Assembly: GCA_022478985.1 (NCBI GenBank)
Contig: JAKSZP010009257.1
Coordinates: forward strand, 179,264 to 243,263
Direction: 5' to 3'
Origin: Massospora cicadina
Lineage: Eukaryota > Entomophthoromycota > Entomophthoromycetes > Entomophthorales > Entomophthoraceae
Length of the DNA stretch: 64,000 bases
Shown here: positions 1 through 64,000 of the stretch, piece by piece
Layout of the letters: each line of letters begins with the position of its first letter
Numbering within the stretch: position 1 is the first letter of the stretch
Notes under the pieces: model-generated
Database searches by the model: none
The model's input: the letters and a program-made list of their open reading frames with translations, nothing else
Told to the model about the DNA's origin: nothing
Made by a program: the position numbers and the translations under genes

Positions 1-1525
1 AGTTTTATTAATTTTGCCCTTTTAAGGGCTATTTTGACATAGGCTTCCAGATGGAGGAGGACGCTGCAGCAGCATCTTCAACTCCACTTATTTACAAAAA
101 CACTCCCATCCCTACTATCCATACTTGCCTTCCATCCAATACCACACTGGTGGTGTCATTTGCATCCTTCCCTTCCCATCTTCCCCCCAACTTTTGTATG
201 ATCATCTAATGGTGGGGCTTATGGCTTATGGCACTCAGCTCAACCTCATCTTAGCTGTTCCCTCTGGAGTGAAGCACCTTGCTGCCCCTTGCACAACCAC
301 CACCATAATACCACACCACCCTGCCATAGCCCACCAGATTCCCCCCATGCTCATATTGCAGCAGCGCCTGAGTATTTCTTTTAGGCTCATATTGATAATG
401 GTCACCAAATTTGTCCCCTCTGCTTTGGGCTTGACCATTCAAAAAACCTGCCCCCATACCACTTCCGCTAATATAACTTCAGAGCCCTATTCAGCGGATT
501 CTGATTGGTGCAGTTTTCTACCCCCTCCCACTCAACAATCCTATTTGATAGGCCTGAGTGGAAAATCAGCCCCCACAAAATCAACTACCTACATTAATCC
601 AACCAGCTCTACCCCAGCCAATCAGAGTCAGGCTTGGACCACCCTATGTACTTAAGCAGCTAATTTGCCTCCTACCCACCTAAATTCATCCAATATTTTT
701 GTAAACCAAATTTATGGGACTTATTGGCCAAGATTGATGAATCAGGTAAGGTTATCATGAGTGAGATATCTGGTCAACCACTTGGCCAGTTTGATTATGG
801 TTGGGCTAAATTTTTTATTTCTGATTTTGATGATACCCCACCTCCCAGACGCTTCACTCCCAAACTTAATGCTGCCCCCTACCAAAGTGACCATCAGCTC
901 ACCTTAGCAGCAGTGACCTCCCCCCATTGCCCAAACCTATGCAAAGCAGCGGCTTAATCAGTGGCTTAATACCAACTAGGGCTGTCCACACTCTACTTCC
1001 CCCTTGATTTCCCCAAATCAGTCTGCAGAGATATCTCAAAACTGTTTGATTATGCTGAAACTGCTGTTATGCATGTTGCTGAAATATCAGAATTTAACCC
1101 ATCAGCTAAAATCACCCTCCATAGTATCACCAATTTTGCCCAGCTCCCCAATGCTCACATTCAAGCTGAGCATCACTTAGTGGAATATGTAAAAGCTGTT
1201 TACCATGCTGCTCTTGATGAAGAGGAGGAAAACTCTTACTACACCACCATACACCCACACTACGCTGATGTCTCAATGCTCTGGCTATCTGCTTTTGTCT
1301 GCTTACTCAAACAAAATGAAATTGTCAGGTCAGAAACATCTACAGAAAACCTGTCTGATCCCCCTCACCCTCTGCCATGATGGGATAGTGGTTTTTGCCC
1401 TGCCTAGTTAGAAGTTTTTTGTTTTGCCTTCCTGTTTGTTCTATCAATCAGGTTCTTTTATTTGTTTTGATTTTTAGTACTGTCTGTCCCCTGGTCAGCA
1501 TACCTCAGATAAAAATTAAAAATTT
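1..1525 (+). mobile_element. 3' part of a LINE-like element (5' end outside window)
   Basis: The block ends near 1525 in a tail with TGTCCCCTGGTCAGC followed by CCTCAGATAAAAATTAAAA. The same tail closes LINE-B (45423-50677, minus) and, with variations, the SINEs here. Upstream is decayed coding sequence with a zinc-knuckle-like motif and no recognisable reverse transcriptase. An ORF1-like region directly followed by a LINE tail could be an internally deleted or 'half-LINE' copy; that reading is inference, because the left part lies outside the window. Confidence 0.55.
412..1380 (+). pseudogene. degenerate ORF1-like coding region of a LINE
   Basis: One frame is shared by three segments: a knuckle-like CPLC..DH motif at 412-438 whose last cysteine is missing, an open stretch at 724-957 and another at 1069-1380, separated by stops. 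The last segment encodes about 103 residues with an acidic run (DEEEEN), ends in a proline-rich tail and stops 145 bp before the element's end. I do not recognise the protein family. Placement after a CCHC-like motif and before a LINE-type tail suggests the C-terminal half of an ORF1 protein. A 176-residue open stretch at 125-655 lies in another frame and may be partly genuine before a frameshift. Confidence 0.4.
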
Positions 1526-2827
1526 TAAAATTTATATAATATAACTGTCAATACTTATATATAATTAAACTCATTAACTCAAAAAGATATTTAAACTGCA
1601 AAGCAAAACCAATATCATATACCAAATTAACCATAAACCATCATTTACTTAGTCAAAACCAATTAAATTCATCTAAACTAATCACTAACCACTCAGCCAA
1701 AACTAATTATATCTATTAGATCAACCAAAAATTACTAACCACTCAGCCAAAGCCAAACAACCTATAAATATAGCAGATCACCATCTGCATACTCAAAAAC
1801 ATTGAGTATTGAGTATTGAGTTACATAAAAACCACCAAACATATTAAAAACTTATTTAAACTAATATTTTCTTTGATATAAAAACCATTAAAACTATGAA
1901 TCAAAGGAATTTTACTAAACTACTCATCCCCAAATGATATACCAATTAGTATTAATTAATTAATTAATTAATAATATATACTATTTTTACATCTCTTATA
2001 TAAAATTTTTATTTTTTTGTCAGGTTTGAGATGCAAATGGGTCCTTACCTATTCATCTATGTTGTAAATTTCAAAACTCTACCTACTGTTGTTTTGGTTG
2101 ACCATCCACATACATGCAAACACTTTTTTGACTGATTTAAAAAAGGAGGATCTCAATTTGATTTTATATATTTTTCTATGTTTGCTTGCGCATTACTTTA
2201 AAAAACTGGACTAAATTTTATGAACTTTTTTTAATGTAAGAGGATGATTCCATGGCATTCCCTTTCCAATTTTGTAAGGATTAGTCCATTATTTGACCTG
2301 CGTTTTAGCCTTTTCTAGATTTTTTATATAGAGATAGAGATATGCTCAGTGCACTATCTTTAACACACTCTATTTTGTTGACTTGCAGTCTAATTATGGT
2401 GCTCTTATCACTGGCTGCCATAGGTTTTCTGAAAATACTAAAACTGTGTAACCCTATAAAAATTGCTTTTAATATTAAATTAGTATTTAAAAAGTGATAT
2501 CATAACAGAAGCTTGGATTCACAGCAATGCTATCTGTTTTGCAAAGCTTGGTCAGACTATTTTAAGTTTATAAATTGGAAGATAAACATATTATCAGTAG
2601 ATATCAAAAAACTAATTTTTGCTTGGTAATTGGATTTCAACTTCATACACAGCTTAGCTATTTCATAATGAAAATTTAAGTTTTTACATAGCATTATGTA
2701 TTGTTTCTAAGTTTTGCCTTTAAAGAAATAGTATACAGTTTAATTTTTTGGTCTTAAAAGAGCAAAAGCAAATATAAATACTAGTGATACCAACAATATA
2801 CGAATGACTTTTGCAATATATTGCTCT
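1526..2827. repeat. AT-rich repeat block with minisatellite and (TTAA)n
   Basis: No gene is seen. 1600-1770 carries degenerate units of the dispersed 'AACCACTCAGCCAAAACTAA' minisatellite. A TTAA microsatellite lies near 1955-1972. 2020-2120 resembles 7665-7770 of the R-type repeats (TTCARAGCTCTAC-like core, then GTTTTGG). 2145-2330 is a diverged direct copy of 4450-4650. The rest is unassigned AT-rich DNA. Confidence 0.5.
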
Positions 2828-2841
2828 TCTTTTGATATAAG

Positions 2842-3141
2842 CTTTTATTTATTTGAGGCAAGCCAACCAGGGGGTTCAGATATTACCAAAAGAGAGAAAG
2901 AAAGAAAGCATTGACATGAAACCTGAGCAGGGTTAACTCTATTAAAGAAAGTTTTCCACCTCTGAATCAGAACTCAGATTTTTCTTGTTACATCATGAAA
3001 AAAGGCCTTCAATCTATTAGACCTACTAAATGCCAATAGCTTCCTTTGGCTGGTACCTTAATTAATGTGCAAAGGGTGGGAATCAAACCCAAAACCTTCA
3101 GGTTGATAGCTGTACACCCTAACAGCACACCTTCCACCCCC
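2842..3141 (-). mobile_element. SINE-1 copy, tRNA-derived
   Basis: This is the reverse complement of the SINE-1 copy at 28022-28303. On the minus strand it begins with a GGGGGTGGAAGG-like head and a decayed tRNA-like B box, and ends in a CCTGGTTGGCTTGCCTCAAATAAATAAA tail. It is flanked by TCTTTTGATATAAG (2828-2841) and TCTTTTAATATAAG (3142-3155), a 14-bp TSD with one mismatch. It holds a short GAAA microsatellite at about 2891-2908. More diverged than the 28-kb copy. Confidence 0.8.
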
Positions 3142-3155
3142 TCTTTTAATATAAG

Positions 3156-3964
3156 TAGATTTTTAATTTTTAATTTGTATATATAAATGTTACATAGGTG
3201 CATGGCATTTTGGTAGCATCTCAATCACCATGTTTATTATCTGAAACCTTCAACTGATTACATTATGATAAAAAGAAAGCTCAGTTTAAATTAAATTTAA
3301 CTATTAAATTGTTTTCTGAACCAAGTATATCTCATTATTAAACCAATTAATTAATTTAGTAAAGATTATGTGATTTTTTATTAGATGTGTTAAGCTTTAA
3401 ATATATATAGATAAGTTTAATCTTAACTTGATCATAGCTTTTTTGATGGTAATACATAGGCATTCAATTCCTATTTAGAATAGGCAAGGCCAAATTGTGC
3501 CTCTTAAGTGAGCCTAAAATTAGTTAGTATAATTAAAAGAATCAATAATTGAAATGGACAAGAATTATAAGTCCATACATAATGGTTAAAGGTTCTTTAC
3601 TTCAGAATAACAGTAAGAAGGTTAAAGGTCATAAAAAGTCTAAGCAACTCAGAGAGATTAAATGATATTCTGGTAACAAACACAAATTCTGATTTATATT
3701 CTGGCATCTGATAGGTAACAAAATGAGACAAGACCAAAAATGGTACCCAAGGGTCCTAGGCTTGGAGCAAAAATTTTAACAAAATCTTTTTGGTGCTACT
3801 AAAAAACTTTGTGCCAAACCATTGAAGCAAGAATTCAAGTGGTAAGATGAAAAACCACAATGTTTTAAGTGAAAATGAAGATGTCAACCTGGGTACTAAA
3901 CCCTTATAGGGCCATCTTGTTAAAAGCCAGATGCAGCAAAGTATAATGGCTAAATATGGATATT
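3156..3964. other. no recognisable feature
   Basis: AT-rich sequence without a convincing open reading frame, RNA gene or repeat that I could match elsewhere in the window. Confidence 0.5.
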
Positions 3965-3982
3965 ATCATATTATATCACTTA

Positions 3983-4266
3983 AAGGGAGGATACCCCAGT
4001 GGTAGAGTATGGACCCTCTACCACTGCCTCCCAAGTTCAATCCTGGTAATGGACTTTGGGTAGGGGACGATTTTGACTGTGTTGGTTTTGTGCACCAATG
4101 CCCCAAACTGAGATAGCAAATAGCAAAGGCGGTCCATGGAGTTCCTGGCCTATCATATGCCGTGCATGGAGGTTTTCTGGGTTTTATCCTCCTTTCCCAT
4201 TTTCTTCACTTCCCTAATCAGTGTGGTATTGTCCCCAGGTTGGCCCACCTCAAATAAAAATTTAAA
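3983..4266 (+). mobile_element. SINE-2, full-length, tRNA-Gly-like head
   Basis: The head has a D-arm-like CAGTGGTAGAGTATGG and a B-box-like AAGTTCAATCCTGG, resembling a glycine-type tRNA. The middle has AAACTGAGATAGCAAATAGC and the tail GTCCCCAGGTTGGCCCACC followed by CAAATAAAAAT. An identical 18-bp TSD, ATCATATTATATCACTTA, lies at 3965-3982 and 4267-4284. Other copies are at 7155-7330 (5'-truncated) and 41006-41295 (minus). The perfect TSD suggests a fairly young insertion by target-primed reverse transcription. Confidence 0.88.
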
Positions 4267-4284
4267 ATCATATTATATCACTTA

Positions 4285-4440
4285 CATGAGCTAGTTCAAT
4301 GAATAAGGTGCTTGTCCATAAAAGTATGGAAATGCAGAATTTTAATTAAGAATTGCCAAACAGTTGATACCAATTATTCCTCGAACAGCTTTATGCTGTT
4401 ATGGAAGGGTTTCCCAGATCAAATAAAAATAGCTTACTGC
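4285..4440 (+). repeat. possible decayed tRNA-derived SINE fragment
   Basis: AGCTAGTTCAATGAATAAGG resembles a tRNA D-arm/A-box, and the block ends in CCCAGATCAAATAAAAAT, like the shared SINE tail. There is no clear B box and no TSD was found. It could be a fourth SINE family or chance. Confidence 0.3.
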
Positions 4441-4449
4441 ACTTTTTAA

Positions 4450-4624
4450 CCAACTTTAATTAAAAAAAATCATAAATTTGACCTATATAATTTTTCTATG
4501 ATTTTTATGCATTATTTTGAAAATACTGTACCAATTTGCATAAATATGTTTAATGAGATGATAACCCCATGTTGGTCCCATTCCAATATTATAAGAGTGG
4601 TTCAGTATTTGACTAATAATTTAG
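4450..4624 (+). repeat. dispersed repeat, pair of 2145-2330
   Basis: Shares ordered blocks with 2145-2330: TTTTTCTATG, GCATTA, GATGATNNCCATG, CCCNTTCCAAT, TAAG, GTATTTGAC and TTTTAGATTT. About 175 bp long, non-coding, family unknown; it leads directly into a minisatellite tract, as the 2145 copy follows one. Confidence 0.45.
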
Positions 4625-5265
4625 TTTTTTAGATTTCATGCTATAAATAACCACCAACCAGCACTAGTGCTAAAAAATAATCATTAACCACTTGGAAAGA
4701 ACTTTTTTACTTATCAAATAAACCATTTCCCACCAACCAAACATTCAAAACTAATTGCCTTATCAAATTTAACCAAAACCTGTCACCCACTCAGGTATAC
4801 CAATTGCCATATCAAAGTAACCAAAACTCAATGATACTTAGTTAAAACCAATTGCCCCATTAAACAATCAAAGCCTGCCAATTAATAAGTTAAACCTAAT
4901 TGCTCTATCAATCAACTAAAGCCTTCCATTAACTCAGCCAAAACTAAATGAACTTATCAAATCAACTAAATCACAACTTTCTTGTCCTAAACCAACTGAA
5001 TCTATCCAATAGACTAAAACACACAAACTATATGGCCAAAACTAATTAAATAATAAATTAAATTAAAACCACAAACTACTTCATAAAAACAAAATGAACT
5101 TATTGATCACCTCAAAACCACCAACCACTCATTTAAAATAAATGAACATATTAAATAATAGATCACCAACCACTTGACTAAAACCAATTAATTCTATCAA
5201 AGCAACCAGAAACCACCACCCATTTGATCAAAATCATTTGAAATCAAATCAACTGAATATTGACT
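4625..5265 (+). repeat. degenerate ~45-bp minisatellite tract
   Basis: About a dozen imperfect units follow the pattern 'accaaCCACTCAGCCAAAACtaATTgaactTATCAAAtcaaccaaa'. The same unit recurs at 1600-1770, 6240-6720, 7085-7160, 7325-7590, 7870-7960, 16380-16470 and, inverted, around 19020-19260 and 20980-21130. Stops occur in all frames, so it is not coding. Confidence 0.7.
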
Positions 5266-5639
5266 AATATGAAATCTGTCACTGATGCAGAAATAATATA
5301 AATTTTTTGGAAAAAAAGAACTGAATATAAAAATATACCAAAAAGTATAAAATAAGTGATAAAAATATATTAAATTTTTATAAAAAACTAGACTTTATAA
5401 ATCACTAAAAATTATGAGATAAATTGATAAATATGCACTAAAAAGTATGAAATAATTGATAAGAATACACTAAAAGTATAATGTAATTAGTAGAAAGTTG
5501 AATAGTTGATAAAAACCTTTTGTGAAGTTGGCACCATATTTCAAACTGACATATATAATTTTGCTCATGAATACAAATTAGTACTTATATAGGATTGGAT
5601 CAAAGTATAAATGTAAGCAACTAAGATCACAAAGTGCTG
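5266..5639. other. AT-rich DNA, short direct repeats
   Basis: Short diffuse repeats of 'aaaaagtataaaataaNtgataaaaata' occur at about 5330-5510. No gene seen. Confidence 0.4.
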
Positions 5640-6190
5640 AATATATAGGTTCTTTTTTATGCACTTTTCTTTAACTCACTGTCTGTCTGTCCGTAATCGA
5701 ATCTTGCAATTGATTTTTAACTACCTTCTAGATTAGCTAGAGGCTTTTAAATTTGTCACATTTATGTATCTCTGATGACAATACAACAATCAATCAAAAA
5801 AATAAAATTCTCGTGTTCAAAATAAAAAGTTATGTAATAAGTGAAAATCCTATATATTTTCGAGATAGTCGGTATATAGTTACGGCTGAGCAGTTAGAAT
5901 TCAGTTGATTTGATATTTTAAATGGTTTTAAGTGTTTAGTGGTCATTTGGGTAATTAGCAAATCAATCTTTTTTTAAAAAAACTCCATACTTTTTTTCAA
6001 AAATTTAAAAGGGATTAGCAAATTAATCTAAATCAAAGCTTTGAATCAAAAGTCCAATCGATTTTAAAAATACCTCCTCTGGCATATTCGGCTCGACTTT
6101 TGGCTCTAAACTTAAATTTTATAAAAGTTCAGTTGTTCAAATCCTGGCGTAATCACTTTTATCTATAACTAGCGGAGTTACCCGTGCTTC
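5640..6190 (-). repeat. repeat R copy 1 with tRNA-like region
   Basis: This is the reverse complement of the R copy formed by 8160-8260 plus 16309-16500. The plus-strand sequence here contains GCATATTCGGCTCGAC (A-box-like) and GTTGTTCAAATCCTGGC (B-box-like), the latter able to form a 5-bp T-arm stem, so R may derive from a tRNA-type SINE head. It also carries a CTGTCTGTCTGTCC tract (5680-5694). It was itself hit by a tiny LINE-A insertion at 5970-6013. The family cannot be named. Confidence 0.6.
5970..6013 (-). mobile_element. ultra-short 5'-truncated LINE-A insertion (44 bp)
   Basis: The insert matches the last ~43 bp of LINE-A: a T-run, AAACTCCATACTTT, then AAATTTAAAAGGG (compare 8261-8303). 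It is bracketed by ATTAGCAAATCAATCT (5954-5969) and ATTAGCAAATTAATCT (6014-6029), a 16-bp TSD with one mismatch. The allied R copy at 16350-16385 lacks the insert. This shows LINE-A-type machinery acted in trans or on severely truncated products. Confidence 0.82.
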
Positions 6191-7139
6191 GTTACGGTTT
6201 CTATAGAATTTCAGGAGATTCGAATTGGTTAATTTAGATTTTATATATAGTTAAGCAATATCTACTCGGCTAAATCTAATTGCTCAATCAAAGCAACCAA
6301 AAAGACCAACCACTCAGCTAAAACTAACTGAACTTATCAAATCAACCAATAACTAATCACCTCCAAAGCTAAACTGTATCCTATCGATTCGACCAAAAAC
6401 CATCAACCACTCGGCCAAATAAAATAAACTTATCAACTCAATCAGATTCTAAATTATTTTAGCTTTTATATTGGTAGAAAGCTATCAATAAGTTCAGAAA
6501 CAATTAAACTATTAAAAATTCAAACCTCCAACCACTTAGCTAAAATCTATTAAGTCTGCCAAATTAATTAAACCATCACTCTCTTATCTGAAACTATTGA
6601 GCCTATCGAATCAACCAAAAAATAAACCACTACTCAGCAAAATCCAATTACGGAACTTACAACAGCCACAAACTACCAACCCCTTATCAAAAACCTATGA
6701 AAAAATCGAATTAAATGAATATGAAAATACCCAGCCAAATTGCTATATAATTGTATTAGAAATATATGTTCTAGGTCTTAAATAGAACTGATATTTAAAT
6801 TTATATGATTATTTTAAATAATTATATATTAGCATTCCGTTCCCAAAGTTTATAGAATACTTGTGCCAAGTTTGGTAATTTTTTGGTTATTTACTCGAGA
6901 TAATGCATCCGGTATAAATAAATAAACAGAATGATAGTTTTGTAAAGAAAGGTTTGGCTAATTCTTGTTGATACCCAGTTTAGCACAGATTTGTTTTTGG
7001 GCTTTAAGTTTACCTGATGATCCTAATCAATTCTTTTTAATATTTGTAGATGTTTATCGATAATATTAAAAAATCAAATTATATTGAATCAATATAATGA
7101 TTACCAACCATTCAGCCATACCCAATTAAACCTATCGAA
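6191..7139. repeat. minisatellite tract and AT-rich DNA
   Basis: 6240-6720 holds more units of the dispersed minisatellite; 6170-6230 has an 'ACTAGCGGAGTTACCCGTGC' motif of a kind common at the ends of invertebrate interspersed repeats. A 62-residue open stretch at 6597-6785 is formed by minisatellite units and is not a credible gene. 6790-7085 is featureless. Confidence 0.5.
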
Positions 7140-7154
7140 TTAACTAAACCACTT

Positions 7155-7330
7155 GAAGCACCAATGCCCCGAACCGAGATAGCGAATAGCAAAGGCGGTC
7201 TATGGAGTTCCTGGCCTATCATACGCCGCGCGTGGAGGTTTTCGGATTTTATTCTCCTTACCCATACATTCGATTTCCCTTAATCGGTGCGGTACCGTCC
7301 CCAGGTCGGCCCACCTCGAATAAAATACTT
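7155..7330 (+). mobile_element. SINE-2, 5'-truncated copy
   Basis: Begins inside SINE-2 at CACCAATGCCCC and keeps the rest to the tail GTCCCCAGGTCGGCCCACC. It lacks the tRNA-like head. TSD TTAACTAAACCACTT occurs at 7140-7154 and 7331-7345. It keeps many CpG sites (GCCGCGCG) that are TG or CA in the 3983 copy. 5' truncation is typical of target-primed reverse transcription. Confidence 0.85.
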
Positions 7331-7345
7331 TTAACTAAACCACTT

Positions 7346-8260
7346 AGCTAAAATAATTAGATTAAAAATAACCAATCACCAACCGCTTCGTAACCAAAAC
7401 TAAATGTATCGAAACAACCAAAATCACCAACCACTTACCAAAACCAATTAAATTATCGAATCAACCAATCACTAACTTCTTTATTAAAACCGTTAAGCTT
7501 AATCAACCCAAAACCACCAACCGCTCGACAAAACCATTTAAACTATCAATCAACCAAATATCAAACTTCTCAGCCGTAACAATATACCGATTTCCATTAA
7601 AAACATATAAGATTTTAACTTGTTACATATAAAACTTTTTATTTTACTATGAAAATTAAAAATCGGGCTTCGAGGTGCACACGGACCCCCTCCCGTCCAC
7701 CTATAGCCAAATTTTCAGAGCTCTACATGCTCTAGTTTTGGCTGGGCATCGCGCACACACACACACACACATTTGCTTTTATATATATAGATAAGTGTCT
7801 GAAATAGAGCTTGTAAGATTTGATTACAGACAGACAGAATTGACAGTGAGTTTAAGAAAATTGTATAAAAAATGACCACTAACCACTTAACAAAACCATT
7901 TAAAATATCAAATCAACTAAATATCTAACTGCTCAGCCGTAACTATATACTGACTACCATCAAAAATATATAGGATTTTTACTTGATACATATAAAACTT
8001 TTTTTGAACATGAAAATTAAAATTTTTGATGGATTATTGTATTGTCATTGAAGATACATAAGTGTGCCAAATTTAAGAATTTTTTATTGACAATAAGTGT
8101 CTGAAATAGAGCTTGTAAGATTTAATTACAGACAGACAGACAGACAGAATTGACAGTGAGTTTAAGAAAAGGGTATAAAAAGTGATTATGCCAGGATTTG
8201 AACAACTGACCTTTTATAGAGTTGAAGTTTAGAGCCAAAAGCTGAGCTGATTATGCTAGA
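7346..8260 (+). repeat. R-type repeat cluster, left half of the copy split by LINE-A
   Basis: 7346-7650 is minisatellite plus the R core (CATATAAAACTTTTTATTTTA). 7665-7800 has an (AC)n run and TTTTATATATATAGATAAG. 7800-7870 and 8095-8175 are near-identical direct copies around AAGTGTCTGAAATAGAGC and a (CAGA)n run. 8160-8260 is the tRNA-like part of R (minus strand GTTCAAATCCTGG) and continues at 16309 after LINE-A. No gene seen. Confidence 0.6.
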
Positions 8261-8289
8261 TTTTTTTTTTAAAACTCCATACTTTATTA

Positions 8290-9762
8290 AATAAATTTAA
8301 GGGAAAGTAAGAGGGGAGGGCAGAATACAGATGATTTGGCTGAGGGTAAAAAAGACTGGGGATTTGGGCTGCTAGAGTTCTAGCACCTCTGACCATTGCT
8401 GATTGGCAATTGCCATTGCTAGCCACAGTTCTAGCAGCAGCAGGCTTACAGGCCATACTATTCTCAGATGATTAGTAGCTTCATCATGTGCAATGAGCGA
8501 TCCAGCAGGGAAAGCCAAACATGTGGCCTTATAACACCTGGGGATTATGCACAAGAATTTTGAGATCTGGTGGAGCTGATTGGAGATAATCCAAATGGTC
8601 TTCAATACCAAACCTCTGTGATGGGGGTGCTCGTTGCTCATAACCTTGGCAATGAGCACACAGTGAATTACCCATACACAATAATGGTAAATGAAGGCTC
8701 ATAGTTGGATCAGAGCCATTCTCAGGGTTTTTGTAAAGAACAGGTCCTGCAATGGATGTATACCTGGAGGTGCAAATGATTGCCTGATAGGATGTATCAC
8801 ATTGTGGACCAGTATTTTTTGAACATGGTGCATTCATAATAGCAATGTGCTATGTCTGCTTCTGGTTCAGTGCATATGGGGCATTCTTTGTGCTGGTAAT
8901 CTGGCCCTGCTGTGCTTGCCCAATTTGAATGCCCAATTAAGGATCTGCCATGTTACTGACTGCTGTTTGGCTGTAACCAAGTGGGAGTTCAGGCCCAAAA
9001 TCAACTCCTTCATCAGGTAGTTGGTGTCATGGCCTTTGGTAGTCCAGTCATTAAGGATTTGTGGGTGGGTGGGCAGATTGCACCCCAGTTTTGGGAGCAG
9101 ATCCCCATATTCTATCAGCATCAATTTGTACCTAATTCTGATTGACTTGGTTATATATTCATTGGCAATTCAGTTATGTTCCTCCCAGCTTGTTGCAGTA
9201 ATCATTGTGGAATTATATGCTTTGACATCCCTTTGAATTTGGTCAGCCTCTCAGTCTGATTTTTTGAATGACCACCCACCCTGGTGCATGGCCCAATTGC
9301 AGAGTCACCAGTAGTGTGGGGCTCCTTTTTGTGAGGTTATCTTTGGGTGGTTCACCATCCATTCATATAACAATTGGGGGGAGACTGGCTCTTGGAGGCC
9401 TTGAGCCCTTGCCCAGTTCACACCCCATGCTAGAGTCAGGCAGCATGTGCATCTGTGTTAGCTTCAGAAATGACTTCCCCCATATGCACCTGGGCATGAG
9501 ATTCAAAGTCCAGTAGGCCCATGCCTCCTTCATTCTTTGGTTTTGACAGGGCTTCCAGTGGAATTGGTGCCACCTTCACCTTGAACCACAGGAAAGTTTG
9601 GAGCATTGACCTGATTTTCTTCTCTAGGTTTGGGCTCATTGGCAGCACATGAGCAACATACCATAGCTTTGAGAAGATGAAGACATTTATTGCCTGCACT
9701 TTCTCCTTGAGGCATAGTCTGGCACTTTTCCAGCATGACATTTGGAATGATAAGCTTGTCAA
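8290..9762 (-). pseudogene. LINE-A ORF2 C-terminal part: thumb and zinc motif
   Basis: 9762-9436 encodes the thumb-like segment after the RT core, with FIFSKLWYVAHVLP and the GGMGLLDFESHA motif typical of LINE ORF2 proteins. 9124-8867 continues it. A C-terminal zinc motif is encoded at 8883-8830: ECPIC, then TEPEADIAH, then CYYEC, matching the zf-RVT pattern of cysteine pairs and histidine. At least three frames are used, so frameshifts have accumulated. Positions 8837-8290 continue with further broken frames to the 3' UTR. The zinc motif in this family is thought to help bind template RNA or target DNA. Confidence 0.8.
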
Positions 9763-9822
9763 TACTTCTTGTTTGGTCTCCAGTACAGCTGGTCCCTTGT
9801 CATTGAAGAGTATCCTGAGGTA

Positions 9823-10836
9823 TCAGACTGTCTGGGAGCTCATAATCAGTGTTGTGTCAGTTGGCAGGCTGAAGTTTGGGTTGCTGACCCTCATCACTGA
9901 GGTTTTTGCCAAATTTATTTTTGCATTTGATGCAAGCTGGTAAAGGTTTAATAGATCCTCAGTGCCCTGGAGGTCAGTTGAGGAGCTTATTCCTACAACT
10001 GTATCATCCACAAATGCTAGCATCTTCAGTGGCATTTGGTTAGGGTGGACTAAACCCCAAAGCTTTGTGTCTGCTGCTGCCAGTAGAATGTTAGCTGCAA
10101 AGTTGAAGAGTATCAGTGACATGGGGTCTCCTTGGTGGAGACCTTGCCCAACAGAGATTTTGTTGGTTGTGCCATCTGTGACCATAACCTTCATTACCAG
10201 ACCTGAGTATAGCATCATTATCCATGCCCAAAATGTGTCAGGGATACTGACTGCCTTCAGTGCCTCATGTAGGAATGACCACGCTACTTGGTCATATGCC
10301 TTTTCCATGTTGAGGAACATAAGGTATCCTTGTTTGATGCCCCTCATATCCTGGAGTATGCTCTGGACTGAACCTATGCTGTCCCATATACTACAGCCTT
10401 TAATGAAACTGTGTTGGGCCCTATGGAGCGTGCGTGGTGCTGTTGCCATCAGCCAATTAGATAGTATGCATGTGAGCAGTTTATAATTGGCATTTGATAG
10501 TGCAATTGGGTGCCAGTTCTGAAGTTGGCATTTGAGGCCTTTTTTGTACAGAAGTACAATTTGGGTCTCATGTCCTCCCAGAACTTGTTTGCCATGGGTC
10601 AAACAGTGGTTAAAGAGGGCTTTGAGCTCTGGCATGATGCGGTCTCAGAATATGCTGTATATTTCTGCACACATATTGTTGGGGCCTGGTGCTTTCATTC
10701 TTGGTGACTCCTTTAGTGCCCTCTTAACTTCATCAATAGAGATTTTGGCAGATAGCTTGGTGACGTCTTCCAGCGTACAGCCACCCAGTGCCAGCTTGGC
10801 CAGGTCAATAAGGGTTTTTGTCACCAATTTGCTCAT
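9823..10836 (-). pseudogene. LINE-A ORF2 reverse transcriptase
   Basis: 10635-9823 encodes 270 residues of the RT core; 10836-10645 supplies the preceding PGPNN segment in another frame. Visible motifs: NWHPIALSN, motif A FLNMEKAYDQ, GLHQGDPMS, and motif C AFVDD at residues 208-211, followed by TVV. Motif A normally reads LDxxKAxD; here the first, metal-binding aspartate position is asparagine (residue 109), so the enzyme would be inactive even without the frameshifts. The domain would copy the element's RNA at the nicked target. It is followed by a thumb and zinc motif and preceded by the endonuclease, as in APE-type LINEs. Confidence 0.9.
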
Positions 10837-10869
10837 TTCTTGCTGTCAGAAGAGATTGCCATAAAAAAG

Positions 10870-12120
10870 CTCAACTTCATGCTTGATCATTTCAGGGTCT
10901 GTTGATACTTCCCCATCCGCTGTCTCCACTTCCCATACCCTAGCCTTAGTTCAGATTTCCTTGAGGTGTTTAAGGCCCTCTTTGGTCATCATCCCCACTA
11001 AGCTCTGATATCAGTAAGTTGCATTGGTCCATCTCTCTGAGTCTTGTTTCATCATTATAGCCCAATATTTTTTGTGTGTTGTTCAGTACTCGCTCCACCA
11101 GTCCTTGCTGTCCTGGCGGGTGAGCCTCAGGCTTTCTAATTTAGACTTCAGTTGCTTCATGGTGGCTGTTCACTTGTAGGAGGTCACTTTTTCAAACTTC
11201 ATACTATCATGTTTCATCTTCATTTTGATCTGGGTCCATCTTTCTAGTGGGTCTAGCTCCAGGCGGTTGTCCAGATGCGCTATTAGCTGATCCAGTCCTG
11301 CATCTACCATTTGGCGCCAATCCCCATTCCTCAATGTGGCTGGTGCCAATTGCCACTCATGGTTCCTCAGAGGTTCATCAAGGTCAATCTCCACCCAGAT
11401 GACCATGTGGTCACTTTCAGCATTTATGCTAACCTTGCTGTTGGATGTCATCAGCCTGAGGTCTGATGATATGAGGATGTAGTCTAACTGTGATCCTGAC
11501 AGTGGGGATCCAGCGGCATCATATGTCCACCATGTTAGATTGGCTGGGTCATCATCCTCTTCATCAATCATTAGGCACATCCCCAATTTAACTAGGTAAT
11601 TGAGCATCTTGTCAGCTTTACTGTTGGGGCGTTCTCTCATTGGTATGTATCCTGACTCACATTTGTCCAGCAGTTCAGGTCGCCTGCTATTATGGTCATC
11701 ACTTTGGATGGCACTTCCACTAAGAAATCCCAAAAAATATGGTTTTTGTGGAGCTTTGGTGGGGTGTAGACTGCTACCACCCATATGCTCCTGCCAGTTT
11801 CTCTGTTTGTAGCTGTTGCTATCAAGATCCTACTGGCGTGAGTTTCTTCCACAAATTCCAGGTCTATTTTCTTGTCCATTGTGACTATTGCCACGTGGTC
11901 CATCCATAGGGCTTGGTAGCCTATCTGGTGGGACCATGGATGGTTTTTTTGTCATGCAGTTTGAGCTCAGCACCATTTCTTTTTGGTTACCAGCTTGTGT
12001 TTCTGAAATAAAAATTAGGTCAATATTATTATTAGTTTTTAAGTGGTGCATTTTCCTCCTCCTCATTTGTATGCTCACCATCCCCCAAGCATTTGTAGTC
12101 ACTATCCTCATTTCCAGCTG
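10870..12120 (-). pseudogene. LINE-A ORF2 APE-type endonuclease
   Basis: The N-terminus is at 12111 with MRIVTTNAWG, then FISETQ (catalytic Glu) in the segment to 11830. 11903-11637 holds VVAVYTPP and IIAGDLNCW (Asp/Asn motif). 11784-11170 holds SQLDYILIS and ESDHMVIWVEI, the Ser-Asp-His end motif. All the usual endonuclease/exonuclease/phosphatase signatures are present in order, though split over three frames. The enzyme nicks target DNA to prime reverse transcription. The linker to the RT at 11170-10840 is more decayed. The protein is an orthodox member of its family apart from the breaks. Confidence 0.9.
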
Positions 12121-12445
12121 CCCAACCCATGGGTATGAGGTTTAGCATTGTCTGGGTTGTGAATTGAGTCATGTACAGAGGTCAGGTTGGTCATTGGTGG
12201 TGGTGTCAATGGTTGGTGGGGTGCAATATTTGGTTTTTGGGGTCAGTTGGTTGGGACTGGGATTATGTTCCTGGGCATCCTGTGCACTGGGAATTTGGTC
12301 ACCATCCCCATCTCCCTGTCAATGGTTAATGGGGATGGTTTTATGATTGGGTCTGGGTGCCCCTTGTTTTCTTTGGGTGGACTGGCAGATTTGCCCTCAT
12401 CCATCAGCTGGATTTGCACCCCTTCATTTGATTTATTGGCAGAAC

Positions 12446-13722
12446 TCATTTTTTAGTCAGCAATTGCCCAGCCAATTTTGTCAATCTTGACTTTCCTGCA
12501 AATTTTTCTCCAGTCACCTCAGGCTCATTTGCCAATGACTTCCAATTCATTTTTTTATTCCCTTTCATCTTGTCAGGCTTCAATTTTGACTTGTTGGAAT
12601 CCTGTGGCCACCCATGCTTGGAAGACTTCTTTGGGTTTGCCTTCTGCCATCTCTCCTCCTCCCAGACCATCCATTCCACTTGGGTTGGACGTTTCTCTGC
12701 TGGTCCTGGGCTGGTTCCCTCATCCATTGCATAAGATTTGGGGTTCAGATTTATAAATGGTTTGTCATCTGCTTTGGGTCATTTTGCCATTTCCTGTTCC
12801 CATGCCTCTCTGTGTGCCAGGTCTAATTCTTGTCATTGGCATTTCATATCTGCTACCTCCATTAAGTTTTTGTGGATCCATTCTCTGGCTTTTGGGTGGA
12901 GGAAGGTCTTGGTGCCCACTTTGGTAATTCCCCTGATGGGGTCATATTTGTACTCCTGAGTAGTTTTACCTTTATGATGGTGGCATTGAACCATAGTGTG
13001 GCTGGTCTGATAGCAGAACTGGCACACTTGTTTGGCATCCTCCTGTTTGACATACACTACCCTATCAAGGCCTGGGCAGGTGGATGAATCTGGGTAGAGC
13101 AATCTTATTCAGTTTCATCCAGGGGGCCAGTTTGTACAGCGCTTCCACTGTCTGAGGGTGGAGGCACTTCATGATGTAATCTCCACCAGCTTGGCAGAAT
13201 TTGCATGTACTTCCCCATAGTATGACAACCTGGTCCAGATTGCTTCATGCACCCACTCCCATTTGCAGTCAGTGGGGAGGTTCTGGAAGGTAACCCACCT
13301 TGCCGTTTGGTTGGCATATCTGGTCAGCTCCATTTGCAGATAAATCCCCTTGTACTTGATGCCAATTTTGAGGAGCTTCTTGCAGTCCAACTCACCTGGG
13401 ATCACTATATCTATATAGCCCCATTTGGGGACCCAGTGATGATCAAAGTCCCCTCCAGCTAGGACTTCATCTAGTTCCTGGTAAATTGACAGAATTAAAT
13501 TGGACCATTCTTCCTCCTCCACTAGTTGTAGGTGGATTTGGATAGCATCTTTAAGGTATGATTTTGGTGCCTGGCAATCTGTAAAGCCCCCACTGATCAA
13601 TTGATGGATGTATTTGATGTGGCTCCCTGCTCCATTCCAGGTGTTGTCCTCAGTATGCGCCACCGCTGCGCTGTACAATTTTGATTTTGCGCTTGGTTTG
13701 GGTACATTGGTGGGGGTCTTTC
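12446..13722 (-). pseudogene. LINE-A ORF1 C-terminal half: RNA-binding region and CCHC knuckle
   Basis: The longest open stretch, 13825-13169, continues out of the repeat array and includes WVTFQNLPTDCKWEWVHEAI, an RRM-like or gag-like segment of the type seen in plant and fungal LINE ORF1 proteins. 13102-12833 then carries CQFCYQTSHTMVQC, a CX2CX4HX4C zinc knuckle, followed by a lysine-rich stretch. 12727-12446 is a basic and acidic tail (KPDKMKGNKKMN). Such ORF1 proteins coat the element RNA. The segments lie in different frames. The start of ORF2 follows at 12111. Confidence 0.75.
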
Positions 13723-15212
13723 CTTTCAGAATCCAACTTACTGATTCATTGAGGCTGAAACCCCAGCTGAGGAATGCTTTGAGTTGGTGACTGTTGATAC
13801 CATGGCAGTTGATACTTTTAGCCATTTGTGCTCCAATCTCCAGGCTCTGCCACTCTAGGGCATCCGCTGGTGAGAACCCCAGTCAGTACCATTTGAGAGT
13901 GGATTCTGGGCTGCACGTTGGGTGGAGGTATTGTTGGAGGACCTCCAGCGTAATTGAGCTATGCTGACACCAGTCCCTTACAGTAATGCTGTTCCAGCCC
14001 CCATCTGTGAATACCCATGCCATGTCTGCTGGAACCCCCACTTCACACCATTGAAATGCTTCTGAGGGGGTGAAGCCTTTGGTGGCATATGGGGCAGCTA
14101 TCATCAGTTCTGGGAAGGATTGCTTCCAATCCCAGATAGTTTTGATGCAGATCCCCACTTTGAGCCATTCTTGTGCCCAAGTCTGGGGTCATGACCCCTT
14201 TCATCGCTGTTGCTGCCTGTGGTGAGATCTCATGCTCCATCCACAGTTGGGCTGATTGGGGGGTGAACCCCCTGCCACATCCCAGTCTGCAGCCTCAGTG
14301 AGTGTTGAGGCATCACACCAGATTTTCCACTTTGCAATTGGGAATGGGCAGCCTCTGAGGGTTTGTGAATCAGCTTGGTCACCCCCAGTTCTGCCCATTC
14401 ACACACTAGGTCCATACTGGCCCCCGCTCAGAACCAGTATTTCATCTCCATTGGTGTGAATCTGTTGGCAGACCAGTTGATGGCCTCTTCCAGTGACCAA
14501 TCCTGAAAGGGTCCCCATTCCACTGCCTTTTCCTTTGTCCAGCCCGCTTTCATCAGGTCTGATGTGGTGGCAGGTGGAATATGGGTATATGACCAGTGTA
14601 AGGCCTCAGTTGCCTTGAACCCAGCCTGCAATCCATGGTAGTGCTTCCTCTGGGGAGAAGGTAGTGTTGTACCATTCCAGCGCCATGTCCACTGGAATGG
14701 AGTGTCTGGCCCATTTGAGGGCCATAGATGCATTTGGGAAATGTCTAGCATATTCAGCTAAATTTGTTGGGTTGAGGCCTGAGCTCCTGACAGCTTGGGC
14801 ATAATGTGCCATAATGCCCACCTTGTTGTATTCCATCACATTTAATAGGTCAATGCCAGCCTCCATCCAGGCTTTTGCATCCACCAGTTTTAAATCTTTG
14901 TGGATGGTGGCCTCTATCACCTTGTAGTCCATGGGGATTTTCATCCACTCCAGGGCATCTTCAGTTCAAACTCAGGATGCCTTGAATTGTACCACCATAT
15001 TGATTGAGATTTGGGTGTTGAGCCAGCATTTGGCCACTCAGTGCAGAAAATTTATGGTCATGCCATATAGCTGCTATGGCTGGCTTGATTCCTTTAGAGA
15101 CCCACTGAGTCACCATAGAGTATGGAAACTGGAGGGCCTCCCATTGTTTGACCTCATGGGTGGACACACCTTGACATGCTAACATGTCCAACTGGATTGG
15201 TGTAAATTTAAC
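13723..15212 (-). pseudogene. LINE-A ORF1 array of 13-residue G-[FIVW]-[ST]-P-x-x-A-x-x-W repeats
   Basis: Read on the minus strand in up to three frames, the region gives a nearly unbroken register of 13-residue units: GVSTHEVKQWEAL, QFPYSMVTQWVSK, GIKPAIAAIWHDH; later GLNPTNLAEYARH, SIPVDMALEWYNT, TFSPEEALPWIAG; GFTPSEAFQWCEV, GWNSITVRDWCQH; ending GFSPADALEWQSL, GINSHQLKAFLSW, GFSLNESVSWILK. About 38 units of 39 bp fit the length. Each unit looks like a glycine turn, an N-cap (S/T-P) and a short helix with Ala and Trp facing one side, suggesting a helical solenoid. The DNA units are too diverged to look like a satellite. Frame changes near 14990, 14640, 14350, 14260 and 14130 and stops (for example after units at 14430 and 13885) show decay. 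I cannot name a family. Confidence 0.8.
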
Positions 15213-16150
15213 TGGGGCCCTGGCCATTGACTTGACTGCTGTCAGGGTTTTCACCCCTTCCAGTAATACTTTAAGTTTTTTTGCTGATCCCTCTCAGGTG
15301 TCCAATCCCTCAGATTTGGTCCCCAATATAGAGTCACCCCCACTTTGGTTGGTCCTCAATGGATCAGCTTGGTTTGGTGATTGGATATTTGGGATCAGCC
15401 ATTGATACATTGTTGAGCTATGGCCCCCTGTCAGAATGCCTTCATTGGGGATTGCACCTCAATTGCATATTGGGCATTCCACCCAATGAGTTACTCATGC
15501 TACCAAATCAATTTTGGTTGGGGACCATTTGCCCCCCCAACTGGGCTGTTTCAGGATTGGCATCTGACTTGTTCTTCACCCAAATACCCTGAGCTGATTT
15601 GGTAAGTTTCTCCATGTCAGAAGAAAGCTTTTTATTGCTTGACTCCATTGGTTTGAATTGCCAATTTTTGTTATTCAAATCTGAGTCAGTTTCAGATCCT
15701 ACCAATACCTCATCCAGGTTTTTTGCTTTATTGGCAAGAATTTTCTCACCCTGTGAGGCCCCAGTCCCCCTGCTGATTGAGGTTCACTGGGGAATATTCC
15801 TGACTCTGCTGTTCTCAGCATCAGGCCTCACTCCCAGAAGGTTGTGCTTGTCATCTGGGTGTCAGTGGGCATCAATCCTAGGGAGTTGACCCCATCATTT
15901 GTGCTATTTGTTAGGGCTCCATGACCCATTGACATGTTCATTTCATTTTGTTGTCATTTGTGTCACCAGTTCATTACTTGGTGCATACATGGTGGAATGC
16001 CCAGCCCCATTTCTAGTCATGTCAGGGCTTGGGCCAGTGGGAAGGTCAGCAGATGGTTCATCCATCTCAGCGACCTTGGTATTATTCTTAATAAAACTCA
16101 CTATTGGTGTGGGCAAGTCATCCATTTCTATGTGCTGCGCACAGATGGGT
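15213..16150 (-). pseudogene. LINE-A ORF1 N-terminal region
   Basis: Open stretches at 16125-15943 (rich in D, P, T and N, low complexity) and 15705-15508 (KKLSSDMEKLTKSAQ, charged) alternate with stops. A run GVKTLTAVKSMAR just before the repeat array may be the first degenerate unit. No conserved domain is recognised. The likely ORF1 start is near 16125, because a 165-bp leader would then separate it from the 5' end of the element at 16290, but the true start is uncertain. Confidence 0.45.
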
Positions 16151-16308
16151 GGCTAGACTTCCCTACGCTTGGTTGGTTGGCCTTTGTTCACTGCTCTATA
16201 AAATTGCAGTGCATTATGGCAGTTGATTGCTCTCTCAATTCTTGTTCAATTCACTTTTTGTTATAAAAGTGATATTTGTGAGAGAGAAGATGAGCTGATT
16301 ATGCTAGA

Positions 16309-16675
16309 GGAGGTATTTTTAAAATCAATTGGACTTTAGATTCAAAGTCTTGATTTAAATTAACTTACTAATTAGCCAAATGACCACTAACCACTTAACA
16401 AAACCATATAAAATATCAAATCAAACAAATTTAAACTGCTCAGCTGTAACAATATAGCAAATACCATCAAAGTATATATAGGATTTTCACTTGTTACATA
16501 TAAAACTTTTTATTTTACTATTAAAATAATATTTTTTAAAATTCATAAACCTTCTCAGGCATGCACACAACAACTCACCAAAGTTTCATCACAATTGGAT
16601 GAATGGTATAGGAATGCATTCGGGACATACATACACACAGACATTCATTTTTATATATAAGATAGATTTCATACT
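16309..16675 (+). repeat. repeat R copy 2, right half (after LINE-A)
   Basis: Continues the R copy interrupted by LINE-A: GGAGGTATTTTTAAAATC, minisatellite-like CCACTAACCACTTAACAAAACC, then TTGTTACATATAAAACTTTTTATTTTA, and the end ACACACAGACATTCATTTTTATATATAAGATAG. The 18790-19110 block is its inverted relative on the other side of RAD23. Confidence 0.65.
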
Positions 16676-17153
16676 TTTTAGCGCCTTTTTTGAAGGTGGT
16701 TTTCCCGATTTACTTTCTAATAATAGATTCGATGTCAAGGTTAAAATAAATTTTGCTTTAGTAACTGTTCGATCATGAATATTTTGGCATCAAGTCAGCA
16801 AGGCTGGCGGAAACGACGAATTGAACTGCACACGGGGGAAAATTGGCGCGCTTGTTATAAACAATTGGGATATCAAGGCATTCTTTTATAATCTTAGGCA
16901 TTGAAAGTTGAAGTGTAATGAAATGATAAGCATAAGAGCCGCCAATTGCTTTTTATAGCACCTTAGCGATAATTTTTTGTTTTAATATTTATCTTGTACA
17001 TTAAACGGTTCGTATTGACTCATTTTTTTGTCTTGATTAAGATCTGTTTTTCGCTTCAAGTATAGCTTTATTCCTCGTATCGTTTTCTATTTTTGGGAAC
17101 TTCACTACTTTTCTTTAGTATCATCTTTTTTAAATTTATAATTTTTTAGATTC
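16676..17153 (+). promoter_or_regulatory. upstream region of the RAD23 gene
   Basis: Unique-looking sequence between repeat R and the RAD23 start, less AT-biased around 16790-16860. It contains a pyrimidine-rich stretch just before the start (17095-17135), common in fungal promoters. No TATA box or known operator is claimed. A 5' UTR intron cannot be excluded. Confidence 0.35.
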
Positions 17154-18500
17154 ATGCAGGTCCGGGTAAAAGATTTAGGAAATAAAGAGTTTAAGGTTAC
17201 TATCGAACCTAGTGCTACTGTCCTGGAACTTAAGCAAATCATTGGAAAAAAGCTTAATGCTTCAGCAGATGATCAAAAACTCATTTATTCGGGTACTTTG
17301 AAAACATATTTGTTTTTCAAAACTTTATTTTAACAAAAAACAGGCAAAATTCTTTCCAACGACACTACTGTAGAGCAAGCTGGGATTACAGAATCTGGGT
17401 TTGTGGTTTGCATGCTATCTAAGGTATTCACTTTCTGGCTTTGTTGCTTCGTTTTTAGAAGCTAATTTTGTTCAAAAGCCAAAAGCTTCTACAACTACTG
17501 CACCGCGTACACCTGTTCAAAGTGCTCCTGAGCCAGTAAAGGATACCCCTTCAGTTCCTATTTCTCAAGGCCAACCAAAGTCTGTCGAATCAAGTGCACC
17601 TGTCGATCTTAGTGATCCTTCAGCATTAGGTAACTTAGTTTCTATCATAGTTTTCATCTCATTCAGTTACTGGGAGCGAGTATGAGTCAGCGATCAATAA
17701 TTTTCTTGAGATGGGTTTTGAAAAAGAGCAATTGTACAGGCTATGCATGCTGCTTTCAATAACCCAGTTCGGGCGACAGAATACCTTCTCAATGTAATTT
17801 TGGCACGTTTCAATTCTAATATATGTTAGGGTATACCTGATGAGCTAGTTGCCGAAGCAGTCGCACCCTCTTCTGCTCCAGTTGAATCAACAAGATCACC
17901 TACTACTACACCTGCTGCTTCGGAAATAAGTAGTCTCTTTTTTACCTTATATCTGATTGTATTTTAGGCGGAAATTTATTTCAGGCAGCTGCCCAGCAAG
18001 CAGCAGCTCGCCATCAGACTGGAGATATTGATTTCTCAGCTCTTCGCCAGTCCCCCCAGTTTCAGATGATCTTGCCAGGCTATTCAGGAAAATGCCTTAC
18101 TCCTACCTTCGATTTTGAGCTCTCTCGGGGCAGCAAATCCACAACTCCTTCAGGTACCATTTAGTATTTCCTCGGCTAACAGCATTAGCAAATCAGTGCT
18201 AATCCTGACGCTTTTTTGCAGCTTCTGAATGAGTCTGAAGATGAAAGTGCTGGTGCTACTTTAGGATCTGAAGATGGTGGGGAAGGGATTCTTCCAGCTG
18301 GACAACAGTACATTCAAGTCACTCAAGAAGAGAACGAAGCTATTACTCGGGTAGAGATTTGAGCTTTTACTTAAGCTTATACTTTTTAGCTTGAAGCATT
18401 GGGCTTTCCACGGGAGTTGGTGATCCAAGCTTACTTTGCTTGTGACAAAAATGAGCAGCTAGCTGCCAACTATTTGTTTGAACATGGGAATGAGGATTGA
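17154..18500 (+). CDS. rad23: RAD23-type ubiquitin receptor / XPC partner, eight exons, two indels
   Basis: Shuttles ubiquitylated proteins to the proteasome and stabilises the XPC/Rad4 damage sensor in nucleotide excision repair. Exons: 17154-17292, 17344-17423, 17479-17629, 17667-17793, 17830-17929, 17968-18153, 18222-18350, 18390-18500; introns 36-68 bp with GT..AG ends. Domains of the ~340-residue product: N-terminal ubiquitin-like (KLIYSGKIL, residues ~1-75), UBA1 ([10 protein letters not shown], ~126-166), XPC-binding region (~213-262, [10 protein letters not shown] onward), UBA2 ([20 protein letters not shown], ~300-338) and the end EHGNED. Two single-base changes break the frame: one base short near 17731 (inside UBA1) and one extra near 18072 (start of the XPC-binding region). 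The frame between them hits a stop. Either an assembly error or a decaying copy; all splice sites are intact. Confidence 0.9.
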
Positions 18501-18789
18501 TTTATCTTTATTTCTGGTATATTTTAGAGACCCTTGCATCATATGCCTGCGCTAATTATATTTGGATTCCTATATCCTCCCAAAGAGTTCCTTAGATTTT
18601 AAAATCCGCACTGGCTCCACTTTTCGTAATTCTTGATGAATTTTCAGCTTATTTTTGTGACTAAATTATCAAGAGATTTATTTCTTGATTGCTGCAGCTT
18701 TCGATTATAGTAAATTAGTTTTACGGCGGGTTTCAAATTGGAGGACAAGCTATAGAAGGTTAGTGTTTGGAAGATTGATTATATTATCT
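18501..18789 (+). other. RAD23 3' flank
   Basis: AT-rich sequence after the RAD23 stop, no other gene. It probably includes the 3' UTR; no confident polyadenylation signal is assigned. Confidence 0.4.
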
Positions 18790-19260
18790 AATCAATAAAA
18801 TAAAAGTTTGTATGTTTGTGTTCTAAGCGTTCCTATACTATCCATCCAATTATGATAAAACTTTTATGAGTTGTGCGCATGCCGCAAAGGTTTATAAATT
18901 TTAAAAATACTTATTTTTATGGCAAAATAAAAAGTTATAAATGTAATAAGTGAAAATCCTATAATTTTTTGATGGTATTCAGTATATTTTAATGGCTGAG
19001 CAGCTTGATATTCAGTTGATTCAATAGTTTCAATTGTTTTGCCAAGCGGTTGGTACTTTCAGGTTGATAAATAATCTTGATAGTTTTAGTAAGCGTTTAG
19101 TGATTGGTTGATTCTATAAGTTAATTGGTTTTAGTAAGTGGTTGTGTTGTTGGTTTTTGGTTGTTTCAATAGGTTAAGTTTGGTTTTACTAAGCAGTTGA
19201 TGATTGGTTGATTTGGTATATTTGATGGGTATAAGTAAGCGGTTTAGTGGTTTATCCACT
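18790..19260 (-). repeat. repeat R copy 3 and inverted minisatellite
   Basis: Inverse of 16380-16675: TTTATAAATTTTAAAAATAC, AAAAAGTTATAAATGTAATAAGTGAAAATCC and GGCTGAGCAG. Then 19020-19260 has minisatellite units in reverse (GTTTTGCCAAGCGGTTGGT, GTTTTAGTAAGCG). With copy 2 it places RAD23 between inverted repeats. Confidence 0.65.
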
Positions 19261-19296
19261 TGATAAAACACATTCACTGATGTACTGACTGACAAC

Positions 19297-19560
19297 TGAA
19301 ACCAGTCGAGTCTGATAGGTTCAATCTATTTGGGCAAGTGGGTGAGAATTGGTGAATAGTATAGAACCTGAAACTATTAAGTCTGATAGGTTCAATCTAA
19401 TTGGGTGAGTGGGTGAGAATTGTCAAATATTAGCTAATAATTCACCAAACTGCTCATCTGAAACTAATCAAATCTGATAAGTTTAATCTATTTGGGTGAG
19501 TGGGTGAGAATTGAATATTATCAAATAATTCACCAAATTGCTCACCTGAACCTAAACAAA
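19297..19560 (+). repeat. short tandem array, three units
   Basis: The core GTCTGATAGGTTCAATCTA then TTGGGTGAGTGGGTGAGAATTG appears three times (about 19309, 19380 and 19466), with spacing of roughly 71 and 86 bp. Not coding. Confidence 0.7.
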
Positions 19561-19689
19561 AATCAATGTTAGTGTTTTAAGTAGATTATTATGGATTATT
19601 AAGTAAATTTAGAATAAACATCTCATAGCCATGAGAATAACAACAAAGCTGTTAGTCCAAGTGGCTCAAGTATAGTGTTAACATAGCCT

Positions 19690-20060
19690 TCAAGCTATAT
19701 TGCAGTGTGAGCTTATATATAAACCTGAGCAATGCTGGGTAACTGCTATCTTCATATCTGCACAGACAATTGAACAACAAAAAATATTGTATAACCACAA
19801 GCATTGTGAAAAAATACTAGAAACATATGCTTTCTCTTTTCTTTCTATTTCATCTAACAGGCTGAGCCACAGCAACGCGTGGCTGGGTACAGCTAGTAAT
19901 TTATATAAATAGAATTATAGGGGAGTCTAGGTTGTTCGCGGTAATTTTGGAAACTACTGAACCAAGTTTAATGAAATTTTGTACACTCGTAGTAGGTGCC
20001 CAGCGGAAGGTTTTCTACTTTATTTAATAACAATAGGGTAAGACAATAAAGTTAAAGTAA
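19690..20060 (-). repeat. interspersed repeat with CTGTACCCAGCCACGCG motif
   Basis: 19860-19905 reads, on the minus strand, CTAGCTGTACCCAGCCACGC followed by GTTGCTGTGGCTCAG, a motif I recall from interspersed repeats in many animals. 19940-20010 (GGAAACTACTGAACC, ATGAAATTTTGTACAC) is of the same style. The class is not assigned. Two overlapping short open stretches here are on opposite strands and not genes. Confidence 0.4.
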
Positions 20061-23000
20061 GGACCATCTAGTACTAAAAAATAAAGTTAAAGTAAAAAAA
20101 ACTTTTTGCAATTCTAATACATCTAGCCTTAAATTTAATCATGTTCTGAGGGAAGCTGAAAAAATTAAATCCACTCCATCCAGTTTAACCAAAATTTTAA
20201 ACATTACTTGCACTCAATCTGCTTTCTCCAAATTGAGATCTAGGTGTCAATTAATTAGCTGCTTTCTATCTTATAATAAAATCTATAAATAAATTCCTAA
20301 GTGGATTTGCATTTGTCCATGGTAACCTTAGAATCCAATGAACTGATTCCATATAACTTTGCATGCTGATAGTAGTGTGCTAATGAAACATTATCCACCA
20401 AAGTTTTAAAACTTAAATCACATATCCCACTATAAAAAATATGACCAATAGCCAAACTAATTTCCAGTTTTTTTCACTTGTTTATATCTATTATAAAGTC
20501 CCTTGACCTATCAAAGGGTTAATACAATAAAGATACTTAGTAATTTTTATATTTAATAGTTATTAAATAGTTTAAATATTTTATTAGTTTTTCTAGTAAT
20601 TCACTGAATGTAATTACCCAATTATAACAGATACCCAATGGGAGGGTTTTACATATTTAATAATGATAAGTTGAAAAGAACTAAAGATATAGTAAAAATC
20701 TCTTTTTTATACCAATATGACCAACCAAAATTTAGACCAGCATTATGAGAGGCCGAGGAAATCTTAAATCAGTCTATGTAGGTATTAATCTCCATATAAC
20801 TAAAAGTCATTAAGTTTTGTATATTCTGTCTTCTAAAATACTGAATTACTTTCAGCCTAACTTGGCAAAAATATTTTACATAATAAGATAATCACTGTAG
20901 AAAGTATTTTAATCAAAATTAGACAAAAAAGTTATATGATATGAAAATTATACATTATTACAGTGGGAATTGATATATCACTTAGTAAGTGGTTTGATGG
21001 TGATTTGGTTGATTTGATAGAGAATGGTTTTCTTTAAGCGGTTTGGTAATTTAATGTTAATTTGATAAGTTTAATAGTTTTGCTAAACTTGTTTAGTAGC
21101 CTTTGGTTGATTTGACAGATTCAATTACTTCCTATACTTATAGATGATCATCTGCTACAAAAACTAAAATGATTGAATAAAATTGTCTGGTATGTTATAA
21201 GCTTATACATGCTGAAGTTTTGGCTACTTCTGAATAATATTGGCTTATGTTAGACATTTTTCATAGATTTGCATGTCTTTGATTAAATGATTGATATATT
21301 GATGCAGTAATTCCATCTTTATAGTTCATTATCTATATCTTATTTCTTGTCTGCCTTTAGAGCCTAAATATACAAAATAAGTAACACCTGCATTAGAACT
21401 AAGATGTATTACAAAATGAGAATGAGAAGGTAAAAATTAATAAGCTTGCAAAATATAAAGGAGGGTAATACTATCACTGAATATAAACCAAATATCCTTT
21501 TTTAATGATGTCATTAAGCTTAAGTGTGCTGTTCAATAGCACTATTGATATTTTATCCTCCAATTTAAATGCCAATCCTTATTATTTTCATCCACCTTCA
21601 AAAATTCAAAGGTGCTATAACTGAATAGTTTTCTTTACCTACTTTTTCAAATCTCTATATCTTAAACTCTGTGATTTTCTACTAAACCTTTAAAAATGCT
21701 TCAGAGTTTGTTTCTCAATTTTAAGTTCATAGAATCTAAAATTCTACTATAACTTACCTAAAATGCAAATGAAGACATCATAGAATAAAGCAACTCTGAA
21801 ACATCTAGCTGATGCTTCACACCAAAAAATTGAAGATAACCTCCAATTTCACAAGTAAGTTGCTTTATTACTTTTTGCAGAATTGTTTTGTAAGCTCTGC
21901 ATTCTTGTAATTTATATTAGTATATCTTAACACACATTTGACAATATTTCTGTTAACATTTAATTTTCAGGTGTACAGTATTTGTGATGACATTGTCAAT
22001 ACACACCTAAATTCTAGGATATAAAATGTAGATATTTTTCATAGCTCATACCTTAAATAATAGTCAACTAGTAATCAATCTTCATTTTCAAATTTGTTTT
22101 TTTATACAACTAAAACCTTTATTGGCTTAGTTTTTAAGCAAACATATGGATTAATATGACTTTTAGATTCATAAGAACATTAGCTACCTTTTTATATATT
22201 AAACATAGCCAAATTCCAAATTAGCTTAACTAATATGTTTCTTAAATGTAAGCTATATTTATAGTAGGGATTCAGACAAGATTAGCATTTTATTTTGAGA
22301 TACTAGTCAGATATCTCAGAGATTTAAGTAACATGTAATCTTTTATTATATGTATATAAAAATGTTTAAATTAGTTTATTTAATTACTTAGAATAAAATA
22401 ATTATCATTTTTTATTAGAAAACGTTATTAATTCTAACTAGAAAAGATAAGTAAACTTGTTAAATTCTATAGCTTCTAGTTGGAGATATATGATTTTCTT
22501 TGTCATTTTGTTACATAAAATATATTCTAATTAGACTTTTATAATAAAATCTAGATCAGTTATTTGAGGGTCATATTGTAAGAACATATGGATCAGTTGA
22601 TTATATAGTCCTAAGGTAAATGTTTAATATCAAATCTATGACAAAGCTAAGCTTAAGTCTTTTAGTATAAATTAATGAAATATAAGTTTCTATTCAAAAT
22701 TAAGATTTGGCTTATCTTAGGCGCTTGCTCAGTTTAGTAAACTACACTTTTTTCAAAAAATTTTACCTCACAATTGTTGGCTATCCATAATAGTACTTTC
22801 TGAACTTAAGACTACAAGGTACATGGATGCTATCCTATAGCAAGTTGCTTTTCTTCATTACTAAGCGTTATCTCAAAGCTCATAAATATGTTTAGATTAG
22901 TTTAAACAACTAATGTACTTAAGTTTATTTTTACTTCTCAAAACTTTGTATTACAACTAGAATTTATATAATATGTCTATAGCAATAACATGATATTAGT

Positions 23001-23983
23001 TGCTCAATAATGCTTTTTCTTGTGGTAAAGTACAGACTTCTTTATCTAGTATTTTTCATGTTGTGTTTTATTTTAGTGTTTTCTTCTGAAGATTTTATCA
23101 CTCTATTTTTTCACCATTTAATCTTAATTGTTATCTAATGCCAATGATGCCATTACACTATACATACTATTGTTGTTCAATCCTATTTTTCACACTGCAT
23201 AGTATTATTTTCCTTCTATACTAAAATGGTGCAGATCACAAGTCCTCCTATTACTTGCTACCTCAAGTTCACAAAAAAGCTTAAATATGGCCTATATGTG
23301 TGGACTAAACTATTTTTTACTGTTCTCAAGGGTTACACAAGTTGCTAGCCTGATGACACTATCAACATCATACTAAGCAAAGAATGATAGTTTATGTTCC
23401 CTCTCAGTTTTAATAAAATCTAAGTACAATCTTGTGGTAAAAATAACAGATTTTCTTTTTATGATTTTCTTTATATTTGACTAACCAAGTAATATTTTCT
23501 TTAACACTGCTTATGCAATATACATAGTCAAGCTGTTACATATTATGCCTCATGCAGTGGGTTAAACTATCAAAAAAGAGACAAGATTATATGAGTGTGG
23601 GACCAGGAAGGATAAGAACAGCAGATGAAACAAGGAAGGGAAGTGGCCACCTTGTGAATTGGCCAATGGAGATAGTTGTCACAAATATGGATGAAAAAGG
23701 AATTATATGCCCATCAGAAGTAACCTAAAAATAGAGACTTTACTAAAAAGTCAAAGAAAATAATTATCTGGGGAACAATAGATAAAAAATAAATGTATAT
23801 CAAAGGGTAATGTAAGATAAATAAAAATAATAGAAATGAGTGCAACGCCAAACCAAAAAGAGGAATATAGAAACTGGGGAAAAATGGCCATACTCAGTGG
23901 TTTTCATGAAAATATTGATGTCCCAGAGAATGTCTGTATAGGATCTAGAAGCATCAATTTCCTGAAGCTCATGCGTCACCAAC
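20061..23983. other. AT-rich DNA, no gene recognised
   Basis: Very AT-rich with stops in all frames. 20610-20700 is weakly similar to 19990-20060. 20980-21130 has a few inverted minisatellite units (AGCGGTTTGG, GGTTGATTTGACAG). No RNA gene, CRISPR-like array or credible protein is seen. Confidence 0.45.
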
Positions 23984-25000
23984 TGCATTTCAAGAACCAG
24001 AAGAAAATGATATGCAAAAAAGATAAACAGAGAAAAAGCTCTTATCTATTATGTCTTATGACCTAATTTCTGGTGCAAACCCTAAGAACAAGGAGGAAGT
24101 ATTTTAGGCTAAAGATATCAAATTGGCTGCACTCTTAAGTCTTAAAAAAACCTTGTACCAATTCTGGGTATAGGCCAAGAATTTCTAGATTGGTATCAAG
24201 AAGTCTAGTGATGAGGTTAGCAACAATAAATTAATGACATTAAAATTTACAAGATGTTTTATTAATATAAATGAGTCATTACATTTGATTTTAGAAATAG
24301 AGATTTGTTTCACTTTATCATATTATTATCAGATTGAGCAATATCTGGCTTCAATAAAAACCCAAGTTTGGGAATATTCCAGTTATGGTACTACCATTGA
24401 TGATAGTCTTAGTCATTGGCTAAATTAAGGTCAGTGCTATGATAGAATAAGTATAATCCATACACCATTTTTCTTTATAATCATCTTTGTCAGACCAAAA
24501 TCTTTATTGGTTAACTTCATTCAAAATAAAATCTATCAAATATAAAGATAATGAACTTTTTGAACCACCTAATCATGGACCTCCTTAAGATGGTATCAAC
24601 CACTTTTAGTCATTTTATACTTTCAAAGATAAGTTCTGGTCCAATTCTTTCCATAGATGGAATCTGGAACAGTTTTAATCAAAGCTTCCTAAGGCCTAGG
24701 ATGCAACTATCAACTTGGATGGTCTCCGCCTTGGAGTCTAGCTGAGTTGCTTCCTTCCTGTGCTAACTGAAATATTTGCAACATTCCTATTCTTGTTTTT
24801 GTGCCATCAAGGCATGAGCATTATCTCTAGTGTTTAGTGTAAGCTCTGGGGAGCATTCCCTATTTTTGTAAAGGAAGGAGTTACCCCTTAGAACCAAGAA
24901 GTGGCATAAAGAATTGGCTGTTTCTCTAACTAACAAGGGCAATTTGGCTCATTTAGTGGATGATAGATAAGGCATGGCCTGCCCTTAGGGTTTCCTCTTT
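23984..25000 (+). repeat. Gypsy-D left LTR (right limit approximate)
   Basis: Aligns with 32755 onward: TTATGACCTAA, AAATTGGCTG, GGTATCAAG, ATATTCCAGTTATGGTACT, GATAATGAACTTT, AAGGCCTAG and ACCATCAAG-type blocks. It has a ~40-bp extra stretch at about 24015-24054. Sequence from 24845 to 25110 also resembles 43318-43580. Confidence 0.65.
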
Positions 25001-26742
25001 TAGTTCTTCCTACCACCAAGGAGTTGCTGGGAAGGGTCAGGGTGTGTGCACGGATTTAGTAGAGGCCAAAGGGCAGTATCAGTTGCCAAGTTGTCTTCCC
25101 CTATAACGGTATTTTTCAGGGAATAAGTATAAGTCTACTTAAGGTAAATAAAACAATTAAAAATGTCAACAAGATAAGAAAATTAAAGTTGAGTTCAACA
25201 AACATTTTCAAGCTTTTCACATTGATTGTTAACACAATGAGCCCATCCCCAATAGGTTCAGGTGTCATAAACTTATTTGATTTGGATAAAATTGAGCTTA
25301 TCATCCCTGCCCATGGGCATGCACCGCCAGTCCTAATGAATAGCCCATCTATCTGCCAAGCTGTAACTGGGATGCAAAATTGTATTGTAAAAAAATAATA
25401 ATGGCAATCTGGGCTTGCATACTTGTCTTAGATTTATTAAGTTTATATTGTATATTGAAACTCATATTACACTGCATTGATATTATTTGACCCTAGTGCA
25501 CATCCCATATACTCCCAGAGAAGTTTATAAGGCAGCATCTCACATCAGGTTTTGCTGTTGGTCTATTCATTTGTATTCTTACTTTCAAATAAAAGCTATA
25601 AATTCCAATTTTCTCATTTAAAGTATAAGCATTAACTGTTAAAGTCCTGGCATGAACTAAGGCTCACCAGTGCTAATGGCACAAGATTTTACAATTTTAA
25701 AGAAGCAAGTGTAGTAAAACTTGAACTTTTGTATAATAGAATAGAAGACTTTTTATTTATAACTTATATAAAACTAGAAAACTTTAATTGGAAAAAACAA
25801 GAGGAAAATTAGTTGTTTTTATTAGTGACAACAATGAGTTGAAAAGAGACCCTTATTACTATGTCACTGCTTAGTATATAAATGATCCAAGATTTGAAGT
25901 GAGACAGTCAAGAAATTCAGTATAAGCTACAAGTATCAAAATTATGAGATATAGAGTTTTGATCTATTGGAGCTCTTGAAACTCACTTTGCTTCAATGAA
26001 ATAACCAATGAAGGGTAAATAGTAGGTAAAACTAGTCCGTTAGGCAAGGATTTGATATATCTGAACCAATCACCATTGGTGAAAATTTTTACACCTGGTG
26101 AGACACCTCCAAGGATATAAAAGGTGTTGGTCCCTGAGTAGGTGGTTTAACTAAAATTGTTAATGGAATGGGGAGGAACCTCAGATGGTCTCCCCTGATT
26201 ATGCCACATGGTTGGTGCAATCTAACTAACTAAACATATGCTATTAGGTTAAGAATTATTAATAAAATTATTTCCCCAATTCAAGGGTTCCCTCAAGAAT
26301 CAGCCAGGGTCTTTTGGCCAAATTTGTCCTTATTATGAACCAAATCACTCTTATTTCAAAATCAGAATTTTAATTTTCTGGCATTAACCATTAGCAGCCA
26401 TGTTTTCCAGTTTCAGAAATGACTGGACATAGTGAGATTGTCTCCCCTCAAGGCATCTAATACTTGTGGTTGGCTTTACCATTAGTATTCTGGTTTATGT
26501 TTTGGGTGATAACTCATTCAGTATGGCAACTCAGCCTTTATTTTCATCAGCAGAAACCATGCCATATTGTTTAGTATTTGTTTAATGTCAGGAACTCTGA
26601 CATTTTGGGATTTTATTCAGATCACCTATTCATTAGAAACATTGCAAACACTTCTTTAGATTATGACCAACATTTTGCATATACTTGGTGAACATTTTTA
26701 AGTAGGACTCTCATTACGCTAATGAAAATATGTTAGACATTT

Positions 26743-27320
26743 GTGATAGTCACTATGATTCCCAATGCCCTTTGCTCAAAAATTATGTTTGGCTTATGTT
26801 TTGACAATTTCCTGCTGCAGCCCACTGGAGAGACCTCATCCTTTCTGAATGTAAGTTGTGGTTTAAGCCAACCTTGCAACCCTGCTTTAATTATGACAAA
26901 ACTAACTACAGAAATCTTTCTAAAACAAGCATATGATAGCTTCTATTTTATGAAGCTTAATCAGTACTTATTTAAAATCCCTTTTTTATCCTCTTAAAGC
27001 ACTAAATTACTTCATCAAAATTCACCCGGTGCAGCTGACAGTATTTCTATAGTCTTTAAAACTTCCCAATTTATGGAAGCCAATCAAAGGTTTTGAAACA
27101 CCTTCTGAAAGCACATAAACCTAACCTCTCTTTTTACAAGTGTTCCATGAGTTCTTCACTTTTTGTAGGTGAGATGCTCACTGGTGGCCTATTTATATTA
27201 ATTCTGTGGTTGAAGTCAGGCCCTACCTCAGTCAGAAATTGTGAAAGCGCAATTCTCCATTTGATGCTTGATGAAAATAAAAAAATTCTGGCTATGGTAG
27301 TCTCTGCTTGCCAACTTTAA
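26743..27320 (+). pseudogene. possible Gypsy-D gag remnant
   Basis: Two short open stretches (26743-26997 and 27093-27320) lie where gag should be, between the left LTR and the protease remnant. They show no diagnostic motif, so the call rests only on position. Confidence 0.25.
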
Positions 27321-28021
27321 TCAGGTGATTTTTAGTCTCCTTGAGAATTTCACTGCCCCAACTGACATGGAGCTTACTCATTTATCCGCATATGTTTCAC
27401 TTATGAGGACCCTATAAATAATAACCCCAAATTTGGCACTTTGCCTTTGGGAGTGGCAGAGTTTGTCACTGAGACCTTTCAATCTCAGCAGAATTTTCAG
27501 GCTGACAATAGTCTAGCTCCATGCTCCAAGTTAAATTATAATCTGATAAAACTACCAATCTGGATTTCCTCCCATGGAACAAAATGAACCCTCATTGGAA
27601 GGAGGTCTCATTTTTCTAAATATGTTAAATGGATTTGGGCTGCAATCAGATTAAAGAATCTAACTTTAGAACCCAAAAGATATGCATTGAATGGTAATTA
27701 CCTTATTTCAGAAATGTCATTTTTCATAGGTCTAGCCCCTCTCCAATCTCTGTATATATAAAATTACACCCAAGAAATTACCTAAAAGTACAATGATTTG
27801 TCACATTCAGGCAGCTGAAAAGGAACTGAATTCTCAATATGGTGGAAATTATGCAATTTAAGTAAACAATTTCCAGTATATTTTTTCTGTAGTAAGAATT
27901 AGCAGATTATCATACTCCCTTTTATGATACAACCCCATCTTTAGGTAATAGTATTATGTCTGAAGTGGACCCCACTAATGAAATTTTTAGTTTTTTGTCT
28001 TAAAAAAGAAGACAATGGGTT

Positions 28022-28303
28022 GGGGGGTGGAAGGCGAGTCAGTAAGGGCGTACAGCTACCAACCTGAAGGTTGTGGGTTCGATTCCCACCCTTTGCACAT
28101 TGATTGGGGTGCCAGCCAAAGGAAGCTATTGGCGTTTAGTAGGTCTAATAACACGAAAACCTTACCCATGACATAACCAAAAAATTTGAGTCCCAATCCA
28201 GAGGTGGAAAAACTTTCTTCAATGGAGTTGACCCTGTTCAGGTTTCATGTCATTTCTTTCTTTTGGTAATGCCTGTCCCCTGGTTGGCTTGCCTCAATTA
28301 AAT
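28022..28303 (+). mobile_element. SINE-1, full-length with 20-bp TSD
   Basis: The head is tRNA-like: GGCGAGTCAGTAAGGGCG (D-arm/A-box position) and a T-arm GTGGGTTCGATTCCCAC with a perfect 5-bp stem and a consensus B box. The tail is CCTGTCCCCTGGTTGGCTTG followed by CCTCAATTAAATA. The identical TSD AAAAAAGAAGACAATGGGTT lies at 28002-28021 and 28304-28323. The perfect, long TSD suggests recent insertion into the old Gypsy-D element. Confidence 0.92.
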
Positions 28304-28349
28304 AAAAAAGAAGACAATGGGTTCTTTATGCTTTATGCTATTCTCTCTT

Positions 28350-30780
28350 TACCTCAAAGAAATTCGGAATTTCAAATCTTGTAGACACAGGCGCATCTGA
28401 GAATTTTATTGATCATATCTGGCAGAATATCTTTAATTATATTTTTTCTGGTGGTATAGCTAGAGTGGGTGCATCACTGGTAGTTCCGATATTACAATGA
28501 CTTAGTGAATTTATAATTTGGTAAGTATGACCTTGCTGGCACTTTCTGAAAGTAAAAAACTGCTATAAGTATGGGCTTGGTGTATGGTAAGATAAAATTT
28601 TGATATCAAAACCAAGTTAAAGGCAAACACTCTAACTTTCACTTTTAAAAATGTTAAAGATAGTGATCCCTATATCTGCTGAAAACTTCAATGCATTTCC
28701 CAAATGGCCAAATGTGCAGAACCTTAACCTTGCGCCTCTGTTTAATCCCACTTCAGGGTTTCATCTCCTCATTGTTTAGAGGGGTTATTATCCTCTTTTG
28801 ATGCAACAACTAAATATGCTTTATAGTTGTCATGAGTTTAATTGCAATTATTAAAGTTAATGTTGACTTGGTTTGCTTTTATCTCCCATCTACCCTTTAA
28901 CGTTGATAGAAGAGTTAACTCTGGATCTTTGGGTCACATAACAACTATACAAAAATGTTCTATCTCCTAGCAGACTTCCTCAGTGTGTTTACTTCTCCTA
29001 GCTTTAGAAAAAGCATATGGTACACTATGCCCTTGTGTAGGATATGGTAACATGCTTAGTGTCACCATACCTAACCTGCATCACATCCCTATAAAATAAC
29101 AAATTGTCAGGTATGTGGAGAAAGACAAAGTTTTTATCAAATTGGATTGTTTAAAAAATTATCCAAATCCGCGTTAAAAAAGGGCAGGAATGGTTTATTG
29201 AGCTGCACACAAAGAAGAGGTTTTTAATTCTGGGTTATATCATTTTGCAAATAATGTGCCTGTAATATTCTAAAGTTTTATTGATGTGGTGTTAGAAATG
29301 CTGTTTAAGGTTTGTACTGTGGCATATATAGATGATATACTGGGTTTTCACCAGATTAAGCATCCCATAAAATCCATTTATGGAAAGTGGTTGAACACTT
29401 AAGATAGGCTAACTTCACGTTGAAGATGAGTATGTTCAAAATTTAAAGTCAGGTTACCTTATTGGACAACGGCATGGTTGACGAGGGTCATATGGTTATA
29501 CCAGACAAAGAGAAAGGTATTCACTTTTGTCCCATGCCAATATCAGTAAAGAGATAAAGTTTTTTTTAGGGAAATGAACCTTCCTTAAAAAAAGTTTACT
29601 CCTAACATGTCAGATGTTGGCACACCTTTTTACAAGGCCAGTGATGCCAAATCCCTGCAGTGATCTAATGTACCAGAGGACACTTTTAGGAGATGAAGCA
29701 CACCTTTATTTCCATGGCCATGATTCAACACATGGACTCAGACAAGGCGTTTATAGTAATCAGTGAAGCGTCTAATTTTGGTATTGTTGCCATTATATTG
29801 CAAGTGGGAACAGATGGATTCAAGCATCCAGTGAAATATTTCTCATAAAGAAATTTCCACTAAAAGTAAATCACGCTGTATATAACAAAAATCTACATGC
29901 ATTAGGGAAAAAGTTGGCTTACTGGCTCCACCATTTACATGATTCTTCACAGCCATACAGGTCCAAATTGATCATTTTGCTCTTCTGTTTTACTACAATC
30001 CTCATGTCCAAACCCCGCGTCAAACCTATTAGCATGAGACCCTTTCACAATTTGTGTTCCCTTATAAATTCACAAAAGGGAAGAGAATAATTTAGCTGAT
30101 GCATTGAGTCACAACAAAGCCTTAGCTCCTAATCTACGGATAAGTGGAGCTGCATAAAACCCAACTGGCAATTTATCAAAGTAAGATTGCATCTAATCAG
30201 TCCTCAATCACCACTTGCAACCTGGTTCTTGCTTCCCTGGAGAACCTAGATAAATATGGTCTTAAATGATAGGTTGTATCATTACAAACTTTTTTCCTTA
30301 GAATATAATTAGATTGTTACCAAATGCAACTTGAAACAGGATGATATTATGAGGGGTACCAAGTGAAAGACAATATGGTATGATTCCAGGGATGATTATG
30401 GGTTCGTTGCAGACTTCTTCTCCTGAAGATAATCAAGGAGCATCATGATGGGATAACCGTGGGACACCCAGGAAAGGCGATTACCCTGGATCTTATCTGC
30501 TATACATATTACTGGAAGGGGTTTTGGCATAGGTGGCTCAGTATGCCAAGGAGTGACTTATGTGCATCAAAATTTAAAGCAAATTTTCAGCCCCTTGATG
30601 GTTTGCTGGTACCAGTTTAGAAAGCAGAAGGGCATTAAAATTACCTTTTAGTTAACTCTATTTTGGAACTATCTCCATCAGAAGGGTATAATGTCACATG
30701 GTGGTGGACCATTTTACCAAATTTGCCTATGTTATTCCCTGACACACTACAATAATAGTAGCTCAGATGTCTAAGCTGAT
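28350..30780 (+). pseudogene. Gypsy-D pol remnant (PR, RT, RNase H, INT)
   Basis: Protease: NLVDTGASENFIDH at about 28376-28420, with the catalytic DTG. Reverse transcriptase: VAYIDDIL near 29320-29345 (YxDD motif). RNase H-like: VISEASNFGIVAIILQ near 29755-29805, where the usual TDAS reads SEAS. Integrase: VVDHFTKFAYVIP near 30700-30740, after CHM. These sit in the expected order and strand. Stops and frameshifts occur every few dozen codons. Catalytic Asp of RNase H is replaced. The SINE-1 copy at 28022-28303 lies just upstream. Confidence 0.7.
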
Positions 30781-32754
30781 TTTGAAAACATTAACTAAAT
30801 TTGAAATTACAACCCAAACACTTTTATATTTATTTATCTATACAAAATACTTTAATTAGTTATAACTAGATTAGACCTATCAGAATATATTTGATAGCCT
30901 AAGATTAAGTATTCATAGTAATTGCAGCTATCACCATAGATAAGGACAAACAATTATTTTAGAATGGTTTATCACTATCAAGAATAAAATTTGAGCTATT
31001 GATAGTTTTATAATTCTTGAGAGCTGATTTGAGCTTGCCATACTGGCATGCACTTAAAATTACCTGTCAACCTCCTTTTACTAGTTAATTAATTCAAAAC
31101 GGAGAGAAGGTCAACTTTCCAGCAAATTGCTATGACCAAAGACCTGACAATTGACTCCCAACAACTTATCATGATCTAAAATTACATTCAAAGTTTATTA
31201 GAACATCAAACTATATATATTAACTGGCTCAAACTTCTCACCAGATAACTGAGTCAAAATGATTAATAGACTTTAGATAGAATTATTGACTTTCAAAAAC
31301 CAAATCTAATATTTATATAATTTTCAATTTAATTAAATTATTGACAAACTCTATTTCAGCAAATTAAGAAGACCCCAATTGAAAGTTGACTAATAAAAAA
31401 ATTAAAAATTGCCTCAAGATTGATACTAGTAAAATCCAGACCTGTTGAAAACCAACTGGAGTTAAAAGTTGACAGGTTGAATTCCAAGGAGTGAGACAAA
31501 CTAAGAAAATCTTTAACAAGTTATAGATAAAAGCAAAAAGTGTTAACAAATAAAGTTTCAATTGAGTTTTGGTTTAGATTTTGTTATTAAGTTTGCTTTG
31601 AGTTTTAGTTTAAAGATGATTGACTGGAGTATAATAAGTCATGAGACCACCTTATTTTTAAAACAAAGGAACTAATAAAAGATTCTATAATAATCTGGAC
31701 TATCCGTTGTTCCCAGCTCCATATTTGAGAACTTAAACCGTTAGTAATAAATATAACCTGTGCAACCCCAATTTTTTACAGCTATTCATATCCTAAGTCT
31801 CACCCACAAAAGAAGTACCAAATAGGGTAATCAGCAACTATGACCCCAGTTCACGTCCATATTTTCAGTAATAGCTTTGCAAGGCTCTTCAGATTTGCCA
31901 ATGCCATTTAACTGCCATTCAACCACTTTCAGGTGGACAGAAAGAACAAATGAAATAATTTTTGGGACAATTTCTTGCGGTGCTATACTTCTGAAAATCA
32001 CTTAGATTATACCCCACACCTACTCCTGGCTCAATTAGTTGTAACAACGCTCAGCACTTTTCTATCCATTGTTCTCCATTTTTTGCCAATTATAGGTTTA
32101 CTCACTTTACTATAATAGAACCCAGTTGTAATTCTAAGGTAAAAGCTGTGGTAGATTTTACAAATCAATCAAAAAATTACTTCAAGTGGTAAGTACTAAT
32201 ATGAATGCAGTCATGAAGACCTCTTAGGAGAATACAGATGGGAAGAGAATAATAAGGCTCAAATATAAAGAAGGAGACTTGTGATGCTTGATATCAGAAA
32301 CATTCCAATTAAGCATTTATGCAAGAAACTGGGACCAATGAGAATAGTCCTAACGCACTATTAGAAGGTAATTCATGCCCCATCACTAGTTAAATCTCCT
32401 CAGAAAATCTGAATTTTTGCCACATTCCTTGAGAGTATGCTGACCCGTTTGAGGATCCCCCACATAAACGCCTGAATTGTACATTGTGGAAGTGGCTGCA
32501 GAGTGAAAGCGGTAGAGATTGTGGCATCCTGTTGTGTGAAGAGTCTTAAGAAAATTTGATACTGTGGAAAGGCTTTAATGCTGTAAGTTATAGCTGGTTT
32601 CCAGCTCACAATTACACCCACGCTCAAGGCTAGATTAATTTTTTCCATAAGCACTTTCCTGACACGCTGGTCCCTATTATACTCCTGCAATCGCCACCAT
32701 AAAGCTATAAAGTCCATAAACTTCTCCCTTGATGAGATCCTTGGAGGGGTGGTG

Positions 32755-33700
32755 GTGCCTCAAAAGCCAGATGGTAATGTCATGCTTATGACCTAACTAC
32801 TGGTATAAACTGATAGGAAAAATGAGATAGTAGTTAAGGCTAAAGTTACAAATTGGCTGTAATCCCTAATCTAAACATACCTTGGACCAATAATGGGTAA
32901 GGGATAAGAATTTCTAAGTTGGTATCAAGGTGTCACGTTATAAGTTTATCAACGCTGCATCAATAGCATTGAAATGTACAAAAATACCTTAGTAACTTTA
33001 ATGGGCCTTTATGTTTTATTTCACAATGATGATGTATTTTAAACTCAAAAATATGATATTACTAAATTGGGTAATGTTATACTACAAGACAACATTTGAG
33101 TTTGGGCATATTCCAGTTATGGTACTGCTTTTAATAAAACTTTTTTACTGGTTAACATATCTTAGTGCAACAAATGACTTGATCCATACTTCCAATCTCC
33201 CTTATAGTCATTTTTGTCAAATCAGCTTCTTTGTTAGTCAACTTCCTTCTCAATAAAGCCTATTAAATTACATATCTGATGAACTTTGGGCCAGCCTATT
33301 CACTATTTTCCTTAAGAGAGTCTCCATCACTATTAGGCTTTTATATTATCAAAAAATATAATCCAATTTCTCTTTCAATGGAGTCTGAAACACTATAAAA
33401 CTAAGATTACAAGGCCTAGAATGTGACTATTAACTTATACTAACTTTTTCTTAAGGTCAATTAAAGTTGTCACCTTCATGTGATACCTGGCAATCTTTGT
33501 AGCATTTTTAGTCTTGTCTTTGTACCATCAAGATGTGGGCATCATCTGCGGTGTTTTGGTTATTATGTGCTTAATAGTAAATTCCCTAGTATTATAGAAT
33601 TGTTACTACAACACCTCTTAGGAAATAAGAGTTTACTGACAATCTCCTACATTATATGGCAAATAGATTAAGACCAAGAATTAAAATTAGTTAAAAATAA
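32755..33700 (+). repeat. Gypsy-D right LTR (right limit approximate)
   Basis: Starts with TGCCTCAAAAGCCAG right after the polypurine tract at 32742-32754 and parallels the left LTR block by block. Two short open stretches inside it (33011-33256, 33480-33671) are not genes. Confidence 0.65.
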
Positions 33701-34155
33701 TAAAGTGAAGAGCTGAGATTTTTTACGTATAGGATGAACTTTAAGTTTTGGTAAAAAAGTTAAACTTTAATAGAAGAAATTTAGTTTACTCAATATTAAA
33801 CCTAAACTATTTTTTCATGGCTTGGTCTTATGTTAAACCTTGATTAGGTAGATCAAAGATAAAATTTTATAAAGTAAACTAGCAAATTTTACAAATTAAA
33901 AAGGCTCTAGCACATAAAAATTGTGACAAATTGTTTTTACTGTCTCATTGAAAAAACAAGACTGTGAAACTATGAAATTAGAGAGTTCTCTCTGCTGGCA
34001 TGCATAAACAAGGTCTTCTTCTCAGACATAAAGTGTGACTCCCTTAGCACCTTAATAACAGTAGTGCTTTATTAAAATGAGATAATGGTGGGAAATCTTT
34101 TGAAATTACCATCATTGCTTCAGAAAAAGCTTCCCATTATCTATATTGCACCTAA
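33701..34155. other. no recognisable feature
   Basis: AT-rich interval between two LTR elements with no gene or clear repeat. Confidence 0.4.
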
Positions 34156-34742
34156 TGTTGCACTTAGCGCTTAGGCAGAGATACACAACTGCATAGATTG
34201 ATAATTTTTGTATCAGAAGGTAAAGAGAACTGAATGAAGACAGTAGCCCTATAATAAAATAAATATTTTATTACAAAAGGTATTTATTTAATAGCTTAAA
34301 CAAGCTAAGTGAAAGAAAAGTTCCCATAATTTTCACCTCCATCATATAAAATTGCACAGTAAATTACATGAAGCGCGTAGTTATTCTGGAAAATGGTAGA
34401 CAAAATTAGATTGTTTTTTGGGGATAAAGCCTTGACAATTATTTTATGACAATGGGTCATGGGAGAAAATAAAATAAAATACAAATTGTTTTGATTTATG
34501 ACACCATGATGCCTTGTAAAGCAATAGCAAATGTATCAGAAAATATTGCCAGTGGGGGTAAGGAGTTGAACATCAGTAGCTTTTCAGCTACATATGAGAT
34601 CATGGGCGTGGAGACAAAGCAATCTGAATAACTTAATTTAGCAGCTTAACCTTGGCGCCAAGGTTTGAGAAATTAAACTTTTAGTCTAAAATACCTGCTA
34701 AAGTAAATAAAAGAATGGAATGCTTGGTCAGGCTAAATTTCA
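34156..34742 (-). repeat. LTR-B 3' LTR
   Basis: Shares with 39274-39857 blocks such as TCTGGAAAATGGTAGACAA, ATATTGCCAGTGGGG, AGGAGTTGAAC, CAGCTACATATGAGA and CTAAAATACC. TGTTG start at 34156. Confidence 0.85.
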
Positions 34743-36326
34743 CTATTTCCCCCACTTAAACAAACATTTTAGTACTGAAACGATGTGGGCTAGATGGTAT
34801 TTAGAAATAAGAGGCCACTAGGCAAGGCATCACATATACATAAGTAATAGTTTTATGTTTCTGGATGTGCACTGAGTAAGAGTAGGTATTATACAAAGAC
34901 AGCTTGATCTTTCCCTGGTGCAGATAAATAGCACCAGTGGCAACAGTGGGATCCTTTTTAGATTGGTGGAGTGGCGGGAAATCTTATCTAACATTCCTTC
35001 AGGGTTTTTAGAGTTGTACCTGTTCCAACAAGGGCCTTCTGTCCTGGTTTAGAGTGCATTTTTTGTCCAGTGTGGAGAAGAATTCCAATGAACTTTGAAA
35101 CTCTGTGGAGCAAGTTTAAAGCGTTTTAGTCACCTTAATGATTTTTAATGAGAATAATCTCCTCATTAGACTCAAAGTTCACAATTAAGGAAGATAGAAA
35201 GGTGGAGTCAAGCTGGCCATTAATTTGACTTCCGCCAGCTCTGAAAGCCATGTAGGCATGGTATGCACATTGTCACATTAGTCTACATTCTAATTCTGAT
35301 GAAAAACCGTTATCTCCTAAATGGCGTCAGCAGCACAATCTAAGTGGGAGTCAACCAAACTATTGATAACTGGGCCCACCAAACCAAGTTCATCATCAGA
35401 ATCCTGAGTATAGTACAGGGGGAAACGTTATCTGCCTAACTCCAAAGTAATATATTCAAAGTCAGCTTTCAACCCATGTTTCCTAAAGAAACCCTGATAA
35501 TTAACTCATAATTGTCATGTGGGAAAATGATGACAGGAGAAGATAACACCTTAGTGCCAAACCCAAGCAGCAAAGAGCTATATGCTCCTATGAAGGTTTA
35601 GAGTTAGGTACTGAGATACCATATTATATGGAGTGGTTGATATTGGGTTCAACCTCCAATATTATCATAAGCTTTAAAGAAATTATGTTGATGGGGACTC
35701 CACTGTCCATGGTTGCCTGAACTGGTTAGGTGTACATGCTAGTATCCAAACAGTGATCCTCAGCGTGATTATATGGGCCAATGAGTGTTTGAATTTCAAG
35801 TTTATCCGCTTAATTTAAGTAATTGAATAAATCATTAGTCACCTTGGGCCACAGAGCCATAGAAAACTCAATGGTTAGAACTATAGGGGACGTTTCACCA
35901 ACAAGGTGCATTCAATTATGCTTAGGTCACTCTTTTCCAAATTTTTGGCAGATGTAGGATATCCTGATTCTACTCCGCCAAAGCTTATTCAAATCTTTGT
36001 CAGTAATTTCAGTCAATAAATGAATACTTAACTCCTTTTTGGATAGCTTAATAACTAGAAGCACCTAAAGTAAGGGCGCAGCACCAAAGGGCAATTCACC
36101 ATTTCAGTGTTAGTTTTCAAATTTATTATGGTAACATGTCCTAATACAATTTTATTTGTAGCTCACAGGCGTGGTGGAAAGCAATCTGGTCATCATAATG
36201 ACTCAGAACTTGAGCCCCATATAACACTTATGCCTTGTAGTAGAACTGGTCTTTAAATGCTAAAACTTCTTCACCAACTTTAAAGTTATTTGATAGAAAG
36301 GAATTTTTCTATTTTATCATCCATTC

Positions 36327-36941
36327 TGTAACGGACAGAAAAACCCCAGTTCTGACCACCATATATTCAAACAATACTTTGGTGAACCAACAGTCAACCA
36401 AAGCATCCTAACCGGGTAGAAAAAGGTTTGGGGCACCGACAAGCAGCCAAACATTCACCTACTATTGGTTGGTTATGCCAAATCCTCTGGGGGGATTGGT
36501 CCAAAACCAACCTACATGAAAAACTCCTTGACGAGGGAAAAGACCAACAGGTAAGCAAGGTATGAAAACCCCAAAACAACCTTTATTTTATTATGGATAA
36601 TAAAACGATCTGATGACCAGAGCTCATCTGGGGAGCAACTGATAATGCTCCCCAGGGAATGGACATGCTAGGGGGAAAATTTTAAAGTGAACTTCAGACT
36701 GAGCAGGCGCGCCTTATAAAGGCAGCGCTTTTGGGGGCCTCACCCAAGCTATTGATTAGGCTCACACAAGCCTAATCTACAACTCAGGTGAGACACAACC
36801 TAACGCCCAAAATGACCGAACCAAAAATCATTTTAAATTTTTAAAACAAACCAAAAAACATTTTAAAATTGCTCCAACTCAAATTTGGAAAATCTAAATC
36901 TGAGTCAGAATGTAATGAATGAGACAAACTCATCCATTACA
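36327..36941 (-). repeat. TRIM-like element left LTR
   Basis: Nearly collinear with 37670-38282; shares AGCAGCCAAACATTCACC, TCTGGGGGGATTGG, GCAGGCGCGCCTTATAAAGG and TAGGCTCACACAAGCC. Most differences are single bases, many of the C/T or G/A kind. Confidence 0.9.
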
Positions 36942-37142
36942 TCACCCCCCGCTAAAGGAGGACCCCTCCCCAAAGAGGGGCCCCACAGCGGACAGATGCC
37001 ACAATGAGAGTTTCCTGGGGCGAGTTACCTCAAGCCCCAGGAAAATTAGCCCAGATAAACTCTGTGACCCTCGAGGAAATGACAAATGGTGAGAGTGAAT
37101 CAGGACTGGGGTGCTGGAATCAGCTCACCCAGCATGAGGATG

Positions 37143-37421
37143 CACGCCCAGCATGTGGCTGTGTTGCACCCCCTCTCAGGCTCCCATTGGCAATGGTCTT
37201 CCCATCCTGACTTTGAAGGTGCTTTCACCAGAAAATGTGAGAGGGGTGCGCGGTCCAGCGCAGCTGAACAGCCTCAGCCTAAGGCCACACACCCAGCACT
37301 TGGCCGCATTGCGCCCCCTCCCAAGCTCCCATTGGCAATGGTATTCTCATCCCAACTGGGAAGGCACTTTCATCAAGAAAATGTGAGAGGGGTGTGCAGT
37401 GCAGCGCAGCTAGACGTCTGA
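37143..37421. repeat. 145-bp tandem duplication inside the TRIM-like element
   Basis: Unit 1 begins CACGCCCAGCA at 37143, unit 2 CACACCCAGCA at 37288. Both contain CTCCCATTGGCAATGGT, and AGAAAATGTGAGAGGGGTG followed by a GCAGCGCAGC-like end. GC-richer than the surroundings. Overlapping open stretches here (37004-37421) are products of this duplication and have no recognisable domain. Confidence 0.85.
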
Positions 37422-37669
37422 CCCCTTTCTGAGCAGACCATCCACAGATGAGGGAGCCCTGCTGAGGCAGGTCCCCTTGGTGCCGCCTAATCCCTGGTGG
37501 GCAGGAGGGCCCACTGGGAAATTAAACTGACGGTCACTTCAGATCCAGGGTTGGCCATCAGTCACCGGCTCCCACTGGTGCTAGTTCCTCAACAACTGGG
37601 ACCAAGTGACCACTGAGGTTAACCAAACTGGGGATTGGCAGCGTGCAGCACACAACAACTTCAGAATAA

Positions 37670-38282
37670 TGTAACAGATGGAAAAACCCCAGTTCCAACC
37701 ACTGTATATTTGAACAATACTTCAGTGCACTGAAAGTCAACTGAAGCATCCTAACTGGGTAGGGAGAGGTTTGGGGCATTGACAAGCAGCCAAACATTCA
37801 CCTACTATTGGTTGGTTATGCCAAATCCTCTGGGGGGATTGGTCCAAAACCAACCTACACAAAAAAACTCCTTGACAAGGGAAAAGACCAAGAGGTAAGT
37901 GAGGTATGTAAACCCTGAAACAACCTTTATTTTATCACGGATAATAAAATGACCTGCTGACCAAAGCTCATCTGGGGAGCAACTGACAATGCTCCCCAGG
38001 GAAGGGACATGCTAGGGGGAATATTCCAAAGTGAACTTTGGAATGGGCAGGCGCGCCTTATAAAGGCAGCACTTTGGGGCCTCACCCAAGCTATTGATTA
38101 GGCTCACACAAGCCTAATCTACAACTCAGGTGAGACACAACCCAACGCCCAAAATGACCAAACCAAAAATCATTTTAAATTTTAAAACAAATTGAAAAAC
38201 ATTTTAAAATCGTTCCAACTCAAATTTGGAAAATCTGAATCTGAGTTGGAATGTACTAAATTAGACAAACTTGTCCGTTACA
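37670..38282 (-). repeat. TRIM-like element right LTR
   Basis: Begins TGTAACAGATGG and ends TCCGTTACA, followed by the TSD CATTC. In minus orientation this is the 5' LTR. Confidence 0.9.
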
Positions 38283-38935
38283 CATTCCGCCCTAACAAAC
38301 TCATCAATGATAATATTCTTGGCTTTAATACATGACTTGCCTACTTCAGTTATTTTTGGTACTACTTACTCTTGACTATAGGGATCCAGTAAATTTATCA
38401 TGGTAGCCAGTTTGGTATGGTTGTTGGTGTTTCCCATTATGATCTCAAAATAAACTTACAAAGTATGGATTTTTCACGCCTATCAAACTTGGGAAAGTTG
38501 ATGGGGTTAACTGAGGGAGATGGCACTGATGTAACTTGAGGGTCTGGGGTTATGGGAGTGGAAGCCATTGTGGCAGGGATGCAGTAGCATCTGGTAAAGG
38601 TGCAGCAGTTAATATGTTGTGCACCATAGCCCCAAACTTCATCTATAGAATTTTTAGAAATTATAAAGTTGGCAAATCAGCTTAGCCATGCGTTTGTCTA
38701 CATTTACAAGTGTACCGCTTAAGATCTTGGTTATTTTGCTTTAATACATTTGTAAAGTGTTGTCATTCCAGCCACCAATTTTGTTCACCCTTGTCCTGCT
38801 CCTGAATAGACCAACTCAATTAAAAATTTATTAACTTAGATTTTCTGGCCCTGAGATTGGAGAAGATGGGATAAAGTTTGCAACTCCTGATAAATTTCAT
38901 GGTTAGCAGGAACTGCTTATTCAGCTAGGTTTTTT

Positions 38936-39090
38936 TTAAAAATGTTAAGGGTCACTATCTTAGCAGAGTAATTCCTGATTCCTCCCTAGTGCAGGTTTTG
39001 TTAATACAAGTATAAAACCTGTACTGGCTAGAAAAATTCTCAGTGTGGTATATTTGTCCCAAGGTTGACCTACCTCAGATACTATTTATC
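38936..39090 (+). mobile_element. SINE-3 copy, decayed
   Basis: Shares with 40683-40815: CCCTAGTGCAGGTT, TACTGGCTA, AAAAATTCTCAG, GTGGTATA, TGTC and CAAGGT then CCACCT-type tail. The tail is the SINE-2/LINE tail in decayed form. No certain TSD. Confidence 0.55.
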
Positions 39091-39253
39091 TGAAAATATG
39101 CTTTTTTCAATTGAGCCACAATACTAGCACTTGATGGGTCCTCCCTATAAGTGGGTTATTCATAATGAATACAAAGCAGGTCGCTCTGACAGTTATTACT
39201 ATAGTATTGCATTTTAAGGTTTTGTTTAATAGACTACAGGGTACTAAAAGCTG

Positions 39254-39272
39254 CCCCTGTAGTGAGCACCAA
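39254..39272 (-). other. primer-binding-like site of LTR-B
   Basis: TTGGTGCTCACTACAGGGG on the minus strand, directly inside the 5' LTR. The identical 19 bases follow the LTR of Gypsy-C at 63060-63078. The priming tRNA could not be identified. Confidence 0.7.
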
Positions 39273-39273
39273 A

Positions 39274-39857
39274 TGTTGTGATCAATGCTTAGGTGGCTAT
39301 ACAAAACTACAAAGGTCAGAACTTTTGTGTAATGATATACTGGGAACTGCACGAAGACCATATAATACAATGAAAAATAGATATTTTTCACTAAAGGTTT
39401 TTATTTAAAAGCTTTAAACAAGCTGGGTGAATGAAATGATACACATAATTTTCTATTACCATCATAATAAACTTACACAATAGTTACCATCAGCATGTAG
39501 TACTCTGGAAAATGGTAGACAACATTGTCTTGGATTTCTGGGGAAAAACCCTTGACAATTGTTTTACGCATTAAGGCAAGGGAGGGATAAATGAAAATAA
39601 AAGGGTTTAATTTCTGCGCCATAAAGCCTCATAAATTGATTGCAAGTGAATTGGAGAATATTGCCAGTGGGGAGGTAGGGAGTTGAACCTCAGTAGCTAT
39701 TCAGCTACATATAAGAACGTTACATGGAGACAAAGCAACCTGCATAACTTAATTTGACAGAATAATCTTGGCTCCAAGGTTGAGGAATTGAACCCCTAGT
39801 CTAAAATACCTATTAAAATAAATAAAAGAACGGAATAGTTGGTCAGACCATATTGCA
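39274..39857 (-). repeat. LTR-B 5' LTR
   Basis: Pairs with 34156-34742. Starts (minus) TGCAATATGG at 39857 and ends ACAACA at 39274. A 94-residue open stretch at 39107-39391 spans its inner edge and is not a gene. Confidence 0.85.
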
Positions 39858-40990
39858 ACACAGGTATGGCGTATGGTAAATGATCTTAAGCTCCTAATAG
39901 ATCAGGTGGCGTCAGAAGTAGGAAAAAAAGAAAAAAAGTTCATTTTTACAGGGTCATTTAATGGTAAATGAAAGGCAAAGGGACCTCTCATTGCCAACAT
40001 GAATCTTAATGTGCAAAAAGAATGGATAAAATTATTATAAATCACATACAGACATATGAGCTACATAACTAAGAAGATGAGGGTTTATGGACTCTGTTAG
40101 AAGTAATATCAGTGTCAGAGGGCTAAAATAATGATGGAAATGGTAACCCTCATGAAGTGACCAAGAAGCGAGATGGCTCTGCTATTGATGTAGAATAACT
40201 ATCCATGAATGTCAAGGGATATATAGCAGCATTGCAAAATTGAAGTTTGAGACCTAAATGAACTGCATTTCATTTTAATTTTTATATAAGAGTGCACAAA
40301 TCAAAACGATGCATTTGAGAAAGAGGGTGGTTAAGGATATAATGTGGTCAAATTTTTAATCTAGGATTTTTGAGGTGTCTTCTGCACAGTCTTGGCCTTT
40401 GGGCTTTAATGTGGGTTGTTACTGGTGGCAATATGACGTTGGGAGATCCATTGACATGTTATCTTTTCTTTGGGAAGCTAAAATTGTGTGCAGTTCCTAA
40501 GACACTAATGCATGCTTCTCAGTAGGGATAGATCTAACAACTAATATCTAAATGTTTTAAGTAAAGGTTTTATTATATAAACCATACAAGTTCCAGCTTG
40601 TTGTGGTGAAATGACTCTAGAGAGTTAATTGCAGTTAGCGGACTACAGAACAAAATTAAAAATTGCAACCTGTAATCATTGTCAAAGGGTGATTAGCCTG
40701 GCAGGTAAAACTGCTTTCACCCTAGTGCAGGTTATGAGTTCAAAATTTTTACTGGCTAAAAAATTCTCAGAGTGGTATACTTGTCACAAGGTCAACCCAC
40801 CTTGAATATTCTTCTATCTGTAATCATTGTCTTAAAACTTAATTTCCAATGGAGAAATTTACTTTTCTGTCACTAAGTTTAGATGGGCATCTTCATGGAG
40901 CTGGAGAGGTGTAGTTCTTTTACCTAGATTTGTCAGAAATTGCTGCAATAAAATAACTCTGCGTTGTGATAAGTCTACATTGTTACATAT
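39858..40990. other. decayed sequence with one SINE fragment
   Basis: No gene is recognised. 40683-40815 is a SINE-3 copy (listed separately). The remainder has stops in all frames and no repeat partner that I saw. Confidence 0.4.
40683..40815 (+). mobile_element. SINE-3 copy
   Basis: Contains GGTGATTAGCCTGGCAGG (A-box position), GGTTATGAGTTCAAAATT (B-box position, decayed), TTACTGGCTAAAAAATTCTC, and a tail GTCACAAGGTCAACCCACC. Related to 38936-39090. TSD not seen. Confidence 0.55.
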
Positions 40991-41005
40991 CATGCACAAC
41001 ATGTT

Positions 41006-41295
41006 TTTTTATTTATTTTATTTTAGGTGGGCCAAACTGAGGACCATACTGCACCAATTAAGGGAATTGAATGAATGGGAAAGGAGGATAAAATCCGGAA
41101 AACTCCATGCATGGTGTATGATATGTCAGAAACTCCATGGATCGCCTTTGCTATTTGCTTTCTTGGTTCGGGGCATTGGTGCGCAATGCCAACAAAGTCA
41201 TAATTGTCCCCTACCCAAAGTTCCTGTACCAGAATTAAACTTGAAGAGGCAGCAGTAGAGGTCCCTACTCTACCACTTGGGTATCCTCCCCTTAC
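41006..41295 (-). mobile_element. SINE-2, minus copy with 15-bp TSD
   Basis: Reverse complement of the 3983-4266 copy; the head (minus: GGGAGGATACCCAAGTGGTA) and tail (minus: TTTGGCCCACCTAAAAT) are both present. TSD CATGCACAACATGTT is exact at 40991-41005 and 41296-41310. The opposite-strand open stretches over it (40980-41307) are not genes. Confidence 0.9.
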
Positions 41296-41310
41296 CATGC
41301 ACAACATGTT

Positions 41311-44300
41311 AAAAGCAGTGAATTGTTTAACTGTGCAGAAAATTCTATAGATACTTGGCAGTGTAGCGCATAGGCATCAGGTAAATCAGAAGTTTAGTTG
41401 TAGTTTTTATATTGCTTTGCATAATCAGGTTTATGCGCTATTCCCCAGAATTCCAACGCTGTATGTTTCTGGGAGCCTGGATCTGTGAATATGGCACCAT
41501 ATATATTTTGGTTCTTTTTAAGTAACAATGTTTTCCTTCTACTGCAACAATATTTGGTGTGCTGAACCCAATTTTAGGTGAGATGGCAACTTTTTTAATA
41601 TATATGAGCATGGACTTGGCCTTAGGAAAAGCGTCCCATGTCCTAAATAGACTATGCGCCAACAAAGTTAGTTTTCTGGATGTATTAGTGGCGCCAGAAA
41701 TTTTACTGGCAACTTTTTAGCCACTTTTTCAGTTTTTGATGCTACCCAAACTTGAAAAACCTCTACCTGTGTAGCTGCGGCGTTCACCCAGTTCTGTTGA
41801 ATTAGAGTCTATTTTCTTTTTGAATTTACTAATCCCCATTCCTCAATTAATCAGCGGGAAAAATATAGTGGTGTTTCTTCAGAAGTACACAGGTATTTAA
41901 AACCAGTCTTATAGAATGGAATTTAGTCTTAAACTTTAGATATGTTATATAATGAGAAGAATACCAAATTTAAAGAGTACCATTGTGTTTTCTAGGAATT
42001 ACTTCCCAGGATTCAATGTTTTCTATTCTTTCCAATTAGTGATTATTCTTTGTATGTCCCCAAAAATATGTCTTCATCACTTATAATGAGATTTTCATGT
42101 TAGAGAAAAGAAATCCAAGTAAACAATGGGGTCTTTAGGGTGTGGCATATGTTAAAGATTCTGCATGCATTATTTTTCTTTCGCTTTGCAATCTAGTTTC
42201 TTTGTTAATCTACTTGATTGTTTTAAGGGAGTATATATCTTTTCAGCAGTCAAGTACAAAGCCTGTAATTATTTCATAGCGAGCTCTTCTTTAAACGCTT
42301 TTTATATTGAAATCAGATTTACTCCACGTTGTTTGCTTAAGTTAAGGATGTTACTCCAACTAAACAGTCATATAAAAACGCCATGTTATTAAATGAAGTT
42401 GACCATTAAATTAAATCCCCTTTAATCGGTGCTTTACTCTGAAAATTAATTTTACATTTGAATTTTTAAATAGTATTAATCTAAGGGAGTTACCCTGGTA
42501 AAGAACTCTTTTTAAAGTGAATGATAATGTCATTAAGGCAGAGACTGATATAGAGATGGGTTCTCACGATGGTGAATTATAATTTAGCTAATTAGAGTTG
42601 AGTTATATCTTTCCTGTGATAAATATTTGTGAGTTAGTCCAAATCTACTCAGTCATAGGCCATTTCCTGATCAAGGAAACAAAACATGCCTTTGAAGTTA
42701 CCCTAATCTTAATGTTTTAGTGAATACTGTCTCAAATGCTTTTTCCTAAGATGAAGCCATAGAATTGTTGACTAAACAGGTTTGTAGCTTTTTCAAAAAG
42801 TCATTTGGCCATAATTTCCCCATTATTTTAATGTCCATGTTATTTATACTCATTGTCTTAGATGGCTAAGACAGTGTGGTCTCCTTTTTTGTTGAAGACT
42901 AAAGTATATGCTTCCATGCTTCCTGGATATATTCTGATCTCCATCAGGCTAGTACAAAAAGTGATACTATAGTCTAATTTATCAACTCAGAGTTTGCTTT
43001 TTAATATTTGTAGAGGATGTCATTAGGTACTGAGACTTTATAAAAGAAAGGTTTCTCAGAGCTTATGAAAACTCCTCATTTTCAATAGTCACAAGATTTT
43101 TAAGGCAGTTAATATGGATAAAAATGTTTAATATAGTATTTTATTGCAGCTTACTTAATTTGTCTACTTTTATAGCTTAGAATATAATCTATACATGAGG
43201 GAGACTATTGTTACTATGTCTTTGAAAGTTTTCATCTTAAATCTACATTTTAAAGATACCTGATGCTTTAAACCTCAACTGTAGGTCTGTAAAAACTTTG
43301 AAGGATGTTTTTTGTAAGTCCTGGGGAGCATCAATTGCGTCAAAATAGAGAGAATTTTTTAAAAGGACTAAAAAGGGGGACAAAAAAGCTGCTCACTTCT
43401 TCTTAATAGGGCGATTTAGCTCATGTTACTGATAAAAGTGGGTGACGGCCTATCCCCTGAAGGTTGTATCTTTGCCTCCCTTCTCACCATAAAGTAATTG
43501 GTGTAAACGATCATGGGTGTGTGTCAGAAGGTAATGGTGGTCAGAAGCCATTGTCAACGGCAAGGGTGAAGCTCTCCTTCTTTTCAAAAGGCTTCATCCA
43601 ATTTTGAGTTTTAGAAACAATGGTAAGTCAATACTTGTTGAAATTTGATTGGCAAAATAGATTTCATATTATAAAATGCCCCCAGACCTTCCTTACTACT
43701 GCCAGTAGTCAGCTCTCCAACCTCAGCTCACTTAAGTTTAAAGGATGACTTGCTTCTCAGGGGGTCTACTCCATTCAGATTAGGCACCAGACAATAGTTG
43801 CTTAAATCATAATAATCATCGTTGAGCAAAATTCTCTACTTGTACTACCCTTGTAGCATTGTCTTTCTGTTAAAACTGTTTGCACCCATAGCAAGGCTCT
43901 TTCTGACACTCTTTGACATATTCTCTTTACGTTGTCCCTCAGAAAACATGGATCATAGTATCCTAACCCTTGGAAGCTCATCTCCAAGATATACACGCAA
44001 TTATATGTCCTGTTCAAAAAGATCAGATCTCATATTGGTTACTGTATTCTGCTCAATTGATAATCCATAACTGGCTACTGGCGATTATATCACTTAAATT
44101 TATATAAGTGATCAGAAAAGAAGACTGAGATCTGTTATAAAGGTTACTAGAGTTATATTGAGGTAGTTTAAATTTCTTGTAAAAGATCAAGTTATAAAAT
44201 AAATGAAATTTTCAAAGTAGTTTAGAATTTGGGTAGCTATATTAGAGGTTCTCAATATCCCATTAATGAGGTGGCGTATGATTGCCATTTTGGTTGCTTC

Positions 44301-45410
44301 ATCTATTTGGCTAGGATCTCATATCTGTAAGCTCCTTCTCGCGGTGATTGCCCCTGAATATGGATGTCCAGGATTCCTTTATTCAGTCTACACTTCTGGG
44401 TTGTGGGCTGTATCTTCTCCTTGGGTTATGTCAGGGAATGGTATTAATTTACCCCAGTTTGAGATAGCAAGCCATGGACTTGCTAATCCTGATCTAAAGG
44501 TCAAGTATAAAAAAGGGGCGGTCAGCACCATATAGATTTAGAAAGGGTGATTGGGCGGTTTAATCATAAAGAAAGTTGACTGCTTCAACCTCACTCCTGT
44601 TAAAGCTAGTACACCAGCTATATCTGGACGTGGAGTCAACAAAAGAGAGATTTGTTTAAATACAGGTGTTTCTGCACTCATGGATATAGGATTTCCAGAG
44701 TTGCAGGTATAAACCGTAAAAATTGTTGTAGGAATATAAAACAAATGGGCTTACTATAAAGCTTGTTTACTATACAATATTGAACTAGTATAAAAAAATA
44801 AGCACAAAAAGGAATTAGCATGTAATAATAGTTTATGTGAAATTAATCAACTCAATATCATTGTAATTAGGTAATTTAAGCAATTAGTTGAACATAACCC
44901 ATTACAATTATGGTTTATTATGCAATTAATAGACCTAACTCCAGCACAAACTCTCTTGATCTAATGAATAATATATGAGATCTTAGGAATGTCACTGTCA
45001 GGGAGACAGCATAGGAAGTTTAGACTGGCCTGCCAGTCAGGATGAAAAAGCACCCAAAAGGCAGGCCATAACGCCCAAGGCATAGCCGCTCACATGACGT
45101 TATATGGCGCGGGAAGATGTGTAATAAGTGAACGCTGGTATATGGCAAGCTTAAAAAAGGAACCCAACAATGAACCAAACAGTTGCAACTCCAGACCCTG
45201 TGGGCCTTGCTGCAGGTAGTCAAACAATTGGACTAGTTGCTTTTAGTACTCCATAGGAGGGTTTGGAACAAAAACAGAGTCAAGGGGGTGGATCCTCATG
45301 TGAAGTGAAAATAGATGATCCCACAGGATTACAATATCCTATTGGAAGATGTCTTTGCAATGGGATTGAATTTCAAGAAGTTTCTTACACAATAGACCCA
45401 GTTGGCTATG
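41311..45410. other. decayed retroelement DNA
   Basis: No intact gene. 43318-43580 resembles 24845-25110 of Gypsy-D (CTGGGGAGCAT.., GGCNATTTNGCTCAT, GGCCTNCCC), so a related element lies here. 44580-44700 on the plus strand encodes ICLNTGVSALMDIG, like a retroviral-type protease with the catalytic DTG changed to NTG. Short open stretches at 43802-44070 and 44266-44744 overlap on both strands and show nothing else recognisable. Confidence 0.4.
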
Positions 45411-45495
45411 GAGGGAGCTATTTAATTTAATTTATTGCGGGGAAGGCTGACCAGGGGATGGACACTTCCAAAAGTGAACATGAAAAAAATGAAAC

Positions 45496-46894
45496 TTAGT
45501 AACAGGGATGGCACCCCAGAGAAGCAATGCTATCTTCTGTTGCCAGCGGGAACGCCATTATGGGGAGGAGGGGGGAACTTGTAAAGGGGACATAACCACA
45601 ATTGAACATGTGTGGAGGAAGGGGTCCGAGTTGATGAACCAAACTGGGAACCAGGAGGAGACCAACTGATGGCGACGCGGTGGGAGGTACCCAAACATCC
45701 ACGCTTGAAAGTGGTCCACCAAATGGGACCAGAATCTGTGGACAGCTTCTGGGAGGGTGGGGACGGAACCTGCGATGGCATCTAAGACAATTGTGTAAGT
45801 AGGCCACATGGCGATTGCAACTACCAGAGCACGGAGGGAGGGTGGAAGAGGGAAAACCATGGATAGAGAAAACATATCCCTAGACAGACTGAAGGGATGT
45901 GCCTGATCCTGGCAAAGCAGATGTTGAACCTCGCGACATATCGCTTTAGAGGTAGGGCACTTCTCCAGGCGGTGGAACATCGTTCCATACTGGCCACACA
46001 TTACACAGGATGAGTGTAAAGCGTTAGAGCATTCAGCCATATGGTACACCTGCCTCAGACAGCGCCACACATGGGAACGGATATGAGGCAGCAACAGGGG
46101 GTGGTGTTAATATTTCCAAATAGTCTTCTGGGTCTCAAGGGAATAAGGGATGTCCATCATGTCCAGGTAGTCCACCCTGGATAGGACATGGAGCCGTGTG
46201 GGGAACAAGCCATCTTGAATGGGTAGCCCCTGTACCTCTTGTGTGAACTGAGGAGAGGGGCGGCCTCTCTGGGCTGTGTGTCCACAAATACAGATTCTCC
46301 ACTCAGCACTCCGCATGGAGAGGAGGATTCGTTTGAAGTGGGGTTTATTACCGTGAGGACCTGTGGCCGATGGGTGGGAAGCCAGATATTTCATCAAGGA
46401 GTGAGGGTTCAACGGATTGGTAAGGCCCAGGGCGCAGGAGAAGTTGGAGCGGGCCGCGCGGGACCAGTGTTGGGAGGGGAGCATAGGGGTGGTGATGGCC
46501 GCAATACAGGTGCCTAGGATTTTGGCAGCATGGGCTTTAAAGTTGAGCAGGCACATGCCACCATGATGACGAGGGCCAAACATGACCTCAAGCCACACTG
46601 GCAGTGGGCGGCCTGACCAGAGATACCCTTGTAGAAGGGCATACATATATTTGAAAAAACCTGGGGGAAGGCGATGGTGTGGGCTTCAAACCAGACTTTG
46701 GAGAGGAGCATAGAGTTGGCTAGGACAACCCTGCCAGTAAGGGAAGTAGGGTGGGCTCTGAGAGAGGCAATGCGCTTCGTCACATTGTCTAGAATATGAA
46801 TTTTCATTACTGCTGAGGCATACCCGCCTGCCTCCACCCACACGCCCAGATGGCGGACAGGCCCTATGGTAGGGCGTGGCACGAAGGGGAGCAC
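45496..46894 (-). pseudogene. LINE-B ORF2 C-terminal part: thumb and zinc motif
   Basis: 46894-46514 and 46646-46107 encode the segment after the RT (LLSKVWFEAHTIAFP; GGMCLLNFKAHAAK, matching the GGxGLLdf motif of LINEs). 46094-45558 encodes the zinc motif CVMC, GQYGTMFH, RLEKC (46007-45957), the zf-RVT pattern. 45807-45496 is the proline-rich C-terminus in another frame, ending 73 bp before the 3' end. Open segments are long and abut each other, so only a handful of indels separate this from a continuous frame. Confidence 0.82.
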
Positions 46895-47068
46895 AAGTGG
46901 GGCGGTGTGGGGTGAGCAGGGAAGGTGAGAATGTGTGCGAGCAGATGGGTTGGGCTGGGCACTGGTCGCTGGGGCCCAGCAGGTTTAATCCTGACCAAGG
47001 AGAATGATTTCAGTTTTGGAGGCGTTCAGTGCAGCATTATTTACCTGGGAATACTCCTGGATGAGAGC

Positions 47069-47944
47069 TCAAAGCGCGCATGCATATTGATTATTAGACA
47101 CCATGACCACACAATCATCTGCAAACGCCATCATCTTGACTAGGGCTTGGCCTGGTTCATGGACCCCAGTGAGGCAGGCATTCTTGTTTCGAAGTAGTGG
47201 GTCAAGGCTGAAGTTATATAAGATTGGGCTAAGGGGTTCCCCTTGGCGTAGGCCCCTTTGAGGGCGGACTACTTCCGTGAGGGAGCCAGGGCCACGCACT
47301 GCCATTGTTGCAGATTCCGTAAGCATCATCACACAGCTGATGAAGCGAGGGAGTAAGCAGAATTGGCGGAGGCAGGCCCTGAGGTATTTCCAGTTTACTA
47401 TATCATAGGCCTTCTGTTGGTCCAAGAATACTAGTGCCCCAGAGGCTGTGGACTGGCATGCGTTAACCACAGAGTGCACATTGTCCCAAATCAACCTTCT
47501 GGGTATGAAACTGAATTGTTCTGGGGAGATGGTGGCAGAGTCTATAATCCCTAAACGGTTAGCCATGATTTTAGTTAAAATTTTTGTATCCATGTTAGTC
47601 AAAGAAATGGGGCGCCAGTTGGCTAGGTTTAGCTTATACCCTTTCTTGAAGAGTGTGATGGTGAAGGCCTCTTGTCCTCCTGGTAGAAGGCGCGTATCCA
47701 GAAGGCTCTGGTTAAGGGAGGCAAGCAGCAGTGGGGATAGATATATGAAGTACTTCTTATAGAACTCATACAGAATGCCATCAGGGCCTGGGCATTTCCA
47801 ATTTGGTGCACCGCGGACAGCGGACCAGAGTTTGTCTGGAGTAATCAAATTCATTAACTCTGGGTATTGGGAAACAGTGCGGATGTGAGTGCTATCAAGA
47901 AATTTCGCCATTTTGGCTGGCTGAATTGGATCAGATCGGTACAA
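47069..47944 (-). pseudogene. LINE-B ORF2 reverse transcriptase core, uninterrupted
   Basis: A 291-residue open segment covers the RT palm and fingers: CPGPDGILYEFYKKY (51-65), NWRPISLTNMD, motif A VFLDQQKAYDIVNW with its first Asp at residue 175 intact, RGLRQGEPLSPILYNF (230-245) and motif C AFADD (273-277). All key catalytic aspartates are present, unlike LINE-A. The family copies the element RNA at a nicked target. The downstream thumb is in another frame, hence pseudogene, but this is the best preserved LINE domain in the window. Confidence 0.92.
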
Positions 47945-48059
47945 CTCAGATTGATACTTTGTATTTTGATTGCCACTTCAGCCAGCGTATCCATGACAGA
48001 ATCGTCCAACCTCTGCACCTGTGTGTTGGCCACACTCTGGCGCGGTGTGAAGAATTCTC

Positions 48060-49190
48060 TTAAAAAATAAGCGGAGCATGTGCCACTCTCTTTAATGTGT
48101 TTGGCCCTGTACTGAACACAAACCTAATATTTGTGTTGCCTTTCAAGCGCGTTGAGGTGGGCGTCTGCTTCTTCCCACTTCTGGCCCCAAGCAGGGTTGT
48201 AGCCCATGGCTGAGATGTTGGACTCCAGGTGATAACTCTGCCAGAGCGCGCAAGATGATGGCTGATGTAGCTCGTGAGCATTAGGAGGAGAGGTGGCAAG
48301 TGTGGCGGATGGTATCCGCTTTGAAGGCTGACCATGTGGAAATTGGGTCCGCACAAAATGGTGTAATAAACTCTTATGCTGAAGTTGCTAATTTCACCCA
48401 TGTGGAAAATCCTGGTGACACGAGTTCAGGTGGGCGGAGTTTGCACCAATGTGGAGCCCTAGCCACTGTGACGGGTAAGTGGTAGGATATCAAGACCAGC
48501 CAGTGATTGGAGAAATCAATTTTTGATGTGTGGAAGTGGGAAATATGGGATTGAAATTTCACTGGTGCGAGGATAAGGTCAATGCAGGACATGGACCTTA
48601 ATTGGCCATTGTGGATGTGGGGGCGCGTCATTTTCTTGAGCAGCGGAGCTTGCTGCAGCAGCATGTTGGACAACCCAAGGGTGGCCTTTAGAACATGAAG
48701 TTCTACATGACCTTGGGGGTGTGGGATGAGGAAGGCCAGCAGTCCGTGGATGTGTTTAACCAACAGTTCATGTTGCCAACTATGAAAGGGTTAGGGGGTA
48801 ACGGAAGGGATTTGACTGATGAGAAAAATTCCTGACGCTCTCATGCACAGGTTGGGGCATAAATGTTGACAATAGTATGCACCACGTTAGCCCACAAAAA
48901 TGTGACAATGAGGACTCAGCCATTGAGGAAGAATTCAGATGATAAAAATTTAAAAAATTGTTTTTCTGAATAAGCACCCCACAGTGCTTAGACCAAAAGG
49001 AAAGGGAAGGGAGGAGCATGGTTTTCCAAGCATCCTTGGAACCTCGTGGACAGTGGGACTCCTGGATGGCCAGAATGTCAACGGGTAAATTTTTTAGTAA
49101 AAACTCAGTTTCCTAGCCTAGGACGATGAGGCCTTGAGTCTGGCAATGTTCAACGTCCCTAAAGTGAAGGCTTCCCCCATTGCACCTTAG
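48060..49190 (-). pseudogene. LINE-B ORF2 APE-type endonuclease
   Basis: On the minus strand from about 49180: TLNIARLKA, then DILAIQESHCPRG (catalytic Glu) near 49090-49050, CGVLIQKN and the ivxiYxPxx-like LLSTFMPQPVH in 49019-48780, and SCIDLILAP plus FSNHWLVLIS in 48763-48374, where the usual Ser-Asp-His end motif reads Ser-Asn-His. 48401-48060 continues into the linker before the RT. Motifs are in the normal order over several frames. The Asp-to-Asn change in the last motif would likely impair nicking. Confidence 0.8.
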
Positions 49191-50577
49191 GTGTGAGGGG
49201 GTGGGCACCTGAGCCCACCAGCCTCCTCTGGATCCCCACAGGCCTTCACAGTGGCGCGGGTGTTTGCAGCAACGCTATCAGAAGATTTGTTAATTTTAGC
49301 AGACAGGTTCACGTTGGCTTTTGCCTTCACTTTTGGTTTTCCCACTGTCAAACAAATTTTTTGCAGTGAAGATGAGTTCAGTGCACCGACATTTGGGTCA
49401 AAATTTTTTTTCAGGTAGTCTGGAAACCAAATTGGTTCCAATTGGGGCTTGGTTGCAAAGGTCAGGTGAGGTCAAGTTGCCCATCAGATCCTTAGATTGG
49501 GTGGCCCAATCTTATTGGTTGAGGGATTCCCAAGTTTCTTCTGCCACAAAAGTTTTGATGTCCTCCTAGCGTTGGGAGTGTGGGATAGCAGAGGCGACCT
49601 TGGCTGCTTCCTTGGCTGCGGCCCTGCAGGCCTGTTTGGCCTTCTTTTGCTCTTGAGGGGAGACAGGCTTTAATAGTAAGTAGCAGCCTTGTGCTCCCCA
49701 TGGGAAGGCCTCTTTGGTACTGGTGGTTGGTTCATAGTGAGCTTCCCTGTTGGTCATGGCCGCCAAGGGGTGCTCTTGGAATGTGATGCCCTCCTTGATG
49801 GGGCATGCATGTGCCTTATGGCTGAATTCATCACAGTGGGTGCAGATGGGGGGTGCACTGTCTACGGTTACCCAGAAAGGGTGGGTGGTATGCTCTTCAA
49901 TATTAATAAAAGTGAGTGTGGGAGCTGGGTTAGGACCTTCACAATCTCCTCAGTTGGGGTCAGAACTGCAATGGCTTTTCCAGTGCACAGGTGTGGCATC
50001 AGCATAAAGTGTTGCATCTCGAAGGATTGTATTTCTCCATATATGGTTAGACCAGCTTTCAGGTGCTGCTCCAGAATGGCACGCTTGACTGTAGTGGGCA
50101 AAAAGTCAAACGTGAGGAAAATTTGGTTTGATTTTGTCCATCTGGTGCACTTGGTCTTGACAACCCACTACCCTTCAGGGAAGTCAATCACAACGTGCAC
50201 CACAGCAGCTTTGTCTGCTGCCTCCTTGTTTTTTAAATCAAGATCCAGAAACTGCATGACATGGAGTGAGGTGCGACATACACTGCGGTCAGGAAATGAG
50301 TGTGCACATCCCCACAAAATTTTTTCCCACAATGCTGTTTGTTGAATATCCAGGAACACCCAGACTCTGTATTTCATCGATGAGAGTGGTTGAGAGTGCG
50401 GCATGTTGATGTACTGGTTACATCGCGCCTGCCAAGTGAGATTTCTGGGGAAATATTAACCGCCAGTTTTTTATCTTTATCTAATCCGCCAGTTTCTCTG
50501 GGGCGTTTGTGAACGTTGGAAGTCGCAGGCCTACCACCTGTGCCTTTTACCTTACTTGCCCAACCGCTCCCTGACAT
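49191..50577 (-). pseudogene. LINE-B ORF1 with RRM-like region and CCHC knuckle
   Basis: Start MSGSGWASKV at 50577, 100 bp inside the 5' end; the first 67 residues are basic (KRPRETGGLDKDKK). 50404-50168 and 50101-49868 form an RRM-like region (YRVWVFLDIQ; AVVHVVIDF; GKAIAVLTPTEE). A zinc knuckle CTHCDEFSHKAHAC (CX2CX4HX4C) lies near 49850-49805. The C-terminus 49766-49187 is rich in Lys, Ala and Gln (EQKKAKQACRAAAKEAAK). It lacks the 13-residue repeat array of LINE-A ORF1. Frameshifts separate the parts. A 218-residue plus-strand open stretch over this region is an antisense shadow. Confidence 0.78.
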
Positions 50578-50689
50578 GGGCGCAAACTAATCTCCTCTGT
50601 GAGATTATCAAACTAAATTCAGACTTGAATTGAATAAGTTGCAAAAGTGATTGCAAAGAGAGAGAAAAGTTTTTACAGAGGGAGCTATT

Positions 50690-51239
50690 GTTACTATCAT
50701 TATTGATTTTGCCCAGCCAATGTAGGACCCAATGGGCCACAGGGCTAGCGCCATATGGAGATCAGCAGAAAAAATAAAATTAAATTCAAAAATTGGGAAC
50801 TTGAGGAAAATTTTATTGAAAAGTGAATAAAAAAATTGACTGACAATTTCCTCAGTGTGTTATGTCTGTTTAAATAGTGGTCAATTTGGGAAATAGATTA
50901 TAAAAGCACAGGATCAGGGCCCTCAAGATTTATTTAACCTGTCTAACTTTAAAGAGAGGAAAAAAGCTATTCCAACCTGAACTGACTATAAAGGAATTGG
51001 CAGTGGGCTGAGTCGCTGTTGGTTCAACCTTAAACACCCAACTCACAGTTTCACTTCATTTCTGATGGTTAGTATGGTGGCTTCTCGCCCAATGGGCAAT
51101 GGAAATCCCCAAGGCTACCCCACATAGAGGCAATATCAACTGGTCAGAAATAAGTTTAGGATACCCAACCCACCCGTGACAAGTCACTTTGGCGTCCTTT
51201 CAGCCAAATGAGTAACATTGATCAATGATATTGATTTTT
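50690..51239. other. no recognisable feature
   Basis: Interval between LINE-B and the tandem repeat; no gene or RNA seen. Confidence 0.4.
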
Positions 51240-51508
51240 GAGGTGAGTGTTTCAAGCTATTGAAAACATTTGACAATGGAGGTACATGCTTATTGGGATT
51301 TGTCCTTGAAATTTTTAAGGGAGTTCCAACTTGGAAACATCATTGCCTAATGGCTCAATGCCATTGACAATTTTGACTGAGGATTAGTCACTAGACACAT
51401 TTCAATTGTATGGTACACACCCATTGGGCTTTGTCCTCATAGTTTTTTGCAGGTTTCAAAAATGATGACATTTCCCAATGGCCCTATGCCATTGGCGAGT
51501 TTTCCAAG
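51240..51508 (+). repeat. ~130-bp tandem repeat, left part (split by Gypsy-A)
   Basis: Units share ATTGGGNTTTGTCC (51292 and 51423), a CAATGNCATTG-like block and ACATTTNAATTG. After removal of Gypsy-A and one TSD copy, the next unit starts at 58892 (ATTGGGCTTTGTTA), giving spacings of about 131 and 127 bp. Confidence 0.65.
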
Positions 51509-52331
51509 TGTTGAATTTTGGTCCTCTTCAGATGGCTGGTTCTTATTCTGCAGTGGGATGGAGTTTCGTGCGTCTATTGTATGATGACAATAGACTAAGA
51601 TGGTGACTATAATTCAGGATATAACTCCTTAGTAATAGTACTCTAGGTTTGTATTCCCCTGTCATTAATTGGATGATGGCACGCTGCCCTGATCTTACTG
51701 ATTTTAAGTAAATTCTTGACTAATACAAAGTAAAGTACTAAACAAAAAAAGTTTATAAGTTAAACTATAAACTAGTGGTAATCGTTGGATGTTTTTTATT
51801 AGTATCAACTTGGAGACAATTTATAGGGTTTGATGTTCGCCACAACTTACCCATGAAGTCCCATTTTCAATGGCACTTGGCCAGAGGAACATGTAAAATG
51901 TTAATTTGAGGGTCTACAAATACTTTGACTCAGGGCATCTCGCACAGCCTCAGGGTCAGTGTAGTTCAAAATCATCATTCTCAAGATGGCGTTTCATATG
52001 CATCTGCAAATAGCTGAGCCAATTCTTTTTTACAAGCAATTGGCAGCACATACCAAGGCAATTTGTAATACTATTTGGTAATTAATTTGATCAAAAACTT
52101 GACTGATAAGAAAACTAATTTTGACATAGACCGATAAAGCCCACATGCACGAGTTATTAAGTCAAAACTTAATGTTAAGTCTGACCTAACCAACAAAGCC
52201 CTCAAACCCATGTCATCATAGTCAAATATTATTAAGTGAAATTGCTAGGCTACAGATCCCAAGCTAAGATATATGTAGGATATTTTTGGTTTATAGTAAT
52301 TGACAATTTAGATCCAGTCAACCATTCAACA
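51509..52331 (-). repeat. Gypsy-A 3' LTR (823 bp)
   Basis: Highly similar to 58084-58845, but holds about 60 bp (near 52132-52191) missing from the other copy. Contains the stretch CAAGATGGCGTTTCATATGC in common. Confidence 0.95.
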
Positions 52332-52344
52332 CTTCCCCCTCCTT
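52332..52344 (-). other. Gypsy-A polypurine tract
   Basis: AAGGAGGGGGAAG on the minus strand directly before the TG of the 3' LTR; the site that primes plus-strand DNA synthesis in LTR elements. Confidence 0.85.
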
Positions 52345-52554
52345 GACTGGATAAAAAGCAGAGGGTATTCTTTTTCTTTTGGTCACAACATCCAATTTTT
52401 CTTGACCTTAAAGAATAGGATGTTACGTTAAAATCTTTTAGGCCCTGGATTAACCTTTCTTCTTTTTTTTAGTACTAGATGATTAACCTTTCTTCTTAAA
52501 CTCCACAATTCCATGCTGCTGTGGTGTCCGATATTATATGCAAACACAGTAGCA

Positions 52555-53110
52555 CTAATTGAAGTTCCCATTGTGGAGGCGCCAAGGCTTCATTTTTGCA
52601 TAAAATGCCAAAAAAGTGCCATTCACTCGCTCTACCATACCATTAGTCTCAGGATGGTATAGTGTTAACAACACTCCTTTGATAGACATCAACTCATTTA
52701 ACCATTGTACCATTTGGGCATTAAAATTCATGCCATTGTCCATCAAGGTCTTCTGGGGGCATCCGTGCTTATAAATAATAGTATACATAATGAACTTGGC
52801 AGTAGTTAGAGCCCCAATGTCTCAAATTGCTTTCACTTCCACCCATTTCGTCAGATGGTCAATAGTAACAATTATGTATTTGTTTCCTAGGCTACTCACA
52901 GGCAAAGGGTCAATTATATCAATTAACATGGTATGCCAGGCCCAGTCAGGTTCGATAAAATGATATTTCACATCCAACTTCATAGGTTTTGCAATTTGGC
53001 ATGAATAACATTTATCAAGCATGTCTTAGATATTGAATTGCATGGAATCCCAATAGTAACAGGATCAAATTAATTCTAGCATCTTGGTCTATCCTCCATG
53101 CCCTACGGCC
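52555..53110 (-). pseudogene. Gypsy-A integrase
   Basis: 53022-52822 begins with the second half of the zinc-binding HHCC domain (KCYSCQIAKP) and runs into the catalytic core: HTMLIDIIDPLP (first Asp), then GNKYIIVTIDHLTKWVE. 52788-52555 continues in another frame with LMDNGMNF (second Asp) and YHPETNGMVERVNGTF (catalytic Glu). The DDE triad is thus complete. The His pair of the zinc domain is in decayed sequence near 53110-53040. It inserts element DNA into the genome; the CCAAG duplication is its footprint. No chromodomain is recognised before the polypurine tract. Confidence 0.88.
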
Positions 53111-53389
53111 TTGTGTGCTTGTGTAATAATTTTCATTCAGTTGGAAGGTTTTGGGAAGGTTTGACGTTGCCCTTTGGGCTTAAGCTTTTATAAAACTCCA
53201 TTTCAATATTTATTGTTTATTAATGCTTTTTCAATCACTTTTTGAACTTCAGGTGGCTCATCTCAGAAACTTTTAGGCAATCATTTTTCATGAGGCTCAT
53301 TGGCCAAACTGCTCAGGACAGCTACAATATGAAGTCACGATAGTTTTTCTGCATTTTTATGGGCCGCTACAGCTCAATGAATAATTTCA

Positions 53390-53790
53390 TAATAGTAGCT
53401 TGTAACTTTAGGGCCCAGCGGGCTAATTGTCCTTCAGGATCCTTGAGATTGTGGAGCCATCATAATGAGATGTGATCCATTACTACTTGAAACTTGGTGC
53501 CATAAATGTAAGCTTGAAATTGTTTACAAGCATAGATGACAGCCAAACATTCTCTTTCAGTCACCGTATAATTACGCTCATGCTTATTCAGTGTCCTGTT
53601 GCAATAAGCGACTGATGCTCCTCGCCATCATCCCCAATCTGCAATATCACACCACCAATTGCAGTCAACGAGGCATCAGTTTGTATGATAAAAGGCTTGC
53701 TAAAATCTGGATATTGGAGGATAGGCGCCGAGCTCATTTTGTTTTTCAAAGCCTCAAAGGCTTGTTGGCATTCCTCTTCACAGCAAAAAT
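53390..53790 (-). pseudogene. Gypsy-A RNase H
   Basis: On the minus strand: AFEALKNKMSSAPIL, FIIQTDASLTAIGGVILQ (catalytic Asp in TDAS), NRTLNKHERNYTVTERE (catalytic Glu), YIYGTKFQVVMDH (Asp) and LKDPEGQLARWALK. One frameshift lies near 53625 and a TGA at about 53455 sits where Arg is usual (CGA to TGA would explain it). It removes RNA from the RNA-DNA hybrid during replication. Continuous with the RT upstream. Confidence 0.85.
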
Positions 53791-53862
53791 GAACTCTCCT
53801 TGTAGTAAGTGTAATAGAGGCTCAGCAATCTTTGAAAACTCTTCTACAAATATTCAATAATA

Positions 53863-54490
53863 TCATACCATGCTTAAGAGCACTTGAACATCTCTCATAC
53901 TTGTCAGAGGTTGCATATTGTTAATTTCCCTTACCTTTTGAGGCTGAGGCCACAAGCCCTTGGAATCAATAACAAACCCAAGGTATTCCAATTTCTCTTT
54001 GAAGAATTGACATTTTATAGGCTTTACCTTCAGATTGACCTTCAACAGCCATTTGAACACTTGTTCAAGGTGCTCCAGATATTTGGAAAACGTTTGAAAA
54101 AAGATATTGATGTCATCCAGGTACACTAGAACGCAGGACAATTTAAGGTCCCCAAAATCGCGTCCATTGCGCGCTGAAAGGTTTCTGGCGCGTTACACAG
54201 CCCCTGTGGCATGTGTGTCAGTTGAAAAAGCCCTTGAGCAGCAATTATCATGCACTTTTCCTGCTCCTCTGGTGGCAGCTCAATTTGCTAATATCCTGAG
54301 ATAAGGTCCATTGTATTAAAATACTTTGCCCCTCCCAGACAGTCCAGAGCATCATCAATTCTGGGCAACGGATAAAAATCTTTTTTATAATGGCATTGAG
54401 GCGTTGATAATCAATCACAACTCGATTGCTGGCTTCTCTTTTTTTACGATTAAAACAGGGCTGGCCCACGGGCTTTTGGATGGCAGTAAC
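53863..54490 (-). pseudogene. Gypsy-A reverse transcriptase
   Basis: 54469-54248 carries KKREASNRVVIDYQRLNAII, the N-terminal RT motif; the following PLP and MDL motifs fall in other frames near 54390-54310. 54141-53863 has the active site VLVYLDDINIF (YxDD), then KCQFFKEKLEYLGFVIDSKG and PQPQKVREI. Motifs are all of Ty3/Gypsy type and the catalytic YLDD is intact. Short insertions and deletions break the frame between the two segments. Confidence 0.9.
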
Positions 54491-54863
54491 ATTTAACTTT
54501 TCAATAATTTGTCTAGCTCTTCACCAATTATTTCGTCACTAGCCCTGGGGCATCAAATTAGCCTCATTCTAATGGGCATATGGTCTCCGGTATCAACAAA
54601 ATGCTATACTTTTTTTGCACAACCTAAAACTTGGGCATCTTTGGCAAAAATTTTGGAGTATCATTCAAACAACTCTAGTGCTTCATCCTTCTGTTGTTAT
54701 GATAATCTGGTAAACAATTCTGAGAAATTACAGTATGTGCCCCAAGGGTTTTAGTCAGTAAGCCAAACTCAGATAAATCACCATATTTGACATCTGATTT
54801 TAACTCGTCCCTTGGAAACAGATGCACAAAAGTGACTACTTGATATTTCTTGACCTTAATATT

Positions 54864-55712
54864 TCAGCTGGTCAAATTTGCTAGTAAGACATCAATCTCT
54901 CCATTCCCTGGTATAAGTATTCCAAGCACCATACTAGGTTCCATTTGAGAATGATGCCACAGGGATACAAACTTCCCATATATTCCTTCTGGAATATACA
55001 GTGTGGTCCCAGTCCTCATAACCAGTTGATGACCTGGAGCTATTGTCGCATCCTTATTCACACATAGAGGTATTCCTCAATTTTCATTTATGGCAGTTAG
55101 CATGGGGTGGCTTCAATTTCCCCACTGAATATATCTTACTGTTATTATCCCATCGGCTTAAGATATATTGATAAAAGTTCTACAACATCTTGTGGGCTTT
55201 GTATTGTTGTGAGAGTAATAAATTGGAAGTGATTGGCCCAATATTGTCAAGACGTTTTCTTATAAATCACATGAGATCCCATAGGTCCTTAAAAAACTAG
55301 TTCCAATTAATATGTCATAATTGGCATTTGAAAGCACTATAGCGGGTGCGGCTACTACCAAAGCTCCAAATAGCAGTGGTAAAGCGCTGTAAGCTCCTTC
55401 ACTCTTAGTGCTGTTAAGGCCTGCAGTCCCATATTCTTGATGATGGTTAATGTCCGGAGCTATTTTCAATTTCTTAACCAGCTTTGTGGAAACAATGTTT
55501 ACAGGTGCTCCACTATCAACAATAGCTACAACTCTGATCTTGTTGACCATAATATCCACATAAGTGCACTCAGAGTAGTAAGAATCAATAGATTTTACTA
55601 AGTGAATATGGGAAGAATCCAGGGAGTTAAGAGTGTGCTTCAGAGTATTTCCAATACTGGGACATTCATTGATGAATGTGTCGATTGGCAGAGCTATATT
55701 GACCCCCTTCAA
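54864..55712 (-). pseudogene. Gypsy-A aspartic protease and linker
   Basis: 55712-55260 encodes 150 residues with VVAIVDSGAPVNIVSTKLV (catalytic DSG) and the C-terminal YDILIGTSFL hallmark. It would cleave the Gag-Pol polyprotein. 55061-54864 (TLYIPEGIYGKF, VLLANLTS) is the linker typical between protease and RT in Gypsy elements. Segment 55712-55260 is open throughout. Confidence 0.88.
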
Positions 55713-56039
55713 GCTTGGGGTATCTGATGCATTGCTTGGCCCTTTGGCTGGATATTCTCAAGTATTTGTTGCACATAGGGTTTAGCAACTACTTCAGAGG
55801 CTTCAGGTATGACAACCTTACTCTGGGAGCGAGTTACCGCATGTACATCTAAAGAATCTTCATTTGATACTAAAATAGAATCATTTTAATTGATAAACAA
55901 GGCCCCATGGGCAGCGTTTTCTTGTCAATCGGGGTGGGACTGGTGTCTTAGGCACAATAGAGCGTCCCGCATCTATTGTGCTTGTTCTTTTATCTCCTCC
56001 CGCAAGGTATTGGGAAGGACTACATTGACATTTCGCTGA

Positions 56040-56100
56040 TGTCATTGGGAAGCAAAGTGACCTTTACAATTGCAATTAAAGCAAGTAAGCTCACTCATTG
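56040..56100 (-). pseudogene. Gypsy-A nucleocapsid zinc knuckle, last Cys replaced by stop
   Basis: On the minus strand the region reads CFNCNCKGHFASQ then TGA where the final Cys of CX2CX4HX4C is expected. It lies between capsid and protease, as usual. A single base (TGC or TGT to TGA) explains the loss. Confidence 0.75.
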
Positions 56101-56385
56101 GGCGTGGGGCTCTCATATTTGAGTTTTGCTCATTTTTTACAGGCGGATTACTGTCAATATTCTAATTGGTTTCAAAGGGCTTTACAGCGAAGGCAGGAGG
56201 TCCTTATCTGTACCCAGTATTAGGAGGGCCATAATTTTTTGAGCACCTGCACAAATAATCAACCAATTCAGATGTTGCAAGGTTTTGCACGAAAGCAGGC
56301 AATAAAGTGTTTGACAAATTTGGGTAAGGTTCTACTGCATGTTCTAGTGCAATCTTAGCATCAAAATCGACCATAGCCCATGCGC

Positions 56386-56928
56386 CTAGGAGAACTTGAG
56401 CTTGCGATAGAATTGATCTGAAAATTTGTCAATTGCTTCATCTTTCTTATTGTGAATGTTCATAAACTTAGATTTTCTGGTTGACATTCGTTCTGGACCT
56501 CCAAATTCATAAAGCACAGCATCTTTGACTTTGGCATATGTTGGGTTTTCATTAGTGTGAAGCATAATTAACTCAATGCTCCACTCATCCAAACAGTTGA
56601 TCATAGTGGCTGGTTTGTTATGGTCGCTGGCCCCATACATGGCCATTTCAAAGCGTTTGACAAATGTGGTAATACTTCCCTTCTTGTCAAAAGCAGGCAG
56701 GTTTGCTGGTTTATAATTATCACTTCCCCATTCCTGGTTATCACGATTACTTCTTTGTTGACTAGAGCCAGGCGTACTAGGGCGCTGAGGCATCATATCC
56801 CAGTTTGAGGTGATAGGGCTGGCCAAAGCAACCATATTACTAGGCATTTGTTGACGTGACCCAGAATCCATTTCAGTAGCTATTTCTGAAGTTTCATCAT
56901 CATAATATTCAGAAAAATTTCCAGTCAA
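56386..56928 (-). pseudogene. Gypsy-A gag capsid region
   Basis: 180 residues; a Ser/Pro/Gln-rich lead (residues 1-70) precedes a capsid-like domain from LPAFDKKGSITTFVKRFEM, with NCLDEW and AVLYEFGG, ending DKFSDQFYRKLKFS. It aligns along its length with Gypsy-C gag at 63632-64000 (FEMTMFGYAD, MNCLITD, AIMLEFG, FVDHFYQG), so both belong to one lineage. Gag forms the particle. It continues toward the knuckle at 56100 through decayed sequence. Confidence 0.82.
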
Positions 56929-56973
56929 GTGGTTTGTAGCACACTGACAACGCCTGTCATCCAGAGCTCAAAT

Positions 56974-57246
56974 TCAATCGTTGATTTTGTTTTCCCAATT
57001 GACACAATTTCGGTTTTTTAGCTTTAATTTCGCAATTTCCTTGTTCAATCTAGTAGCTTGTAGTTGCAAGGTAAAAATCACTTGGTCCTTTTCTTTTATT
57101 GCCTTCTTGCACTGGTTTAATTCTCCATGTAGATTATCATTCAACTCATTAATAGCAGTAACATCATCATTGAGATTATTGATCTGTAGATTAAGACAAT
57201 CAATAGAGTCTTGAATTTTCTTCATTTTTTGCCCATTGACCCTCAA
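56974..57246 (-). pseudogene. Gypsy-A gag coiled-coil segment
   Basis: 90 residues with heptad-like hydrophobics: DSIDCLNLQINNLNDDV, ELNQCKKAIKEKDQV, RLNKEIAKLKLKNRN. A long coiled coil before the capsid is uncommon in short Gypsy Gags. Gypsy-C has a similar acidic/basic coiled segment at 63124-63540. The parts before it (57270-57880) are decayed. Confidence 0.65.
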
Positions 57247-57878
57247 ATTGTATTTGCCAGTAATTTATTTTTACAGTGTATTCATCCTTCATCTGCAAAA
57301 CTTGGGCGCTCAGATGTCAATACTTGTCACAAAATTCATTGTTATGGTTTAACTGCGTCTCTTGGGCTTCATGATTAAGCCTCATGAACTCTGAAGCATT
57401 AATAGAAGTCTGAGTGATATTGCTGACCCAAGATTAGGTGACTCCTATTTCCTCTAATAAATTTGTCAAAGATGGGATGCAATCTGTCATTTAGCTCATG
57501 TTCTAATTCTGCTACCCAGTCATTAGTCCAAGTGGCTAAATATAATTTGCCTCCAAACTTGAACGGACCTCAGCGAAGTTGGCTTCCAATCACTCATTTA
57601 AAATTTGGCCTGCCTGGCTGGAGTTGCATGAGAAGTTTACTAACTTGGTAATGGCTGCATGATGGCAGGCGATTGTAATTTGAGAATTTCTAGAGGTGGG
57701 ATGTACAAATTCAATTAAGTATTGGTCGATATTCTCTATCCCAATTAAATTGTTTTAGATAGAGCTACACTTAATTGATGATGAGCTAGATATCTTATCC
57801 ACAACACATCTTGCTGTCATTAGTGATAAAAAGGATTGCTACTATTGTCCGCGGCCCCTTGTCCTGTTTGATACCCTC

Positions 57879-58073
57879 TTAAAAACTGCTGTTCAAGACG
57901 TTCCAGCTCTTCAGGTGAAATGGGTTCGTTGGGATAGGTAATAAGGGTACATCCTCCCAATTAATATGGGACACAGTCATTTCAGTAATCTCATTGGGCT
58001 CAGTGATGGTTCTGAATAATTGATTGGGATTGCTCCCCTGCTCAGCGTGGTCACCATCTGCGTTCCCAGCCAT
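57879..58073 (-). pseudogene. Gypsy-A gag N-terminus
   Basis: An ATG at 58073-58071, only about 10 bp after the 5' LTR, opens MAGNADGDHAEQGSN and runs 64 codons to a stop at 57879. No domain. It is the best candidate start of gag. The same frame is open upstream into the LTR, so the true start is not certain. Confidence 0.55.
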
Positions 58074-58083
58074 GAGCGCCACT

Positions 58084-58845
58084 TGAGGAATTTTGGTTCT
58101 CTTCAGATGGCTGGTTCTTCTTCTCCAGTGGGATGGAGTTTCATACATCTATTGTATGACGACAATAGCTTAAGATGGTGACTATAATTCAGGATATAAC
58201 TCCTTAGTAATAGTACTCTAGGTTTGTATTCCCCTGTCATTAATTGGATGATGGCACGATGCCCTGATCTTACTGATCCTAAGTAAATTATTGACTAATA
58301 CAAAGTAAAGTATTAAACAAAAAAAGTTAATAAGTTAAAGTATAAGCTAGTGGTAATCGTTGAATGTTTTTTATTAGTATCAACTTGGAGACAATTTATA
58401 GGGTTTGATGTTCACCACAACTTACCCATGAAGTCCCATTTTCAATGGCACTTGGCCAGAGGAACATGTAAAATGTTCATTTGAGGGTCTACAAATACTT
58501 TGACTCAGGGCATCTCGCACAGCCTCAGGGTCAGTGTAGTTCAAAATCATCATTCTCAAGATGGCGTTTCATATGCATCTGCAAATAGCTGAGTAAATTC
58601 TTTTTTACAAGCAATTGGCAGCACATACCAAGGCAATTTGTAATACTATTTGGTAATTAATTTGATCAAAAACTCAACTGACATTAAAAACTAATTTTAA
58701 CATAGACCAACAAAGCCTTAAGCCCATGTCATCATAGTCAAATATTATTGAGTGAAATTGCTAGGCCACAAATCCCAAGTCCAGATATACTTAGGATATT
58801 TTTTTTATAGTAATCGACAATTTAAATCAAGTCAACCATCAAACA
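58084..58845 (-). repeat. Gypsy-A 5' LTR (762 bp)
   Basis: Pairs with 51509-52331; ends TGTTTGATGG (minus start) and CCTCA (minus end). Carries a ~60-bp deletion between short repeats (see findings). Confidence 0.95.
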
Positions 58846-58850
58846 CCAAG

Positions 58851-59445
58851 AATTTAACACTTGATTTCTCATCTACTAAATTTGTGAGCCCATTGGGCTT
58901 TGTTACCAAGGGTTTAAGGCATTTGGACCTTAATTTTGAGTGCTTGGCGCCGTTGACTTCATAAGATCCTTTCAGCTCATGTGGGGTGGCGGTTTCTGAC
59001 TATTTCAGCGCAAATTTCCTAAATTAGCCATACTAATCTGGCTGAGACAAGTGCGGGAACAGGGGGAGGAATATTCAGAGGGAGAGCTGTACCCAGCGCT
59101 CTTATAACAAATGGGCGAGATTAACCTGTGTGACGAGAGGGACAGCCACCCTCTTTGGACCTTTTTTATTGGGGAATGGAAAACTTCCCAGTCTAAGCAG
59201 AGAAGACGCTCTCCCAGACTTACAGACACTAATTTCAGGCTTTACCCTAACAGGTTATTGCTTTGTTACACAATTTGATAACTTGCTTTCAACTTCAGTT
59301 TTGTGTGATGTCACGCTTTTAATGCACCTCACATCAGGTTTTTGAGCAACTCTCAAAATTTACTTGTTTGCCACTTTTGGTAATATTCAGTCAGGAGGTT
59401 CATTCATTCCTGTCAGGTTAATTCAATTGTACCAATGCATCATCA
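58851..59445. repeat. tandem-repeat remainder and unassigned DNA
   Basis: 58851-58960 completes the ~130-bp tandem repeat split by Gypsy-A. 58961-59445 could contain the 3' LTR of Gypsy-B, because a purine-rich AAAGGGGTGAAA-like stretch lies near 59466 on the minus strand, but no partner LTR was found. Short opposed open stretches here (59005-59345) are not genes. Confidence 0.4.
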
Positions 59446-62232
59446 TCAGCGGATTGCAAAATGTTTCACCCCTAAAGGGTATAAAAGGGGAAAATTTTCT
59501 ATAGTCCTCTTTGGTGATGTTGTCTTCATATAGTAAATCTTCTTTAGCGTCAGGTTTAGTATTATTTGCATATATTCATCCTGATCACTTGGTAAAAATA
59601 TTGACTTGTCTGAATCTATAAAAGGAGGTTGTCTAACTCCACCCGCGGCAGGTAAGTTTCCTGCACTTCCACTAGTTTGGGGTTGAACTCTGTTCATTCT
59701 GACTGTCAAGAAATGGTCAGCTGAAGCCCTCATGGCCTCATCCACAACGGTTCCCCTCACAAGACGAGACTATGGGAATGATCTTAGAAGCCATGTATGT
59801 ACTCTATCAAACACTGAGTTAGTATCATCATCCCATATAGAGTATTTGGCTCCCTACTTTTCCAAAACACTAGCAGGCCCAGTCCAGATGGCCTTCAGCT
59901 TCTAGGGCTGTCATCCCCTAAATGATAAAGCAGCACTTTAAACCTAGGCTGAACTCTGGTAGGCCAGTTCATCTCTGACACTCCTGTAAGATTTAGGATA
60001 GTCGCCTCATGTTGTTTGAATCCTCCAATTGTATTTTAATAAGCTCATCTACTAACTCTTGCTAATAGCTTACAGGCGGCAGATCCTTCCATCCTTGGTG
60101 ATGATCAGCGCTATAAATGTTGGCAATATTTATTTCACCCATTCATGGTCTTGAAAGGGGACATCTAATAATTTAGTGATGGCTAATCCTGTAAGCCTAA
60201 ACATGGGGCAGCAACTTATCCCCTTTCTGACTTGTAATTGAGGGCCATCTTCTTTAGTATCCCTCCTAAGGTTCCATTTGCTTTCTCAATGCGTCCATCT
60301 AAAGATGGTATGTAGAATGTATAAATTGTTGTTTCATTCCCACTAAGTCCATTACCTTTCTCAAGACACCTGATATCAAATTCTTCCTATCATTCAAAAG
60401 CAAGACTTGGGCAATCATAGCTTGTTATAACTTAGTTGTAGAGGAATAAAGTATTTGAATTCACAGTGTACATATTGACTGTGGTGGCTTTGAGCTATTT
60501 GGTGAAGTGTTTGATTGCTACAAGTTTAGACCTTGATCCACTGGAGGCAGTAGTATGTGGTCCCACCACATCAATAGACACGTTACTGAAATGTGCTGTG
60601 GGTGGGATTGGGTAAACTCAAAGATTTCTCCAGGGGATAGAAACTCACGCAGTATACATAACTCTAAAGCTTGTTGAACTTCATCAGACATGGATTACTA
60701 GTAAAATTTCTCCTTCAGGTATGCTAACATCTTCTAAAACTTCCTATGACTGACATGCTTATGAGCTTCCATCACCAGTTCCATCTGGTCACTGGGTCTG
60801 ATGTACGGGTACCATCTATCATAAACCTTCTTTTGCAAGTTCCACTGACATGCTGGGTGTCTTTGGAGCACCTTATCAGAATGGTCTTTACTTCATCTAT
60901 TTCGTCCTGCCATGATTCTAGTAAAACAATTAGCTCATATAGTTAATCACTCTCTGGCACTTGTGGAACACTGGAAATTGTGATAATATATCAGCGTTGA
61001 GGTTTCTATCCACTTCTTAGTGAGTGATCTCAAAATCATATCCCTGGAGCAGTAATGCCCATGTGGTAAGGCATTAATCAATATCCTTTATATTCTGCAA
61101 CTAGCAGAGTAAAGCGTGATCCATCACAATCTTAAAGTGTACCCCGCACAGGTAAGATCAGAAGTGCTTGACTGCTCGGATCACTGTCAAACACTCTCTC
61201 TTGGTGACAGTGTATTTCTCCTGGATTTGCTAAACATTTTGAAATAATACAAAATTGGGTGCTCCACCTTTTATTCATATAGTTGGGCCAGTATTGCACC
61301 AAGCCCAATGTCACTCACATTGGTATAGAGGTGAAGGTTTATTTTTGCATCTGGGTAGCCAATATTAGCGCCTCTACCAATCTTGAATTTAACTCTTCAA
61401 AGGCCTGCTTCTATTCCAGGCTCACTCAAACTCATTTCCTTGGTCAGCAGGTATGTGAGTGGAGCAGCCAAGTCTGCAAAATGAGATTCTAAGCTTCTGA
61501 TAATATCCTACCATACCGAGAAACACTTGTATGTCCCTCATGCTTTTGGGTGGCTCCATATCTGTGATCACTTTGACTTTCCCTTTTGAGGCTTGATTAT
61601 ACTAGGACTGACATTGCGCCTGGGGAACTCCAGTTGCCTTTTTAAGAAAGGTGCACTTGCTTAATTCCAACTTCAGATTGATGCTTACAGATGGGTAAAG
61701 ACTTCACAGAGGTGTTGAAGATGCTCCTGGAATGTACAGCTGAACATGGTAATGTTATCAAGGTAAATCAAAAAAATGGACAACTTGATTGTCAAAGATG
61801 CTATTATCACGCTTTATAAGGTAGCAGAGGCATAGCAGAGCCTCTGCAGCATCCTCTTGGGCTTAGACAACCCTTGACTACTGATCAGGGCATACTTTTT
61901 CTGGCCCTATAACAAGAGCTTTGACTGCCAGTATCCACTGTCCAGATTTATGATAAAAAGTATATTATTACAACCAGGCATTTCAGAGAGTTTTCTATAT
62001 GTAAGAGTGAGCAAGAGTCTTTTTTGGTTACTTCATTAAAGTAGTTGTAGTCCATGAAAATGCAATGGGGGCCATCCTTTTTGTGCACTAGCAGTAAATG
62101 CGTTGTCAGAATTTCAGATGACCACATAGTCCAACCTTTTAACCGAATATGAGATTTGATGATTAGGTTATGATCATAGAGGGTCTGCAATAGTGGCCAA
62201 ATGATGAGAATATCGTTGGGTGGAATCCCCAA
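59446..62232 (-). pseudogene. Gypsy-B pol remnant (RT, RNase H, INT)
   Basis: 62232-61948 has the RT start HLLLVHKKDG, IFMDYNYFNEVTKKD and LLHIENSLKCL. The active-site motif near 61785-61745 reads YLDN instead of YxDD, so the RT is inactivated. 61314-61132 corresponds to the RNase H region (GLVQYWPNY in place of GAVLxQ). Integrase pieces: SIDVVGPHTT and KLVAIKHFTK near 60590-60490, and a catalytic-Glu motif IEKANGTLRR near 60300. 59760-59446 is a C-terminal open stretch of 104 residues. No gag or LTR pair was found. More decayed than Gypsy-A, and a different lineage by sequence. Confidence 0.75.
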
Positions 62233-63059
62233 TGATATTAGAAGTCACCAACTATAAAACTATTGTCAGGCATCATCCCCAATGATAATTGAGGCTGCCA
62301 ATAGATGATAAAATTTCGTTGGGCATCATCCTGATAAAATTAAGCAATAATTTGATATTGGGATAATACCTGATAGTCAAACTATAGGGAATTGTTCAGA
62401 GTGGAATGGATTGGAGTTGTCAAAATCTAACAAAATGTTTGAACACCGGAGGAAGAGTGAAATTGTCATCAGCCAAAGCAATTAGTTTTGTGTACCTAAT
62501 ACCAATTGTTTGGTCCGCTGAACGCTCAATTATTACGTTGCCTAAAAAACCTAAGGCAACAGTACCCAATGAGATTCAGTGCCTAACACTAAGGGTCAAA
62601 ACCAGTATAGGAGCACAAATATTCTCATTGGACAGCTGAAAAGTTGTGTGCAAATTCTAACTATAAAAGCCCCAAATATTTCCCTAATAAAATTAGATTC
62701 AAACTGATATTAGCTTAGTTGTTTAAACATTGGTTGTTTTAAAAATTACTCTTAAGAGACTATTGCGAGGATCAGATATCCTTAGGTTGACAATATCAAA
62801 ATCTCCACTTATCTCTGCGAGAAGGGAATAGGGAAAGTGTTTTTTATCAGTAAAAAACATCTAAAGACAAAGAAGCACCAGTTTAGCGTTGAACTTTACT
62901 CTCAAAGTGGCTTTTGGGGATTCAACTCTAATAATAGTCTTCATAATATTATTGCCCAAGCTACTCAATTTCATTCAGATAATCAACGCAAGGATCCACT
63001 AATCTTTGCAGTTGAAATCCAGGGCTAAAAGTGAGCCAACAAAGCCCAAGATTTTAACA
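62233..63059 (+). repeat. candidate 5' LTR of Gypsy-C
   Basis: The sequence just before the primer-binding-like site ends in TTTTAACA, a CA end as expected for an LTR. The left limit is unknown, since the partner lies outside the window. 62214-62245 holds a near-perfect inverted repeat (AATATCGTTGGG..CCCAATGATATT). Short open stretches at 62406-63028 show no domain. Confidence 0.5.
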
Positions 63060-63078
63060 TTGGTGCTCACTACAGGGG
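63060..63078 (+). other. primer-binding-like site of Gypsy-C
   Basis: TTGGTGCTCACTACAGGGG, the same 19 bases as LTR-B at 39254-39272 on the minus strand. Followed within about 50 bp by the gag region. Confidence 0.7.
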
Positions 63079-63123
63079 CTATTTGAGTTGTTGAAAGCTA
63101 ATTTTAAATAACGATGTCTTTTT

Positions 63124-64000
63124 AGGCAGAGCTTTGGAAGCTCTGGGCAGAACTACAGACTGTCAATGAAAATGTGTTCAGCTCGGCATCCCAAGCTGAT
63201 GTTAGCACATTGGAGGAGTGTATGATCAAGGCGGAGGAAATGATCGAACAATTGGGAATAGTTAATAATGACCTATGCAGAAAAGTTGCCTCTTTGAAGT
63301 GGAAAGAGGGCGAACTCATCAAGGAAATTTTATTTCAGAAAACTGAATGGGAAGCGGGTTGAGAATGCATCCAACGGTTTCATGAGGAGATGACAAAAAT
63401 GACCAAGCATATAGAAGAGTTGGAGAAGCACCAATGTGATTGTGAACAATTCAAAGTGAATTATGCCAAAGCAAAGGCATGTGAAATGCCAAGCAATAAG
63501 ACCTCTCCACCCCAAAACATGCCTAATCATTTGCTGGTGTGTCAGAAATGATTCCTGAAGTCACTCCTATGGCTTCTCGAGTAGCTGGGTCAGGGTCTTC
63601 TATTAGTGGAATGACTGAGGAATTTTGAAATATGCCAAAATTGTCCACCTTTCACCAGGATAACGCCCCAGCGTTCTTCCGCTTATTTGAGATGACCATG
63701 TTTGGCTATGCGGACTGACAAAAAGCAGTAACTGTAATGAACTGCCTTATCACAGATTGCCAAAATCTGGTGCTTACTCACCTCAATGGGGACAATTGGC
63801 CATACGCGGAATCCAAAGCCGCCATTATGTTGGAGTTTGGAAGCCCTATTCTGATGGCAAATTGTAAACAAGAGTTCATGGGTATTCAATTCCTCAAAGA
63901 TGAGACTCTGGCTAGTTTCGTCGACCATTTTTACCAAGGAGCTCAGATCTTGGCAGGAGCAAATGTGTTAAGTGACTTTGACGCCTGCATAGCAATGCAG
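63124..64000 (+). pseudogene. Gypsy-C gag (continues beyond window)
   Basis: 63124-63362 and, after a TGA, on to about 63550 encodes a charged coiled-coil-like segment (LEECMIKAEEMIEQL; MTKMTKHIEELEKHQ). After a frameshift, 63555-64000 encodes a Ser/Gly-rich link and a capsid-like region (FFRLFEMTMFGYAD, TVMNCLITD, AIMLEFGSP, FVDHFYQGA) that aligns with Gypsy-A gag. TGA stops fall near 63627 and 63717. Same layout as Gypsy-A gag: coiled coil, then capsid. The remainder is outside the window. Confidence 0.8.

What the first reader, a model, noticed from the sequence alone, without database searches (positions are those of the whole stretch)
13723..15212. LINE ORF1 with a long array of 13-residue helical repeats
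About 38 units of 13 residues (turn, S/T-P cap, Ala and Trp: e.g. GFTPSEAFQWCEV, TFSPEEALPWIAG, GFSPADALEWQSL) can be followed across frame breaks, directly upstream of the RNA-binding region and CCHC knuckle of LINE-A ORF1. DNA units are diverged, so the period was kept at protein level before decay. I know of no LINE ORF1 described with such a solenoid-like module. It could bind nucleic acid or host protein, act as a spacer, or be a captured host domain. Function is inference.
Basis: partly seen in the sequence, partly recalled or inferred. Interest (0 to 1): 0.88.

Follow-up and report, generated by a model that had tools for sequence, protein, structure and literature searches.

The report
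LINE retrotransposon protein with short-helix solenoid
A very abundant jumping gene in a giant, probably fungal genome carries in its first protein a long, evolutionarily conserved row of about 38 tiny helical repeats, a building block that I could not find described for this kind of element, and it lands mostly at one preferred spot in another repeat.

Summary
Confirmed and strengthened. On the minus strand, 15209-13724, about 38 units of about 13 residues (G-hydrophobic-S/T-P-x-x-A-x-x-W-x-x-x; some weak) precede, in frame in sister copies, the conserved region and CCHC knuckle of ORF1 of an APE-type, L1-like LINE (window 16290-8261; 18-bp target duplication). The 20 sister copies fetched by place all carry the array, with no indel of 12 nt or more in it. 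A diverged subfamily copy (L036, 74% nt identity) keeps its length and differs from the main family at 15/12/40% of codon positions 1/2/3 in the array, as constrained as the CCHC part; the N-terminus is not. A 42%-identical relative of unknown host (P0001) is colinear over ten units. AlphaFold2 gives ten helices for ten units (pLDDT 83.5). No Pfam or NCBIfam family, no significant PDB match. So this is a functional, probably solenoid domain of ORF1p, not decay, chance or an inserted gene. Extra finding: 17 of 19 copies with a readable 5' junction sit at the same site of a dispersed repeat; empty sites abound. What the array binds is unknown; a protein-binding scaffold seems likeliest, possibly serving target choice. 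New variant of a known kind.

The parts
8261..16290 (-). whole LINE insertion (about 8.0 kb), 5' end at 16290, oligo(A) 3' end at 8261
   Evidence: ends defined by copies with other flanks and by the target-site duplication
16291..16308 (-). target-site duplication, 5' copy (18 bp)
8243..8260 (-). target-site duplication, 3' copy (18 bp)
15213..16152 (-). ORF1 N-terminal part, fast-evolving, no significant codon-position bias
13724..15209 (-). array of about 38 units of about 13 residues (one predicted helix each, ten units modelled)
13025..13723 (-). ORF1 region between array and knuckle (presumed RNA-binding), conserved, no known domain
12983..13024 (-). CCHC zinc knuckle CX2CX4HX4C
   Evidence: motif read in translation
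11170..12141 (-). ORF2 endonuclease region (APE type), frame-broken in this copy
   Evidence: Exo_endo_phos_2 in sister copies L010 (E 3.2e-6) and L019 (1.2e-5); only Exo_endo_phos E 0.087 in the window's own piece; ORFs
9823..10644 (-). ORF2 reverse transcriptase
   Evidence: RVT_1 E 8.1e-26; best PDB relatives include LINE-1 ORF2 protein, E 1.7e-18
8283..8288 (-). AATAAA before the oligo(A) end

Best explanation
SHOWN: the array is a protein-coding domain of ORF1 of an APE-type, L1-like LINE. It was kept by purifying selection while the family was active, at constant length (about 38 units of about 13 residues). PREDICTED: each unit is one 7-9-residue helix capped by S/T-P plus a short turn, with position 7 (often Ala) and position 10 (often Trp) as core; together they make a long single-helix-per-unit solenoid between a fast-evolving N-terminus and the CCHC region. 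INFERRED: ORF1p binds the LINE RNA by its C-terminal part; the near-neutral to acidic solenoid is a rigid protein-protein surface that assembles ORF1p and/or docks the RNP on a host chromatin protein at the preferred target, where the ORF2 endonuclease nicks and primes reverse transcription. My odds: about 0.95 for the domain being real and functional, 0.85 for a helical solenoid, 0.45 for protein binding as its main job.
For: Period. In-frame junction of array to the downstream part in sister copies. No indel of 12 nt or more in the array in 21 copies and none of 6 nt or more in L036. Codon-position differences, L036 versus the family (17 copies, sites with at least 85% agreement): array 46/306, 36/311, 114/286 (p 1.4e-18); RBD+CCHC 45/260, 29/274, 125/257 (p 1.3e-25); N-term 79/231, 82/223, 90/208 (p 0.13). 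Internal branches of a 31-copy tree, non-CpG: array 44/38/108 by position against 144/123/173 on terminal branches (p 3.6e-5); at codon level 340 nonsynonymous to 219 synonymous on internal, 856 to 396 on terminal branches (p 0.0018). P0001, 42% identical over 76 residues to L028 and 48 of 125 gapless to L016, keeps Trp10 in 9 of 9 units and Ala7 in 7 of 10; 150 of 150 scored places (of 2,849 candidates) in the genome align to it nearly end to end. AlphaFold2: 10 helices starting 13,13,13,14,13,13,13,13,12 residues apart, pLDDT 83.5, pTM 0.67. Charge of three array stretches K+R/D+E 25/26, 21/34, 11/13, which does not suggest a nonspecific nucleic-acid binder.
Against: A first structure job on 246 residues with near-identical sequences gave pLDDT 41; the good model rests on five rows, three of which are other stretches of the same kind of array, and it covers ten units only. 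Foldseek found no PDB or viral match at E <= 0.001, so the fold is unchecked. Ten of 19 held-out units fall below the profile's 99.9% level. The supposed core position 7 changed more than average on internal branches (30 nonsynonymous changes; mean 26), unlike positions 2 and 10 (16 and 9). CpG sites show no significant third-position excess, nor do the 21 closest copies alone show a clear one. All copies that I read are broken, and some frame breaks may be assembly errors. Nothing but charge tells protein from nucleic-acid binding.
Confidence: 0.55

Rival explanations
1. The solenoid is a modular nucleic-acid reader (as TALE, PUF or mTERF arrays are; recalled) that recognises the LINE RNA or the target DNA by one contact per unit.
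For: Fixed array length and strong insertion site preference; unit positions 12, 13, 3 and 5 change most, 10, 1 and 2 least.
Against: Net charge about zero or acidic; the high nonsynonymous to synonymous ratio at position 12 is the same on terminal branches (52/12 and 89/19), so it shows no special selection; BurrH and entries holding MTERF4 appear in the weak structure lists but no better than unrelated proteins.
Confidence: 0.2
2. The array is mainly a structural spacer or self-assembly module, the counterpart of the coiled coil in L1 ORF1p, multimerising ORF1p around the RNA.
For: It lies upstream of the presumed RNA-binding end, as the coiled coil does in type II ORF1 (PMC4120745, passages); near-neutral, Trp-rich.
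Against: A spacer alone would not need conserved unit identity: specific units stay recognisable at 42% identity.
Confidence: 0.3
3. A host gene or other gene was captured once by an ancestor, or the array is a separate gene inserted by chance.
For: A similar 13-residue motif occurs in a bacterial protein (L029).
Against: The 12 loci fetched (of 150 scored places) all match LINE sequence around the array; array inside the target-site duplications and in frame with the knuckle region; no host source was found, but only the best candidates were scored, so a host gene could be hidden behind the LINE copies.
Confidence: 0.05
4. Chance or translation artefact of a diverged DNA satellite in a dead element.
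For: DNA lag 39 is also detectable; every copy read is broken.
Against: Third-position excess and protein-level conservation.
Confidence: 0.01

Closest known systems
APE-type non-LTR retrotransposons, L1-like by RT
   Same: CCHC in ORF1, APE endonuclease and RT in ORF2, AATAAA and oligo(A) end, target-site duplication; RT best matched in PDB by LINE-1 ORF2 protein
   Different: ORF1 carries an array of about 38 short-helix units; strong preference for one site in a dispersed repeat
ORF1 types I-V of Khazina and Weichenrieder (as summarised in PMC4120745, passages)
   Same: nearest to type I (RRM immediately upstream of CCHC)
   Different: no helical repeat array among the domains named in the passages seen; an RRM could not be shown here
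Dictyostelium TRE5-A (PMC5911963, passages)
   Same: APE LINE with strong site preference; its ORF1 protein interacts with the TFIIIB proteins
   Different: TRE5-A ORF1 is a 51-kDa protein of unknown function; here no ORF1 partner is known and the target was not recognised as a tRNA gene
Nitrospinota MAG protein with GFTPEEAKPWKSA repeats (L029:1184-1888)
   Same: six or seven units of the same 13-residue motif, scored by the LINE-trained profile
   Different: bacterial, signal-peptide-like start (by eye), short array; common descent untested; only 1 stretch in genome contigs matched the strict two-unit pattern
Known alpha-solenoids (TPR, PPR, HEAT, ARM, TALE; recalled)
   Same: helical tandem repeats
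   Different: units of 13 residues with one helix, not about 30-40 residues with two or three helices (recalled)

Membership tests
APE-type LINE (non-LTR retrotransposon) | reverse transcriptase | tested here: met
   RVT_1 8.1e-26
APE-type LINE (non-LTR retrotransposon) | APE endonuclease upstream of RT | tested here: met
   Exo_endo_phos_2 at its cut-off in L010 (27.4 bits of 27.4), just under it in L019 (25.6); weak in the window's own broken copy
APE-type LINE (non-LTR retrotransposon) | oligo(A) 3' end and target-site duplication | tested here: met
Type I ORF1 (RRM + CCHC) | CCHC knuckle | tested here: met
   CX2CX4HX4C at 13024-12983; by motif only, no Pfam zf-CCHC match
Type I ORF1 (RRM + CCHC) | RRM immediately upstream | tested here: inconclusive
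Type II (L1) ORF1 | Transposase_22 (coiled coil, RRM, CTD) | tested here: inconclusive
   no Pfam match in the pieces scanned; profile test only
Known alpha-solenoid repeat families | match to a Pfam repeat model | tested here: not met
   no repeat family for five array pieces of the window nor for L011, L016, L028 and P0001, max_evalue 10 though HMMER's filters drop most matches above about 0.1
Known alpha-solenoid repeat families | same fold as a solved structure | tested here: inconclusive
Site-specific LINE | independent insertions at one target sequence | tested here: met
   17 of 19 readable 5' junctions and 15 of 18 3' junctions, with differing filler bases; flank and LINE distances uncorrelated in 15 copies; empty sites at 40 of 40 scored places. 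One pair (window, L011) has identical flanks with LINEs 4.1% apart, unexplained
tRNA-gene-targeting LINE (TRE-like) | target is a tRNA gene | tested here: not met
   ARAGORN and Rfam find none at the window copy or in four empty-site loci; A-box and B-box likeness is by eye only

The most novel reading that the evidence does not exclude
A new class of modular short-helix solenoid in a LINE acts as the address reader of a site-specific retrotransposon: ORF1p grips the target repeat, or a protein sitting on it, through its 38 units and so guides very many insertions to one 18-bp site.
Probability: 0.18. Interest if true: 0.93.

Novelty: new variant of a known kind. Interest (0 to 1): 0.74.

Why it matters
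LINE ORF1 proteins are among the least understood parts of very common mobile elements, and the five architectures summarised in the paper seen hold no solenoid. A constant-length array of about 38 one-helix units under as strong constraint as the knuckle region would be a new ORF1 architecture and, if the model holds, a repeat fold with an unusually short helical unit. Together with the strong insertion site preference it makes a testable system for how ORF1p contributes to target choice.

Tried and rejected
Chance or satellite artefact: rejected by codon-position bias. Unit-number variation between copies: none seen, except 5'-truncated copies such as L033, whose LINE match starts inside the array at about 15013. 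Within the 21 closest copies alone the codon-position signal was weak (array, informative non-CpG sites 13/8/13); it appeared with deeper branches. Homolog searches: the ORF 13169-13882 found nothing at E <= 0.01; the array profile found one protein, P0001; repeating with P0001 found only itself; that search needs shared exact words, so absence is weak evidence. Viral contigs: 48 pattern stretches, no relative; plasmids: none. Pfam, NCBIfam: nothing above cut-off; sub-threshold hits such as Enolase_like_N (E 0.0064, 16.3 bits of 25) for P0001, WbqC (E 0.035) for L028 and Decapeptide (E 0.058) for L029. PDB by sequence: nothing below E 0.06 for the array. PDB and viral folds: nothing at E <= 0.001. 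Literature, all in the open-access library only: '13-residue repeat' + retrotransposon 0 papers; at least 3 of ORF1, non-LTR retrotransposon, solenoid, helical repeats 0 papers; five phrases for 13-residue repeats, 4 unrelated papers; ORF1 with tandem repeat and zinc knuckle terms, 2 papers; at least 3 of alpha-solenoid, retrotransposon, ORF1, LINE: 1,132 papers, 10 listed, none of these ten holding 'alpha-solenoid'. Target as a tRNA gene: not supported. A search of the own genome with L036 for still more distant families did not complete.

Full report
1. What was checked. The finding lies on the minus strand. The window is G000:C7986:179264-243263 of an assembly of 1.47 Gb in 16,968 contigs. 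Autocorrelation of the translated minus frames over 13723-15212 gives lags 13, 26, 52 and 39 residues as the four strongest of lags 2-60 (z 7.6, 7.3, 5.7, 5.4); control stretches in the RT region and upstream of the array do not; plus-strand frames show the same lags more weakly, as expected of the reverse complement. In a scan of the 64-kb window the 11 best windows for this period all overlap the array (best 10.5, best elsewhere 4.6). Tandem Repeats Finder does not report it, so the period is kept at protein level. A profile trained on 17 units of one sister copy (L028) scores 9 of 19 held-out full-length units above the 99.9% level of shuffled sequence; 10 fall below, three of them negative. 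The count of 38 is therefore the number of 13-residue steps in register from 15209 to 13724, with some steps weak. Of 36 units with 13 readable residues, 33 have a hydrophobic residue at position 2, 23 Ala at 7, 22 Trp and 28 an aromatic at 10.

2. It belongs to the LINE. Of 2,376 first-look candidates for the 2-kb array region 40 were scored, giving 41 matches of 89-100% identity (one the window itself), 38 of them over nearly the whole query; the others are truncated or split copies. I fetched 20 of the other copies; 20 of 20 carry the array and adjoining ORF1, and in the 21 aligned copies the array has no indel of 12 nt or more. Open stretches in the copies join array units to each other and to the downstream part: L028 246 residues, L016 263 residues, L011 353 residues (units 28-38 plus the region before the knuckle), L010 336 residues (units 35-38 through the CCHC). 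The LINE has an RT (RVT_1, E 8.1e-26; LINE-1 ORF2 protein among the best PDB relatives, E 1.7e-18), an APE endonuclease region, AATAAA plus oligo(A), and an 18-bp target-site duplication at 16308-16291 and 8260-8243. The array lies wholly inside these bounds.

3. It was under selection. The copies now are broken, so selection must be read from older changes. On a tree of 31 copies, non-CpG changes on internal branches in the array fall 44/38/108 on codon positions 1/2/3, on terminal branches 144/123/173 (odds ratio 2.0, p 3.6e-5); the region with the CCHC behaves alike (24/10/71 against 128/95/162, p 2.6e-6); the N-terminal part does not (67/81/90 against 172/216/196, p 0.14); CpG sites show no significant difference in any region. 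At codon level the array has 340 nonsynonymous to 219 synonymous changes on internal and 856 to 396 on terminal branches (p 0.0018); positions 10, 1 and 2 of the unit change least, 12, 13, 3 and 5 most, and position 7 somewhat above the mean. A diverged subfamily copy, L036, is 74% identical in the array with no indel of 6 nt or more and differs from the family at 46 of 306, 36 of 311 and 114 of 286 first, second and third positions in the array (p 1.4e-18), against 45/260, 29/274, 125/257 in the CCHC region and 79/231, 82/223, 90/208 in the N-terminus. An outside relative, P0001 (127 residues, from a 552-base contig of unknown host), is 42% identical over 76 residues to L028 and aligns without gap over 125 residues to L016, with 48 identical; it keeps the odd 14-residue unit, Trp10 in 9 of 9 and Ala7 in 7 of 10 units. 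All 150 scored places of 2,849 candidates align with it, from residue 2-4 to 122-126, at 34-42% identity, many with one or more stops. So the array is old, colinear over the part that can be compared, and protein-coding.

5. Target. The window copy and most sister copies sit at the same sequence, TCTAGCATAATCAGCTCA or close variants: 17 of 19 readable 5' junctions and 15 of 18 readable 3' junctions; exceptions are L015 and L019 at the 5' side, L019, L023 and L028 at the 3' side; L019 has its own 16-bp duplication (15 of 16 matching, by eye) elsewhere. Between target and LINE start the filler bases differ among copies. Among 15 copies the 5' flanks differ by 0-24% (mean 11.8%), the LINE parts by 4-10% (mean 7.2%), and the two sets of distances are not correlated (Spearman -0.15, p 0.12); flanks are closer than LINEs in 46 of 105 pairs. 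This fits independent insertions into repeat copies of all ages better than one composite element that spread. Against simple decay after insertion, the window copy and L011 have identical flanks (302 bases) while their LINEs differ by 4.1%; I cannot explain this pair. The joined flanks match 40 of 40 scored places of 3,762 candidates (62 matches in all) across the junction at 91-97%, and an empty copy lies in the window at 6014-6160. The target region has by eye an A-box, B-box and T-run like those of Pol III genes, but ARAGORN and Rfam call no tRNA.

6. Mechanism, with odds. Shown: a conserved coding domain in a site-preferring APE LINE. Predicted: a one-helix-per-unit solenoid. Inferred: it serves as a protein-binding scaffold in the RNP, for self-assembly or for docking at the target. 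The nearest published precedent that I saw for ORF1 in targeting is TRE5-A, whose ORF1 protein interacts with TFIIIB proteins (PMC5911963, passages read). Rivals are a nucleic-acid reader and a plain multimerisation module.

7. Known kinds. The ORF1 domains named in the passages seen of PMC4120745 are RRM, CCHC, coiled coil, CTD, PHD, esterase and zinc finger/leucine zipper; none is a helical repeat array. Here the CCHC is present by motif, an RRM is unproven. No Pfam or NCBIfam model fits the array. One bacterial protein with the same 13-residue motif was found (L029, a Nitrospinota MAG), itself without a Pfam family above cut-off, so the motif exists outside LINEs; descent or convergence is open.

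8. Organism. Not named by the tools. Size and contig number are near those of Massospora cicadina (1,488.88 Mb, 19,694 scaffolds, PMC9584336, first of three parts of the text read), and M. cicadina is reported to have 6.3% L1 LINEs (PMC11105155, passages). That assembly rests largely on nanopore reads; if this is it, some frame breaks may be sequencing errors. This is a guess.

9. Changes made on checking.

Noticed in passing
window 16291-16308 and 8243-8260; L009-L028: The LINE is strongly site-preferring: same 18-bp target in 17 of 19 readable 5' junctions, the target being a site in an abundant dispersed repeat of which empty copies abound.
   Followed up: yes
window 16310-16640 and L011: Window copy and L011 have identical 5' flanks (0 of 302 differences) although their LINE parts differ by 4.1%; unexplained.
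   Followed up: partly
window 6014-6160 (+): An unoccupied copy of the target repeat (88% across the junction) lies near the LINE's 3' side, inverted to it.
   Followed up: partly
window 15213-16152 (-) and L036: ORF1 N-terminal part evolves without codon-position bias while array and CCHC region are constrained, like the rapidly evolving N-terminal portion of L1 ORF1p (abstract of PMC5940361 in a search listing).
   Followed up: partly
L018:9089-9733 (+): Flank of one LINE copy holds a Pif1 helicase 2B domain (E 5e-18), perhaps a Helitron-like neighbour.
   Followed up: no
window 45558-48790 (-): A second LINE with RVT_1 (E 6e-26) of another family; no 13-residue period near it among the best windows.
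   Followed up: no
window 55260-56967 (-): LTR-retrotransposon remains: aspartyl protease (E 1.6e-9) and weak gag match.
   Followed up: no
window 17154-18000 (+): A RAD23-like gene (ubiquitin-like and UBA parts by eye) with short introns starts beside the LINE insertion; identity recalled, not searched.
   Followed up: no
L029:1184-1888: Bacterial protein with signal-peptide-like start and six or seven units of the same 13-residue motif, no Pfam family above cut-off: perhaps an uncatalogued repeat type.
   Followed up: partly
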